The notes under the pieces are model-generated. The model did not search any database, was not told the origin of the DNA, and saw only the letters and a program-made list of their open reading frames with translations. From an uncultured Sphingomonadales bacterium (lineage in GTDB: Bacteria > Pseudomonadota > Alphaproteobacteria > Sphingomonadales > Sphingomonadaceae), in assembly GCA_937870585.1 (NCBI GenBank), contig CALMZE010000176.1:1-41574 (forward strand): a stretch of DNA of 41,574 nucleotides, read 5' to 3'. Made by a program: the position numbers and the translations under genes. This document shows positions 1 through 41,574 of the stretch, one piece after another (within the stretch, counting starts at the first letter, position 1; each line of letters opens with the position of its first letter).

Positions 1-354
1 GGCAAGCACAAGCCGAGCTACACCCCGCACGTCGATTGCGGTGACAATGTCATCGTCATCAATGCGGACAAGGTGCGCTTCACCGGCAAGAAGCTGGGCG
101 ACAAGGTTTACTATCGTCACACCGGTTATCCGGGCGGCATCAAGGGCGTGACGGCGGGCAAGGTGCTCGGCGGCCGCTTCCCCGAGCGCGTTCTGGAAAA
201 GGCCGTGGAACGCATGGTTCCCCGTGGTCCGCTGGGCCGCCAGCAGATGCGCAACCTGCGCATCTTCTCCGGCAGCGAGCATCCGCACGCCGCACAGAAC
301 CCCAACGTCCTCGACATTGCGTCGATGAACCGCAAGAACAAGGTGGGTGCATAA
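1..354 (+). CDS. rplM: 50S ribosomal protein L13, C-terminal part (5' truncated by window)
   Basis: The reading frame is open from the first base and ends at TAA 352-354. It encodes the C-terminal ~117 residues of L13, a large-subunit protein that binds 23S rRNA early in assembly. Recognisable L13 blocks are the [10 protein letters not shown] turn (residues 37-46 of the visible part) followed by a Lys/Arg-rich helix with VPRGPLGR and a C-terminal [12 protein letters not shown] segment. The start codon lies outside the window. The stop overlaps the ATG of rpsI by one base (TAATG), the usual coupled rplM-rpsI ribosomal operon. Identity is seen directly in the sequence; only the length of the missing part is inferred. 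Confidence 0.97.
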
Positions 355-920
355 TGTCCGACACCGATAACCGTCAGTCGCTGGCCGATCTGGCCGCTCT
401 CACCCAGCAGGCCGCTGCGGCGCCCGCTCCGGTGGCCGCTGTTGAAGCCGGTGCCGAAGACGCCGCTCCGGAAGCTGTTGCTCCGGTTGCGCCTTCCACC
501 CCCGCCGTGCTGCGTGAACGTGAAGTTGACGCGCAGGGCCGTTCCTACGCCACCGGCCGCCGCAAGGATGCGGTTGCGCGTGTGTGGGTGAAGCCGGGCA
601 CGGGCAAGATCACGGTCAATGGCCGCGATCAGGAAGTCTATTTCGCGCGCCCGTCGCTGCGCCTCGTGATCAACCAGCCGTTTGGCGTGGCCGATCGTGA
701 TGGCCAGTATGACGTGATCGCCACCGTGAAGGGCGGTGGTCTCTCTGGTCAGGCCGGTGCCGTGAAGCATGGCATTGCGCAGGCGCTCTCCAAGCAGGAG
801 CCCGCGCTCCGCACGGCGGTCAAGCAGGCTGGCTTCCTCACCCGCGACAGCCGCGTGGTCGAGCGCAAGAAGTACGGCAAGGCCAAGGCCCGCCGCAGCT
901 TCCAGTTCTCGAAGCGCTAA
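354..920 (+). CDS. rpsI: 30S ribosomal protein S9 with N-terminal extension
   Basis: The protein has 188 residues. The S9 core starts near residue 60 ([17 protein letters not shown]) and runs to the basic C-terminus [11 protein letters not shown], whose terminal Lys-Arg reaches the P-site tRNA in known ribosomes. The first ~55 residues are an Ala/Pro/Glu-rich acidic extension absent from E. coli S9 (about 130 aa) but common in Sphingomonadales. The start ATG overlaps the rplM stop by one base, so translation is probably coupled. A strong terminator follows at 944-976 and ends the operon. The extension looks disordered; its role is unknown. Confidence 0.97.
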
Positions 921-943
921 GCGGATCTGGCATTACGCCACAG

Positions 944-976
944 AAAAAGGCCCCGGAGCGATCCGGGGCCTTTTTT
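944..976 (+). terminator. Intrinsic terminator after rpsI
   Basis: A perfect 9-bp GC-rich stem, GGCCCCGGA at 949-957 paired with TCCGGGGCC at 962-970, has a GCGA loop. Five A's precede it and six T's follow (971-976). This is a textbook Rho-independent terminator for rplM-rpsI. The A-run gives it some activity on the minus strand as well, where the DUF4345 gene converges. Confidence 0.95.
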
Positions 977-991
977 GTTGAGACGCTCAAC

Positions 992-1363
992 TCAGGCCGT
1001 GCGCCGATGCCACCACCAGAAGAGCGGGGGCAGGATGAGTTCCAGACTGCCCAAAAAGATGAAGAGTGGATTTGGCCAGCCAACCGCCAGCGCCGAAATG
1101 ATCCGGGCGATGCCGCCAAGGAAAAAGGTCAGCAGCAGCGCGCCGAACACGCCTTCGCGCGCGCGCAAGTCCCGGCTGCACCAGATTAGCGCGACGCCAA
1201 AGCCGAGGAACAGCGTGGCGTAGAACCGGTCCTCGCTGTCCATCGTGGCATTGACGGGCACGGAACCGGGGATGGAGGATGGACCAAGGACAATGTGCAG
1301 GCAGGCGATCAGAACGCAAACCACGCCAAAGACCAGAATCAAGGCCTCCAGCGTTTTCCGCAT
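992..1363 (-). CDS. DUF4345-like integral membrane protein
   Basis: This 123-residue protein has four predicted membrane helices, roughly residues 6-28, 48-64, 72-92 and 98-116, separated by short loops with an SEDRFYATLF block typical of DUF4345 proteins. The family has no established function. The gene lies convergent to rpsI and just downstream of the ABM monooxygenase gene on the same strand (17-bp gap), so they could be co-transcribed. The family name comes from sequence memory of the GxxPVNATMDSEDRFYA pattern. No catalytic residues are evident. Confidence 0.75.
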   Translation of the reverse strand: MRKTLEALILVFGVVCVLIACLHIVLGPSSIPGSVPVNATMDSEDRFYATLFLGFGVALIWCSRDLRAREGVFGALLLTFFLGGIARIISALAVGWPNPLFIFLGSLELILPPLFWWWHRRTA

Positions 1364-1380
1364 CGCCTGCCTCCTTGCGC

Positions 1381-1692
1381 TTACTTGCCCATCAACGTCT
1401 TTTCATTGGCACCATCCCAGGATTTGATGCTGATGTCCTGAATCGTCGCGCCACCCATGGCCTTGTTGAACGTCTTCATGTGTGGAGAGGCTGCGTGTGC
1501 GGCCAGCGCCGCGCCATCGCGCCAGCGTTCGGAAATGCGGATCACGGTCGGGTCCACCACGTCGCGCGAAAAGGCGTAGAGTTCGCAACCATCTTCGGCG
1601 TTGGTGGCTTCCAGCTGCGCTTTCATCGCGTCCTGCAGCTTCTCGATATCGCCGTCTGCAAATTTGATATGGCCTTGCACGAGGATCATCAC
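1381..1692 (-). CDS. Antibiotic biosynthesis monooxygenase (ABM) domain protein
   Basis: This is a single-domain protein of 103 residues with the dimeric ferredoxin-like ABM fold. It shows the N-terminal strand ILVQGHIKF, the GCELYAFSRD segment and the signature ISERWRDGAALAAHAASPH around residues 52-71. Members include small quinol monooxygenases such as YgiN and many uncharacterised cofactor-free oxygenases. The gene lies between the ABC permease and DUF4345 genes on the same strand. A start at the second Met is equally possible. Substrate cannot be predicted. Confidence 0.82.
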   Translation of the reverse strand: MMILVQGHIKFADGDIEKLQDAMKAQLEATNAEDGCELYAFSRDVVDPTVIRISERWRDGAALAAHAASPHMKTFNKAMGGATIQDISIKSWDGANEKTLMGK

Positions 1693-1711
1693 AGTCTCTC
1701 CTGTTTTGGGT

Positions 1712-2545
1712 TCAATTCTTGATCTTCCAGCCGCTGCGCAGCAGCAGATAGGCGGTGGTGCCGAGCACCAGATTGAGCGTGATCAGCACCGCCGCGCCGA
1801 GGATCGGATCGCTGTCACTCTGCCCCAGAAAGCCATAGCGGAAACCCGAAATCGCGTAGAAAAACGGATTGGCGTGGCTGATCGCGCGGAACAGAGGCGA
1901 GAGCTTTTCAACCGAATAGAAGGTGCCTGAAAGCAGCGAGAGCGGGGCCACGATGAAGTTGGTGATCGCGGCGGCATGGTCAAACTTCTCGGCCCAGATC
2001 GACGTCAACATTCCAAGCAGCGAGAGCATCAGCGCGCCGAGGAAGCCGAACAGCAACACCGCCCAGAGATGCTCTGGAATCACATGCACGCCCGGCCAGA
2101 ACAGCATCGCGCCCCAGATGGCCAAACCGACCAGCGCCGCGCGCGTGACCGCCGCCCCGTTCAGCCCGGCCAGCAATTCGCCTGTGGAAAGTGGCGGCAT
2201 GAGATAATCGACGATGGTGCCCTGAATTTTCGCCACCAGCAGCGAAAAGCTAGAATTGGCAAAGGCATTCTGCATCATGCCCATCATGATCAGGCCCGGC
2301 GCAACGAATGTCGCGAAGCTGTGATCGCTCGATGTGCGCCCCGGCCCGCTCATCGCAACGGTGAAAATCACCAGATAGAGCAGCGTCGTAATCGCCGGAG
2401 CCCAGATCGTCTGGAGCTGCACCTTGAAAAAGCGGCGCACTTCCTTCATATAGAGAGCGCGCAGCCCCCCCCAGTTGACCGATTGGATGGCCGGAATTCC
2501 GGGCTCGCTCAAGATGTGGTTTTGGGACTCGCTGTTCATCGCCAT
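1712..2545 (-). CDS. ABC-2 type transporter permease
   Basis: The likely start is the ATG at 2545 (MAMNSES; an alternative is 2539), giving 277 residues; the frame is open further upstream but that part has out-of-frame composition. A cytoplasmic N-terminus with LYMKEVRRFFKVQLQT is followed by about six membrane helices, as in ABC-2 exporters of the YadH/NodJ/DrrB type. The conserved region PLSLLSGTFYSVEKLSP lies near residue 205. Such permeases work with a separate ATPase, but none is encoded in the neighbouring 10 kb, so the partner is probably elsewhere. Its 5' end is ~70 bp from divergent gcrA. Cargo is unknown. Confidence 0.88.
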   Translation of the reverse strand: MAMNSESQNHILSEPGIPAIQSVNWGGLRALYMKEVRRFFKVQLQTIWAPAITTLLYLVIFTVAMSGPGRTSSDHSFATFVAPGLIMMGMMQNAFANSSFSLLVAKIQGTIVDYLMPPLSTGELLAGLNGAAVTRAALVGLAIWGAMLFWPGVHVIPEHLWAVLLFGFLGALMLSLLGMLTSIWAEKFDHAAAITNFIVAPLSLLSGTFYSVEKLSPLFRAISHANPFFYAISGFRYGFLGQSDSDPILGAAVLITLNLVLGTTAYLLLRSGWKIKN

Positions 2546-2613
2546 ATGGCCTATCGGCAAGGGCGTGGCGGGGCAAGTCTTGGCCTGTGTGAAATTTGAA
2601 TTGAGGGATTGGC

Positions 2614-3309
2614 ATGTCCTGGACGGAAGAACGGATCGAGAAGCTGAAGGATCTCTGGAGCAAGGGGATGACCGCCAGCCAGATTGCCGAAGAATTGGGC
2701 GGCGTGAGCCGTAACGCGGTGATCGGCAAGGCGCACCGGCTTGACCTCCAGTCACGTCCTTCCCCCGTGAAGGGCGGCGATGGCGAGCCTGCGGCCAAGC
2801 CCGAGCCGCGCAAGGCCGCACCACGCACCGCGCCCAAGGCTGCGCCAACTCCGCCTGCTGCGCCTCCCCCCCCACCGGTTCAGGCCAAGACTCCGCCGCC
2901 GCCGCCCGCTGTGGACGCTGAAGTCAATGCAGCCATGCCGCTGCCCAACCGTGCCGGTGCCGCGTCTGGCAATACCAGCTTTCGTTCGATTGGTCCGGGT
3001 GGCTTCGTCCGCCAGTCCCCCGGTGAGCAGAGTGCGCCCTCCACACCCGCACCGCCGCGCCGTCTGGTTCCGGCCAAGCCAAGCGCCGAGATTGCGGGTA
3101 AAACCAGCCTGCTCGATCTGAATGACCGCATCTGCAAATGGCCGCTGGGTCATCCGGGCGAACCCGATTTCCATTTTTGCGGCGATCCGGTGAACCCTGG
3201 CTTCCCCTATTGCGTGGCGCATTGTGGTCAGGCGTTCCAGGCACAGATGCCACGCCGCGACCGCCGCCCGCCGCCGCCGATGCCGTTCGGCGGCCCGCGC
3301 GTCCGCTAA
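2614..3309 (+). CDS. gcrA: GcrA-family cell cycle regulator
   Basis: This 231-residue protein begins with the invariant GcrA N-terminus MSWTEERIEKLKDLWSKG and an HTH (SASQIAEELGG-like, then VSRNAVIGKAHRL). A long Pro/Ala-rich linker (about residues 55-160) follows, then the C-terminal sigma70-contacting region with Cys/His-rich CKWPLGHPGEPDFHFCG and YCVAHC. In Caulobacter, GcrA binds sigma70 and activates promoters carrying CcrM-methylated GANTC sites. The protein is longer than Caulobacter GcrA (about 173 aa) because of the linker. It is monocistronic and divergent from the permease gene. The assignment rests on directly visible motifs. Confidence 0.95.
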   Translation: MSWTEERIEKLKDLWSKGMTASQIAEELGGVSRNAVIGKAHRLDLQSRPSPVKGGDGEPAAKPEPRKAAPRTAPKAAPTPPAAPPPPPVQAKTPPPPPAVDAEVNAAMPLPNRAGAASGNTSFRSIGPGGFVRQSPGEQSAPSTPAPPRRLVPAKPSAEIAGKTSLLDLNDRICKWPLGHPGEPDFHFCGDPVNPGFPYCVAHCGQAFQAQMPRRDRRPPPPMPFGGPRVR

Positions 3310-3366
3310 GGCGAACTGGCAGGCGCATTTCATGCGCCTTGCCCGTCCAGAGCGATGTCATAGAGT

Positions 3367-3390
3367 TTCCTCCTCATGAGTGAGGAGGAA
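3367..3390 (+). promoter_or_regulatory. Perfect 10-bp hairpin containing a Shine-Dalgarno sequence
   Basis: TTCCTCCTCA (3367-3376) pairs exactly with TGAGGAGGAA (3381-3390) around a TGAG loop. The right arm contains AGGAGG (3383-3388), nine bases before an ATG at 3398. No T-run follows on either strand, so it is not a classical terminator. It could end gcrA transcripts, or mask the ribosome site of a downstream micro-ORF. Confidence 0.55.
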
Positions 3391-3397
3391 GGATGCC

Positions 3398-3469
3398 ATG
3401 CGCCATGAGCTTGTTCTGGCCACCATGCGACGGCGTCTATCCTGTAAAGGCAAATGCCGTGGCCACTGA
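3398..3469 (+). CDS. Possible 23-residue micro-protein (MRHELVLATM...)
   Basis: This short open frame begins with ATG nine bases after a perfect AGGAGG and ends at TGA 3467-3469. The peptide is basic (eight Arg/Lys) with two Cys spaced CKGKC. Its ribosome site is buried in the hairpin at 3367-3390. I do not recognise the peptide. Chance is a real alternative at this length, and an ATG at 3393 in another frame also sits near the same Shine-Dalgarno. Conservation of the hairpin-peptide pair across related genomes would decide. Confidence 0.3.
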   Translation: MRHELVLATMRRRLSCKGKCRGH

Positions 3470-3563
3470 CGCACGATCCGAAACGCCCATCTGCGTCGGC
3501 GCGAAAACGACGCGCGCCAGCCTCGTCGCGAATCTCACGCTCGGGAGCTCGGGGAAGAAGGAT

Positions 3564-3638
3564 TGGCTGGGGCGGCAGGATTCGAACCTGCGAATGGCGG
3601 CACCAAAAGCCGCTGCCTTACCACTTGGCGACGCCCCA
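3564..3638 (-). tRNA. tRNA-Gln (anticodon TTG)
   Basis: Read on the minus strand, the 75-nt gene has a 7-bp acceptor stem (TGGGGCG with CGCCCCA), a D-loop with AAGTGGTAAGGC, an anticodon stem GCGGC/GCCGC enclosing TTTTGGT with anticodon TTG, a T-arm containing GGTTCGAATCC, discriminator G and an encoded CCA. The U1-A72 first pair is typical of tRNA-Gln. It lies alone between gcrA and purC and is antisense to a spurious plus-strand frame. Confidence 0.97.
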
Positions 3639-3824
3639 TCACTGCGCATCAGCGCGATGAAGGGGGCGCTTTAGCGGGCGAAGGGCCGGAGCGGAAGGGG
3701 GAAATTTGCTCCGCGTTGCGAAGCGGGCGGCTTTGCGCTAAAGGCCGCGCAAACGCCCCGGATGCCCGCTCGACTCCAGCGACGCCTCCGGGGCTTCACT
3801 CTTTGATGCACGTCAGGAAAAAGC

Positions 3825-4604
3825 ATGACCCGTCGCCGCATGATCTACGAAGGCAAGGCCAAGATCCTTTATGAAGGCCCGGAGCCCGGCACGATCATCC
3901 AGTATTTCAAGGATGATGCGACCGCCTTCAACGCCCAGAAAAAGGGCACGATCAACGGCAAGGGCGTGATCAACAACCGCATTTCGGAGCATGTCTTCAC
4001 GCTGCTCGGCAATATCGGCATCCCCACGCACTTCATCAAGCGGCTCAACATGCGTGAGCAGCTGGTGCGGCAGGTGGAAATCGTGCCGATCGAGGTGGTG
4101 GTGCGCAATGTCGCGGCGGGCTCGCTCTCCAAGCGCTATGGCATTGAAGAAGGCACACCGCTGCAACGCACTATCCTTGAATATTATTACAAGGATGACG
4201 CGCTGGGCGATCCGCTGATCACCGAAGAGCATATCGCCTGTTTCGGCTGGGCCGGGCAGGACGAGCTGCACGACATTGCGGACATGGCGATCCGCGTGAA
4301 TGATTTCATGAGCGGCATGTTCGCCGCCGTCGGCATCCGTCTGGTCGATTTCAAGCTGGAATTTGGCCGCGTGTGGGAGAATGATTTCAGCCGGATCATC
4401 CTCGCCGATGAAATCAGCCCGGATGGCTGCCGCCTGTGGGACATGGCGACGAACGAAAAGCTCGATAAGGACCGGTTCCGCCGCGACATGGGTGGCGAAG
4501 TGGAAGCCTATCAGGAAGTCGCCCGTCGCTTCGGCCTGCTGCCGGAGACCGAGGGCGCGACGGTGCTGGATATGCAGAGCCATCGGGGCAAGCTGGATAG
4601 CTGA
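3825..4604 (+). CDS. purC: Phosphoribosylaminoimidazole-succinocarboxamide synthase (SAICAR synthetase)
   Basis: This 259-residue enzyme of de novo purine synthesis joins aspartate to CAIR using ATP to give SAICAR. Directly visible signatures are the N-terminal [11 protein letters not shown] nucleotide loop, [15 protein letters not shown], the [19 protein letters not shown] motif (residues 88-105) and DFKLEFGR (about 176-183) with the following [12 protein letters not shown]. Full family length. The start ATG at 3825 has a GGAAA Shine-Dalgarno seven bases upstream. It stands alone; no other pur gene is adjacent. An 8-bp GC inverted repeat (3755-3762/3787-3794) precedes it. Confidence 0.97.
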
Positions 4605-4622
4605 TTGGCTTACCCAATCAGC
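4600..4622 (+). terminator. Hairpin on the purC stop codon, possible terminator
   Basis: GCTGATTGG (4600-4608) pairs perfectly with CCAATCAGC (4614-4622) around a 5-nt loop. The left arm includes the purC TGA. No T-run follows, so efficient intrinsic termination is uncertain; it could stabilise the purC 3' end. Confidence 0.45.
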
Positions 4623-4739
4623 CCCGTTCGCCATGAGCTTGTCTAAGCCTGTCCTGAGCTACGCCGAAGGGGGCTGACCTTTTCTGGGACTCACCGCGCC
4701 AAGAAGAGACAGTGCTTCGACAAGCTCAGCACGAACGGG
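4623..4739. repeat. Dispersed intergenic inverted repeat (GACAAGCTCAG family), copy 1
   Basis: The left arm at 4623-4643 and right arm at 4719-4739 (GACAAGCTCAGCACGAACGG plus one G) are inverted with three mismatches over 21 bp. An internal segment, GTCCTGAGCTACGCCGAAGG at 4652-4671, is a related degenerate unit. The same core occurs at 5455-5569, 10542-10687 and 20243-20328. It fills the gap between convergent purC and ygfZ. Such repeats are common between genes in sphingomonads; no transposase is nearby. Confidence 0.8.
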
Positions 4740-4754
4740 TCGGGTTAGGAAATC

Positions 4755-5408
4755 CTACCCCAACCGCCGGTGCACCACGGCCAGCCCCAGTTCCGGATAC
4801 GCCACCCGCGCATCATCGCCCGCTTCGGCCAACGGCATCACCACCAGCCCGCGATTGACCTTTTCCCGGTGATGCATCCGCGCAGTATTTTCCTGCCCGA
4901 CATAGCAGCCCTTGGTGAAGCTGACGCCATCCTGTTCGCGCGCGTTGCATTCGAGCCAGAGCGTTGTGCCGTCGCCTAGTTCGGCCATGCCTTCAACCAC
5001 GCCGAGCGCCAGACGATGCGCGAGCCAGCCATCTACCGGGTCTGAAGGCGGCGCAATCCAGCGCCAGCCCAACCGGGCGTCACGCGGATCGGGCACGCCC
5101 TGTCCTGCCTCTTTGGACCAATGCACGGCCAGTTCCGTATCCACCGCAATGAGGATCGGACGCCGCAGCCGATAAATCGAGAGCCGCTTCACCAGAGCGT
5201 CCACCCGCGCCGCCTCGCAGTCGATCAGCAGATCATCCCTGTCCGCCCAGACGAGAAAATCGAACAGCGCCTTGCCTTGCGGCGTGAGCAGACCAGCCCA
5301 AACCGGCAGATCATGCAGCACATCGTTGGTGATCAAGCCTTGCAGAAATCCGCTTACATCTTCGCCGGAAAGACGGATGACGGCGCGATCGGAGAGGGTG
5401 GTGGTCAT
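4755..5408 (-). CDS. ygfZ: YgfZ/GcvT-like folate-binding protein (Fe-S cluster maintenance)
   Basis: This 217-residue protein has the family signature KGCYVGQE about residues 167-174, followed by TARMHHR and the short C-terminal barrel. The N-terminal half shows LSGEDVSGFLQGLITNDV and GLLTPQGKALFDFLV, typical of the GcvT-like fold. E. coli YgfZ binds tetrahydrofolate and assists repair or maturation of certain Fe-S enzymes; the same role is inferred here. It is shorter than E. coli YgfZ (about 326 aa), as in many alphaproteobacteria. The start at 5408 (MTTTLSDRAV) is chosen from homology; no clear Shine-Dalgarno precedes it. Confidence 0.9.
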   Translation of the reverse strand: MTTTLSDRAVIRLSGEDVSGFLQGLITNDVLHDLPVWAGLLTPQGKALFDFLVWADRDDLLIDCEAARVDALVKRLSIYRLRRPILIAVDTELAVHWSKEAGQGVPDPRDARLGWRWIAPPSDPVDGWLAHRLALGVVEGMAELGDGTTLWLECNAREQDGVSFTKGCYVGQENTARMHHREKVNRGLVVMPLAEAGDDARVAYPELGLAVVHRRLG

Positions 5409-5454
5409 GGAGGGGAGATAGGGGCGGATTGCAATTCTGCAACCGCAAAATCTG

Positions 5455-5569
5455 AACCGCTCATGCTGAGGAAGGGCTGAGCTTGTCGAAGACCTGTCTC
5501 GAAGCACGCATCAAACGTCCTTCGAGACGCCATTTCGACAAGCTCAATGGCTCCTCAGGATGAGCGGTT
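5455..5569. repeat. Dispersed intergenic inverted repeat, copy 2
   Basis: The outer arms at 5455-5472 and 5552-5569 (AACCGCTCATGCTGAGGA against the complement of TCCTCAGGATGAGCGGTT) differ at one position. Inside are GAGCTTGTCGAAGACC and its inverted partner ATTTCGACAAGCTCAATGG, so the unit can fold into a long branched hairpin. It occupies nearly all the space between ygfZ and the molybdopterin oxidoreductase gene, and may reduce read-through between them. Confidence 0.85.
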
Positions 5570-5576
5570 TTATCTA

Positions 5577-7631
5577 TCACCCCACCGCCCGCACCTCCAC
5601 CGGCAGACCCGACAGCGCAGCATTGCCCGAGAGCGGATCGAGCAAGGCCTCATCCGTCAGATCATTCACGCTTACCCCCCCATGCGCCTGCGCAACGCTC
5701 ATCGCCACGCCGGGCAGATTATGGCCCCAGCCGTGCGGGATTGAGATGGTGCCGGGCATCATGTCATCAGTCACTTCCACCTTGAGCTGGATCGCGCCGA
5801 CGCGTGAGGAGACCTCCGCCGTGCTGCCATCGCCCAGATTCCGCGCGCGGGCGTCATCGGGGTGGATCATCAGCGTGCAACGATCCTTGCCCTTCACCAG
5901 CCGCGCCGAATTGTGGAGCCAGCTGTTGTTTGAGCGGACATGCCGTCGCCCGATCAGCTTAAGCCGCGTGTCTTCATCGCTGAAGGCCGCGCGCAGCCGC
6001 TCCAGATCGGCAATGAAATCGGGCACGGCCAGATTGACGGTCTTGTCCAGCGTCTTCAGCCGCGCAGGGAAGCGCCCGGCCTGCATCTCGCCAAAGTCCA
6101 TGCCGCTGGTGTGTGACGCCAGTTCCTCCAGCGAAACAGCATAGGGACCGGCTTTGAGCAGAGCATCGAGCATCACCCGCGGTTCCGGCTGCGGCGTTTC
6201 ATCGCCCGATATTGCAGCGGCCAGCCCGCGCAGAATTTCCCAATCGTGCAGGCAACCCTCTTCCTTCTCAAGCAAGGGTTCAGAAAATTTGCCGAAATTG
6301 CGGATCGCGATGGGCAGCAGGAACAGCCCGTAATGCTCGCGCTCCAGCGGGCCGGTGGGCGGCAGGATATAGTGGGCCAAGCGGCTGGTGGCGTTGCGAT
6401 ACATGTCAATGGAGACCATCAACTCCAGCCCCGCAATCGCCTTCGCCAGTCGGGTGCCGTTGGGCGTGGAGAGCACCGGATTGCCCGCGACAACGAACAG
6501 CGCCTTGATCTGCCCTTCGCCCGGCGTTTCCATTTCTTCCGCCATGCAGGCCGCAGGAAATTCACCGAGCACATCGGGGTGGCCGGACACACGGCTGCGG
6601 TGCCGCCCGATGCCGCCCTTACCCAGCACCTCAACCGTATCGACAACAGGCGCAGGGAACATCACGCCGCCTTCGCGGTCCAGATTGCCGCTGACCGCAT
6701 TGATGCACGCGATCAGCCAGGCGCACAGCGTGCCGAAGCTCTGCGTAGACGTGCCCATGCGCCCATAAAGTGCGGCGGGGCCGGATGTCAGCCGCGCGGC
6801 AAGGTGAGCGATGTCCTCCAACGCTACGCCCGCGCGGGCGGCGCAAGCGGCAGCGTCGAAACTGGCAAGCGCTTTTCGCAAGGTCTCGACGCCCTGTAAC
6901 CAGTCCGGTTTGTCGGCATCACCCTGAAGAACCATTTTCAACAAGGCCACCAGCATGAAGGCATCGCCGCCGGGACGGATGAAAATATGGCGATCCGCGA
7001 TCTTGGCCGTCTCGGTGCGGCGTGGGTCGATCACGATCAGTTCGCCGCCGCGCTTTTGCAGCGCCTTCGCCCGATTGCGGAAATCCGGAACGGTCCACAC
7101 GCTGCCGTTCGACGCCATGGGGTTGCCGCCCATGATGATCATCGTCTGCGTGCGATCAATATCGGGCACGCCCCACAGACCCGAATGGCCATAGAGCCGA
7201 AGGTTCGACACCTGATGCGGCATCTGGTCGACAGTGGAGGCGGAAAAGAAATTGCGCGTGTCGAGCGCCTTTTTCAAATCCCCGCTGGTCAACGCATTGG
7301 CATAGCTGTGCGCATTGGGATTGCCGACATACATGGCCGTCGATCCGGGATGCGCCGTCATCAGCGCGCGGGTCTTCTCGCCGATCTCGGCAAAGGCTTG
7401 ATCCCAGCTGATCTCCTCCCACGCATCGCCGACCCGCTTGAGCGGCGCGCGCAGACGGTCCGGATCATTCTGCAAATCTTCAAGCGCGGTTGCCTTGGGG
7501 CAGATGTGTCCGCGTGACAGGGCGTTTGCCGGATCGGGCTTGATCGAGAGAATGTCCCGCCCCTCCGCCGTGACGATGATCCCGCAATTCGCCTCGCAGA
7601 TCGAACAGGTGCGATGGTGGGTGACGGGCAT
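5577..7631 (-). CDS. Molybdopterin-dependent oxidoreductase (bis-MGD, 4Fe-4S)
   Basis: This 684-residue member of the DMSO reductase/formate dehydrogenase superfamily has an N-terminal 4Fe-4S site formed by Cys9, Cys12, Cys16 and Cys44 (CSICEANC...HICPKA). The catalytic domain contains GNPMASNGSVW and IVIDPRRTETAKIADRHI (cofactor contacts), and a C-terminal molydopterin-binding barrel has MHPDDARARNLGDG-like and PHGWGH segments. No Tat signal is seen, so it is probably cytoplasmic. The usual Cys/Sec molybdenum ligand is not obvious; a Ser/Thr in SASTVDQMPH may occupy that place. Start ATG 7631 has AGAGGAG about eight bases upstream. No electron-transfer subunit is adjacent; the substrate is unknown. 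Confidence 0.9.
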   Translation of the reverse strand: MPVTHHRTCSICEANCGIIVTAEGRDILSIKPDPANALSRGHICPKATALEDLQNDPDRLRAPLKRVGDAWEEISWDQAFAEIGEKTRALMTAHPGSTAMYVGNPNAHSYANALTSGDLKKALDTRNFFSASTVDQMPHQVSNLRLYGHSGLWGVPDIDRTQTMIIMGGNPMASNGSVWTVPDFRNRAKALQKRGGELIVIDPRRTETAKIADRHIFIRPGGDAFMLVALLKMVLQGDADKPDWLQGVETLRKALASFDAAACAARAGVALEDIAHLAARLTSGPAALYGRMGTSTQSFGTLCAWLIACINAVSGNLDREGGVMFPAPVVDTVEVLGKGGIGRHRSRVSGHPDVLGEFPAACMAEEMETPGEGQIKALFVVAGNPVLSTPNGTRLAKAIAGLELMVSIDMYRNATSRLAHYILPPTGPLEREHYGLFLLPIAIRNFGKFSEPLLEKEEGCLHDWEILRGLAAAISGDETPQPEPRVMLDALLKAGPYAVSLEELASHTSGMDFGEMQAGRFPARLKTLDKTVNLAVPDFIADLERLRAAFSDEDTRLKLIGRRHVRSNNSWLHNSARLVKGKDRCTLMIHPDDARARNLGDGSTAEVSSRVGAIQLKVEVTDDMMPGTISIPHGWGHNLPGVAMSVAQAHGGVSVNDLTDEALLDPLSGNAALSGLPVEVRAVG

Positions 7632-7681
7632 GGTGGGCTCCTCTCTGACTGTTTGCCAAAAGCTAACCGCGCAAGATGGTG

Positions 7682-7718
7682 TTGACAAGCAGCATGGATG
7701 ATATAAATATGATATCAT
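7682..7718 (+). promoter_or_regulatory. AT-rich promoter/operator between divergent genes
   Basis: A consensus TTGACA (7682-7687) is followed by TATAAA (7702-7707, 14-bp spacing) and TATGAT (7708-7713, 20-bp spacing); neither spacing is ideal. Overlapping these are direct repeats of ATGATAT at 7698-7704 and 7709-7715, and the perfect palindrome ATGATATCAT at 7709-7718. The site is only 19 bp from the SPFH start codon and stands out from the GC-rich surroundings, as an operator would. The ribbon-helix-helix protein encoded two genes downstream is a candidate ligand. Confidence 0.55.
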
Positions 7719-7736
7719 CTTTTAACGGAGGGCCTT

Positions 7737-8663
7737 ATGTCTGAGTCGTCACCTGAAGCGCTGAGCCTGACGCGTGAAAGCCGCGCCAGCACCATTAGCG
7801 GCTATATTCTGCTGCTGATTGCGGTTGCGCTGTTTGCGTTTGACGTCATGAGCATCGTGCAATTGGCGGCCATACCCGAAGATCAGCCTGATCTGGATGG
7901 AGCCGCGCTGGCCAAATTGTTCACGGTGCTGGGGTCGATCTTCGCATTCATCCTGATCGCCAAGGGCTTCTTCATGCTTCAGCCCAATCAGGCGGCAGCG
8001 ATCACGCTGTTCGGCAGCTATCGTGGCACGGATCGGCTCCCCGGCCTGCGCTGGGTCTGGCCATGGATGAGCAAGGCCAAGATTTCGCTGCGCGCCAACA
8101 ATCTGATTTCGGACAAGATCAAGGTCAACGATTTGCGCGGCAACCCGATTGAAATCGCGGCCCAAGTGGTGTGGCGCGTGACGGATACCGCGCAGGCGCT
8201 GTTTGATGTGGATGATTACAAGGCGTTTGTGATGGCGCAGATCGAAGCGGCAGTGCGCTCCATCGGATCGCGCTACCCGTATGACGATATTGAGCATCGG
8301 GAAGTGACGCTACGCGGCAACCATGATGAAGTCGGCGTGGAATTGCGCACTGCCTTGATGGAGCGCCTCTCCGTCGCGGGCATCACGGTGGACGAATGCG
8401 GGCTGACGCACTTGGCCTACTCGCCCGAAATTGCAGGCGCGATGCTGCGCCGTCAGCAGGCCGAAGCCGTCATCAGCGCACGCAAGAAACTGGTGGAAGG
8501 CGCCGTCACCATGGTCGAAATGGCGCTGACCCAGCTGAGCGAGAAGAATGTTGTTGATCTGGATGACGAGCGCAAGGCGGCGATGGTTTCCAACCTGATG
8601 GTCGTCCTGTGCGGCGAGCGGGACACGCAGCCGGTTGTCAACACGGGCTCTCTCTACCAGTAG
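7737..8663 (+). CDS. SPFH/Band 7 domain membrane protein
   Basis: The 308-residue protein has two N-terminal membrane helices (about 20-42 and 60-84) followed by an SPFH/Band 7 domain. Within it are [17 protein letters not shown], the [31 protein letters not shown] strand region, and a C-terminal helix with [26 protein letters not shown] proteins (stomatin, flotillin, HflK/C relatives) form membrane-bound oligomers and often shape protease or lipid microdomains; the specific role here is unknown. A GGAGGG Shine-Dalgarno lies five bases before the ATG. The stop is eight bases from the next gene, a ribbon-helix-helix protein, so the two form an operon. Confidence 0.9.
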
Positions 8664-8671
8664 GCAGAGCC

Positions 8672-8887
8672 ATGTCCGCGCCCGGCAAGAAATCCTTTCC
8701 GCTCCGACTCGATCCGGCCCTGTTCGCCGTGATCGAGCGGACGGCTGCGGTCGACTTTCGGAGCGCGAACGCACAGATCGAAGTGCTGCTGCGCGAGGCG
8801 CTGGCCCGGCGCGGTGTGAAAGTGCCCGTCAGCGAGGCACCCCGCCGGGGGCGACCACCTGCCAAGGCTGATCAGGACGCGGATTGA
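8672..8887 (+). CDS. Arc-type ribbon-helix-helix DNA-binding protein
   Basis: This small basic protein of 71 residues begins KKSFPLRLDPALFAVIERTA, a ribbon-helix-helix strand plus first helix, followed by RSANAQIEVLLREALARRG, the second helix of the Arc/MetJ fold. A disordered basic tail (RRGRPPAKADQ) ends it. The ATG at 8672 is chosen because it begins the conserved fold and lies eight bases after the SPFH stop. It probably binds DNA as a dimer; autoregulation through the palindrome at 7698-7718 is inferred. An antitoxin role is possible, but no toxin gene adjoins it. Confidence 0.82.
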   Translation: MSAPGKKSFPLRLDPALFAVIERTAAVDFRSANAQIEVLLREALARRGVKVPVSEAPRRGRPPAKADQDAD

Positions 8888-8902
8888 TCCGCGTCCATCA
8901 GT

Positions 8903-9379
8903 TCAGAGCAGCTTTTCAATGTCTGCCTTGATCGTCTCGGGCTTTTCGGTTGGGCCATAGCGGCCGACGACCTTGCCATCCTTGTCCACCAGGAATTTGG
9001 TGAAATTCCATTTGATGCCCTGCGTGCCGAGCAGACCCTTTTTCTCAGCCTTGAGATGCTTGAACAGCGGCTCCGCGTTTTCGCCGTTCACATCCACCTT
9101 GGCCATCAGCGGGAAGGACACGTCATAAGTGAGCGAGCAGAAATTCTTGATCTCTTCCTCATCACCCGGCTCCTGCGCGCCAAACTGGTTGCAGGGGAAG
9201 CCGATGACGGCGAGGCCCTTTGGTCCCAATTCACGATGCAGCTTTTCCAGCCCCGCATATTGCGGCGTGAAGCCGCACTTTGATGCGGTGTTGACGATCA
9301 GCATCGGGCGGCCTTTGAACTCGGCCATATCTTGCTCTTGGCCGCCGGTGGCCTTCACCTTGAAATCGTGGACATTCAC
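8903..9379 (-). CDS. Glutathione peroxidase family thiol peroxidase
   Basis: The 158-residue protein has the thioredoxin fold of GPx proteins. The catalytic tetrad is visible: Cys35 in NTASKCGFT, Gln in PCNQFG (residues 62-67), and Trp124-Asn125 in KWNFTKF. It is a Cys, not Sec, enzyme. A second Cys in the CNQFG loop or Cys81 could resolve the sulfenic acid, so thioredoxin may be the reductant, as for many bacterial homologues. It has no signal peptide, so it acts in the cytoplasm against hydrogen or lipid peroxides. It converges with the ribbon-helix-helix gene and diverges from the patatin gene. Confidence 0.95.
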   Translation of the reverse strand: MNVHDFKVKATGGQEQDMAEFKGRPMLIVNTASKCGFTPQYAGLEKLHRELGPKGLAVIGFPCNQFGAQEPGDEEEIKNFCSLTYDVSFPLMAKVDVNGENAEPLFKHLKAEKKGLLGTQGIKWNFTKFLVDKDGKVVGRYGPTEKPETIKADIEKLL

Positions 9380-9533
9380 GGGGTTGCGCTCCTCATTTAA
9401 TCTTTGTGGCGAACGCTAGCGCGCTGAAGCGCTTTCGCCAAGCACCCCCTTGCCAAGCAGAGCGAATGCGGCCAGCCTCTGTACCCATATAACGGGCGCA
9501 TCCGACACAGATGATTTGAGGAAAGGATGATCC

Positions 9534-10520
9534 ATGCCCGCAGGTTTGGCAGCGGTACTCTCTGGCGGCGGTTCCAAAGGCGCATTTCAGGTGGGTGTGC
9601 TTGATGAATTGATCAGCGCGAAGAAAGTGAAGTTCGATCATTTCGTGGGCGTCTCCACTGGCTCCATTCAGGCGCTGGGCGGGGCGATGAACGATATGCC
9701 CGCGCTGGTCGAGCATTGGACGAGCATCAAGAGCCAGGCCGATATTTACAAGAAGCGGCCTTTGGGTGCGGCAGGCGCGGTGTTCGGCGCGGATTCGCTT
9801 TTCGACGCCAAGGCGCTGCGCACCCGGCTGAACACCTATGCCGATGCCGCCAAGATCAAGGCGGCGAAGAAGACGCTCCATATTGGCGTCGTCAATCTGG
9901 CGACCGGGCAATATCAGGACAAATCACCCGACGCGCTGGAGCCCGGCGATACGATTGGCGATTGGGTCTACGCCAGCTGCGCGCAACCGCCCTACTTCAA
10001 ACCCTATGAACGCAAGAACCGAGACGGTGTGCTGGAGCAATGGGTGGATGGCGGCGTGCGCAACGTGACGCCGCTTTCCACTGCCATGAAGCTGAAGCCG
10101 CGCGCCGTGCTCGCCATCATCGCCTCACCGGAGAAAGACCCGCCTGCGCCCGGCGCGCTTTACGAGGATCTGGTCAAGATCGGGCAGCGCTGCACAGCGA
10201 TCCAGATCAGCGAGGTCGCCGCCAATGATCTGGGCAATGCCATGCTGATGAACGATCTGATCGCCGCGCGCGAAAGCCAGTTGCGGCTGCTGGAGCGGGC
10301 GGGAATCACCGGGGCAGAGGCGGACCGGATCTTGGCCCCGCTCGATGTGCAGATCAGCGGCTACAACCTCGTCCCCGTCCGCGTCATCCGCCCGCCGCGC
10401 AACTATGTCGGCTCGGACACGATGGAGTTTGATCCCAAGAAGATCAAAGCCGCGATTGAGGCCGGGCGGGAGGCCGTGCGCGCGCAATGGGACACGCTGG
10501 GGCCGTTTCTGGGGAGTTAG
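9534..10520 (+). CDS. Patatin-like phospholipase
   Basis: This 328-residue protein has the patatin Ser-Asp dyad. The oxyanion motif SGGGSKGAFQVG covers residues 10-21, the nucleophile Ser41 is in GVSTGS, and the Asp lies in WVDGGVRN near residue 171. Family members hydrolyse phospholipid or lipid esters. No signal peptide is evident, so it is probably cytoplasmic or peripheral on the inner membrane. Start ATG 9534 has GAGGAAAGG about eight bases upstream, and TATAAC at 9488-9493 could be its -10 element. The last ~90 residues, with LVPVRVIRPPRNYVGS, are a C-terminal lid typical of bacterial patatins. Confidence 0.92.
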   Translation: MPAGLAAVLSGGGSKGAFQVGVLDELISAKKVKFDHFVGVSTGSIQALGGAMNDMPALVEHWTSIKSQADIYKKRPLGAAGAVFGADSLFDAKALRTRLNTYADAAKIKAAKKTLHIGVVNLATGQYQDKSPDALEPGDTIGDWVYASCAQPPYFKPYERKNRDGVLEQWVDGGVRNVTPLSTAMKLKPRAVLAIIASPEKDPPAPGALYEDLVKIGQRCTAIQISEVAANDLGNAMLMNDLIAARESQLRLLERAGITGAEADRILAPLDVQISGYNLVPVRVIRPPRNYVGSDTMEFDPKKIKAAIEAGREAVRAQWDTLGPFLGS

Positions 10521-10541
10521 GGCCTGATTGAAGTACAATGG

Positions 10542-10687
10542 ACCGCTCATCCTGAGGAGCCATTGAGCTTGTCGAAATGGCGTCTCGAAGGATCGTGTGT
10601 GGTTCGAGACGGGCCCCTTCGACTGCCCGCAGGGCGGGCGCTCAGGACAGGCTTCGACAAGCTCAGTCCCTCCTCACCATGAGCGGT
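10542..10687. repeat. Dispersed intergenic inverted repeat, copy 3
   Basis: Outer arms ACCGCTCATCCTGAGGAG at 10542-10559 and CTCCTCACCATGAGCGGT at 10670-10687 are inverted with two mismatches. The interior carries both ATTGAGCTTGTCGAAATGG and CTTCGACAAGCTCAG. It separates the convergent patatin and DUF3833 genes and is the longest copy in the window. Confidence 0.85.
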
Positions 10688-10735
10688 TTGATTCCATGTG
10701 ATGACTAACCACTCCAAATCTCTCGCTTGCAAAGC

Positions 10736-11263
10736 CTAGCGCACCCCCTCCCCCTCGCGCACAATCACTTCAGACAGCCGCGCCACGGTCCGCCCCGGCA
10801 TCCGGATCGTGCCTTCGTTCATGATGGTGCGGCCATCGGGCAGCAGCCACAGCCATTGCTCCATCGTCACAAACGGCTTTTTCATCAGATATTTGAGGTG
10901 GAAGAGATTGCCCGTCACTTCCGCCTTCACCGGCCCCGCCGCGTCAGACAAGGTGGCGACGTAACGCCCCTCACCAGACCGGGCCATGATCCAGTGGCGC
11001 TGGCTGACCTTGCCACGATCATCGGTGATGGTCTGATCGAGACGGAAGCTGCCATCGCGTTGCACCATCCCGCTGCTCTTCACCGTAATGCCGCGCGCGG
11101 GCTTGCCCCCCGGAGTCTGGATGACACCGCGCCCGGCGAGTTCCCCGGCAAAAACCATCTCTGGCACAAAGACAGGCCCGGCCTGCGCGATGCGTTCGGG
11201 CGGGACGGGTTTGACGCAGGCGGAGAGGATCAGGGCGGCGGCGAGGGAGGCGGCGTGTTTCAT
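10736..11263 (-). CDS. DUF3833-like lipoprotein
   Basis: This 175-residue protein has an N-terminal lipoprotein signal with lipobox LSAC (Cys16), so it is likely a lipid-anchored periplasmic protein. The mature part matches DUF3833: FAGELAGRGVIQ near the start, a central IMARSGEGRYVATLSDAAGP block, and the C-terminal EQWLWLLPDGRTIMNEGTI. No enzymatic residues are known for the family. The gene is monocistronic on the minus strand, just upstream of and divergent from the GTA-like cluster; a REP-like hairpin separates them. The family call is from remembered motifs. Confidence 0.82.
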   Translation of the reverse strand: MKHAASLAAALILSACVKPVPPERIAQAGPVFVPEMVFAGELAGRGVIQTPGGKPARGITVKSSGMVQRDGSFRLDQTITDDRGKVSQRHWIMARSGEGRYVATLSDAAGPVKAEVTGNLFHLKYLMKKPFVTMEQWLWLLPDGRTIMNEGTIRMPGRTVARLSEVIVREGEGVR

Positions 11264-11320
11264 TTGCGCAGGATGCGCGTGCTATGCGCGGCCCGCAATG
11301 CTGTGCATCACACACACTCC

Positions 11321-11389
11321 CGTCATTCCCGCGAAAGCGGGAACCCAGTGCGCGGCATTCTCTGGGTTACCGCTTTCGCGGGAATGACG
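11321..11389. repeat. REP-like hairpin (CGTCATTCCCGCGAAAGCGG)
   Basis: Two 27-bp arms, 11321-11347 and 11363-11389, are inverted with a single mismatch around a 15-nt loop. The sequence is a widespread proteobacterial palindromic unit. It sits between the DUF3833 gene and the promoter of the head-tail cluster. The remaining bases of the 290-bp gap 11264-11553 hold the promoter and leader hairpin described separately. Confidence 0.92.
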
Positions 11390-11416
11390 AACGCGAACCC
11401 ATTTGGAACTTTTATC

Positions 11417-11446
11417 TTGACATCGTCGCGCTGATATGGCTATATT
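11417..11446 (+). promoter_or_regulatory. Sigma70-type promoter upstream of the GTA-like cluster
   Basis: A perfect TTGACA at 11417-11422 is followed after 18 bp by TATATT at 11441-11446 (five of six matches). The predicted transcript would begin near 11453, about 100 nt before the first gene. A GANTC methylation site (GAGTC, 11466-11470) lies just downstream. It is the only good promoter seen before the head-tail genes. Activity is inferred from sequence alone. Confidence 0.65.
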
Positions 11447-11496
11447 GGCAACACTGGAAAATTGCGAGTCGCGGAGCGGATGCGCCGCAGACAATC

Positions 11497-11535
11497 GGGC
11501 CGGAGAGCAGATGCTTTCGCGGCCCTTTTCTTTTT
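11497..11535 (+). terminator. Terminator-like hairpin in the leader of the GTA-like cluster
   Basis: GGGCCG (11497-11502) pairs with CGGCCC (11520-11525). The stem continues inward with GAGAGC/GCTTTC (one G-T pair, one bulged G at 11519) around an AGAT loop. TTTTCTTTTT follows at 11526-11535. Placed between the promoter and the first gene, it should terminate most transcripts unless antiterminated, or it is the 3' end of a short RNA of about 80 nt. Confidence 0.7.
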
Positions 11536-11553
11536 GAAGTCAGGACCATCATC

Positions 11554-12000
11554 ATGACGAAGGCCGAAACCACCATCGGCAAGGCGGCGCGTGCCCAGTT
11601 TCTGGCGCATCTGGCTGAAACTTCGAATGTTGCGGCATCGGCGCGCGCAGCCGGGCTTTCACCGTCGCGTGCCTATCGCGAGCGGCAGCGTTTCCCCGCC
11701 TTCCGCGCGCAATGGCAGGAGGCTCTGGCTGAAGGCTATGCCCGGCTGGAAGCCGAATTGCTGGCTGAGGCTCTGCGCCCGGCAAGCGGCAATCTGAAGG
11801 ACATCACGCTCAAATCCCGCCAGATGAAGGTGCGGCTGGGGATGACCTTGCTCTCACTCCACCGCGCTTCGGTGCGCGGGGTGAAGCCCGCAACGCCCCC
11901 GGCCCCGCGCCGCACGCGCGCCGAAATCCAGCAGGATTGGGAAGCCGGCCTTGATGCCATGAAAGTCCGGATGAGTGCCGATGACAGCACCGCAGAGTGA
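11554..12000 (+). CDS. GTA g1-like protein, putative small terminase subunit
   Basis: This 148-residue protein begins with a helix-turn-helix-like region: FLAHLAETSNVAASARAAGL then SPSRAYRERQRFPAFRAQW, a pattern typical of small-terminase DNA-binding domains in GTA-like clusters. A helical stretch rich in Ala/Glu/Leu follows, and a basic C-terminus with TPPAPRRTRAEI. In RcGTA, g1 encodes the TerS-like protein that works with TerL in DNA packaging, apparently with little sequence specificity. The ATG at 11554 begins the conserved part. Its 3' end overlaps the terL start by 20-26 bases. The function is inferred from position and HTH pattern. Confidence 0.78.
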   Translation: MTKAETTIGKAARAQFLAHLAETSNVAASARAAGLSPSRAYRERQRFPAFRAQWQEALAEGYARLEAELLAEALRPASGNLKDITLKSRQMKVRLGMTLLSLHRASVRGVKPATPPAPRRTRAEIQQDWEAGLDAMKVRMSADDSTAE

Positions 12001-13288
12001 GGCCGAGCGGCTGGCCTTTGCCGCGCCTGATGAGCGCGCCGCCTGGTTCAAGGCCTATAAGCATCCAGACCGGATCGCGCATGACTGGACCTATTGGCGG
12101 CGCGCTGCGCAGGTGCCGCCCGCAGGGGACTGGCGCGGCTGGTTCATCATGGCCGGGCGCGGCTTTGGCAAGACGCGTATGGCCGCCGAATGGGTGCGCA
12201 GCGTGGCCGAACAGGATGGAGAGGCCCGCATCGCTCTGGTCGCCGCCACGCTGCACGAGGCGCGCACGATCATGGTGGAAGGCGAAAGCGGGCTGCTCGC
12301 CATTGCTCCGCCCCAGTGCAGGCCGGTTTACGAACCCTCGTTGCGGCGGCTCAGCTGGCCGGGTGGCGCACAGGCGACGCTCTATTCGGCGAGCGAGCCC
12401 AACAGCCTGCGCGGTCCTACGCACAGCCATGGCTGGGCAGACGAAATCGCCAAATGGGAGAATGGGCCGGCAAGCTGGGACAATCTGGCGATGACGTTGC
12501 GACTGGGCAAGGCCCCGCAGATCGTCGCCACAACAACGCCACGCCCGGTGCCACTGGTGCGTCGCCTGCTTGCTGAACCCGGCTTTGTGCTGACGCGCGG
12601 CACGACTGCCGACAACCGCGCCAATCTGCCGCCCGCCTTTCTGGGTGCGATGGAGCGCATCTATGCGGGCACACGGCTGGGGCGGCAGGAACTGGCAGGG
12701 GAGTTGCTGGACGATGTGGAGGGCGCGCTCTGGAGCCGCGATCTGATCGAATGCTGCCGTGCAGACACTGCGCCCGCGCTCAGCCGCGTGGTGATCGGGG
12801 TCGATCCGCCTGCGAGTGCTGCGGGAGACGCGTGCGGAATCATAGTGGTCGGGTTCGATGCTCATAGCCATGCCTGGGTGCTCGCTGACGCCAGCGTGCG
12901 CGGCAAAAGCCCCGAAGGCTGGGCCCGCGCGGTCTCAAACGCGGCCACCCGCTGGCAAGCCGATCGCGTGATCGCAGAGGCCAATCAGGGCGGAGACATG
13001 GTGGCCGCCACACTGCGCGCGGCAGACGTCGCCCTGCCCGTCCGCCTCGTCCATGCCTCACGCGGGAAGGTCGCACGGGCAGAACCAGTGGCCGCGCTCT
13101 ACGAAACCGCCCGCGTCCACCATGTCGGCGCCTTCCCGGATCTGGAAGACGAACTGTGCGGCCTGATGACCGGCGGCGGCTATGAAGGCCCCGGCCGCAG
13201 CCCGGACCGCGCGGACGCGCTCGTGTGGGCGGTGACGGAGGGGGTGTTGGGACGGAGACAAGCGATGGCACGCATCACTCTTGCATAA
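11981..13288 (+). CDS. Terminase large subunit (GTA g2)
   Basis: The 435-residue packaging motor has a Walker A GRGFGKT near residue 60, a Walker B acidic pair in WADEIAKW near 152, and a C-terminal RuvC-like nuclease with IGVDPPAS near 272, IAEANQGGDMV near 330 and DRADALVWA near 409. All key residues look intact, so it is not a decayed remnant. A GTG at 11975 would add two residues; ATG at 11981 is chosen. Both overlap the g1 gene. Normally portal follows directly; here an AT-rich stretch with three small genes intervenes. Confidence 0.95.
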   Translation: MTAPQSEAERLAFAAPDERAAWFKAYKHPDRIAHDWTYWRRAAQVPPAGDWRGWFIMAGRGFGKTRMAAEWVRSVAEQDGEARIALVAATLHEARTIMVEGESGLLAIAPPQCRPVYEPSLRRLSWPGGAQATLYSASEPNSLRGPTHSHGWADEIAKWENGPASWDNLAMTLRLGKAPQIVATTTPRPVPLVRRLLAEPGFVLTRGTTADNRANLPPAFLGAMERIYAGTRLGRQELAGELLDDVEGALWSRDLIECCRADTAPALSRVVIGVDPPASAAGDACGIIVVGFDAHSHAWVLADASVRGKSPEGWARAVSNAATRWQADRVIAEANQGGDMVAATLRAADVALPVRLVHASRGKVARAEPVAALYETARVHHVGAFPDLEDELCGLMTGGGYEGPGRSPDRADALVWAVTEGVLGRRQAMARITLA

Positions 13289-13370
13289 TAGGTTTTATCC
13301 TATACGCGCTCAGATTTCCAAAACATTTCTCCATATTGGTTCAAATATTAAGAAATTCTTGGATAAACAT

Positions 13371-13423
13371 TTCAATCGCTGCGCCCGATATGCTCAATGA
13401 GCATATCGGGCGCAGCGATTGAA
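13371..13423. repeat. Near-perfect 53-bp palindrome downstream of terL
   Basis: Two 26-nt arms, 13371-13396 and 13398-13423, are exactly inverted around a single A at 13397. The arms start TTCAATCGCTGCGCCCGATA and continue to TGCTCA. They are GC-rich inside an otherwise AT-rich intergenic segment. There is no T-run next to it on either strand. It could fold as a cruciform or as a very stable RNA hairpin between terL and the downstream small-gene operon. Confidence 0.97.
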
Positions 13424-13512
13424 GTCAAACGGAATATTTCATATAACGTTAAGAGACAGATTGCTATTTCCCGATCAAGATTAATTTTTAGCTCGGAAAG
13501 GAGGTTTCAACA

Positions 13513-13719
13513 ATGGCAGTTTACTCAAACACATTCGGAGGCCTCCGGCTCACGGGTGACGATGCTCGGAAGTTCCGAAACCAGACGACATATGGTCGGC
13601 CTGGCAAGGGAGCCCAAGAGGCGGCCCGGAGAGGAAATGGGCTTGCAGCTAGCCTGCTTCGTGACGGGTTTGTTAAAGTTCGCATTCCCTTCGGAACCAG
13701 TCAAGGAGCCTCCGCATGA
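13513..13719 (+). CDS. Unknown 68-residue basic protein preceding HicB/HicA
   Basis: The ATG follows a perfect AAGGAGGT Shine-Dalgarno (13497-13504) by eight bases, the strongest ribosome site in the region, so real translation is likely. The protein is basic and glycine-rich (FGGLRLTGDDARKFRNQ, YGRPGKGAQEAARRGN) with a short C-terminal strand GFVKVRIPFG. I do not recognise a family. Its TGA overlaps the ATG of the HicB-like gene (ATGA), so the genes are translationally coupled and it may be part of the module. Base composition is lower in GC than that of the flanking head genes. Confidence 0.7.
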   Translation: MAVYSNTFGGLRLTGDDARKFRNQTTYGRPGKGAQEAARRGNGLAASLLRDGFVKVRIPFGTSQGASA

Positions 13720-14018
13720 ACTCCGTAGTCTGTTTTGCACATGGCCAAGACGGTCAATGGGAAGCTCTCTGCGTGGATTTTGACATTGCAGTTCATGGAC
13801 GCAGCTTCGAAGAAGTGCAAAAAGCTTTGAATGAAGCGATATGGACATACGTTGAAGATGCTGAAAAGGAATCTCCTTCAGTCCGCAAGGCATTGCTCAA
13901 CAGGCGTTCGCCTTGGCATGTCCGGTTTCTGCTGACGACTCGTCTCGCCTTTTACAATTTTTTCCATGGACGGAGAGGACTGGATCAGGCTAGTTTCCCC
14001 GTCTTATGCCACGTCTGA
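13716..14018 (+). CDS. HicB-like antitoxin
   Basis: The 100-residue protein begins with the HicB RNase H-like fold: VVCFAHGQDGQWEALCVDFD, then IAVHGRSFEEVQKALNEAI and a helix TYVEDAEKES. HicB antitoxins bind and block HicA and often repress their own operon through a C-terminal DNA-binding domain; here the C-terminus (LLTTRLAFYNFFHGRRG) shows no clear HTH or ribbon-helix-helix. The AAGGAG at 13703-13708 and ATGA overlap with the preceding gene show coupling. The 3' end overlaps the HicA-like gene by 13 bases. Antitoxin-first order is known but less usual. Confidence 0.78.
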   Translation: MNSVVCFAHGQDGQWEALCVDFDIAVHGRSFEEVQKALNEAIWTYVEDAEKESPSVRKALLNRRSPWHVRFLLTTRLAFYNFFHGRRGLDQASFPVLCHV

Positions 14019-14233
14019 TTTGCACATCCGCCGATTTTATTCAAATACTCGAATCCAACGGATTTTCACAAATTCGGCAAGAGAGCAGCCACAGGCGCTT
14101 TAGGGCGAACATTAATGGTAACGTCTTCTTTGTCACGGTTGCATATCACAACGTAAATGATCCCATTCCTATTGGCACGTTGAATTCGATGATCCGCCAA
14201 TCCGGGCTTAGCAAGAAACTGTTTCTGAAATAG
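14006..14233 (+). CDS. HicA-like toxin (mRNA interferase family)
   Basis: This 75-residue protein has the double-stranded-RNA-binding-like HicA fold: FIQILESNGFSQIRQESSHR with the catalytic His29 in SSHRRF, followed by a strand VFFVTVAYH and the typical IPIGTLNSMIRQSGL helix. HicA toxins cleave mRNA and arrest growth until bound by HicB. All expected features are intact. It overlaps the HicB-like gene and ends 38 bases before the portal start, so transcription from this module would run into the portal and capsid genes. Confidence 0.85.
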   Translation: MPRLICTSADFIQILESNGFSQIRQESSHRRFRANINGNVFFVTVAYHNVNDPIPIGTLNSMIRQSGLSKKLFLK

Positions 14234-14271
14234 TCTTACTCAAACAAGACGAACAAGGAACCCCAAAACCC

Positions 14272-15375
14272 ATGAAACTCTTCGGCTGGAAATCGGCCGG
14301 GCGTGCTGCTGTGCGCCCGGCCAAAACGCATGTCTCGCTTGCGCGCGGCGTCGGTGGGGCGCTCTTTGGGGCGTGGCCGCGATCTTATGAAGCGCAGGTG
14401 CGGGAGGGGTATCTCTCCAACGCCATTGCCCAGCGCGCGGTGCGGCTGGTGGCGGAAGGCGTGGCGTCCGCCCCGGTCTTGGCCTCTCATCCGGAAGCCG
14501 GTGCGCTGATTGCCGCCACGTCGGGCGGGCAGGCGCTGATGGAAACGCTCGCCACGCAGCTTTTGCTCCACGGCAATGGCTATGTGCAGTTGCTCGCCAC
14601 GGCTGAGGCCGCGCTGGGCGAGCTGTTTGCGCTCCGCCCCGAACGCATAGCGGTGGAAGCGGATGCGCAGGGCTGGCCTGCTGCGTTTCGGTACCAGGTT
14701 GGTGAACGTGTGACGCACCTTGCGGCCAATGAGGTGATCCACATCCGAACCCATCACCCGCTCGATGATCATTACGGGCTGGGGTGCCTTGGTGCCGCGT
14801 CTGGCGCGATTGCGATCCACAATGCGTCTGCCAAGTGGAACAAGGCGTTGCTCGACAATGCCGCCCGCCCCTCTGGCGCGCTGGTGCATGAAGCGTCTGA
14901 GGCCCTGACGGCGGACCAGTTCGAGCGGTTGAAAGAGGAGCTGGCAACCGGCTTTTCAGGCCATGACAATGCCGGGCGGCCGATGCTGCTGGAAGGCGGA
15001 CTGCGCTGGCAATCGCTGAGCCTGACACCCGCCGATATGGACTTTGCGGGACTGAAGGCCGCCGCCGCGCGTGAAATTGCGCTCGCCTTTGGCGTGCCGC
15101 CGGTGCTGCTCGGCCTGCCGGGTGACGCCACCTATGCCAATTACCGCGAGGCGAACAAGGCGCTGTGGCGTCAATCTATCCTGCCACTCGCGGACAAGAT
15201 CCTTACCGCGCTCGCCGAAGGGATGCGCCCCTGGTTTCCGGGGCTGACGCTTTCTGTTCAGGCTGACCGCTTGCCCGCTCTGTCCGAAGACCGCGAACGG
15301 CTCTGGGCGCAGGTGAGTGCCGCAGACTTTCTGACGCGCGAGGAAAAGCGCGCCATGCTGGGGATTAGTGCATGA
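14272..15375 (+). CDS. HK97-family portal protein (GTA g3)
   Basis: The 367-residue portal forms the dodecameric ring through which DNA enters and leaves the head and to which the terminase docks. Family landmarks are SNAIAQRAVRLVAEGVASAP near the N-terminus, LLLHGNGYVQLL (about 101-112), IHIRTHHPLDDHYGLG (about 158-173), GLKAAAAREIALAFGVPPVLLG and DATYANYREANKALWRQ. Length is near the GTA portal norm. ATG at 14272; the 3' end overlaps the next gene by four bases (ATGA). GC content returns to the host-like level from here. Confidence 0.95.
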   Translation: MKLFGWKSAGRAAVRPAKTHVSLARGVGGALFGAWPRSYEAQVREGYLSNAIAQRAVRLVAEGVASAPVLASHPEAGALIAATSGGQALMETLATQLLLHGNGYVQLLATAEAALGELFALRPERIAVEADAQGWPAAFRYQVGERVTHLAANEVIHIRTHHPLDDHYGLGCLGAASGAIAIHNASAKWNKALLDNAARPSGALVHEASEALTADQFERLKEELATGFSGHDNAGRPMLLEGGLRWQSLSLTPADMDFAGLKAAAAREIALAFGVPPVLLGLPGDATYANYREANKALWRQSILPLADKILTALAEGMRPWFPGLTLSVQADRLPALSEDRERLWAQVSAADFLTREEKRAMLGISA

Positions 15376-15677
15376 CCGATATGCTCACCCACCTCTCTGC
15401 GCAGGCCGAAGCGCGCGGGGCTGATCTGGCCACACTCCGCGCTTTGATCGAGGAAGCTTCCGAACTCGGCGCACAGCGCGCGCTCGAACGGCTCGGCCTG
15501 CATGATGATCATGCCCCGCGCGACATGGCTGATTTGCGCGAATTGCTCTCGGCCTGGCGCGATGCCAAATCATCGGCGCGCCGGGCGGTGGTGGAGTGGT
15601 TTGTGCGCGGCTGTCTGGCGCTGCTGCTCATCGGTCTCGCGGTCAAGCTCGGGCTGGGCGGGCTGGTGCGTCCGTGA
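15372..15677 (+). CDS. DUF6127-like small membrane protein (g3.5 position)
   Basis: This 101-residue protein has a helical, charged N-terminal two thirds (SAQAEARGADLATLRALIEE, LHDDHAPRDMADLRELLSAW) and one membrane helix near residues 77-95 (GCLALLLIGLAVKLGLG). It sits exactly where small g3.5 genes are found between portal and protease in GTA clusters. Function is unknown; DUF6127 is my recollection of the sphingomonad family name. It overlaps portal by four bases and the protease GTG by four. Confidence 0.7.
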   Translation: MTDMLTHLSAQAEARGADLATLRALIEEASELGAQRALERLGLHDDHAPRDMADLRELLSAWRDAKSSARRAVVEWFVRGCLALLLIGLAVKLGLGGLVRP

Positions 15678-16030
15678 GGATCGCCGGATACGCCGCCATC
15701 TTCGACGCGCCGGATCGCGGAGGCGATATTGTCCGCAAAGGCGCATTTGCTTCGGCCAAGGCGGGCATTCCGCTCTATTGGCAGCATGACCCCACCTGCC
15801 GCATCGGCACCATCGAAAGCGTGGAAGAGGACGAACGCGGCCTGCGCGTCGTCGCTGCGCTGAAGGATGCGACCCCGCTCAAACCCGGCCACGGCCTGTC
15901 CTTCGGATACCGCGTGCGCGGTGCGCGCCGGGGAACATATCGTGAATTAACAAACCTCGACCTGATTGAAGTCAGCCTGGTCGATCACCCCATGCAACCG
16001 CTCGCTCGTGTTCTGGCGGTTGAGGCCTGA
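15674..16030 (+). CDS. HK97-family prohead protease (GTA g4)
   Basis: The start is the GTG at 15674 overlapping the preceding TGA; the protein begins MRIAGYAAIFDAPDRGGD. This U35-type protease is 118 residues, short for the family. The fold is clear: the His-containing strand PLYWQHDPTCRIG (about 36-48), the Ser-containing GHGLSFGYRV (about 75-84) and EVSLVDHPMQPLARV at the end. It cleaves the capsid N-terminal delta/scaffold region during maturation. Position directly before the capsid gene supports this. Confidence 0.92.
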   Translation: MRIAGYAAIFDAPDRGGDIVRKGAFASAKAGIPLYWQHDPTCRIGTIESVEEDERGLRVVAALKDATPLKPGHGLSFGYRVRGARRGTYRELTNLDLIEVSLVDHPMQPLARVLAVEA

Positions 16031-16066
16031 CCCCTGCCCCACCCCTTTACCCCCAAGGAGATTCTT

Positions 16067-17134
16067 ATGGATTATGAAGTGAAAGCAGACCCGATGGCGG
16101 CTGCGTTTGACGCTGCCGATGCCCCCGCCGCGCTGATCCGCCCGGCTCTGTCTGGCGCGACCATCGCAGACCCGGCTCGCACGGCCTTTATCGATGGCTA
16201 TCTGCGCCATGGCCGTGAGGTGGAACTGAAGAGCTTTTCCGGCGCGGTCGCCGCCGATGGCGGATTTGCCGTCCCGCGCGAGATTGACGCCGTGATTGAT
16301 GCGACGCTCAAGGCCATCTCGCCGATCCGCGCGATTGCCAATGTCGTCCGCGTCGGCTCCGCAGGCTATCGCAAGCTGGTGACGACCGGCGGCACGGCCT
16401 CTGGTTGGGCCAGTGAAACTGCCGCCCGCCCCACCACGGGCACGCCGGTTTTCAACGAAATCGTGCCGAGCTTTGGCGAGCTCTATGCCAACCCGGCGGC
16501 CACGCAGGCGATGCTCGACGATGCCGCGTTCGATGTCGAAGCCTGGCTGGCGGACGAGATCGCGCATGAATTCGCCAAGGCGGAAGGCACGGCCTTTGTG
16601 ACCGGTGATGGCACCAACAAGCCCAAGGGCTTCTTGAGCTATGCCACGGCGAACACGGGTGATCAGGCCCGCGCCTTTGGCACCCTCCAAACCGTGGTGA
16701 CGGGCGTGGCCAATGATCTGCCCGCTGCCGCCCCGCAGGAAAAGCTGATCGATCTGGTCCACGCCCTGCGGGCGCCATATCGTCAAGGTGCGGTGTGGGT
16801 GATGAACTCTGGTACGCTGGCGCGCATCCGCAAGTTCAAGGACAGCAATGGGGCCTTCATCTGGCAGCCCGGTCTGGTGGCAGGTCAGCCCGATACGCTG
16901 CTGGGCTATCCGGTGGTTGAGAGCGAGGACATGCCGGATATTGGCGCAAACGCGCTGCCGATTGCGTTCGGCAATTTCCGCGCTGGCTATGTCATCGCCG
17001 AACGCAGCGAAACGAGCATCCTGCGCGATCCCTTCACCAACAAGCCCTATGTCAATTTCTACGCGACCAAGCGGCTGGGCGGTGCGGTGTCCAACTCCGA
17101 AGCGATCAAGCTGCTGAAGATTTCCGCCAGCTGA
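16067..17134 (+). CDS. HK97-fold major capsid protein (GTA g5)
   Basis: This 355-residue capsid subunit has an N-terminal ~75 residues that resemble a delta/scaffold region removed by the protease. The HK97 core begins at AADGGFAVPREIDAVIDATL. Other landmarks are ETAARPTTGTPVFNEIVPSF, GDGTNKPKGFLSY (E-loop/A-domain side) and PVVESEDMPDIGANALPIAFG near the end. An AAGGAG Shine-Dalgarno (16050s) seven bases before ATG suits high expression. A stable hairpin right after the stop (17160-17190) may shield the capsid mRNA. Length is slightly below RcGTA g5. Confidence 0.95.
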   Translation: MDYEVKADPMAAAFDAADAPAALIRPALSGATIADPARTAFIDGYLRHGREVELKSFSGAVAADGGFAVPREIDAVIDATLKAISPIRAIANVVRVGSAGYRKLVTTGGTASGWASETAARPTTGTPVFNEIVPSFGELYANPAATQAMLDDAAFDVEAWLADEIAHEFAKAEGTAFVTGDGTNKPKGFLSYATANTGDQARAFGTLQTVVTGVANDLPAAAPQEKLIDLVHALRAPYRQGAVWVMNSGTLARIRKFKDSNGAFIWQPGLVAGQPDTLLGYPVVESEDMPDIGANALPIAFGNFRAGYVIAERSETSILRDPFTNKPYVNFYATKRLGGAVSNSEAIKLLKISAS

Positions 17135-17159
17135 TCGAACCGCCTTTCCTGCCCTGTAA

Positions 17160-17190
17160 CCCCCTTCTGCCGCCCTCCGGCGGAAGGGGG
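17160..17190 (+). promoter_or_regulatory. Stable hairpin after the capsid gene
   Basis: CCCCCTTCTGCCG (17160-17172) pairs with CGGCGGAAGGGGG (17178-17190) with one G-T pair around a 5-nt loop. No T-run follows, and the right arm GGGGGAAAGG doubles as the ribosome site of the gene at 17203. It may act as an mRNA-stabilising or partial-terminator element that sets capsid mRNA levels above downstream genes. Confidence 0.6.
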
Positions 17191-17202
17191 AAAGGATGAC
17201 GC

Positions 17203-17544
17203 ATGACCCCCTATCCGTTTCAAAGGGGCGAGACGATTGCGCTCGCTCTTGATGCCGTGGACGGCGATCCGGCGGACGTAACGCTGATTGCCGCCCAGCT
17301 GAAAGCCGTGCCGCCGGGCCGCACCAGCGTTCCGCCCGGCGAGCCAGTGGCCGCCAGCTTTGCCGTAAGCGTGCGCGTAACGAGCGGAGACACGCCGCCG
17401 GGCTGGACGCTTGTCATCCCCGCCGCCATTTCGGCAGGGCTTTTGCCGGGCCTCTACCATGCCGATGCGCGGCTGACGCTGGCCGATGGCGTGATCCAAA
17501 CCGAGCCTGTGGCGATCCGTCTGAGGCAGGCGGTGACAACATGA
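17203..17544 (+). CDS. Unknown 113-residue beta-rich protein after capsid gene
   Basis: I do not recognise this protein. It has alternating hydrophobic strands with an N-terminal PFQRGETIALALDAVDGDPA and a central Pro-rich loop GRTSVPPGEPVAA, then PPGWTLVIPAAIS and LYHADARLTLADGVI. The pattern resembles small Ig-like or head/tail accessory domains of phages that describe allowed material properties in lambdoid prophages, but this is weak. The gene overlaps the next by four bases (ATGA), so it belongs to the same transcription unit. RcGTA has no clear counterpart here. Confidence 0.65.
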   Translation: MTPYPFQRGETIALALDAVDGDPADVTLIAAQLKAVPPGRTSVPPGEPVAASFAVSVRVTSGDTPPGWTLVIPAAISAGLLPGLYHADARLTLADGVIQTEPVAIRLRQAVTT

Positions 17545-17951
17545 TGCCCTTACGATGGCGAAAGCCGCCGCCTCGCATTGTCACACAGTGGCGAGGCCCG
17601 TCGGCTGCATCAGTTCAGGCGCAATCTGTGCTCCGCGAAACACCATTAGCCGCGATCATCGGCCCACCGGGACAGGCAGGCCCTGCGCCGCTAACCGGAC
17701 AAATCACGCTGATTTTGCCGAGCGGTATAGGCTCGCTTCATGCCGAGCAGAGCTTTCCTGCCCCCGGCGTGAAGCCTGCAATGCGCGCCTTCGCCGCACT
17801 CGAAATGATGACAGACGATGATGAAAATTGTCCCGAATTTCTGTGTGTCGCGGCCATCGCCGCGCGCGCAGAAGCCGACAGCATTACGGTTTCACTCTCG
17901 CTAACCGAGGCTGCCAGTGGCCACGTTTCTCTTATTTGGAGTGCCTTTTGA
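17541..17951 (+). CDS. Unknown 136-residue protein
   Basis: An unrecognised protein with a basic N-terminus (RWRKPPPRIVTQWRGPSA), a collagen-like IGPPGQAGPAPL segment (about residues 39-50), and a beta-rich remainder ending in SVSLSLTEAASGHVSLIWSAF. The GPPGQAGP stretch recalls the collagen-like linkers in phage structural and fibre proteins. Its start overlaps the preceding gene by four bases, and its TGA overlaps the ATG of the next gene by one base, indicating tight coupling. A virion accessory role is inferred from position only. Confidence 0.6.
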   Translation: MMPLRWRKPPPRIVTQWRGPSAASVQAQSVLRETPLAAIIGPPGQAGPAPLTGQITLILPSGIGSLHAEQSFPAPGVKPAMRAFAALEMMTDDDENCPEFLCVAAIAARAEADSITVSLSLTEAASGHVSLIWSAF

Positions 17952-18697
17952 TGGCCAAGATTTCAAAGGACCTTTCAGCCGGAACCTTGCACCCGCGCGA
18001 AAATATCTATGCCAGCGGACAAATCGCCGCATCGAACGGCGAAGTTCAGATTCCCTCAGATGGCTGCGCCTCATTTTCTGTCGATCTGCGCGGCACCTTC
18101 AGCGCGACCTTCGCGTTTGAGGGCACGGTCGACGGGTTGAACTGGGTCGCCATGCCGATGCGCTGGATCAACAATGCGCAAGTCCAATTTTTCGTTGCGG
18201 CCAGCGGCACCTTTGTCGGCGTTGGCGCATGTTCTGGGCTCAAAGCGGTTCGTGTTCGCTGCTCATCCTACTCATCCGGCTCCGCATTTGTGACCGTTAA
18301 TGGCTCGATTGCACCGATCGATCAAAGTCTGGCGGTGGTGACGCCCTTGATCGTGTCAGCCGTCAGCGCGGCAGGAGCCGCGCTTACCTTGACTTTGCCT
18401 GCACCCTCGGCGGGGTTGCGACATTATCTCACCTACCTGCGCATCTTCCGTTTTGCCTCTACGACCCTGACAGCTGGATCGGCCCCCGTTACGATCAATT
18501 CCACAAATATCCCAGGACTTCTCTCCTATTCCTGTGCATCAGATGCGCTGTCTCAGGGACAGCTTTCTGCGGCTGTTGCGGAAGATTATCACTTTCCGCT
18601 GGTCGCCAGCTCACCATCCAACGCCACCACCTTCATCTGCCCCGCGACACCCGGCGTGATCTGGCGCGCGACCGCTGGATACACGCTCGCGCCCTGA
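17951..18697 (+). CDS. Unknown 248-residue protein, possible head fibre or decoration protein
   Basis: The start ATG overlaps the previous stop (TGATG). The first ~110 residues are a beta-sandwich-like pattern (CASFSVDLRGTFSATFAFEG, VDGLNWVAMPMRW, VFVGVGACSGLKAVRVRCSS) reminiscent of carbohydrate-binding or phage head-fibre domains. The C-terminal half (LIVSAVSAAGAALTLTLPAP, RHYLTYLRIFRFAS) is also beta-rich and Ser/Thr/Ala-dominated. No Cys motifs or enzyme sites are seen. The location between capsid and connector genes suggests a virion surface protein. It is the largest of three extra genes here and its function is not known. Confidence 0.6.
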   Translation: MAKISKDLSAGTLHPRENIYASGQIAASNGEVQIPSDGCASFSVDLRGTFSATFAFEGTVDGLNWVAMPMRWINNAQVQFFVAASGTFVGVGACSGLKAVRVRCSSYSSGSAFVTVNGSIAPIDQSLAVVTPLIVSAVSAAGAALTLTLPAPSAGLRHYLTYLRIFRFASTTLTAGSAPVTINSTNIPGLLSYSCASDALSQGQLSAAVAEDYHFPLVASSPSNATTFICPATPGVIWRATAGYTLAP

Positions 18698-18749
18698 TCG
18701 TTCGCCGCGCGCCTCCGCATTCTCCCCCATTCCAATTGAAGGATCGGCG

Positions 18750-19289
18750 ATGTTCACGCCTGAACCCGTTGTGCTGCCCGAAGCAGCGCTTGATGACTTG
18801 CGCGCCTATCTCCGCATCGAACCCGATGCGGAAGACCCGCTGCTGGCTGCGCTCGCCGCCTCTGCCCTCACCCATTGCGAGGCTTTCACCCGCCAGATTT
18901 TCCTGCGCCGGGCTGTAACCGAGCGGCTAAGCGCTGGCAGCGGCTGGCAAAGGCTGGGGGCCACGCCTGTTACCGCGATCACCGGCGTGTCCGGACTTCC
19001 GGCCGAGGGCGCAGCCTTTGCCTTGCCAGTGGACGCCTATCGGCTTGATCTGGACCTCAACCATGATGGCTGGGTGCAGATCGTTCAGGCAGGAGCCGCC
19101 GGGCGCGTGGATGTGACCTATCAGGCGGGGATTGCAGCGGACTGGGCGGACCTGCCCGAGCCGCTGCGGCTCGCCGTGATGCGTCTGCTGGGGCACCTCC
19201 ATGCCTTCCGTGATGATGCGGAGGATAAGGGGCCGCCCGCTGCCGTGGCCGCACTGCTGCGCCCTTGGCGGCGGATGCGCCTGTCATGA
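18750..19289 (+). CDS. Head-tail connector protein (GTA g6-like)
   Basis: This 179-residue gp6-like connector has an N-terminal helical part with LPEAALDDLRAYLRIEPDAEDPLLAALAASA-type spacing, the common start of HK97 gp6 relatives. A central beta region (TPVTAITGVSGLPAEG, VDAYRLDLDLNHDGWVQI) follows, then the signature VTYQAGIAADWADLPEPLRLAV and LLGHLHAFRD. It forms a ring below the portal. The gene overlaps the adaptor gene by four bases (ATGA). Confidence 0.88.
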   Translation: MFTPEPVVLPEAALDDLRAYLRIEPDAEDPLLAALAASALTHCEAFTRQIFLRRAVTERLSAGSGWQRLGATPVTAITGVSGLPAEGAAFALPVDAYRLDLDLNHDGWVQIVQAGAAGRVDVTYQAGIAADWADLPEPLRLAVMRLLGHLHAFRDDAEDKGPPAAVAALLRPWRRMRLS

Positions 19290-19612
19290 GCCGGGAATTT
19301 GCAGGCGCGCTGCGCGAACGCGTTACCATCGAACGCCGGTTGGGCGACCGCGACGCCATCGCCGGAGCCTCTGGCCGCCACGTCTATGACGGCGCGGCCT
19401 GGGTCGCCGTCGCGCCGCTTGATCCGGGCGGCGATGCGCTGGCGGACGCGCGGTCCGCTCTCCCCCGTTGGCAGATCACCATGCGCAAGCGCGACGGGAT
19501 AGGCCCCTGGACGCGCCTCGTGTGGCGCAGCCGTTTTCTGCGCGTGGCGTCTGTGGTGAGCGACCCGCGCGATCCGGCGCGCATGATGCTGGTCTGCGAC
19601 GAACTGCGTTGA
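19286..19612 (+). CDS. Head-tail adaptor / joining protein (GTA g7-like)
   Basis: The protein is 108 residues long. It shows the Phage_H_T_join pattern: FAGALRERVTIERR near the N-terminus, GAAWVAVAPLDPGG as central strand, WQITMRKRDGIGPWTRLVW, and FLRVASVVSDPRDPARMMLVC. These proteins cap the portal-connector stack and bind the tail terminator. The ATG at 19286 is chosen because it overlaps the upstream stop by four bases and begins the conserved fold. Confidence 0.88.
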   Translation: MSREFAGALRERVTIERRLGDRDAIAGASGRHVYDGAAWVAVAPLDPGGDALADARSALPRWQITMRKRDGIGPWTRLVWRSRFLRVASVVSDPRDPARMMLVCDELR

Positions 19613-19634
19613 GACTTCAGAAAGGACGAAGATC

Positions 19635-19832
19635 ATGTTCAAATCATTGATGAAAAAGGCGGCCCGGTTGGCACTCAAACTCGCCGACCGCGAGATTGAC
19701 CGCATCCTCGCCAAGACCGACCGGCCTGCCGATGTGAATGCAACTCGAACCGATGCGGGGGTGGTTCTGGAAGGTCCTGCGCTCAAGGAGCGCGCGGTGA
19801 CCGACCCTGCCGTGCGGGATGCTGCGCGATGA
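19635..19832 (+). CDS. Unknown 65-residue protein at the HK97 gp10 position
   Basis: This small basic protein starts KSLMKKAARLALKLADREID and ends VVLEGPALKERAVTDPAVRD. In HK97-like phages a gp10-type tail-neck protein of >100 residues lies between the joining and tail-completion genes; this gene could be a reduced counterpart, since several such proteins end in a VVxGPxLxxR-like segment. That is an inference from position and a short motif. An AAAGGACGAAG ribosome site precedes it and the stop overlaps the next ATG by four bases. Confidence 0.6.
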   Translation: MFKSLMKKAARLALKLADREIDRILAKTDRPADVNATRTDAGVVLEGPALKERAVTDPAVRDAAR

Positions 19833-20227
19833 GCGATCCGGCCATGGCGGTTCAGGCCGCCATCGTCTCTGCGCTCAGGTCATCATCGGCGCTCACTGCC
19901 GAAATCAGCGGCGTATTTGACGGCCCGCCGCCACGCGCCCCCTTCCCCTATGTTGCGATCAGCGACGGCCTGGTGACCGACTGGAGCACCAAGACCGAAC
20001 CCGGGCGCGACATCCGCGTGGCGCTGACCGTCTGGGATGATTATGAAAGCCCGGCACGGTTGCACCGCCTGATGCACGCGTGCGCGCAGGCCATGGCCAC
20101 GCTCCCCCCCACGCTGGAGGGCTGGCGCATCGTCAATTGCACCTTCCTCCGCTCGCTCGTCACCCGCTCCGCCACCGGCCCGTGGGCCGGGCTGGTGGAA
20201 CATCGGGTGCGGGTGATGGGAGCCTGA
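19829..20227 (+). CDS. DUF3168 tail-completion/terminator protein (GTA g8)
   Basis: This 132-residue protein has the DUF3168 fold: AVQAAIVSALRSSSALTAEI, then PFPYVAISDGLVTDWSTK, ALTVWDDYESPARLHRLMHA and CTFLRSLVTRSATGPWAGLVEHRVRV. Such proteins cap the tail tube at the head-proximal end. Its stop is followed not by g9 directly but by an 86-bp hairpin repeat (20243-20328), which leaves a 132-bp gap in an otherwise overlapping gene set. Confidence 0.92.
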   Translation: MSDPAMAVQAAIVSALRSSSALTAEISGVFDGPPPRAPFPYVAISDGLVTDWSTKTEPGRDIRVALTVWDDYESPARLHRLMHACAQAMATLPPTLEGWRIVNCTFLRSLVTRSATGPWAGLVEHRVRVMGA

Positions 20228-20242
20228 CCCGATCGCCCCCAA

Positions 20243-20328
20243 CACCGTTCGTGCTGAGCTTGTCGAAGCACTGCCCTTCTTGTTGAAAGTTAAAAGGCAG
20301 TCCTTCGACAAGCTCAGGACGAGCGGTG
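20243..20328. repeat. Dispersed inverted repeat, copy 4, inside the GTA-like cluster
   Basis: The 33-bp arms 20243-20275 and 20296-20328 are inverted with three mismatches around a 20-nt AT-rich loop. The core GAGCTTGTCGAAG / CTTCGACAAGCTC is shared with the copies at 4623, 5455 and 10542. It sits between the tail-terminator gene and the tail-tube gene and, if transcribed, would give a very stable hairpin. Confidence 0.93.
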
Positions 20329-20359
20329 CATTTCCCCCAGCTTAGATAAAGGACTCCCC

Positions 20360-20767
20360 ATGCCAGCTGAAAAAGGCAGTGCCTTCCTCCTCAAGGTCGG
20401 CAATGGCGCGACGCCGCCGGTCTACACGACCGTCGCAGGACTGCGCACAACCCAATTGAGCATCAACGGTGAACCCGTTGTGATTACGAACAAAGGTTCC
20501 GGCGCGTGGCGCGAATTGCTGTCCGGCGCGGGTGTCCGCTCGGTCTCCGTTTCCGGCGCGGGCGTGTTCACCGGCTCTTCGGCTGAAACCCGCATCAAAT
20601 CCAACGCGCTGGCGGGCATCCTCGATGATTATGAGCTGAGCTTTGAAAGCAGCGAAAAGATGCAGGGCCGCTTCCTCGTCGCCCGGCTCGACTATGCGGG
20701 CGATTTCAACGGGGAGCGTAGTTACACGCTTGCGCTCGAAAGCTCTGGCGCTGTGGTGACACTGTGA
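20360..20767 (+). CDS. Major tail (tube) protein (GTA g9)
   Basis: This 135-residue TP901-1-type tail tube protein begins KGSAFLLKVGNGATPPVYTTVAGLRTTQLSIN-like spacing (MPAEKGSAFLLK), followed by VVITNKGSGAWRELLSGAGVRSVS and a C-terminal strand pair FLVARLDYAGDFNGERSYTL. Hexameric rings of this protein stack into the tail tube. The hairpin repeat lies just upstream. Its TGA overlaps the GTG start of the next gene. Confidence 0.92.
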   Translation: MPAEKGSAFLLKVGNGATPPVYTTVAGLRTTQLSINGEPVVITNKGSGAWRELLSGAGVRSVSVSGAGVFTGSSAETRIKSNALAGILDDYELSFESSEKMQGRFLVARLDYAGDFNGERSYTLALESSGAVVTL

Positions 20768-21060
20768 GCGGGGCCAACCCTGCGCGCGGCGAAGCCATGG
20801 TGGCGGGGCATGTACTCCGCCCCAGCTTTGCCGCGCTGGTTGCGGCCGAAGAGGAGTTGGGGCCGCTCTTCGCGCTGGTTGAGCGCGCTGCAGCAGGCGA
20901 ATTGCGCCTCTCCGAGCTGGTTGCGCTCTTCTGGCATTGTCTCGCGGATCGGACGGGCGTGCTACGCTCTGATTTTGGTGACGCCGTGCTGGCGGGCGGC
21001 CTCGCCCACGCGACGCCCGCGCTCAAGACGGTGCTGGCGCAGATTCTCTCTGGCCGATGA
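20764..21060 (+). CDS. GTA gp10 family protein
   Basis: The start is a GTG overlapping the g9 stop by four bases. The 98-residue helical protein reads LRPSFAALVAAEEELGPLFALVERAAAGELRLSELVAL-like, with WHCLADRTG and AVLAGGLAHATPALKTVL. This is the compact domain typical of the GTA-associated gp10 family, which lies before the tape measure, in the place of tail assembly chaperone G. It is a good marker that the cluster is GTA-like rather than a general prophage. No enzymatic role is expected. Confidence 0.88.
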   Translation: MSGANPARGEAMVAGHVLRPSFAALVAAEEELGPLFALVERAAAGELRLSELVALFWHCLADRTGVLRSDFGDAVLAGGLAHATPALKTVLAQILSGR

Positions 21061-21248
21061 GCTTTTCCGCCAGCGCCGCCCGACTCGCCGGGATGGCGGG
21101 GGCGTTGCTCGGCTGGACGCCGGATATCTTCTGGGCAGCAACGCCTACCGAACTCGCCGCGATCCTCGATGCGCTGTCTCCGCCGGTCGAATCCCCGCCC
21201 GATGCCCCCACCCTCTCCCGTCTGATGGAGCAATTTCCCGATGGATGA
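21057..21248 (+). CDS. Phage tail assembly chaperone (g10.1)
   Basis: A 63-residue protein overlapping g10 by four bases. It shows the small tail-chaperone pattern SFSASAARLAGMAGALLGWTPD followed by FWAATPTELAAILDAL, where the WTPDxFWxATPxEL block is characteristic. In other siphophages the equivalent product is made by a frameshift; here it is a separate ATG-initiated gene. It overlaps the tape-measure gene by eight bases. Confidence 0.85.
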   Translation: MSFSASAARLAGMAGALLGWTPDIFWAATPTELAAILDALSPPVESPPDAPTLSRLMEQFPDG

Positions 21249-21813
21249 AGAAGTCGAACGCCTGGTCGTCTCTGTCCGGGCTGACACACAGAGCTTTGCC
21301 GATGATGTCGCCACGATGCGGCGCACGCTGGACGGCCCGTTTGGCGAAGGCGTGGACAAAGCCGGGCGGATGCTCGAATCCACGCTCGTCCGCGCGATCC
21401 GCACCGGCAAGCTGGGCTTTGAAGATCTGAAGCGCGTGGCTTTGTCCGTCATGGCAGAGATTGCCAGCTCGGCCATCCGCACCGGGCTGGATTCGCTGTT
21501 CGGAGGTGGACAGCGCGGCGGCGGAATTCTCTCGCTTGGCACGACCTTGCTCAATTCCGCATTGGGTGTGCCGGGGCGGGCGACAGGCGGGCCTGTCTCA
21601 CCGGGGCGCGCCTATATGGTCGGTGAACGCGGGCCGGAACTGTTCGTGCCGACCAGCAGCGGCGCCATCGCCTCACCTTCCCCCCGCGCGGGCCGCGATG
21701 TGCGCGTTTCGATTGCGATCAATGCGCCTGCCGGGACCGCGCCAGACATGCTCGCCCGCTCGTCCCGCCAGGTCGCGCGGGCTGTGCGCGCTGCCATGAT
21801 GCAGGAGGATTGA
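21241..21813 (+). CDS. Short tail tape measure protein (GTA g11)
   Basis: This 190-residue protein is far shorter than most phage tape measures but close to GTA g11 proteins. It has an N-terminal amphipathic segment (EEVERLVVSVRADTQSFADD), a central helix LGFEDLKRVALSVMAEIASS, a hydrophobic Gly-rich part (GGGILSLGTTLLNSALG) and the C-terminal ATGGPVSPGRAYMVGERGPE block common to tape-measure C-termini. Tape length sets tail length, so a short tail is expected. It overlaps the chaperone gene and is four bases from the next gene. Confidence 0.9.
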   Translation: MDEEVERLVVSVRADTQSFADDVATMRRTLDGPFGEGVDKAGRMLESTLVRAIRTGKLGFEDLKRVALSVMAEIASSAIRTGLDSLFGGGQRGGGILSLGTTLLNSALGVPGRATGGPVSPGRAYMVGERGPELFVPTSSGAIASPSPRAGRDVRVSIAINAPAGTAPDMLARSSRQVARAVRAAMMQED

Positions 21814-21816
21814 GCC

Positions 21817-24105
21817 ATGGCCTATTGGCTTGCGCAGGCGGGCGATGCGCTCCAGACCGCCCCGCTCAAACGCTTTGATCCGCGCTACTGGACGGTCAAT
21901 TTCCCGCGCCCGATGATGGCCAGCGTCACAACCACCGGCCAGCACGGCCTGCGAGTTGATGCCATGTTCTACAAGGCGAACGACCTGTGCGGCCTGATCT
22001 GGGACGCGGAAGACAGCATCGACCATCCCTTGCTCGCCTATGAAACATCGCGTGATTTTTCCGGCTGTGTGCTGCGCTTTCACTGGCAATCGTCCGGGCT
22101 GATTGCGCTCGATGCGGTGAACGGCCCCACGCTCACCATCGAAGGGCGCGATGCCGATGGCGCACCGCACATCTGGTATGTGCGTTTGTGGAATTATGCG
22201 AATGGCACGCCGCAAGATGCTGACATCGTGCTGGATTTTGATGATCTGGCAGGCGGCTTCCTTTTGCCCGGCGAAGGGGACCCGGTGTGGCCGCATGATA
22301 TTGATCGCCTCTTTGTCTCGCTGATCACGCCGGGCTATGACGGCACGGACACTCTGCTCGCCGCGCCTGCTCCGGCCTGGGTGGAGTTGAGCAACATGGC
22401 GTGTGACGGGCCGGGATCAGTGCTGAGCGTTGGCGATGTTCTGGTGCCGCCGCACGGCCTGTCTATCGCGACAGCCTATGATGATTGCTACAACCAGACA
22501 CCCGCGCGGCTGCTCCACACCATCCAGCGGCTGGGCTATCGCGGGTCGATCAACCATTATGTCGGGATGAGCCACTATTTCCGGCTCGAACCGCTGGGCA
22601 GCGATCATTATGTCAGCCTGTCGGGCGGCGCGCTCAATGTGCCGTGCGCGGCGTGGCACAATGATTTTGCCGCCAAAGCCAAGGCGCTGGATTACAGCCT
22701 GATCACCTCGGTCAGCTATGAACTGTTCGACGCGTATTGCTGGAATGACTGGAAGCAGCGGGCGTGGAATGGCGATGCCGCGCAGACCGGCTGGAGCCCG
22801 CCTTCCACCTTGCTCAGTCCGGCTCATGCGGGTGCGATGGGCTATCTGAAAGCGGTCGCGCGCGCCTTTGTGCAGATCGCAGTTGCGGCAGGCCATGCGC
22901 CCCGTTTCCAGATTGGCGAGCCGTGGTGGTGGATCATGCCCGATGGGTGCCCCTGCCTGTATGATGCGGCGGCCAAAGCGGCGCTGGGCGGCAGTCCAGT
23001 TGACATTCCCACAGTGCGATCTGCGAGCCTGACCAGCGCGCAAAAAACCCTGCTTGATGCCGCAGGCGCGCTGCTGGCGGCGTCCACGGCGGCGCTGGCG
23101 GCGGCGGTCAAAGCCGATCATGCGAGTTGCGAAACGCTGCTGCTCACCTTCCTGCCGACCACGCTTGATGCGGCAGCCCCGGAACTGCGCCGCGCCAATT
23201 TGCCTCTCGGTTGGGCCGCACCTGCGTTCGATGTGCTCCAGCTGGAAGATTATGACTGGATCACCGCCGGGAACGAAGCCTCAAGTGCAGCAGGCATCGC
23301 GCTTGCCCAGGCACGCCTCGGCTATCCGCCAGAGCAACGACACTATCTGTCCGGCTTTGTCCTGAACCCGGAAGACGCCGCGCAATGGCGCTTGATTGAT
23401 GCTGCCGCCGAACGCGCACAGGCGGCGAGCACGGCGGAAACCTTCCTTTGGGCGCTGCCGCAGGTTCAGCGTGACGGCTTTGTCCATTTTTCCATCGGAG
23501 ATGATGAGATGCAGGCATTTGATGACGAGCTCTTCCCGCTGGAAATCGGCAAGGGCGCTTCGGTCGAACCCGGCTTTTCCACGGCCATCGTCACCAGCGC
23601 GTCGGGCCATGAACAGCGCAACATGGACTGGGCGAGCGCGCGGATGCGCTATGATGCCGGGCCGGGGCTTCGCTCTGAAGAGGATGTGCGAACCCTGCTC
23701 ACCTTTTTCCGAGCGCGGCGCGGGGCGGCCAAGGCGTTCCGCTTCCGCGATCCGCTGGACCATGAGGCCCATGATGTGATGCTCGGCGCGGGCGATGGTG
23801 TGCGCGTGCGTTTTGCTTTGCTCAAGCGCTATGGCTCCGGCGCAGACGCCGAAGTGCGTCCGATCACCCACCCGGTTCCGGGCAGTGTGTCCGTGTCCAT
23901 CAATGGCACGCCTCAATCAACGGGCTGGAGTCTGGATGGAGACGCGATCTCCTTTGCCAGCGCGCCAGCCTCTGGGGCTGTCATCTCTGCCAGCTTCACC
24001 TTTGATGTGCCGGTGCGGTTCGAGGAAGATCGGCTGCGCATCGATTTGGCCATCTGGGCTGCCGGAGATGTGGCGAGTGTGCCGCTTGTTGAGGTGCGGG
24101 CATGA
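21817..24105 (+). CDS. Dit-like DUF2460 protein with a large N-terminal TIM-barrel-like region (GTA g12 position)
   Basis: The protein has 762 residues, over three times the ~210 of RcGTA g12. Residues ~572-762 form a complete DUF2460 distal-tail domain (FSTAIVTSASGHEQRNMDWA, RTLLTFFRARRGAAKAFRFRD, C-terminal PVRFEEDRLRIDLAIW). Residues 1-205 are a beta-rich head. Residues ~210-560 look like an alpha/beta barrel (LGYRGSINHYVGMSHYF, SVSYELFDAYCWNDWKQRAW, FQIGEPWWWIMPDG, DVLQLEDYDWI), interrupted near 400-460 by an Ala-rich helix. The arrangement resembles a family I recall as non-contractile tail sheath proteins in GTA-related phages; that identity needs profile search. It may wrap the tail tube or bind host glycans. 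Confidence 0.8.
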   Translation: MAYWLAQAGDALQTAPLKRFDPRYWTVNFPRPMMASVTTTGQHGLRVDAMFYKANDLCGLIWDAEDSIDHPLLAYETSRDFSGCVLRFHWQSSGLIALDAVNGPTLTIEGRDADGAPHIWYVRLWNYANGTPQDADIVLDFDDLAGGFLLPGEGDPVWPHDIDRLFVSLITPGYDGTDTLLAAPAPAWVELSNMACDGPGSVLSVGDVLVPPHGLSIATAYDDCYNQTPARLLHTIQRLGYRGSINHYVGMSHYFRLEPLGSDHYVSLSGGALNVPCAAWHNDFAAKAKALDYSLITSVSYELFDAYCWNDWKQRAWNGDAAQTGWSPPSTLLSPAHAGAMGYLKAVARAFVQIAVAAGHAPRFQIGEPWWWIMPDGCPCLYDAAAKAALGGSPVDIPTVRSASLTSAQKTLLDAAGALLAASTAALAAAVKADHASCETLLLTFLPTTLDAAAPELRRANLPLGWAAPAFDVLQLEDYDWITAGNEASSAAGIALAQARLGYPPEQRHYLSGFVLNPEDAAQWRLIDAAAERAQAASTAETFLWALPQVQRDGFVHFSIGDDEMQAFDDELFPLEIGKGASVEPGFSTAIVTSASGHEQRNMDWASARMRYDAGPGLRSEEDVRTLLTFFRARRGAAKAFRFRDPLDHEAHDVMLGAGDGVRVRFALLKRYGSGADAEVRPITHPVPGSVSVSINGTPQSTGWSLDGDAISFASAPASGAVISASFTFDVPVRFEEDRLRIDLAIWAAGDVASVPLVEVRA

Positions 24106-24923
24106 CCGCGCCGACGACGCCTTGGCTGCTCCCGGCACTCACCACACTTGCCTTTTGCTGGCGGCTCGACCGGCGCGACGGGATCGCACTGGGGTTTACC
24201 AGCCATGATCGCGATGTAAACCTTGGCGGCCTGATCTACCACGCCACACCCGGCATGATGCCCTCTGCCATCGAACAGTCGGACGGCTTTGATGCCGATA
24301 CGGTGGAAGTGCAAGGCCTGCTCACCAGCCACTTCATCCGGGCCGAAGATCTGGCCGCCGGGCGCTGGGATGGGGCGCGGCTGCGGCTCTACGGGGTAGA
24401 CTGGACCGATCCTGATGCAAACCCGCTCCTGCTGATCCAGGGCGATATCGGCCTTGTCAGTCAGGCAGGCGAGAGTTTCTCCGCCGAGCTGCGCGGGCCA
24501 ACCAGCCTGCTTGACGTGCCCGTGATGGAGACGACCAGCCCGCAATGCCGCGCGGCGCTGGGAGACCCGGCGTGCGGCGTCGATCTGGCTCCTCTGCGCA
24601 TGATGGTGCGTGTCACCGCTGATGACGATGCCGTGCTGAGCGTCGATCAACCGCTCACGCCCGGCCATTTCGCCTTTGGCGCGCTCAGGTGGTGTGACGG
24701 AGCCAATGCGGGCTTGAGCGGCCTCATCCTCGCCAATGATGCCACCTCTGTGACGCTCGCCGAATTTCCGCGCCTGCCCGTCTCTGCCGGAGACCGCGCC
24801 GAGCTAGTGCAAGGGTGCGACCGCACTCTGGCGACCTGTGCGCAGCGTTTTGGCAATGCGCTCAACTTCAGGGGCGAACCCCATTTGCCCGGCAATGATC
24901 TGCTGACCCGCTATGCAGGGTGA
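24102..24923 (+). CDS. DUF2163 tail hub protein (GTA g13)
   Basis: The 273-residue protein has an N-terminal DUF2163 region (LAFCWRLDRRDGIALGFTSH, RDVNLGGLIYHATPGM) and a C-terminal BR0599-type domain. Four Cys residues in QCRA, ACGVD, GCDRT and TCAQRF near the C-terminal half match positions expected for an Fe-S-binding hub in GTA baseplates. The ending GNALNFRGEPHLPGNDLL is characteristic. It starts four bases inside the preceding gene and overlaps the peptidase gene by 11 bases. Confidence 0.92.
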   Translation: MTAPTTPWLLPALTTLAFCWRLDRRDGIALGFTSHDRDVNLGGLIYHATPGMMPSAIEQSDGFDADTVEVQGLLTSHFIRAEDLAAGRWDGARLRLYGVDWTDPDANPLLLIQGDIGLVSQAGESFSAELRGPTSLLDVPVMETTSPQCRAALGDPACGVDLAPLRMMVRVTADDDAVLSVDQPLTPGHFAFGALRWCDGANAGLSGLILANDATSVTLAEFPRLPVSAGDRAELVQGCDRTLATCAQRFGNALNFRGEPHLPGNDLLTRYAG

Positions 24924-25302
24924 AGCCGCGCAGGCCCGCGCCCGCACACTTTTGGGCGTGCCCTTCCGGCTGCATGGCAGGTCTCCGGAAAGCGGGTTGG
25001 ACTGTATTGGCGTGATCGCCTTGGCCTATGACATTCAGGACAAAGCGCCCACCGGCTACAGCCTGCGCACCACCCGGCCCGAGCGCTGGATCGCCCTTCT
25101 AGACAGCTTGGCCATGCGCATCATCGAGCCCGAAATCGGCGCCGTGATGCTGCTCCAGCCGGGTGCTGCCCAACTCCATCTCGGGCTCTGGACCGGAAAA
25201 AGCCTGATCCATGCCGATGCCGGGCTGCGCCGTGTGGTGGAAACGCCGGGTACGCCGCGCTGGCCGGTGGTCGGCCTCTGGCGGCCTCATACAAAGGATT
25301 GA
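24913..25302 (+). CDS. NlpC/P60-type cell wall peptidase (GTA g14)
   Basis: This 129-residue tail-associated peptidoglycan hydrolase has catalytic Cys in SGLDCIGVIALAY near residue 31, first His in QLHLGLWTGK near 88 and a second polar site in LIHADAGLRRVV. The short form matches GTA g14 proteins that open the cell wall during DNA entry. The start overlaps g13 by 11 bases, and the next gene begins seven bases after its stop. All catalytic residues are present. Confidence 0.92.
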   Translation: MQGEAAQARARTLLGVPFRLHGRSPESGLDCIGVIALAYDIQDKAPTGYSLRTTRPERWIALLDSLAMRIIEPEIGAVMLLQPGAAQLHLGLWTGKSLIHADAGLRRVVETPGTPRWPVVGLWRPHTKD

Positions 25303-25309
25303 CTGCATC

Positions 25310-27496
25310 ATGGCCACTCTCATCCTGACCACGATTGGCTCTGTGCTGGGCGGACCGATTGGGGCTGCCATCGGCGCAACCATTGGCCAGCAGGTGGATC
25401 GCAGACTGTTCGCCCCCAAGGCGCGGTCTGGCCCCAGATTGTCAGACCTTTCGATCCAGACCTCCAGCTATGGCGCGGCCATCCCTAAGATTTTCGGCAA
25501 AGCCCGTGTGTCTGGCTCCGTGATCTGGTCCACCGATCTGGTGGAAACGCGCGAGAAGGTGAAAACCGGCAAGGGCCAGCCCAAGCAGACGGTTTACAGC
25601 TATGCCGCGAGCTTTGCGGTCGCTTTGTCAGGCCGACCGATCCGGTCAATCGGGCGTATCTGGGCGGATGGCAAGTTGCTGCGCGGTGCGGCGGGCGATT
25701 TCAAATCTCCCGTCACCATGCGCACGCATCTTGGCACGCCGGGCCAGGCTGCGGACCCGCTGATCATTTCGGCAGAAGGCGCAAGCCAGACCCCGGCCTA
25801 TCGCGGCCTCGCCTATGTGGTGTTTGAAGATTTTCAGCTGGGCGATTTTGGCAACCGCATTCCTTCTCTCAGCTTTGAAGTTGCGGCGGATGACGCGCCA
25901 GTGAGCATCGGCGCGATGGTCGAGACATTAGCTGATGGGCGGATTGCGGCGGACTGCCCGTCCTTGCTCGACGGCATCGCCATCACCGGCACCAGCCTAC
26001 GCGGCGTGCTGGAGACGCTCAACCCGACCATCCCGCTCTTTGCGACGAGCGGGCCAAGCGGCCTGACGCTGCGAGAAGCGGGCGGAGACCTGCGAAACAT
26101 TGATGCAACCCATCTCGGCGCGGCCACCGGAACGGAGCGACGTCCCCACATCCAGCGTGAGCGCCTGCCCGATGGCGGCCTACCATGCAGCCTGACACTT
26201 ACTTATTCTGACCCAAGTCGCGATTATCAGCCCGGCGCGCAGCGAAGTTGGCGCAATCATAGCGGGCGACTGGAAGAGCAGGTTGAACTGCCCGCCCATG
26301 TCTCGCCAACAGCCGCACGCACGTTTGCCGAACGGGCGCTCTCCTCGCGCTGGCTTAGGCGTGACACCGCCCGGATCAGCCTGCCATGGGGCGCTCTGGA
26401 CGTGCGGGCCGGGGACCGCGTGACGTGCCCCGGCCTTTCTGGAATCTGGCGCGTACGCAAACGCTCCCTGGAGCAGATGACAATCCATTGCGATCTTGAG
26501 CTGCTTGGCCCCGGCCAAGCCGCCATGCTGACGGGCGATGGTGGGCGAGCGGTTTCCGAACCCGATGCTACGCATGGCCCCACCGTGCTGCATCTGCTGG
26601 ATATTCCCGGGCTTTCCACAGGAATAGAAACCGCGCCGCATCTGCTGGTGGCGGCCAGTGGACCGCAAGCGGGTTGGCGGCGGGCTGCACTGTCGCTCAG
26701 TCTGGATCAGGGCATCACTTGGGCCCATGCCGGGATCACAGCCTTGCCCGCCACTTTGGGTCGCGCCACCTCGCCGCTCGGCAATGGGCCATGCAGCATC
26801 ATCGACCACGCCAACAGCGTGACCGTGCAACTGAAGAATCCCGGCGATACCCTGACAGACACTGACATGGCGGGCTTGCTTGCTGGACAGAATCTGGCGG
26901 CGCTGGGGCAGGAGCTGTTTCAGTTCCTCAACGCAGAGGCTTTGGCGGACGGGACATGGCGCTTGTCGGGATTGCTGCGAGGTCGGCGCGGCACCGAATG
27001 GGCCACCGCGACGCACATCATCGATGAGCCGTTCACACTGATCGAATCAGAAGCGCTGCTTTCCATCCCCGCACCAGTCCATTCTGGCCGGCTCGACGTC
27101 ATGGCCATTAGCGTCGGCGATGAAACGCCATCGCTTGCCCATCTCAACTTCACCAACATGGCTCTGCTGCCGCCTTCCCCCGTGCGCGTAACGACGCACG
27201 AATCCCCGGATGGCAGCATGGATGTGCGATGGATACGCCGCAGCCGCGCAGGCTGGGCCTGGCCCGATCAGATCGAAGCGCCGCTGGCTGAGGAAATTGA
27301 GCGATACCGGATCGATATACTGCCGCAGCCCGGCTTCCCCCGCAGCGTGGAAACGAACGAGTCTCTCTGGACCTATTCGGCAGCACAACGAGCGGCGGAT
27401 ATGGCCTTCGGCGCAACGCAGCTCAGCATCGCTATTCGCCAGATCGGCACGCATGGCCTGTCTCAGGCCGCTTTGATCCTTTTGCCTCTTTCATGA
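25310..27496 (+). CDS. Tail-tip hub protein (GTA g15-like, without evident TIM barrel)
   Basis: The 728-residue protein begins with a glycine-zipper-like hydrophobic segment (TIGSVLGGPIGAAIGATIGQ) and the phage-tail hub start SSYGAAIPKIFGKARVSGSV. Central blocks are FAVALSGRPIRSIGRIWADG, YVVFEDFQLGDFGNRIPSLSF and DVRAGDRVTCPGLSGIWRVR; the C-terminus has LSGLLRGRRGTEWA and a fibronectin-like end. Canonical RcGTA g15 is considerably longer and carries a TIM-barrel domain near the N-terminus; no such segment is apparent here. It probably forms the baseplate hub that contacts the recipient. Confidence 0.88.
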   Translation: MATLILTTIGSVLGGPIGAAIGATIGQQVDRRLFAPKARSGPRLSDLSIQTSSYGAAIPKIFGKARVSGSVIWSTDLVETREKVKTGKGQPKQTVYSYAASFAVALSGRPIRSIGRIWADGKLLRGAAGDFKSPVTMRTHLGTPGQAADPLIISAEGASQTPAYRGLAYVVFEDFQLGDFGNRIPSLSFEVAADDAPVSIGAMVETLADGRIAADCPSLLDGIAITGTSLRGVLETLNPTIPLFATSGPSGLTLREAGGDLRNIDATHLGAATGTERRPHIQRERLPDGGLPCSLTLTYSDPSRDYQPGAQRSWRNHSGRLEEQVELPAHVSPTAARTFAERALSSRWLRRDTARISLPWGALDVRAGDRVTCPGLSGIWRVRKRSLEQMTIHCDLELLGPGQAAMLTGDGGRAVSEPDATHGPTVLHLLDIPGLSTGIETAPHLLVAASGPQAGWRRAALSLSLDQGITWAHAGITALPATLGRATSPLGNGPCSIIDHANSVTVQLKNPGDTLTDTDMAGLLAGQNLAALGQELFQFLNAEALADGTWRLSGLLRGRRGTEWATATHIIDEPFTLIESEALLSIPAPVHSGRLDVMAISVGDETPSLAHLNFTNMALLPPSPVRVTTHESPDGSMDVRWIRRSRAGWAWPDQIEAPLAEEIERYRIDILPQPGFPRSVETNESLWTYSAAQRAADMAFGATQLSIAIRQIGTHGLSQAALILLPLS

Positions 27497-27520
27497 CCCT
27501 TACAACCGAACGGACTCCCT

Positions 27521-28021
27521 ATGCTTGAAACCACGCCACGCCTTGCACTCCCCCTGCTCACAGCCGGGCAGGCTCAAAAGGAAGTGACCCACAATGAAGC
27601 CCTGATCTGCGCCGACATGCTGATCCAGCCTGTCGTGCAAGCGATTGGCACTGGGTCGCCGCCAACGAATCCAGAACCCGGCCAATGCTGGGTCATAGGC
27701 GAGTCTCCAACCGGTGCCTGGACGGGCCATGCCCTTTGCATGGTCTGTTGGTCCGAGGCAGGATGGCTGTTTGCTTCCCCTTTCGAGGGAATGTCTGCGC
27801 TCAATCAATCGAATGGGCACATTATTCGGTATCAATCTGGCCAATGGGTTTCCGGCGATGTGAATGCTGCCCAAGTCAAGATCGGCGGTGTACAAGTGAT
27901 CGGCGCACAACGTCCTGCCATTTCAAACCCTTCCGGCGGCTCGACACTCGACAGCGAAGCGCGAATCACGATCGCATCCATCCTCACTGCCCTGCGGGAG
28001 CATGGCCTCATCGCGGCATGA
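27521..28021 (+). CDS. DUF2793 protein, possible tail-tip or fibre component
   Basis: This 166-residue protein begins with the DUF2793 hallmark TPRLALPLLTAGQAQKEVTHN (residues 4-24), then GQCWVIGESPTGAWTGHA and WLFASPFEGMSALNQSNG. These proteins are found at the ends of GTA-like and prophage tail clusters and may bind to fibres or glycans, but function is unproven. The gene lies 24 bases after g15 on the same strand, so it is the last gene of the cluster. No clear terminator follows in 28022-28171; only a small ATCGCT/AGCGAT stem (28056-28070) is seen. Confidence 0.85.
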   Translation: MLETTPRLALPLLTAGQAQKEVTHNEALICADMLIQPVVQAIGTGSPPTNPEPGQCWVIGESPTGAWTGHALCMVCWSEAGWLFASPFEGMSALNQSNGHIIRYQSGQWVSGDVNAAQVKIGGVQVIGAQRPAISNPSGGSTLDSEARITIASILTALREHGLIAA

Positions 28022-28171
28022 AACAGCGTTAAGCGGATCAATTTTCGCGACAGGAATCGCTCAAAGCGATGCATTTAGGCAACAGTTCGGCAAAAGCCCG
28101 CTTGCGCCAATGCCCCTCATTGTTTAGGACATTGTGGCTGTCCCATGTGACAAGGAAGAAAGGGGTTTATT

Positions 28172-29305
28172 ATGCGGAAGCTGGCCATCGTATTGGCGCT
28201 CGCTTCAACCGCCATCGCCTCGCCCGCTCTCTCGCGGGACGATTCGTGGTATTTGGGTGTTGAAGGCGGCGGGTCCATCGTTGAAGACGGAAAGCTCGCG
28301 ATTTCGAATGCAACCACTGGCGCTGCTATCGGTCAAGGCCGCACTGACAATGCGTACGGCTACGATTTCGACGGCATCATCGGCTATGATTTCGGCGGTT
28401 TCCGCCTTGAAGCTGAAGTTGGCTACAAGTCAGCCAATCTTGATGAATATGCTTCGACGGCGTCCACGGCCTATGCTTCGGCGGTCGGTGTGCTTGCTGC
28501 GGCTCCTGCCAACACATTCAACTATGCCGGTGGCAAGACCAACGCTCTCAGCTTCATGCTGAACGGCGTTCTTGATTTCGGTGAAGATGATGGCCTTCAG
28601 GGATTTGTTGGCGGCGGTGTTGGTATTGCTCGCACCAAGCTCAGCTACGCATTGAACCAGAAGGGCATTAGCTTCCTCGATGATTCAGATACGGGTCTGG
28701 CATGGCAGGCAATCGCTGGCATTCGCGCACCTGTGAGCGATCACTGGGATGTGGGTCTGAAGTATCGCTTCTTCAACGCAAGCAAGGTCGGCCTGATCGA
28801 CTATAACGGTCGTGCCAATGACACGCGTTATCGTTCGCACTCGCTGCTGGGTAGCCTGATCTACAACTTCGGTGGTGCGGAAGCTCCGCCGCCTCCCCCG
28901 CCGCCTCCCCCGCCGCCGCCTCCCCCGCCGCCGGAAGTTCCGCCGGCAGTGGTTTGCGCACCGGGGCCGTACATCGTGTTCTTCGAATGGGACAAGTCGG
29001 ACATCACGTCTGAAGCCGCTGGCATCCTTGATGGTGCGGTTTCCCAGTATGCGAACTGCGGCAACGCTGCGGTCATGCTGGCCGGCCACGCTGACAAGTC
29101 CGGTACGCCGAAGTACAACCAGGGTCTGTCGGAACGTCGCAACACTTCGGTCCGTGCATATCTGACCGGTCGTGGCATTCCTGACGGCGTGATCAGCACG
29201 CAGGCCTTCGGTGAAGGCGCACCGCGTGTCGATACAGCAGACGGTGTGCGTGAACTCCAGAACCGTCGCGTGGAAATCACGTACGGTCCGGGTTCGGGCC
29301 AGTAA
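28172..29305 (+). CDS. OmpA-family outer membrane protein
   Basis: A 377-residue protein with signal peptide (KLAIVLALASTAIASPALS, cleavage near residue 21), an N-terminal eight-strand barrel of the OmpA/Opacity type (SWYLGVEGGGSIVEDGK; VGLKYRFFNASKVGL), a run of 16 prolines (residues 239-254), and a C-terminal OmpA peptidoglycan-binding domain with GHADKSGTPKYNQGLSERR and QNRRVEITYG. It anchors the outer membrane to the cell wall. A ribosome site AAGAAAGGGG precedes ATG 28172. A perfect terminator follows. Codon use is biased to C/G-ending common codons as expected for an abundant protein. Confidence 0.95.
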   Translation: MRKLAIVLALASTAIASPALSRDDSWYLGVEGGGSIVEDGKLAISNATTGAAIGQGRTDNAYGYDFDGIIGYDFGGFRLEAEVGYKSANLDEYASTASTAYASAVGVLAAAPANTFNYAGGKTNALSFMLNGVLDFGEDDGLQGFVGGGVGIARTKLSYALNQKGISFLDDSDTGLAWQAIAGIRAPVSDHWDVGLKYRFFNASKVGLIDYNGRANDTRYRSHSLLGSLIYNFGGAEAPPPPPPPPPPPPPPPPEVPPAVVCAPGPYIVFFEWDKSDITSEAAGILDGAVSQYANCGNAAVMLAGHADKSGTPKYNQGLSERRNTSVRAYLTGRGIPDGVISTQAFGEGAPRVDTADGVRELQNRRVEITYGPGSGQ

Positions 29306-29326
29306 GCCTTTCGTCCTTCGGGATTG

Positions 29327-29364
29327 AAAAAGAGAGAGCCGGTCGAAAGACCGGCTCTTTTTTT
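29327..29364 (+). terminator. Intrinsic terminator after ompA-family gene
   Basis: AGAGCCGGTC (29335-29344) pairs perfectly with GACCGGCTCT (29349-29358) around a stable GAAA tetraloop, with A's before (29327-29331) and T's through 29364. A textbook strong terminator, consistent with a highly transcribed outer membrane protein gene. Confidence 0.97.
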
Positions 29365-29444
29365 GTGGCTTCAAGGAAATGCCCGGACTCCCGACCGATT
29401 ATTCCCTGTCCGGAAGGATGCGGCCCGGTATAAGATGGCGTCTT

Positions 29445-30998
29445 ATGGGCAAACCCTATCATCCATCGCGAATGGAGCCTTACAGGCAGGCCAAATGGAC
29501 CGGGCTCGCTATGCTCTTGGCCGCATGTGGTGCGCCTGCGCCTCAACAGCGCAGCGAACAGACCCTCGTTCGTCTGGCCGATGATGATATCAAGAGCATA
29601 GACCCACAGGCGTCATCCGATCTCGCCACCATGCGGATCGCCGCTGAACAGTTCGAAGGCGCGACGCGGCTCAATGCCAAGGGAGAGCCCGAACCCGGAC
29701 TGGCCATGAAGTGGCAAGCTTCACCCGACGGCCTGATGTGGCGCTTCGATATCAGACCCGGTTTGCGGTTCAGCGATGGCCAACCCATTGACCCACAAGC
29801 TCTGGTGGCCACATGGCAGCGCCTGACCGATCCCCGCTCAGCCTCTCCGCTTGCCGAATTGGCCCGGCCCATCGCCAGAATGAGCGTCGCCGATCCGCAC
29901 ACGCTCATCGTGAAGTTACGCCACCCCACGCCGCACCTTCCCGAACTAATGGCGCACCCCGCGCTTGCCGCGCTCCCGATACACCGGACAAACTGGACGA
30001 CTGAGCGCCCGGTCATCGCGTCGGGAGCCTATCGGCTGACAGCATGGGTGCTGGGCGATCATGTGCTGTTGGATCGCAATCCGGCATGGCATGATGGCCA
30101 TGCACCGCTTGCGCACATCGCGTGGAAACCGGTCAGCGACAGTCTCACCGGCATGAAGACTTTTTTGGGCCAGCAGGCCGATATTGCCAGCGAATTTCCA
30201 GCGTCGCGCCTTCAGGACTTGAAGCCGCGCCTCGGCCCGGCAGTCCATATTGCGCCCTACCGCGGCAGCTATTATTTTGCCTTCAACACAAGACGACCGC
30301 CCTTTAATGATGCCCGCGTCCGCCGCGCGCTCGATCTGGCTGTTGATCGCACATGGCTCACCCAATCGCTGATGGCCACAGGCGTGGCTCCGGCCCTGTC
30401 TGTGGTGCCACCAGCCTTGCTCAAAGCATGTGAGCGGCTTGTCCCCGCTCCACTTCCGATGCCCGCTCGTCTGGCCCAAGCGCGCGCTCTACTCCATGAA
30501 GCCGGCTATGGCCCCGCGCACCCCTTGCGCTTTTCCATCCGCTTTAACAGCGACGCAGACCATAAGCGCACAGCCGTGGCGCTGGCTGCGATGTGGGCGC
30601 CCCTTGGCGTCAAGGCAGAGCTTCTCAACAGCGAAGCCTCACTTCACTTTGCGAGCTTGCGGCGAGGCGATTTTGATCTCGCCCGGTCCGGCTGGATTGG
30701 TGACGTGTCTGCGCCGGAAAACTTCCTTTCGATCCACCGGAGCAGCGCCGGGCCGAGCAACTATTCGGGCTATTCCAATCAAGAGTTCGACGATGCGCTC
30801 GACCAAGCCGAACAAGAGGCCAACGCCCAGCGACGCGCCTGCGCGATGCGCAAGGCAACCGATATATTGGCCAGTGATGCGCCTGTTTTGCCACTTTGGT
30901 TCTATGTTTCCAAATCTCTTGTTTCAGATCGCGTCGCAGGATGGCAGGACAATCTGGCAAACGCCCACCCGAGCAGGACTTTATGGTTCAAACGCTAG
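29445..30998 (+). CDS. ABC transporter family-5 solute-binding lipoprotein
   Basis: This 517-residue protein of the OppA/DppA type has a lipoprotein signal with LLAAC as lipobox (Cys near residue 28). Family blocks include DDIKSIDPQASSDLATMRIA, SPDGLMWRFDIRPGLRFSDG, YYFAFNTRRPPFNDARVRRA (about 275-294) and DFDLARSGWIGD. The start is uncertain: ATG 29445 is chosen, 29472 would give a minimal signal; a TATAAG at 29429-29434 sits just upstream. No permease or ATPase gene is near, so it is an orphan binding protein, possibly for peptides, working with a transporter elsewhere. Its end overlaps the next gene by 16 bases. Confidence 0.88.
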   Translation: MGKPYHPSRMEPYRQAKWTGLAMLLAACGAPAPQQRSEQTLVRLADDDIKSIDPQASSDLATMRIAAEQFEGATRLNAKGEPEPGLAMKWQASPDGLMWRFDIRPGLRFSDGQPIDPQALVATWQRLTDPRSASPLAELARPIARMSVADPHTLIVKLRHPTPHLPELMAHPALAALPIHRTNWTTERPVIASGAYRLTAWVLGDHVLLDRNPAWHDGHAPLAHIAWKPVSDSLTGMKTFLGQQADIASEFPASRLQDLKPRLGPAVHIAPYRGSYYFAFNTRRPPFNDARVRRALDLAVDRTWLTQSLMATGVAPALSVVPPALLKACERLVPAPLPMPARLAQARALLHEAGYGPAHPLRFSIRFNSDADHKRTAVALAAMWAPLGVKAELLNSEASLHFASLRRGDFDLARSGWIGDVSAPENFLSIHRSSAGPSNYSGYSNQEFDDALDQAEQEANAQRRACAMRKATDILASDAPVLPLWFYVSKSLVSDRVAGWQDNLANAHPSRTLWFKR

Positions 30999-32383
30999 CC
31001 CCTCTGCGCTTCATGGTCCCGCTTCTGGCCGTGCTGGTGAGTGGATGCGTTTCCAAACCCGCTAGCGAACCGCTGACACTCAGTCAGATTGGGGACGCGC
31101 CCGCCAGCCTGAAACGCGCGCTCACGCAGGGCCTGGTCTCATTCGCTCCAGACGGCAATGTTGAACCCGCGCTGGCTGAACGATGGATCATCACGGATGG
31201 CGGCCTCAGCTACATCTTCCGCATTCGCGATACGGTCTGGTCTAATGACCAAGCGGTGCGTGCGCCTGAAGTGGCGGCCATTCTGAAGCGCGCTATTGCG
31301 TTCAATCCCGGTCTCTTCTCATCCGTCGAATCCATCGTGCCGATGACGGGTCGTATCATCGAGATCCGCCTCAGGCAGCCCCAGCCAGAGTTTCTGGCAC
31401 TTCTCGCTTTGCCTGAGCTGGGCATCGGGATGCGCGGAAGCGGCACCGGCCCCTATTTCGTGCACTCCCGCAAGAATGACGTGACGCGGCTACGCCCGAT
31501 CGGGCAGAAAAATATGGCGACACAGCCAGACGTGCCAGCCGATAGCAAGGATGTAAGGCTCCGCACTGAATCCGCATCGCTGGCGGTGGCACGTTTTGTC
31601 AGTGGGGGTTCTGCGTTGGTCATGGGGGGCACGGCGGCGAATTTTCCCTATGCGCTTGCCGCCAGACTTCCCGCCGATCAGTTGAAGGTTGAGCCAGTGC
31701 ACGGTCTGTTCGGACTGGCTGTGACTCAAACGGCTGGCACACTTGCCAACCGAAACCTCAGGCTTGCCCTGTCCCTCGCGCTGGATCGCGCTGCCATCAC
31801 GGCACGCTTTGGGAGCGCAGACTGGCCCGAGGCCATCACGAGCCTTCCCAAACTGGGCGGCCCCATCCCGGCACCTGCATCATTGGACGGATTTGAGTTA
31901 TCTCCCGAAGCGCGACTTGAGAAAGCGCGCAGCCTTGCAGGCAAGGAAGCGAAGACAGTACGCGTCTACCTGCCCAACGGCCCGGGGATGCGCGTCATGC
32001 TGGCTGCGCTTTCAAAAAGCTGGAGTTCGCTGAACATCACCGTGGTCGCGGCCGTGCGACGCGACGCATCTGACCTGTATCTGGTGGATGAGGTTGCACC
32101 CGTCGCATCACCCCTTTGGTATATTGACCGGTTGGGCTGCATGAAGATGCGCCCGTGCGAAGAAGGAACCGACGCCTTGCTGCGCCGCGCGATGGCCGCG
32201 CCCACGCCTGAGGAGCGAAATACGCTTCTGCGTCAGGCCGATTCGGCCATTACATCAGCGCACTATTTCATCCCGATTGCGCAGCCCCTGCGCTGGTCGC
32301 TCGTCCGCCCGACCGTTCAAGGATGGAAGCCTTCGCCTATTGCGCAGCACCCATGGCATCGCCTTTCCTTGTCCGCGCGTTGA
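30983..32383 (+). CDS. Second family-5 solute-binding-like lipoprotein, divergent
   Basis: The 466-residue protein has a lipoprotein signal with lipobox LVSGC (Cys near residue 22). It follows the SBP5 layout (EPALAERWIITDGGLSYIFRIRD-type; LALSLALDRAAITARFG) but lacks several conserved ligand-pocket blocks of the preceding protein, including a clear YYFAFN segment, where HGLFGLAVTQTAGTLANRN stands instead. The start ATG 30983 lies within the preceding gene, 16 bases before its end, implying coupled translation. The two probably arose by duplication. Ligand unknown. Confidence 0.82.
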   Translation: MVQTLAPLRFMVPLLAVLVSGCVSKPASEPLTLSQIGDAPASLKRALTQGLVSFAPDGNVEPALAERWIITDGGLSYIFRIRDTVWSNDQAVRAPEVAAILKRAIAFNPGLFSSVESIVPMTGRIIEIRLRQPQPEFLALLALPELGIGMRGSGTGPYFVHSRKNDVTRLRPIGQKNMATQPDVPADSKDVRLRTESASLAVARFVSGGSALVMGGTAANFPYALAARLPADQLKVEPVHGLFGLAVTQTAGTLANRNLRLALSLALDRAAITARFGSADWPEAITSLPKLGGPIPAPASLDGFELSPEARLEKARSLAGKEAKTVRVYLPNGPGMRVMLAALSKSWSSLNITVVAAVRRDASDLYLVDEVAPVASPLWYIDRLGCMKMRPCEEGTDALLRRAMAAPTPEERNTLLRQADSAITSAHYFIPIAQPLRWSLVRPTVQGWKPSPIAQHPWHRLSLSAR

Positions 32384-32442
32384 CCCCCCTCGCAATCAGG
32401 AAACGCCATCCTATATTCCTGTGCAGTAAGTCATGAAGGCGT

Positions 32443-32856
32443 ATGAGCATGAACCAGCAGAACCCGGCCCAATCCTCCAGCCCAATTGGACGCGATCCGG
32501 CGTCTGTCCGGATGCGGATCGAAGCGATGGAAAAGTTGCTGGAGGGCATTTTCGTTGTGCCCGGTACGAATTTTCGCGTGGGGCTGGACGTGCTTCTCGA
32601 CATAATTCCGGTCGGCGGGTCGATGGTCGCCGCAGCGATGGGCAGCTGGATGGCGTGGGAGGCGCGCAATCTCGGGATGCCCAAAAGTGCCGTGATCCGC
32701 ATGGCGGGCAATATCGGCTTTGACGCCTTGCTGGGTGCCATTCCGTTCATCGGGGCCGTGCCCGATCTCTTCTTCCGCTCCAACACGCGGAACCTGAAGA
32801 TCATCAAGGCGTGGCTGAACAAGCACCACCCCTCAACGGCCATTATCGATCAATAG
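32443..32856 (+). CDS. DUF4112 protein
   Basis: The 137-residue protein matches the DUF4112 pattern: a helical start RIEAMEKLLEGIFVVPGTNF, then VGLDVLLDIIPVGGSMVAAA and GNIGFDALLGAIPFIGAVPD with the repeated DxLLxxIPxxG motif, ending LFFRSNTRNLKIIKAW. Two hydrophobic segments (about 48-66 and 91-110) suggest membrane association. Function unknown. ATG 32443 or 32449 may be used. It converges with the thioesterase gene with no gap. Confidence 0.88.
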   Translation: MSMNQQNPAQSSSPIGRDPASVRMRIEAMEKLLEGIFVVPGTNFRVGLDVLLDIIPVGGSMVAAAMGSWMAWEARNLGMPKSAVIRMAGNIGFDALLGAIPFIGAVPDLFFRSNTRNLKIIKAWLNKHHPSTAIIDQ

Positions 32857-33738
32857 TCAGGAAGTCCGACGCCTGCGGATCATGCCTTCCTGCGCCATGC
32901 TGGCGATCAGTCGGCCATCGCGCGCATAGAAGCGCCCGAAATTGAGGCCACGCCCGCGATTGGACCAGGGGCTCGACGCGTCGAATAAGATCCATTCATC
33001 CACCCGTGCCTCGTCATGGAACCAGACAGCATGGTCCAGACTGGCAGACGTGATTTCATTACGCTGCCAGCTAAGACCATGTGGCAAAACGCATGTGCCC
33101 AGCAACTGCATGTCACTCAGCCAAGCGAGCAACGCACGGTGCAGTTGCGGATCATCGCCGACAGGGGCCGCAATCTTGAACCAGCATCGCTGCGCGGGTT
33201 CATGCGGTTCCTCCAGCAGCCATTGCGCTTCGGACATGGGCCGGATCTCGACCGCGCGTGCGCGCGTATAATTGTGTCGGAATTCCGGCGCGATCTTGTC
33301 CAGATATTTGTGCCCAAGCTGCGTAATGTTGAGCAACGTGTCGGGATCGGGCACACTCGGCATCGGCGTGGTGTGGTTCAGCCCCTCTTCCATCCTCTGG
33401 AACGAGCAGGACATGTTGAGGATCACATCGCCGTGCTGCGAGGCGGTGACACGACGTGCGGAAAAGCTGCGCCCATCCTGATCCCGGTCAACATGATAGC
33501 GCGTGGGAATCGTGACGTTGCCGGGCCGGATGAAATAGGCGTGGAGCGAATGGACTACGCGCTCCGGCTCCGACACGGTTCGCATCGCAGAAGCCAGCGC
33601 CTGCGCGATGATCTCGCCCCCATAAATCCGACCTTCATCATCATCCAGACGATGACCCAGGAAGCGATCACCCCCCATCTCTTCGACGGTGAGCAGAGAT
33701 TCGAGTTCGCGGACAAGGGCTTCAACGGTCTTGGTCAT
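32857..33738 (-). CDS. tesB: Acyl-CoA thioesterase II
   Basis: This 293-residue double-hotdog enzyme hydrolyses acyl-CoA to free fatty acid and CoA. Motifs: GDRFLGHRLDDDEGRIYGGE near the N-terminus, VHSLHAYFIRPG (about 62-73), the C-terminal ASLDHAVWFHDEARVDEW containing the catalytic Asp, FDASSPWSNRGRG with the Ser/Thr partner, and SMAQEGMIR with the Gln. Length and order match TesB. The start at 33738 (MTKTVEAL) is preferred over upstream frame extension. It is 44 bp downstream of the secreted-protein gene and may be expressed independently. Confidence 0.94.
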   Translation of the reverse strand: MTKTVEALVRELESLLTVEEMGGDRFLGHRLDDDEGRIYGGEIIAQALASAMRTVSEPERVVHSLHAYFIRPGNVTIPTRYHVDRDQDGRSFSARRVTASQHGDVILNMSCSFQRMEEGLNHTTPMPSVPDPDTLLNITQLGHKYLDKIAPEFRHNYTRARAVEIRPMSEAQWLLEEPHEPAQRCWFKIAAPVGDDPQLHRALLAWLSDMQLLGTCVLPHGLSWQRNEITSASLDHAVWFHDEARVDEWILFDASSPWSNRGRGLNFGRFYARDGRLIASMAQEGMIRRRRTS

Positions 33739-33782
33739 AGCCTGACCGGTGCAGCCCCGGCCCGCGCTCGTCAAGTCTGGTG

Positions 33783-34259
33783 TTATTTCACCAAGGCAAA
33801 GAAGGCGACGTTCCCTGTGCCATTAGGCAAGATCGGCTGCGCCAACGTCCAGCGCAGGCTGGTCACATCGGTCGGATTGGCAGCGCGGAGTTTCCCATCC
33901 GCACCCTTGACCTTTTGCGCCGCAAGCGGGCCAAAGGTCTTGCCGCCATCGACCGAAACCATCGGCGCAGGCTCACGCGCGCCAGTATAAACAGTGTTTG
34001 CGGGAACGGGATTGTTGATCACAAAGCCGGAAACCGGCTTGTTCGTGTTATTCTTCCAGGACAGCAGGAAGACCAGCGGATCGCCCGGAAGTACCTTCAG
34101 CGCGGGCTGAAGTTCATTCTTCTTATTGCCATTGGCGTCAACCACGGCCTTCGCCACGAACGTCTCACTCTTCAGCGTCACCGGCTGCGCGGCTTGCTGT
34201 GCCGAAGCGGCCTGCGCCAGCGCCAATGAACCAAGCACGAATGCAAAAACGGGCTTCAT
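33783..34259 (-). CDS. Secreted protein of unknown function (DUF11-like)
   Basis: A 158-residue protein with a Sec signal peptide (MKPVFAFVLGSLALAQAASA, cleavage near residue 20). The mature part is beta-rich: ALKVLPGDPLVFLLSWKNNT, VSGFVINNPVPANTVYTG, MVSVDGGKTFGPLA and LRWTLAQPILPNGTGNVAFF. The pattern of DPLVFLLSWKNNTNKPVSGFVINNPVP resembles DUF11-like surface repeat domains. GAAGGA lies five bases before the ATG at 34259. No partner genes; a periplasmic or surface role is inferred. Confidence 0.75.
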   Translation of the reverse strand: MKPVFAFVLGSLALAQAASAQQAAQPVTLKSETFVAKAVVDANGNKKNELQPALKVLPGDPLVFLLSWKNNTNKPVSGFVINNPVPANTVYTGAREPAPMVSVDGGKTFGPLAAQKVKGADGKLRAANPTDVTSLRWTLAQPILPNGTGNVAFFALVK

Positions 34260-34328
34260 GTCCTTCAAACTCCAATTAAGCGCCTTCAAAACGCCAATTA
34301 ACTTAACTCGGCAAGGCTGAACAGAAGA

Positions 34329-34883
34329 TTATAATCTGGGCAGGGTGACGCCGCGCTGCCCCATATATTTGCCTGCGCGATCAGCATAGCTGGTTTCGCA
34401 GGGCTCATTGCCCTTCAGGAAGAGAAACTGGCACGCCCCCTCATTGGCATAAATCTTGGCGGGCAGCGGCGTCGTGTTGGAAAATTCGAGCGTCACATGG
34501 CCTTCCCAGCCCGGCTCCAACGGTGTGACGTTCACAATGATGCCGCAGCGCGCATAGGTGGATTTTCCGAGGCAGATCACCAGCACATCGCGCGGGACGC
34601 GGAAATATTCCACAGTACGTGCCAATGCGAAACTGTTCGGCGGGATCACGCAGACATCGGTCTTGCGATCAACAAAGCTGTTCGCCGCAAAATCCTTCGG
34701 GTCCACCACTGCCGAATCGACGTTGGTGAAAATCTTGAATTCGTCCGCCACGCGCGCGTCATAGCCATAGGAGGACAGACCGTAGCTGATGCAACCATCG
34801 CGGCGCTGTGCCTCTACGAACGGCTCGATCATGCCGCTCGTCTGCGCCTGTTCCCTGATCCACTTGTCGTTTAAGATTGACAT
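34329..34883 (-). CDS. dcd: dCTP deaminase
   Basis: The 184-residue trimeric enzyme deaminates dCTP to dUTP in thymidylate supply. Signatures: [14 protein letters not shown] start, [20 protein letters not shown] (about 31-50), [37 protein letters not shown] (about 104-123) and [14 protein letters not shown] containing the catalytic Glu. The C-terminal [14 protein letters not shown] is standard. It lies downstream of cdd on the same strand (51-bp gap), grouping two pyrimidine deaminases. Confidence 0.97.
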
Positions 34884-34934
34884 GGCCCCTCCTGTGCCTG
34901 CGCTATCGCCCGAAAGACGGGCAAGGGCAAGCTG

Positions 34935-35375
34935 TCACTCCAGGCCGAGCGAGGCCGGGCCAAAGGCGTGAGGGAGAAGGTCGCTGATCCGGTGGGTTTC
35001 CTGCACGCTACCGTCGGCAGAGCTGCAATGGACCGGCACATCGGTGTCAGACAGGTCCGCCGCCTCCTGAATCACCTGACGGCAGCGCCCGCATGGCCGC
35101 ACCGGGCCGACATCAACCAGCGCTCCATCGCTGCCGATCCGGCCACCAATCACGGCGATTTCCCGCACGTCGCGCAACCGCCCCAGCGCATTGACACTCG
35201 CCAGTGCGACCGTTTCTGCACACAGCGTCAGGCCGTAACTGGCATTCTCGAAATTGCAGCCTGTCACAATCTGACCATCTGAGAGCAGCACCGCCGCCCC
35301 CACGGCAAAGCTGGAATAGGGCGCATGAGCGTTGCGTGCGACAGCCCGTGCGGCGGCGATGAGAACCTCACTCAT
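34935..35375 (-). CDS. cdd: Cytidine deaminase
   Basis: A 146-residue zinc-dependent homotetrameric-type enzyme converting cytidine and deoxycytidine to uridine and deoxyuridine. The zinc and catalytic motif CAETVA lies near residues 52-57 and PCGRCRQ near 93-99; APYSSFAVGAAVLL and GCNFENASYGLTL precede. Its ATG overlaps the TGA of the upstream GH25-like gene (ATGA), so the two are co-translated. dcd follows 51 bp downstream; together they serve pyrimidine salvage and dUTP formation. Confidence 0.96.
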   Translation of the reverse strand: MSEVLIAAARAVARNAHAPYSSFAVGAAVLLSDGQIVTGCNFENASYGLTLCAETVALASVNALGRLRDVREIAVIGGRIGSDGALVDVGPVRPCGRCRQVIQEAADLSDTDVPVHCSSADGSVQETHRISDLLPHAFGPASLGLE

Positions 35376-36043
35376 GGCCGCACCGCCACCCAGGGCACTG
35401 CCTGTTCCACCCCATCGACATAGCGTGCCTCATTGGCCTCCCACATCACCCATGGTCGCTCTCCATAAGCGGGCAGAAAGAAGAAGCTGGAGAGCCAGAG
35501 CGGCCGGTCCATCGCCCGGCTGACCTTATATTCTGCATCGAATGCTTTGCTGACGCGCACCACGATCAGCTTGCCCAAATGGCTTTCAACCGCGCGGACA
35601 AAGCTCGCCGCTTCCTGCAGCACGGTCGCGCGCGCAGGTCGTGCGGCACAATCCTCAGTCAAGTCGAGCTCGATGGCGGGCGGCAGTTCGTCGGCATCGC
35701 GCGGCACCATCGCGATGAAGTTGGTCGCCTGATCACGCGCCAGTTGGCACAGTGAATAGCGATGCACCGCACCGCGCCGCAGCCCGGCCTTGGCGGCATC
35801 GCTCCAGTCCGCATGAAAGCGCGTGGAGCGCCCATTGCTGCCCCAGCTCGCAAGCAGATAAACAAAATCGGCCCCATCGCCGCGAACCAGCGCCCAATTG
35901 ACCGGCCCGTCCACCGCTGCGATGACCGGCCCCTGATCCGGATAGGCGTCCTCAGCCGGACGCCAGCTGACCTTCCCCCACCACAGGAGCGCTGCCAGCA
36001 ATGCCAGCGCGACCGCGCCCAGCGCAAAACGCCGGATGCTCAT
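35372..36043 (-). CDS. GH25-like muramidase, membrane-anchored
   Basis: The 223-residue protein begins with an uncleaved-looking membrane helix (residues 8-23, GAVALALLAALLWWG), then a GH25 lysozyme-like barrel: IAAVDGPVNWALVRGDGADF with the first Asp, FVYLLASWGSNGRSTRFHAD, AGLRRGAVHRYSLCQ and PAIELDLTEDC, where the acidic residues of the active site are expected. The final strand has WVMWEANEARYVDGVEQAVP. It could cleave the glycan strands of peptidoglycan from the periplasmic side. Canonical DxE is here DLTE, so activity should be checked. Overlaps cdd by four bases. Confidence 0.82.
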   Translation of the reverse strand: MSIRRFALGAVALALLAALLWWGKVSWRPAEDAYPDQGPVIAAVDGPVNWALVRGDGADFVYLLASWGSNGRSTRFHADWSDAAKAGLRRGAVHRYSLCQLARDQATNFIAMVPRDADELPPAIELDLTEDCAARPARATVLQEAASFVRAVESHLGKLIVVRVSKAFDAEYKVSRAMDRPLWLSSFFFLPAYGERPWVMWEANEARYVDGVEQAVPWVAVRP

Positions 36044-36064
36044 GCTGTCCCCCCAATACGCATA

Positions 36065-36547
36065 TTACCCCTTGATGTGCAGCACACAGATCAATGTGAA
36101 AAGTCTCCGGGCCGTATCGAAATCGACATCGACCTTGCCCGCCAGCCGCTCCTTCAGCAGGTCTGACGCATCATTGTGGATGCCGCGCCGGGCCATGTCC
36201 ACCGTTTCGATATGCTGCGCGCTCGCCTGTTTCACCGCTTGGAAATAGCTGTCGCAAATCGCAAAATATTCACGGATCGGGCGCTGGAACCGCGCCATTC
36301 CCAGCACGATGGTTTCGAAATGGCTCGAATCCTCGCGCGCAATATCCATCACCAGCCGTCCATCATGAACAGACAAGGTCAGGCGGAACGGGCCTTCATA
36401 GCCGTCTTCATGCTTGCGTTCAGGCCGGAAATAATTCTCTTCCAGCAGGTCAAAGATCGCAATCCGCCGCTCCTGCTCGATATCGGCATTGCGGTGGATG
36501 ATGGACCCCTGATCAAGATCAATATGGATGAGACGCGGATCGGACAT
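36065..36547 (-). CDS. UPF0262 family protein
   Basis: The 160-residue cytoplasmic protein matches the alphaproteobacterial UPF0262 family: RLIHIDLDQGSIIHRNADIE, QERRIAIFDLLEENYFRPE, FRLTLSVHDGRLVMDIARED, RFQRPIREYFAICDSYF and a C-terminal GIHNDASDLLKERLAGKVDV. No function is established. The start at 36547 (MSDPRL) is family-typical; a longer frame to 36601 exists. It diverges from dnaB. Confidence 0.9.
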   Translation of the reverse strand: MSDPRLIHIDLDQGSIIHRNADIEQERRIAIFDLLEENYFRPERKHEDGYEGPFRLTLSVHDGRLVMDIAREDSSHFETIVLGMARFQRPIREYFAICDSYFQAVKQASAQHIETVDMARRGIHNDASDLLKERLAGKVDVDFDTARRLFTLICVLHIKG

Positions 36548-36593
36548 GGGCTCCGTTTGCCGCAATGCAGCATGAAGGGCAAGGCGCGGCAAA

Positions 36594-36602
36594 CTATCCA
36601 CA
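36594..36602 (+). promoter_or_regulatory. Near-consensus DnaA box upstream of dnaB
   Basis: CTATCCACA at 36594-36602 matches the DnaA box TTATCCACA at eight of nine positions. It lies 56 bp before the dnaB start in the divergent UPF0262-dnaB gap. A single box may link dnaB expression to DnaA. This is not an origin: no cluster of boxes or AT-rich unwinding region is seen. Confidence 0.4.
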
Positions 36603-36657
36603 GCATTACGAACAGGCCAGTGTTGAGTTTGGGTGACAATCAGCCGACAAGGCCTCC

Positions 36658-38169
36658 ATGGCTGAACATCTGCGCATCGTTTCCGAAGAGACCGACATTG
36701 CCCAAACCCTGCCCCATAATGTGGAGGCGGAAGCGGCGCTGCTGGGTGCGCTCATGATCGACAACCGGCTGGTTGAGGATGTTCAGCTGACCCTGCGCGC
36801 CGAACATTTTTTCGAGCCCGTCCATGGCCGCATTTATGATGCCGTGCTCCTGCTGGCGGACCGCAACATGGTCGCCAATCCGGTCACGCTCAAGCCGATG
36901 TTCGATGCGGATGAGGCGATGCGGCAATTGGGCGGCCCGGCCTATCTGGCCCAGCTCACGGGCTCCGGCGCCGCGCTGATTGGCGCGCGCGACTTTGCCC
37001 GGCAGATTTACGATCTGGCATTGCTGCGCGAATTGATCGGCGTGGGCCGCAAGCTCACCACCGACGCAATGGACACCAGCGCCGCGACCACGCCGCAGGA
37101 ACAGATCGAAGCGGCGGAAATGTCGCTCTATCGCGTGGCGGAGCAAGGCGGCGAATCAGGCAGCGTCAAATCTTTCGCGCACGCCACGCGGCTTGCAGTT
37201 GAACTGGCCGAAAAGGCGCTCAACGCAGGCGGCGGCCTGTCTGGCGTGACAACAGGCATGGACTCGGTCAACGGCAAGACGGGCGGCCTGCACCATTCCG
37301 ATCTTCTGATCCTTGCCGGCCGTCCCGGCATGGGCAAAACCGCATTTGCAACCAATCTGGCCTTCAACGCCGCACGCCGCTGGCTGCGCGATGAGGAAGA
37401 CGGCATTCCGCCAGAGAAATCGGTGGGCGCTAAGGTCGCCTTTTTCAGCCTAGAGATGTCCGCCGATCAGCTCGCTACGCGTATTCTGGCCGAGCAATCG
37501 GGCATTAGTGGCGAATTGCTGCGCATGGGCAAGATCAGCCAGCAGGATTTCCGCAACCTCGCGCGCGCCTCTGCCGAACTCGAAACGCTGCCGCTGTTCA
37601 TTGATGACACGCCCGGCCTCACCATCGCCGCGCTGCGCACCCGCGCCCGCCGCCTCAAGCGCCGCCATGACATTGGTCTGGTGATCGTCGACTATCTGCA
37701 ATTGCTGCAAGGTTCCGGGCGCGGGGGCGATGGCAACCGCGTGCAGGAAATTTCGGAGATCAGCCGTGGTCTCAAGACGCTGGCGAAGGAACTCAATGTT
37801 CCAGTCATTGCGCTGTCTCAGCTCAGCCGCGCGGTCGAGAGCCGCGAAGACAAGCGCCCGCAACTCTCTGACCTTCGTGAATCGGGCTCGATCGAGCAGG
37901 ACGCGGACATTGTGCTGTTCGTGTTCCGCGAGGAATATTACGTCATGTCGCGCGAGCCCAAGCGACCGATTGAGGGCGACGACGCCAAGGTGTTTGACGA
38001 TCACGCCAAATGGCTGTCCGAGCTCCAGCGCGTGGAAGGCATGGCTGAACTGATCATTGCCAAACAGCGTCACGGCGCAACCGGAAAGGTGAAGCTGAAA
38101 TTCGAGGCCGCGATCACGCGCTTTGGCGACTATATCGACGATGATCATCTGCCCGAGCAGCATTATTGA
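36658..38169 (+). CDS. dnaB: Replicative DNA helicase DnaB
   Basis: The 503-residue hexameric helicase unwinds DNA at the replication fork. The N-terminal DnaG-interacting domain starts LPHNVEAEAALLGALMIDNR. The RecA-like motor has Walker A GRPGMGKTAFATNLA (about 221-235), SLEMSADQLATRIL, the DYLQLLQGSGRGGDGNRVQE Walker B/L2 region, and SQLSRAVESREDKRPQLSDL with the arginine-rich SIEQDADIVLFVFREEYY. No intein or insertion is present. The ATG at 36658 follows a weak AAGG site. It is followed 27 bp later by the DUF1295 gene. Confidence 0.97.
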   Translation: MAEHLRIVSEETDIAQTLPHNVEAEAALLGALMIDNRLVEDVQLTLRAEHFFEPVHGRIYDAVLLLADRNMVANPVTLKPMFDADEAMRQLGGPAYLAQLTGSGAALIGARDFARQIYDLALLRELIGVGRKLTTDAMDTSAATTPQEQIEAAEMSLYRVAEQGGESGSVKSFAHATRLAVELAEKALNAGGGLSGVTTGMDSVNGKTGGLHHSDLLILAGRPGMGKTAFATNLAFNAARRWLRDEEDGIPPEKSVGAKVAFFSLEMSADQLATRILAEQSGISGELLRMGKISQQDFRNLARASAELETLPLFIDDTPGLTIAALRTRARRLKRRHDIGLVIVDYLQLLQGSGRGGDGNRVQEISEISRGLKTLAKELNVPVIALSQLSRAVESREDKRPQLSDLRESGSIEQDADIVLFVFREEYYVMSREPKRPIEGDDAKVFDDHAKWLSELQRVEGMAELIIAKQRHGATGKVKLKFEAAITRFGDYIDDDHLPEQHY

Positions 38170-38196
38170 GGGCAAGACCTGAGGAGACGAAACGCG

Positions 38197-38982
38197 ATGC
38201 AAACCCTGCTGCTGACCAATTTTCTCCTCGCCATCCTGCTGATGCTGACGCTGTGGCTGGTTTCGATCCGCATTCGCGATGTCAGCTTCATTGATGCCTT
38301 CTGGGCATGGGGCATGGTGCTCCTGACCGTTTCAAGCTTCATCCTGACGCCCAATGGCCATGGTGAGCGCAAGCTGCTGATCCTTGGCCTTGTTTCGCTC
38401 TGGGGGCTGCGGCTGGGCCTGCATCTGTTCATCCGCTGGCGGCGCAGCGGCGTGGACCCGCGTTACGCCAAAATCCTCGGCAATCTGATGGACAAGAAAG
38501 GCTGGAGCTTCGGCAAGGCCGCACTCATTCAGGTGTTTGCCATGCAGGGGCCGCTGCTCTTTGTCGTCTGTCTGCCCGCTCAGGCCGGGCAAATGGCGTC
38601 CGGGCCGGAACTGGGCCTGTTGGCGGCGCTTGGCACCGTCCTCGCGCTCATCGGTATCCTGTTTGAAGCGGTGGGAGACGCGCAGCTCAACGCCTTTCGC
38701 GCCAATCCCGCCAATCGCGGCACTGTGCTTGATACGGGACTGTGGCGCTACACACGCCATCCCAATTATTTTGGAGACACCTGCACCTGGTGGGGCATCT
38801 GGCTGATTGCTGTTGAGGCTGGCGCTTGGTGGACCGTGGTTGGCCCCATCCTACTCACTTGGCTGCTGACACGGCTTTCGGGTGTGCCGATGCTCGAACG
38901 CGCGCTCACAAAATCACGACCGGGCTATGCCGAATATGTCGCACGAACGTCGGGATTCTTCCCCCTGCCGCCAAAGCGTTAG
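38197..38982 (+). CDS. DUF1295 / steroid 5-alpha-reductase-like membrane protein
   Basis: The 261-residue protein has about six membrane helices and the C-terminal signature TRHPNYFGDTCTWWGIWLIA (about 187-206) shared by DUF1295, isoprenylcysteine methyltransferases and steroid reductases; NRGTVLDTGLWRYTRHPN precedes it, and RPGYAEYVARTSGFFPLPPK ends it. The N-terminal VSFIDAFWAWG is typical of DUF1295. A lipid-reductase or methyltransferase role is inferred only from fold. GAGGAGA lies eight bases upstream of ATG. Likely co-transcribed with dnaB. Confidence 0.88.
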   Translation: MQTLLLTNFLLAILLMLTLWLVSIRIRDVSFIDAFWAWGMVLLTVSSFILTPNGHGERKLLILGLVSLWGLRLGLHLFIRWRRSGVDPRYAKILGNLMDKKGWSFGKAALIQVFAMQGPLLFVVCLPAQAGQMASGPELGLLAALGTVLALIGILFEAVGDAQLNAFRANPANRGTVLDTGLWRYTRHPNYFGDTCTWWGIWLIAVEAGAWWTVVGPILLTWLLTRLSGVPMLERALTKSRPGYAEYVARTSGFFPLPPKR

Positions 38983-39016
38983 GGCCGGTTCAACACTGTC
39001 TGGAGAGAGGCGGGAG

Positions 39017-39059
39017 TGGACGGGTCGGCGCGAGACCAGGGAAGCGACCGACCCGTCCA
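39017..39059. terminator. Hairpin between convergent genes, possible bidirectional terminator
   Basis: TGGACGGGTCGG (39017-39028) pairs perfectly with CCGACCCGTCCA (39048-39059) around a 19-nt loop. There is no T-run. It lies 35 bp after the DUF1295 stop, in the 217-bp gap before the convergent SDR stop. A further GGTTAA/TTAACC inverted repeat is at 39151-39168. The rest of the gap shows nothing recognisable. Confidence 0.5.
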
Positions 39060-39199
39060 TTGAAGCGAAACATTCGCTCGTTGGGAACACTTAAGACTAT
39101 GCACGGCGCGTGCCAAACCGTGCCAATCGCAGTTTTCCGGGCGATACGATGGTTAAGCCTTTTTAACCCGCCATGCCATTTGTCAGAATTTCCGACACA

Positions 39200-39991
39200 T
39201 TACGCATCAATGCTGGGCGAACCGATATTGGCGTGGGCCACGCCGCCATCGACAGTGATGCAATCGCCCACCACATAATTGCCCGCATTTGACGCGAGGT
39301 AGATCGCCGCTGCCGCCATATCTTCTGCCACACCGATGCGCTTGTTCGGGATATTCTGCGCGACGGCATCGCCATGATCACGCGCAGCACGGTTCATGTC
39401 AGACGCGAACGCCCCCGGCGCGATGGCTGTCACGTTGATCTGATCGCGCACCAGCCGCGCAGCGAGGCGCTTGGTGAGGTAGAGGATCGCGGATTTTGAT
39501 GCGTGGTAGCTATAGGTTTCCCAAGGATTGAGGCGGATACCATCAATCGAGCCGATATTGATCACCTTGGAAGGCTGCGCTGCCGAGGCTGCGGCCTTCA
39601 ATTGCGGATAAAGCGCCTGAGTGAGGAAGAACGGGCCTTTGACGTTCAAATCCATCACCTTGTCCCACCCGGATTCAGGGAAGTCTTCAAACTCGGCACC
39701 CCAGGCGGCCCCGGCATTGTTGACGAGAATATCGAGCTTCCGCTCCTTCTCCGCAAAAGCCGCAGCCAGCGCACGACAGCCTTCAACAGTCGAGACGTCC
39801 ATCGGCAGCGGAATGCAGTTGGGGCCAAGTTCGGCAGCCGTCTTTTCGCAATCCGCCGCCTTGCGTGACGTGATGTACACCTTGGCGCCCGCCGCGATGA
39901 AGCCTTCCGCCATATGCCGACCGAGGTTTTTCGAACCGCCCGTGATGAGCGCGACGCGGCCTTCCAGGCTGAACAGTTGTTGCAAATCCAT
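39200..39991 (-). CDS. Short-chain dehydrogenase/reductase
   Basis: A 263-residue classical SDR. The NAD(P)-binding glycine motif TGGSKNLGRH is at about 16-25, LVNNAGAAWG near 91-100, the catalytic Ser in NIGSIDG and the YxxxK motif YHASK near 165-169; AIAPGAFASDMN and the C-terminal ITVDGGVAHAN complete the fold. An oxidoreductase of an alcohol/ketone or 3-hydroxyacyl substrate is expected. With two acyl-CoA dehydrogenase genes upstream on the same strand it may belong to a degradation operon. The start 39991 (MDLQQLF) is chosen because the upstream extension runs through a repeat. Confidence 0.93.
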   Translation of the reverse strand: MDLQQLFSLEGRVALITGGSKNLGRHMAEGFIAAGAKVYITSRKAADCEKTAAELGPNCIPLPMDVSTVEGCRALAAAFAEKERKLDILVNNAGAAWGAEFEDFPESGWDKVMDLNVKGPFFLTQALYPQLKAAASAAQPSKVINIGSIDGIRLNPWETYSYHASKSAILYLTKRLAARLVRDQINVTAIAPGAFASDMNRAARDHGDAVAQNIPNKRIGVAEDMAAAAIYLASNAGNYVVGDCITVDGGVAHANIGSPSIDA

Positions 39992-39998
39992 TGTTTTT

Positions 39999-40120
39999 CT
40001 CCCTCTCCCCTTCAGGGGAGAGGGCCGGGGAGAGGGGAAGTCTGCCCGGCCCTCAATCCAAATCATGAGGAGAGGACACAGCCCCTCTCCCTAACCCTCT
40101 CCCCTCAAAGGGGAGAGGGA
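39999..40120. repeat. CTCTCCCC-type intergenic repeat, copy 1
   Basis: CTCCCTCTCCCCTTCAGGGG followed by AGAGGGCCGGGGAGAGGGGA, then after ~40 bp CCCCTCTCCCTAACCCTCTC and an inverted GGGGAGAGGGA. Related to the unit at 41271-41398 in the same orientation. It can fold into paired hairpins between the SDR and acyl-CoA dehydrogenase genes. Common genome-wide repeats of this type flank genes in many proteobacteria. Confidence 0.85.
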
Positions 40121-40127
40121 ACAGGCC

Positions 40128-41264
40128 TCAATAGCCGTTAAGCGTCGCCACGCGGTCTGCGTGGAAATTCACGTCGCCCATGAACTCGGCCAGCGCGCGA
40201 TCGCGCTTCATGTAGAGGCCGATGTCATATTCGTCGGTCATGCCGATGCCGCCGTGCATCTGCACGCCTTCGCGCACCGCGAGGTTGGAGGCGAGCCCGG
40301 CCTTGGCCTTGGCGACCGAGACCATCAGTTCGGCATTGTCCGCATCCGCATCAAGCAGCTGCTGCGCCTTGAGCACGGCCGAACGCGCGGTTTCCATCTC
40401 TGCATAAAGATGCGCGGCGCGGTGCTGGAGCGCCTGAAACTCGCCGATCACCTTGCCGAACTGCTTGCGCTGCTTGAGATAATCAAAGGTCATGTCCATC
40501 GCGCCACTGCCCACGCCCAGCGTTTCAGCAGCAGAGCCGATCCGGCCTGCGTTGAGCAGGCGCGAGAGCACAGCCCAGCCCGCATCAACTTCACCCACAA
40601 CGGCATCGGCATCGACCGAGACGCCTTCAAAGCTCAGCCGCGAGGAGAGCGAGGAATCGACCATCCGGTCGGTCGAAACCGAAACACCCGCCGCATCGCG
40701 CGGCACGGCGAACAGCGTCAGGCCAGCAGTTTCGCCCGCTGTGCCGCCGGTGCGTGCCGCAACCAGCACCATGTCTGCCACGTGGCCGTTCAGCACAAAG
40801 GTCTTTGCGCCATCGAGCTTGAAGCCATTGCCTGCGCGCTCAGCCTTCATCGCAATCGCTTCGGGGCGATGCTTGCGGCCTTCGTCAAGCGCGAGCGCGA
40901 CAACCGCGTCACCGCTGGCGATCTTGGGGAACCAAGCCTCACGCAGCGCGGCGCTTCCGCCCTTCAGCGCTTCGACTGCGGCCACGGCCGTTGTCAGGAA
41001 GGGAGACGGCGTCAGGTTGCGGCCGATCTCTTCGAGCACGATGCCCGCTTCGACATGGCCGAGCCCAAGGCCGCCTTCGGCTTCGGGGATCAGGATTCCG
41101 TTCAGGCCCATCTCCGCAAACTGCTTCCACAATTGCTTCGAGAAGCCGGTTTCATCCTTGCTGTCGCGCAGGGTGCGGAGATGCTTGACCGGCGCGGTGT
41201 CGGCCAGAAACGGTGCCACACTGTCCTTGAGCATGGCTTGGTCTTCGGTGTGATAAAGAGGCAT
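40128..41264 (-). CDS. Acyl-CoA dehydrogenase family protein
   Basis: A 378-residue FAD-dependent enzyme. The N-terminal helical domain includes LWKQFAEMGLNGILIPEAEG; the middle strands carry LDGAKTFVLNGHVADMVLV and SLSSRLSFEGVSVDADAVVG; the C-terminal part has FDYLKQRKQFGKVIGEFQAL (about 260-279), HLYAEMETARSAVLKAQQ and GVQMHGGIGMTDEYDIGLY. A catalytic Glu is not certain by eye. It is paired with a second dehydrogenase upstream (41405-41574), as in heteromeric dehydrogenases of steroid or branched-chain side-chain oxidation; this pairing is inference. Its start codon adjoins the second CTCTCCCC repeat. Confidence 0.93.
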   Translation of the reverse strand: MPLYHTEDQAMLKDSVAPFLADTAPVKHLRTLRDSKDETGFSKQLWKQFAEMGLNGILIPEAEGGLGLGHVEAGIVLEEIGRNLTPSPFLTTAVAAVEALKGGSAALREAWFPKIASGDAVVALALDEGRKHRPEAIAMKAERAGNGFKLDGAKTFVLNGHVADMVLVAARTGGTAGETAGLTLFAVPRDAAGVSVSTDRMVDSSLSSRLSFEGVSVDADAVVGEVDAGWAVLSRLLNAGRIGSAAETLGVGSGAMDMTFDYLKQRKQFGKVIGEFQALQHRAAHLYAEMETARSAVLKAQQLLDADADNAELMVSVAKAKAGLASNLAVREGVQMHGGIGMTDEYDIGLYMKRDRALAEFMGDVNFHADRVATLNGY

Positions 41265-41270
41265 AACTTA

Positions 41271-41398
41271 CTCCCTCTCCCCTTTTGGGGAGAGGGCCGG
41301 GGAGAGGGGAAGTCAGGCCGCTCCCCGGCCCTTGAATTTGAACCATGAGAGAGGCCGAACCGCCCCTCTCCCTGCCCTCTCCCCTGAATGGGAGAGGA
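41271..41398. repeat. CTCTCCCC-type intergenic repeat, copy 2
   Basis: CTCCCTCTCCCCTTTTGGGG then AGAGGGCCGGGGAGAGGGGA, later CCCCTCTCCCTGCCCTCTCC and GGGAGAGGAAA. It matches copy 1 at 39999-40120 over both ends with a variable centre, and fills the gap between the two acyl-CoA dehydrogenase genes, including the 5' leader of the downstream one. Confidence 0.85.
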
Positions 41399-41404
41399 AA
41401 AACG

Positions 41405-41574
41405 TCACCCGCCCGGCATCTCAAGGATGCGCTTGGACACGACGTTGAGCATCACCTCGCTGGTGCCGCCCTCGATGCTGTTGGCCTTGGTGCGCAGCCA
41501 AGCGCGGGGTTTTGCGCCCTCATTGGTGCGCTGGCTTTCCCATTCCAGAGCCTCGGTGCCGCCTGCCGCCATCA
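41405..41574 (-). CDS. Acyl-CoA dehydrogenase, C-terminal end only (runs off window)
   Basis: The minus-strand frame ends at TGA 41407-41405. The visible residues include EALEWESQRTNEGAKPRAWL and the dehydrogenase C-terminus ANSIEGGTSEVMLNVVSKRI, where the IEGGTSE(V/I) segment contacts FAD across the dimer. The rest of the gene lies beyond 41574. It is transcribed toward the complete acyl-CoA dehydrogenase gene and the SDR, so the three may form one operon. Confidence 0.92.
   Translation of the reverse strand, partial: MAAGGTEALEWESQRTNEGAKPRAWLRTKANSIEGGTSEVMLNVVSKRILEMPGG

Follow-up and report, generated by a model that had tools for sequence, protein, structure and literature searches.

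A predicted phage-type HicBA toxin-antitoxin cassette, probably acquired horizontally, between the terL and portal genes of an RcGTA-like cluster

HicAB (HicBA) modules are type II toxin-antitoxin (TA) systems in which the active-site histidine is important in HicA and is masked by HicB, and HicB proteins without a DNA-binding domain are common (excerpts of PMC11594946). Defence islands often hold HicA genes (PMC10865869, in part), and HicB genes have been found in Moraxella prophages (PMC4619438, in part). In lambda-like phages of Mannheimia haemolytica, hicB and hicA lie between structural genes of the late operon, between a DUF4128 gene and the tape-measure gene, in an inducible prophage whose HicB belongs to the UPF0150 family (excerpts of PMC4553209). 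Phage WO of Wolbachia has a variable region between terminase/gpW and portal that may hold a RelE/ParE module; the element is a phage or a proposed Wolbachia GTA, and HicBA is not mentioned in the excerpts of PMC10299305 that describe it. GTAs are virus-derived elements unable to propagate themselves, as stated in abstracts of the field. The portions consulted of the open-licence GTA/RcGTA literature, which included parts of PMC10688885, PMC13236601, PMC9836097, PMC10883770, PMC11409702, PMC6899734 and PMC10299305, did not describe any TA module within such an RcGTA-like cluster.

The locus described here lies in a window (the whole stretch of DNA that was analysed) of 41,574 nucleotides from an uncultured Sphingomonadales bacterium, whose genome is a draft assembly of 233 contigs. 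With the HicAB system, as described in the excerpts of PMC11594946, it has in common a HicA-family protein, the catalytic histidine, overlapping genes and a neighbouring HicB whose N-terminal part shows the HicB-type pattern. It differs in having a HicB below Pfam and NCBIfam detection with an RRAPL C-terminal stretch, and an orphan gene (ORF1) on the 5' side. As in the Mannheimia phages and phage WO, the genes occupy a gap between structural genes, but the surrounding cluster is GTA-like, in contrast to the inducible prophage of Mannheimia and the Wolbachia element. Its families are terL, portal, DUF6127, prohead protease, HK97-type capsid, tail completion, tail tube, a tail-sheath/DUF2460 protein, Gp84_N/BR0599 and Rcc01698_C, in the gene set and order of the RcGTA-like clusters of Alphaproteobacteria, from which the window differs by its terL-portal cargo. 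By gene content we assign the cluster to the RcGTA-like type.

The terL gene, encoding the terminase large subunit (11975..13288, + strand; PF17289 E=6e-24, PF03237 E=2e-22), and the portal gene (14272..15375, + strand; PF04860 E=2e-70) are separated by 983 bp. The first-pass annotation had placed an AT-rich segment with three overlapping small genes at 13289..14271 of the + strand, and these coordinates proved exact, with the terL stop at 13288 and the portal start at 14272. The GC content of the segment was 0.47 compared to 0.65 upstream, and it was lowest on the two sides of a hairpin described below (0.30 and 0.35). The three successive frames, ORF1 (13513..13719, 68 aa), hicB (13716..14018, 100 aa) and hicA (14006..14233, 75 aa), were all intact and all on the + strand, as are the head genes. 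ORF1 overlaps hicB by ATGA and has a 7-base match to the Shine-Dalgarno consensus; it is likely translated and coupled to hicB, which has a 6-base match. No Shine-Dalgarno match was found for hicA, and its start within hicB fits translational coupling. A scan of 13000-14600 gave no intrinsic terminator, compared to a mean of 2.2 in shuffled sequences, so read-through from the module into portal, as suggested earlier, is possible. A target-site duplication was looked for and rejected, the single shared 8-mer lying away from the segment ends.

The third frame matched the HicA family PF07927 with E=1.2e-13 and 51.4 bits, well over the cut-off of 27, and the phage family phrog_353, named 'toxin', with E=6e-12; no match was found in NCBIfam. 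A PDB search with the HicA profile returned four chains at E values of 0.0006-0.0044, and three of these bear the name HicA. The histidine His29 in the motif SSHRRF, which the first-pass annotation had taken to be the intact HicA residue, fell, in an alignment of 22 rows, at a position where histidine is nearly invariant. Both the identity and the residue were thus borne out, and the frame is assigned to the HicA toxin family as a predicted mRNA interferase.

For the second frame, no HicB family of Pfam or NCBIfam was matched, whereas phrog_12841 was matched with E=1.2e-12. When a profile of 30 homologues was aligned with canonical HicB by hhalign, a score of 35.9 was obtained (E 1.5e-5, probability 80%) over 56 columns at 13% identity, with the HicB domain in the N-terminal half. 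The maximum of 100 column-shuffled controls was 18.1, and HicA and the reversed profile gave 10.3 and 11.6, respectively. The canonical set comprised 14 proteins, 13 from 17 PF15919 places (two under cut-off) and one from a second hicBA pair of the window genome (locus L055). At E<=0.1 none of the 30 homologues matched a family named HicB; two had a weak match (0.038) to DUF7387, which also matches a canonical HicB of the window genome, and one had a weak sigma-70 HTH match (0.036). No HTH, RHH or other DNA-binding domain was recognised in the window protein, and a conserved C-terminal stretch (RRAPL onward) stands where such an HTH or RHH domain would be. Nothing below E=0.99 was found in the PDB with the HicB profile. 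Of the clear HicB features claimed at first, the remote N-terminal homology held at profile-profile level and the clarity did not; the protein is best described, from its sequence, as a remote HicB variant without a recognised DNA-binding domain.

The neighbourhood of this HicB type was determined in 42 loci, namely 34 on GTDB contigs, collected with one peptide pattern, and 8 from IMG/VR, near-duplicates such as L070 and L214 included. A HicA, recognised by a profile built partly from the same loci, was found within 800 bp in 39 of them (sharing the strand of hicB in 22 and lying on the other strand in 17) and was not found within that distance in the other three. Members of phrog_12841 adjoin hicA in the window (13716-14018) and in loci L210, L214 and L215. 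This family, whose function is so far unknown, thereby gains a likely identity as a HicB-type antitoxin. The 17 opposite-strand loci (L061-L067, L069, L071, L073, L074, L076-L078, L080, L081 and L089) have hicB and hicA tail to tail, an arrangement unusual for toxin-antitoxin genes.

ORF1 matched no family in four libraries, Pfam, NCBIfam and phrog among them, and had no match at E<=0.001 in the 397 other genomes of the phylum sample. Neither plasmids, phages nor IMG/VR contained a match. Five weak matches were obtained in the class sample, and the three that were aligned resembled chance composition. A suspected kinship of ORF1 with a similar family was unsupported by the class, phylum and IMG/VR searches.

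Upstream of ORF1, a perfect inverted repeat with 26-bp arms and a 1-nt centre (13371..13423; strand not applicable) forms a predicted strong hairpin without a T-run, with a z-score of -8.2 for its context (13340-13530). In 1.04 Mb of fetched GTA-region loci there were 30 perfect repeats of at least 12 bp with a loop up to 12, the longest being 19 bp. No other copy within 3 mismatches was found in the window genome, no arm pair in 198 other genomes of the family, and none of it in IMG/VR. The half-site, allowing 2 mismatches, occurred once each in 11 of these 198 genomes, compared to 2 for the reversed control pattern. A search of Rfam was also made, and the candidate families were rejected, only microRNA hairpins being returned at values far below the gathering scores. 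The hairpin may be an insulator of the cassette from terL, an operator or a scar. A weak candidate promoter, TTGAAG-17-TATAAC (13419..13447, + strand), was seen by eye, its first hexamer overlapping the right arm of the hairpin; it was not reported by a promoter scan that requires T at the last position. A DNA-binding domain of HicB often autoregulates its operon. Because the HicB here has no such recognised domain, our reading of the promoter and hairpin is a guess.

The terL-portal junction could be determined in 7 of the 12 congeners, where it was 30-254 bp long and hicBA was absent. The window-type HicB was found in none of the 59 other relatives and in 11 of the 384 other genomes of the class sample. 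Identity to proteins of the same genus was 63-67% for terL and 70-74% for portal. By this comparison the 983-bp segment is read as an insertion relative to the congeners. The insertion proposed by the first-pass annotation was therefore upheld, and the shared ancestral hicBA that would have spoken against it was not found among the relatives compared.

The same annotation had assumed that terL and portal normally adjoin. This agreed with the congeners, none of the seven junctions exceeding 400 bp, but only in part with the other sets, in which such gaps occurred: 9 of 21 in other relatives, 10 of 44 in the class sample and 18 of 44 in IMG/VR. Overall, 37 of the 116 measured junctions were longer than 400 bp, the window being excluded. 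The gaps were taken from tblastn ends and are approximate. Loci were fetched for 29 of 43 relatives with terL and for 91 of 92 class places, and junctions were measurable in 44 of the 91 class-sample portal loci and 44 of the 57 IMG/VR loci. The congener, relative and class sets have no genome in common; IMG/VR may overlap with them in bacteria. With cargo at this place in many relatives, the junction can no longer be seen as an odd single event.

HicBA itself is, by these searches, a rare filling of a permissive site, since HicA and HicB profiles found no match in the 119 portal-bearing census loci that were fetched or in the 57 IMG/VR portal loci. In L090 (G071), a single-contig genome of the same family, a parD-parE pair with ATGA overlap was found exactly between terL and portal (3282-3862). 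The ParE matched with E=2e-12 and the antitoxin with 1e-6 and 1.5e-5, both under the cut-off; the toxin had no match in NCBIfam. This pair is a second TA type, unrelated to HicBA, at the terL-portal junction. Other junctions held NYN domains (L280, L305), GIY-YIG (L298, and by look L091, L302 and L314) and DUF2335 (L275). Matches under the cut-off were obtained for a PemK-like protein with a small upstream frame (L301) and for Abi_2 (L300), and the cargo of L303 and L308 matched nothing. A spermine-/spermidine-synthase-like protein was found in L290 (0.00014, just under the cut-off). By look, the same synthase-like gene was present in six more IMG/VR GTA-like contigs (L291, L292, L293, L295, L296 and L307). 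Seven loci from other families of the same order (L195, L197, L198, L199, L201, L202 and L205) carried in the terL-portal gap a conserved small secreted-looking protein on the opposite strand.

For 134 cargo representatives from 72 terL-portal and portal-capsid gaps, the 25 Pfam families listed (of 32) included a TA family, ParE, in the case of a single representative. PADLOC matched few of the representatives, with HEC-09 in 2 of the 134. As judged from these matches, the terL-portal junction takes varied cargo that is mostly not toxin-antitoxin. A broader proposal would be that the junction is a standing cargo site, comparable to accessory sites of phages, which was filled repeatedly and independently, with TA and nuclease genes (HicBA, ParDE, NYN, GIY-YIG, perhaps PemK-like and Abi-like) among the fillings, and that domesticated GTAs still harbour genes for guarding or defence, expressed along with those of the capsid. 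We rated this at first as somewhat unlikely and lowered it to plainly unlikely, because just one of the 134 representatives matched a TA family among those listed.

The window HicA grouped with three IMG/VR copies and with chromosomal copies of Alkalicaulis and Beijerinckia in a clade of 6 rows with support of 97/96. The Beijerinckia copy (L070) is also present in IMG/VR as L214, with an identical HicB. By path, the IMG/VR copy L210 was the closest to the window copy in the HicB tree, and no supported group contained the window HicB. The best match of the window HicB was 43% identical over 100 columns, and no close donor was found. No match to HicB was found in plasmids, and among phage records only phage Medea1 (2 records) matched, at 40% over 61% of HicB. 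In the viral contig L210, hicBA is flanked by genes for portal (phrog_156, E=8e-143) and for head scaffold (phrog_3927, E=2e-35), and in the viral contig L215 it adjoins a tail-assembly gene (phrog_778, E=6e-54). By gene order and family, phages too carry modules of this type, which can sit among their late structural genes, and there is therefore nothing GTA-specific about the module.

GTA-like head genes were found on the same contig in 2 of the 34 GTDB loci, L075 and L078, in both of which hicBA lies between portal and protease. The order in L075 was portal, a lipoprotein-like gene, a ZIP-like transporter, hicB, hicA, DUF6127, protease and capsid; that in L078 was terL, portal, hicB, opposite-strand hicA, DUF1330 and protease. 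The trees do not join these copies with that of the window, which suggests that the three were acquired separately. Two of 34 loci near a GTA portal is above chance in a post hoc calculation (P 0.0003 to 0.005) that takes genomes to be 3.5 Mb in size, draws on two short contigs and does not constitute proof. None of the 11 other genomes of the class sample with this HicB had it near a GTA portal; in the two with a portal match, the match was on another contig or about 0.8 Mb away. The L078 cluster may be decaying, since serine replaces the catalytic histidine in its HicA (3829-4044) and its protease frame aligns with no more than 55 of the 165 positions of the profile. Several cargo genes occupy one portal-DUF6127 gap in L075 (410-3500).

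A moron is an extra gene unit between structural genes, with atypical composition and its own promoter and terminator. The segment is a gene unit of atypical composition between conserved structural genes; for a promoter there is the candidate seen by eye, and on the side of termination the upstream hairpin without a T-run and no terminator in the scan. We consider it probable, from sequence comparisons, that the segment is a horizontally acquired phage-type HicBA cassette, or moron, in a permissive terL-portal junction of an RcGTA-like cluster. What the analysis shows is which genes are present and to which families they belong, that the segment is an insertion when congeners are the reference, and that HicA is kin to viral copies. 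Beyond this, the cassette would have a promoter of its own in the AT-rich, hairpin-bearing stretch, and ORF1, hicB and hicA would be translated together. The active-site histidine of HicA would be covered by HicB; if HicB fell under stress, upon phage shut-off or because the locus was lost, the freed HicA would cleave mRNA and growth would stop. Such a system would probably favour the cassette itself and make the cell more resistant to phages, with retention of the GTA cluster as a side effect.

Of the rival explanations, the strongest is that the cassette is a neutral passenger in a tolerant non-coding gap, with no function tied to the GTA and perhaps silent. The 37 other junctions above 400 bp, several with methyltransferase or secreted-looking genes and no evident GTA link, agree with it, as does the other hicBA pair of the window genome, which lies within a different gene pair. 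The three intact frames, the retained His29 and the good Shine-Dalgarno matches of ORF1 and hicB argue against a mere passenger, and we hold this explanation to be somewhat improbable beside the acquired phage-type cassette.

The first-pass annotation had suggested that the module might stabilise the cluster, link it to stress or protect producer cells. A module that serves the GTA is possible, in which the toxin would be co-transcribed with the head genes upon induction and would shut down host mRNA or arrest producers only, or in which addiction would guard the cluster. The strand shared with the head genes, the lack of a terminator found before portal, and the other TA and nuclease inserts (parDE in L090, NYN in L280 and L305, GIY-YIG in L298 and, under the cut-off, PemK-like in L301) are consistent with it. 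In Caulobacter, repressors of gafYZ, the GTA activator, also lower a HicA-like toxin, encoded at another locus (excerpts of PMC10688885). Such service is nevertheless quite unlikely: the module is absent from the measured congener junctions and is carried by phages, a strong hairpin stands between it and terL, several junction inserts are on the opposite strand, and of the 134 cargo representatives a single one had a TA family match, as judged from the 25 of 32 Pfam families listed. An assembly artefact or chimeric contig, which the 233 contigs and the unusual and unique 26-bp palindrome with its 1-nt centre might bring to mind, is very improbable given same-genus identity levels in both terL and portal, complete junction genes and parDE at the same position in the single-contig genome.

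From a phage-type TA module in the head operon and the varied cargo of the junction we infer that GTA clusters still join in the exchange of accessory genes. The terL-portal junction offers a concrete site at which to ask if cargo is expressed with the particles and if TA modules contribute to the retention of GTAs.

HicA genes were also present elsewhere. Four HicA places were found in the window genome, and PF07927 was matched in 12 of the 59 other relatives, where the smallest distance between a HicA and a terL match sharing its contig was about 310 kb (coordinates compared by eye). The second hicBA pair of the window genome, together with a 242-aa gene, is located in L055 (1915-4703, contig C168) between two genes that we take to be ruvA and ruvB, a conserved gene pair.
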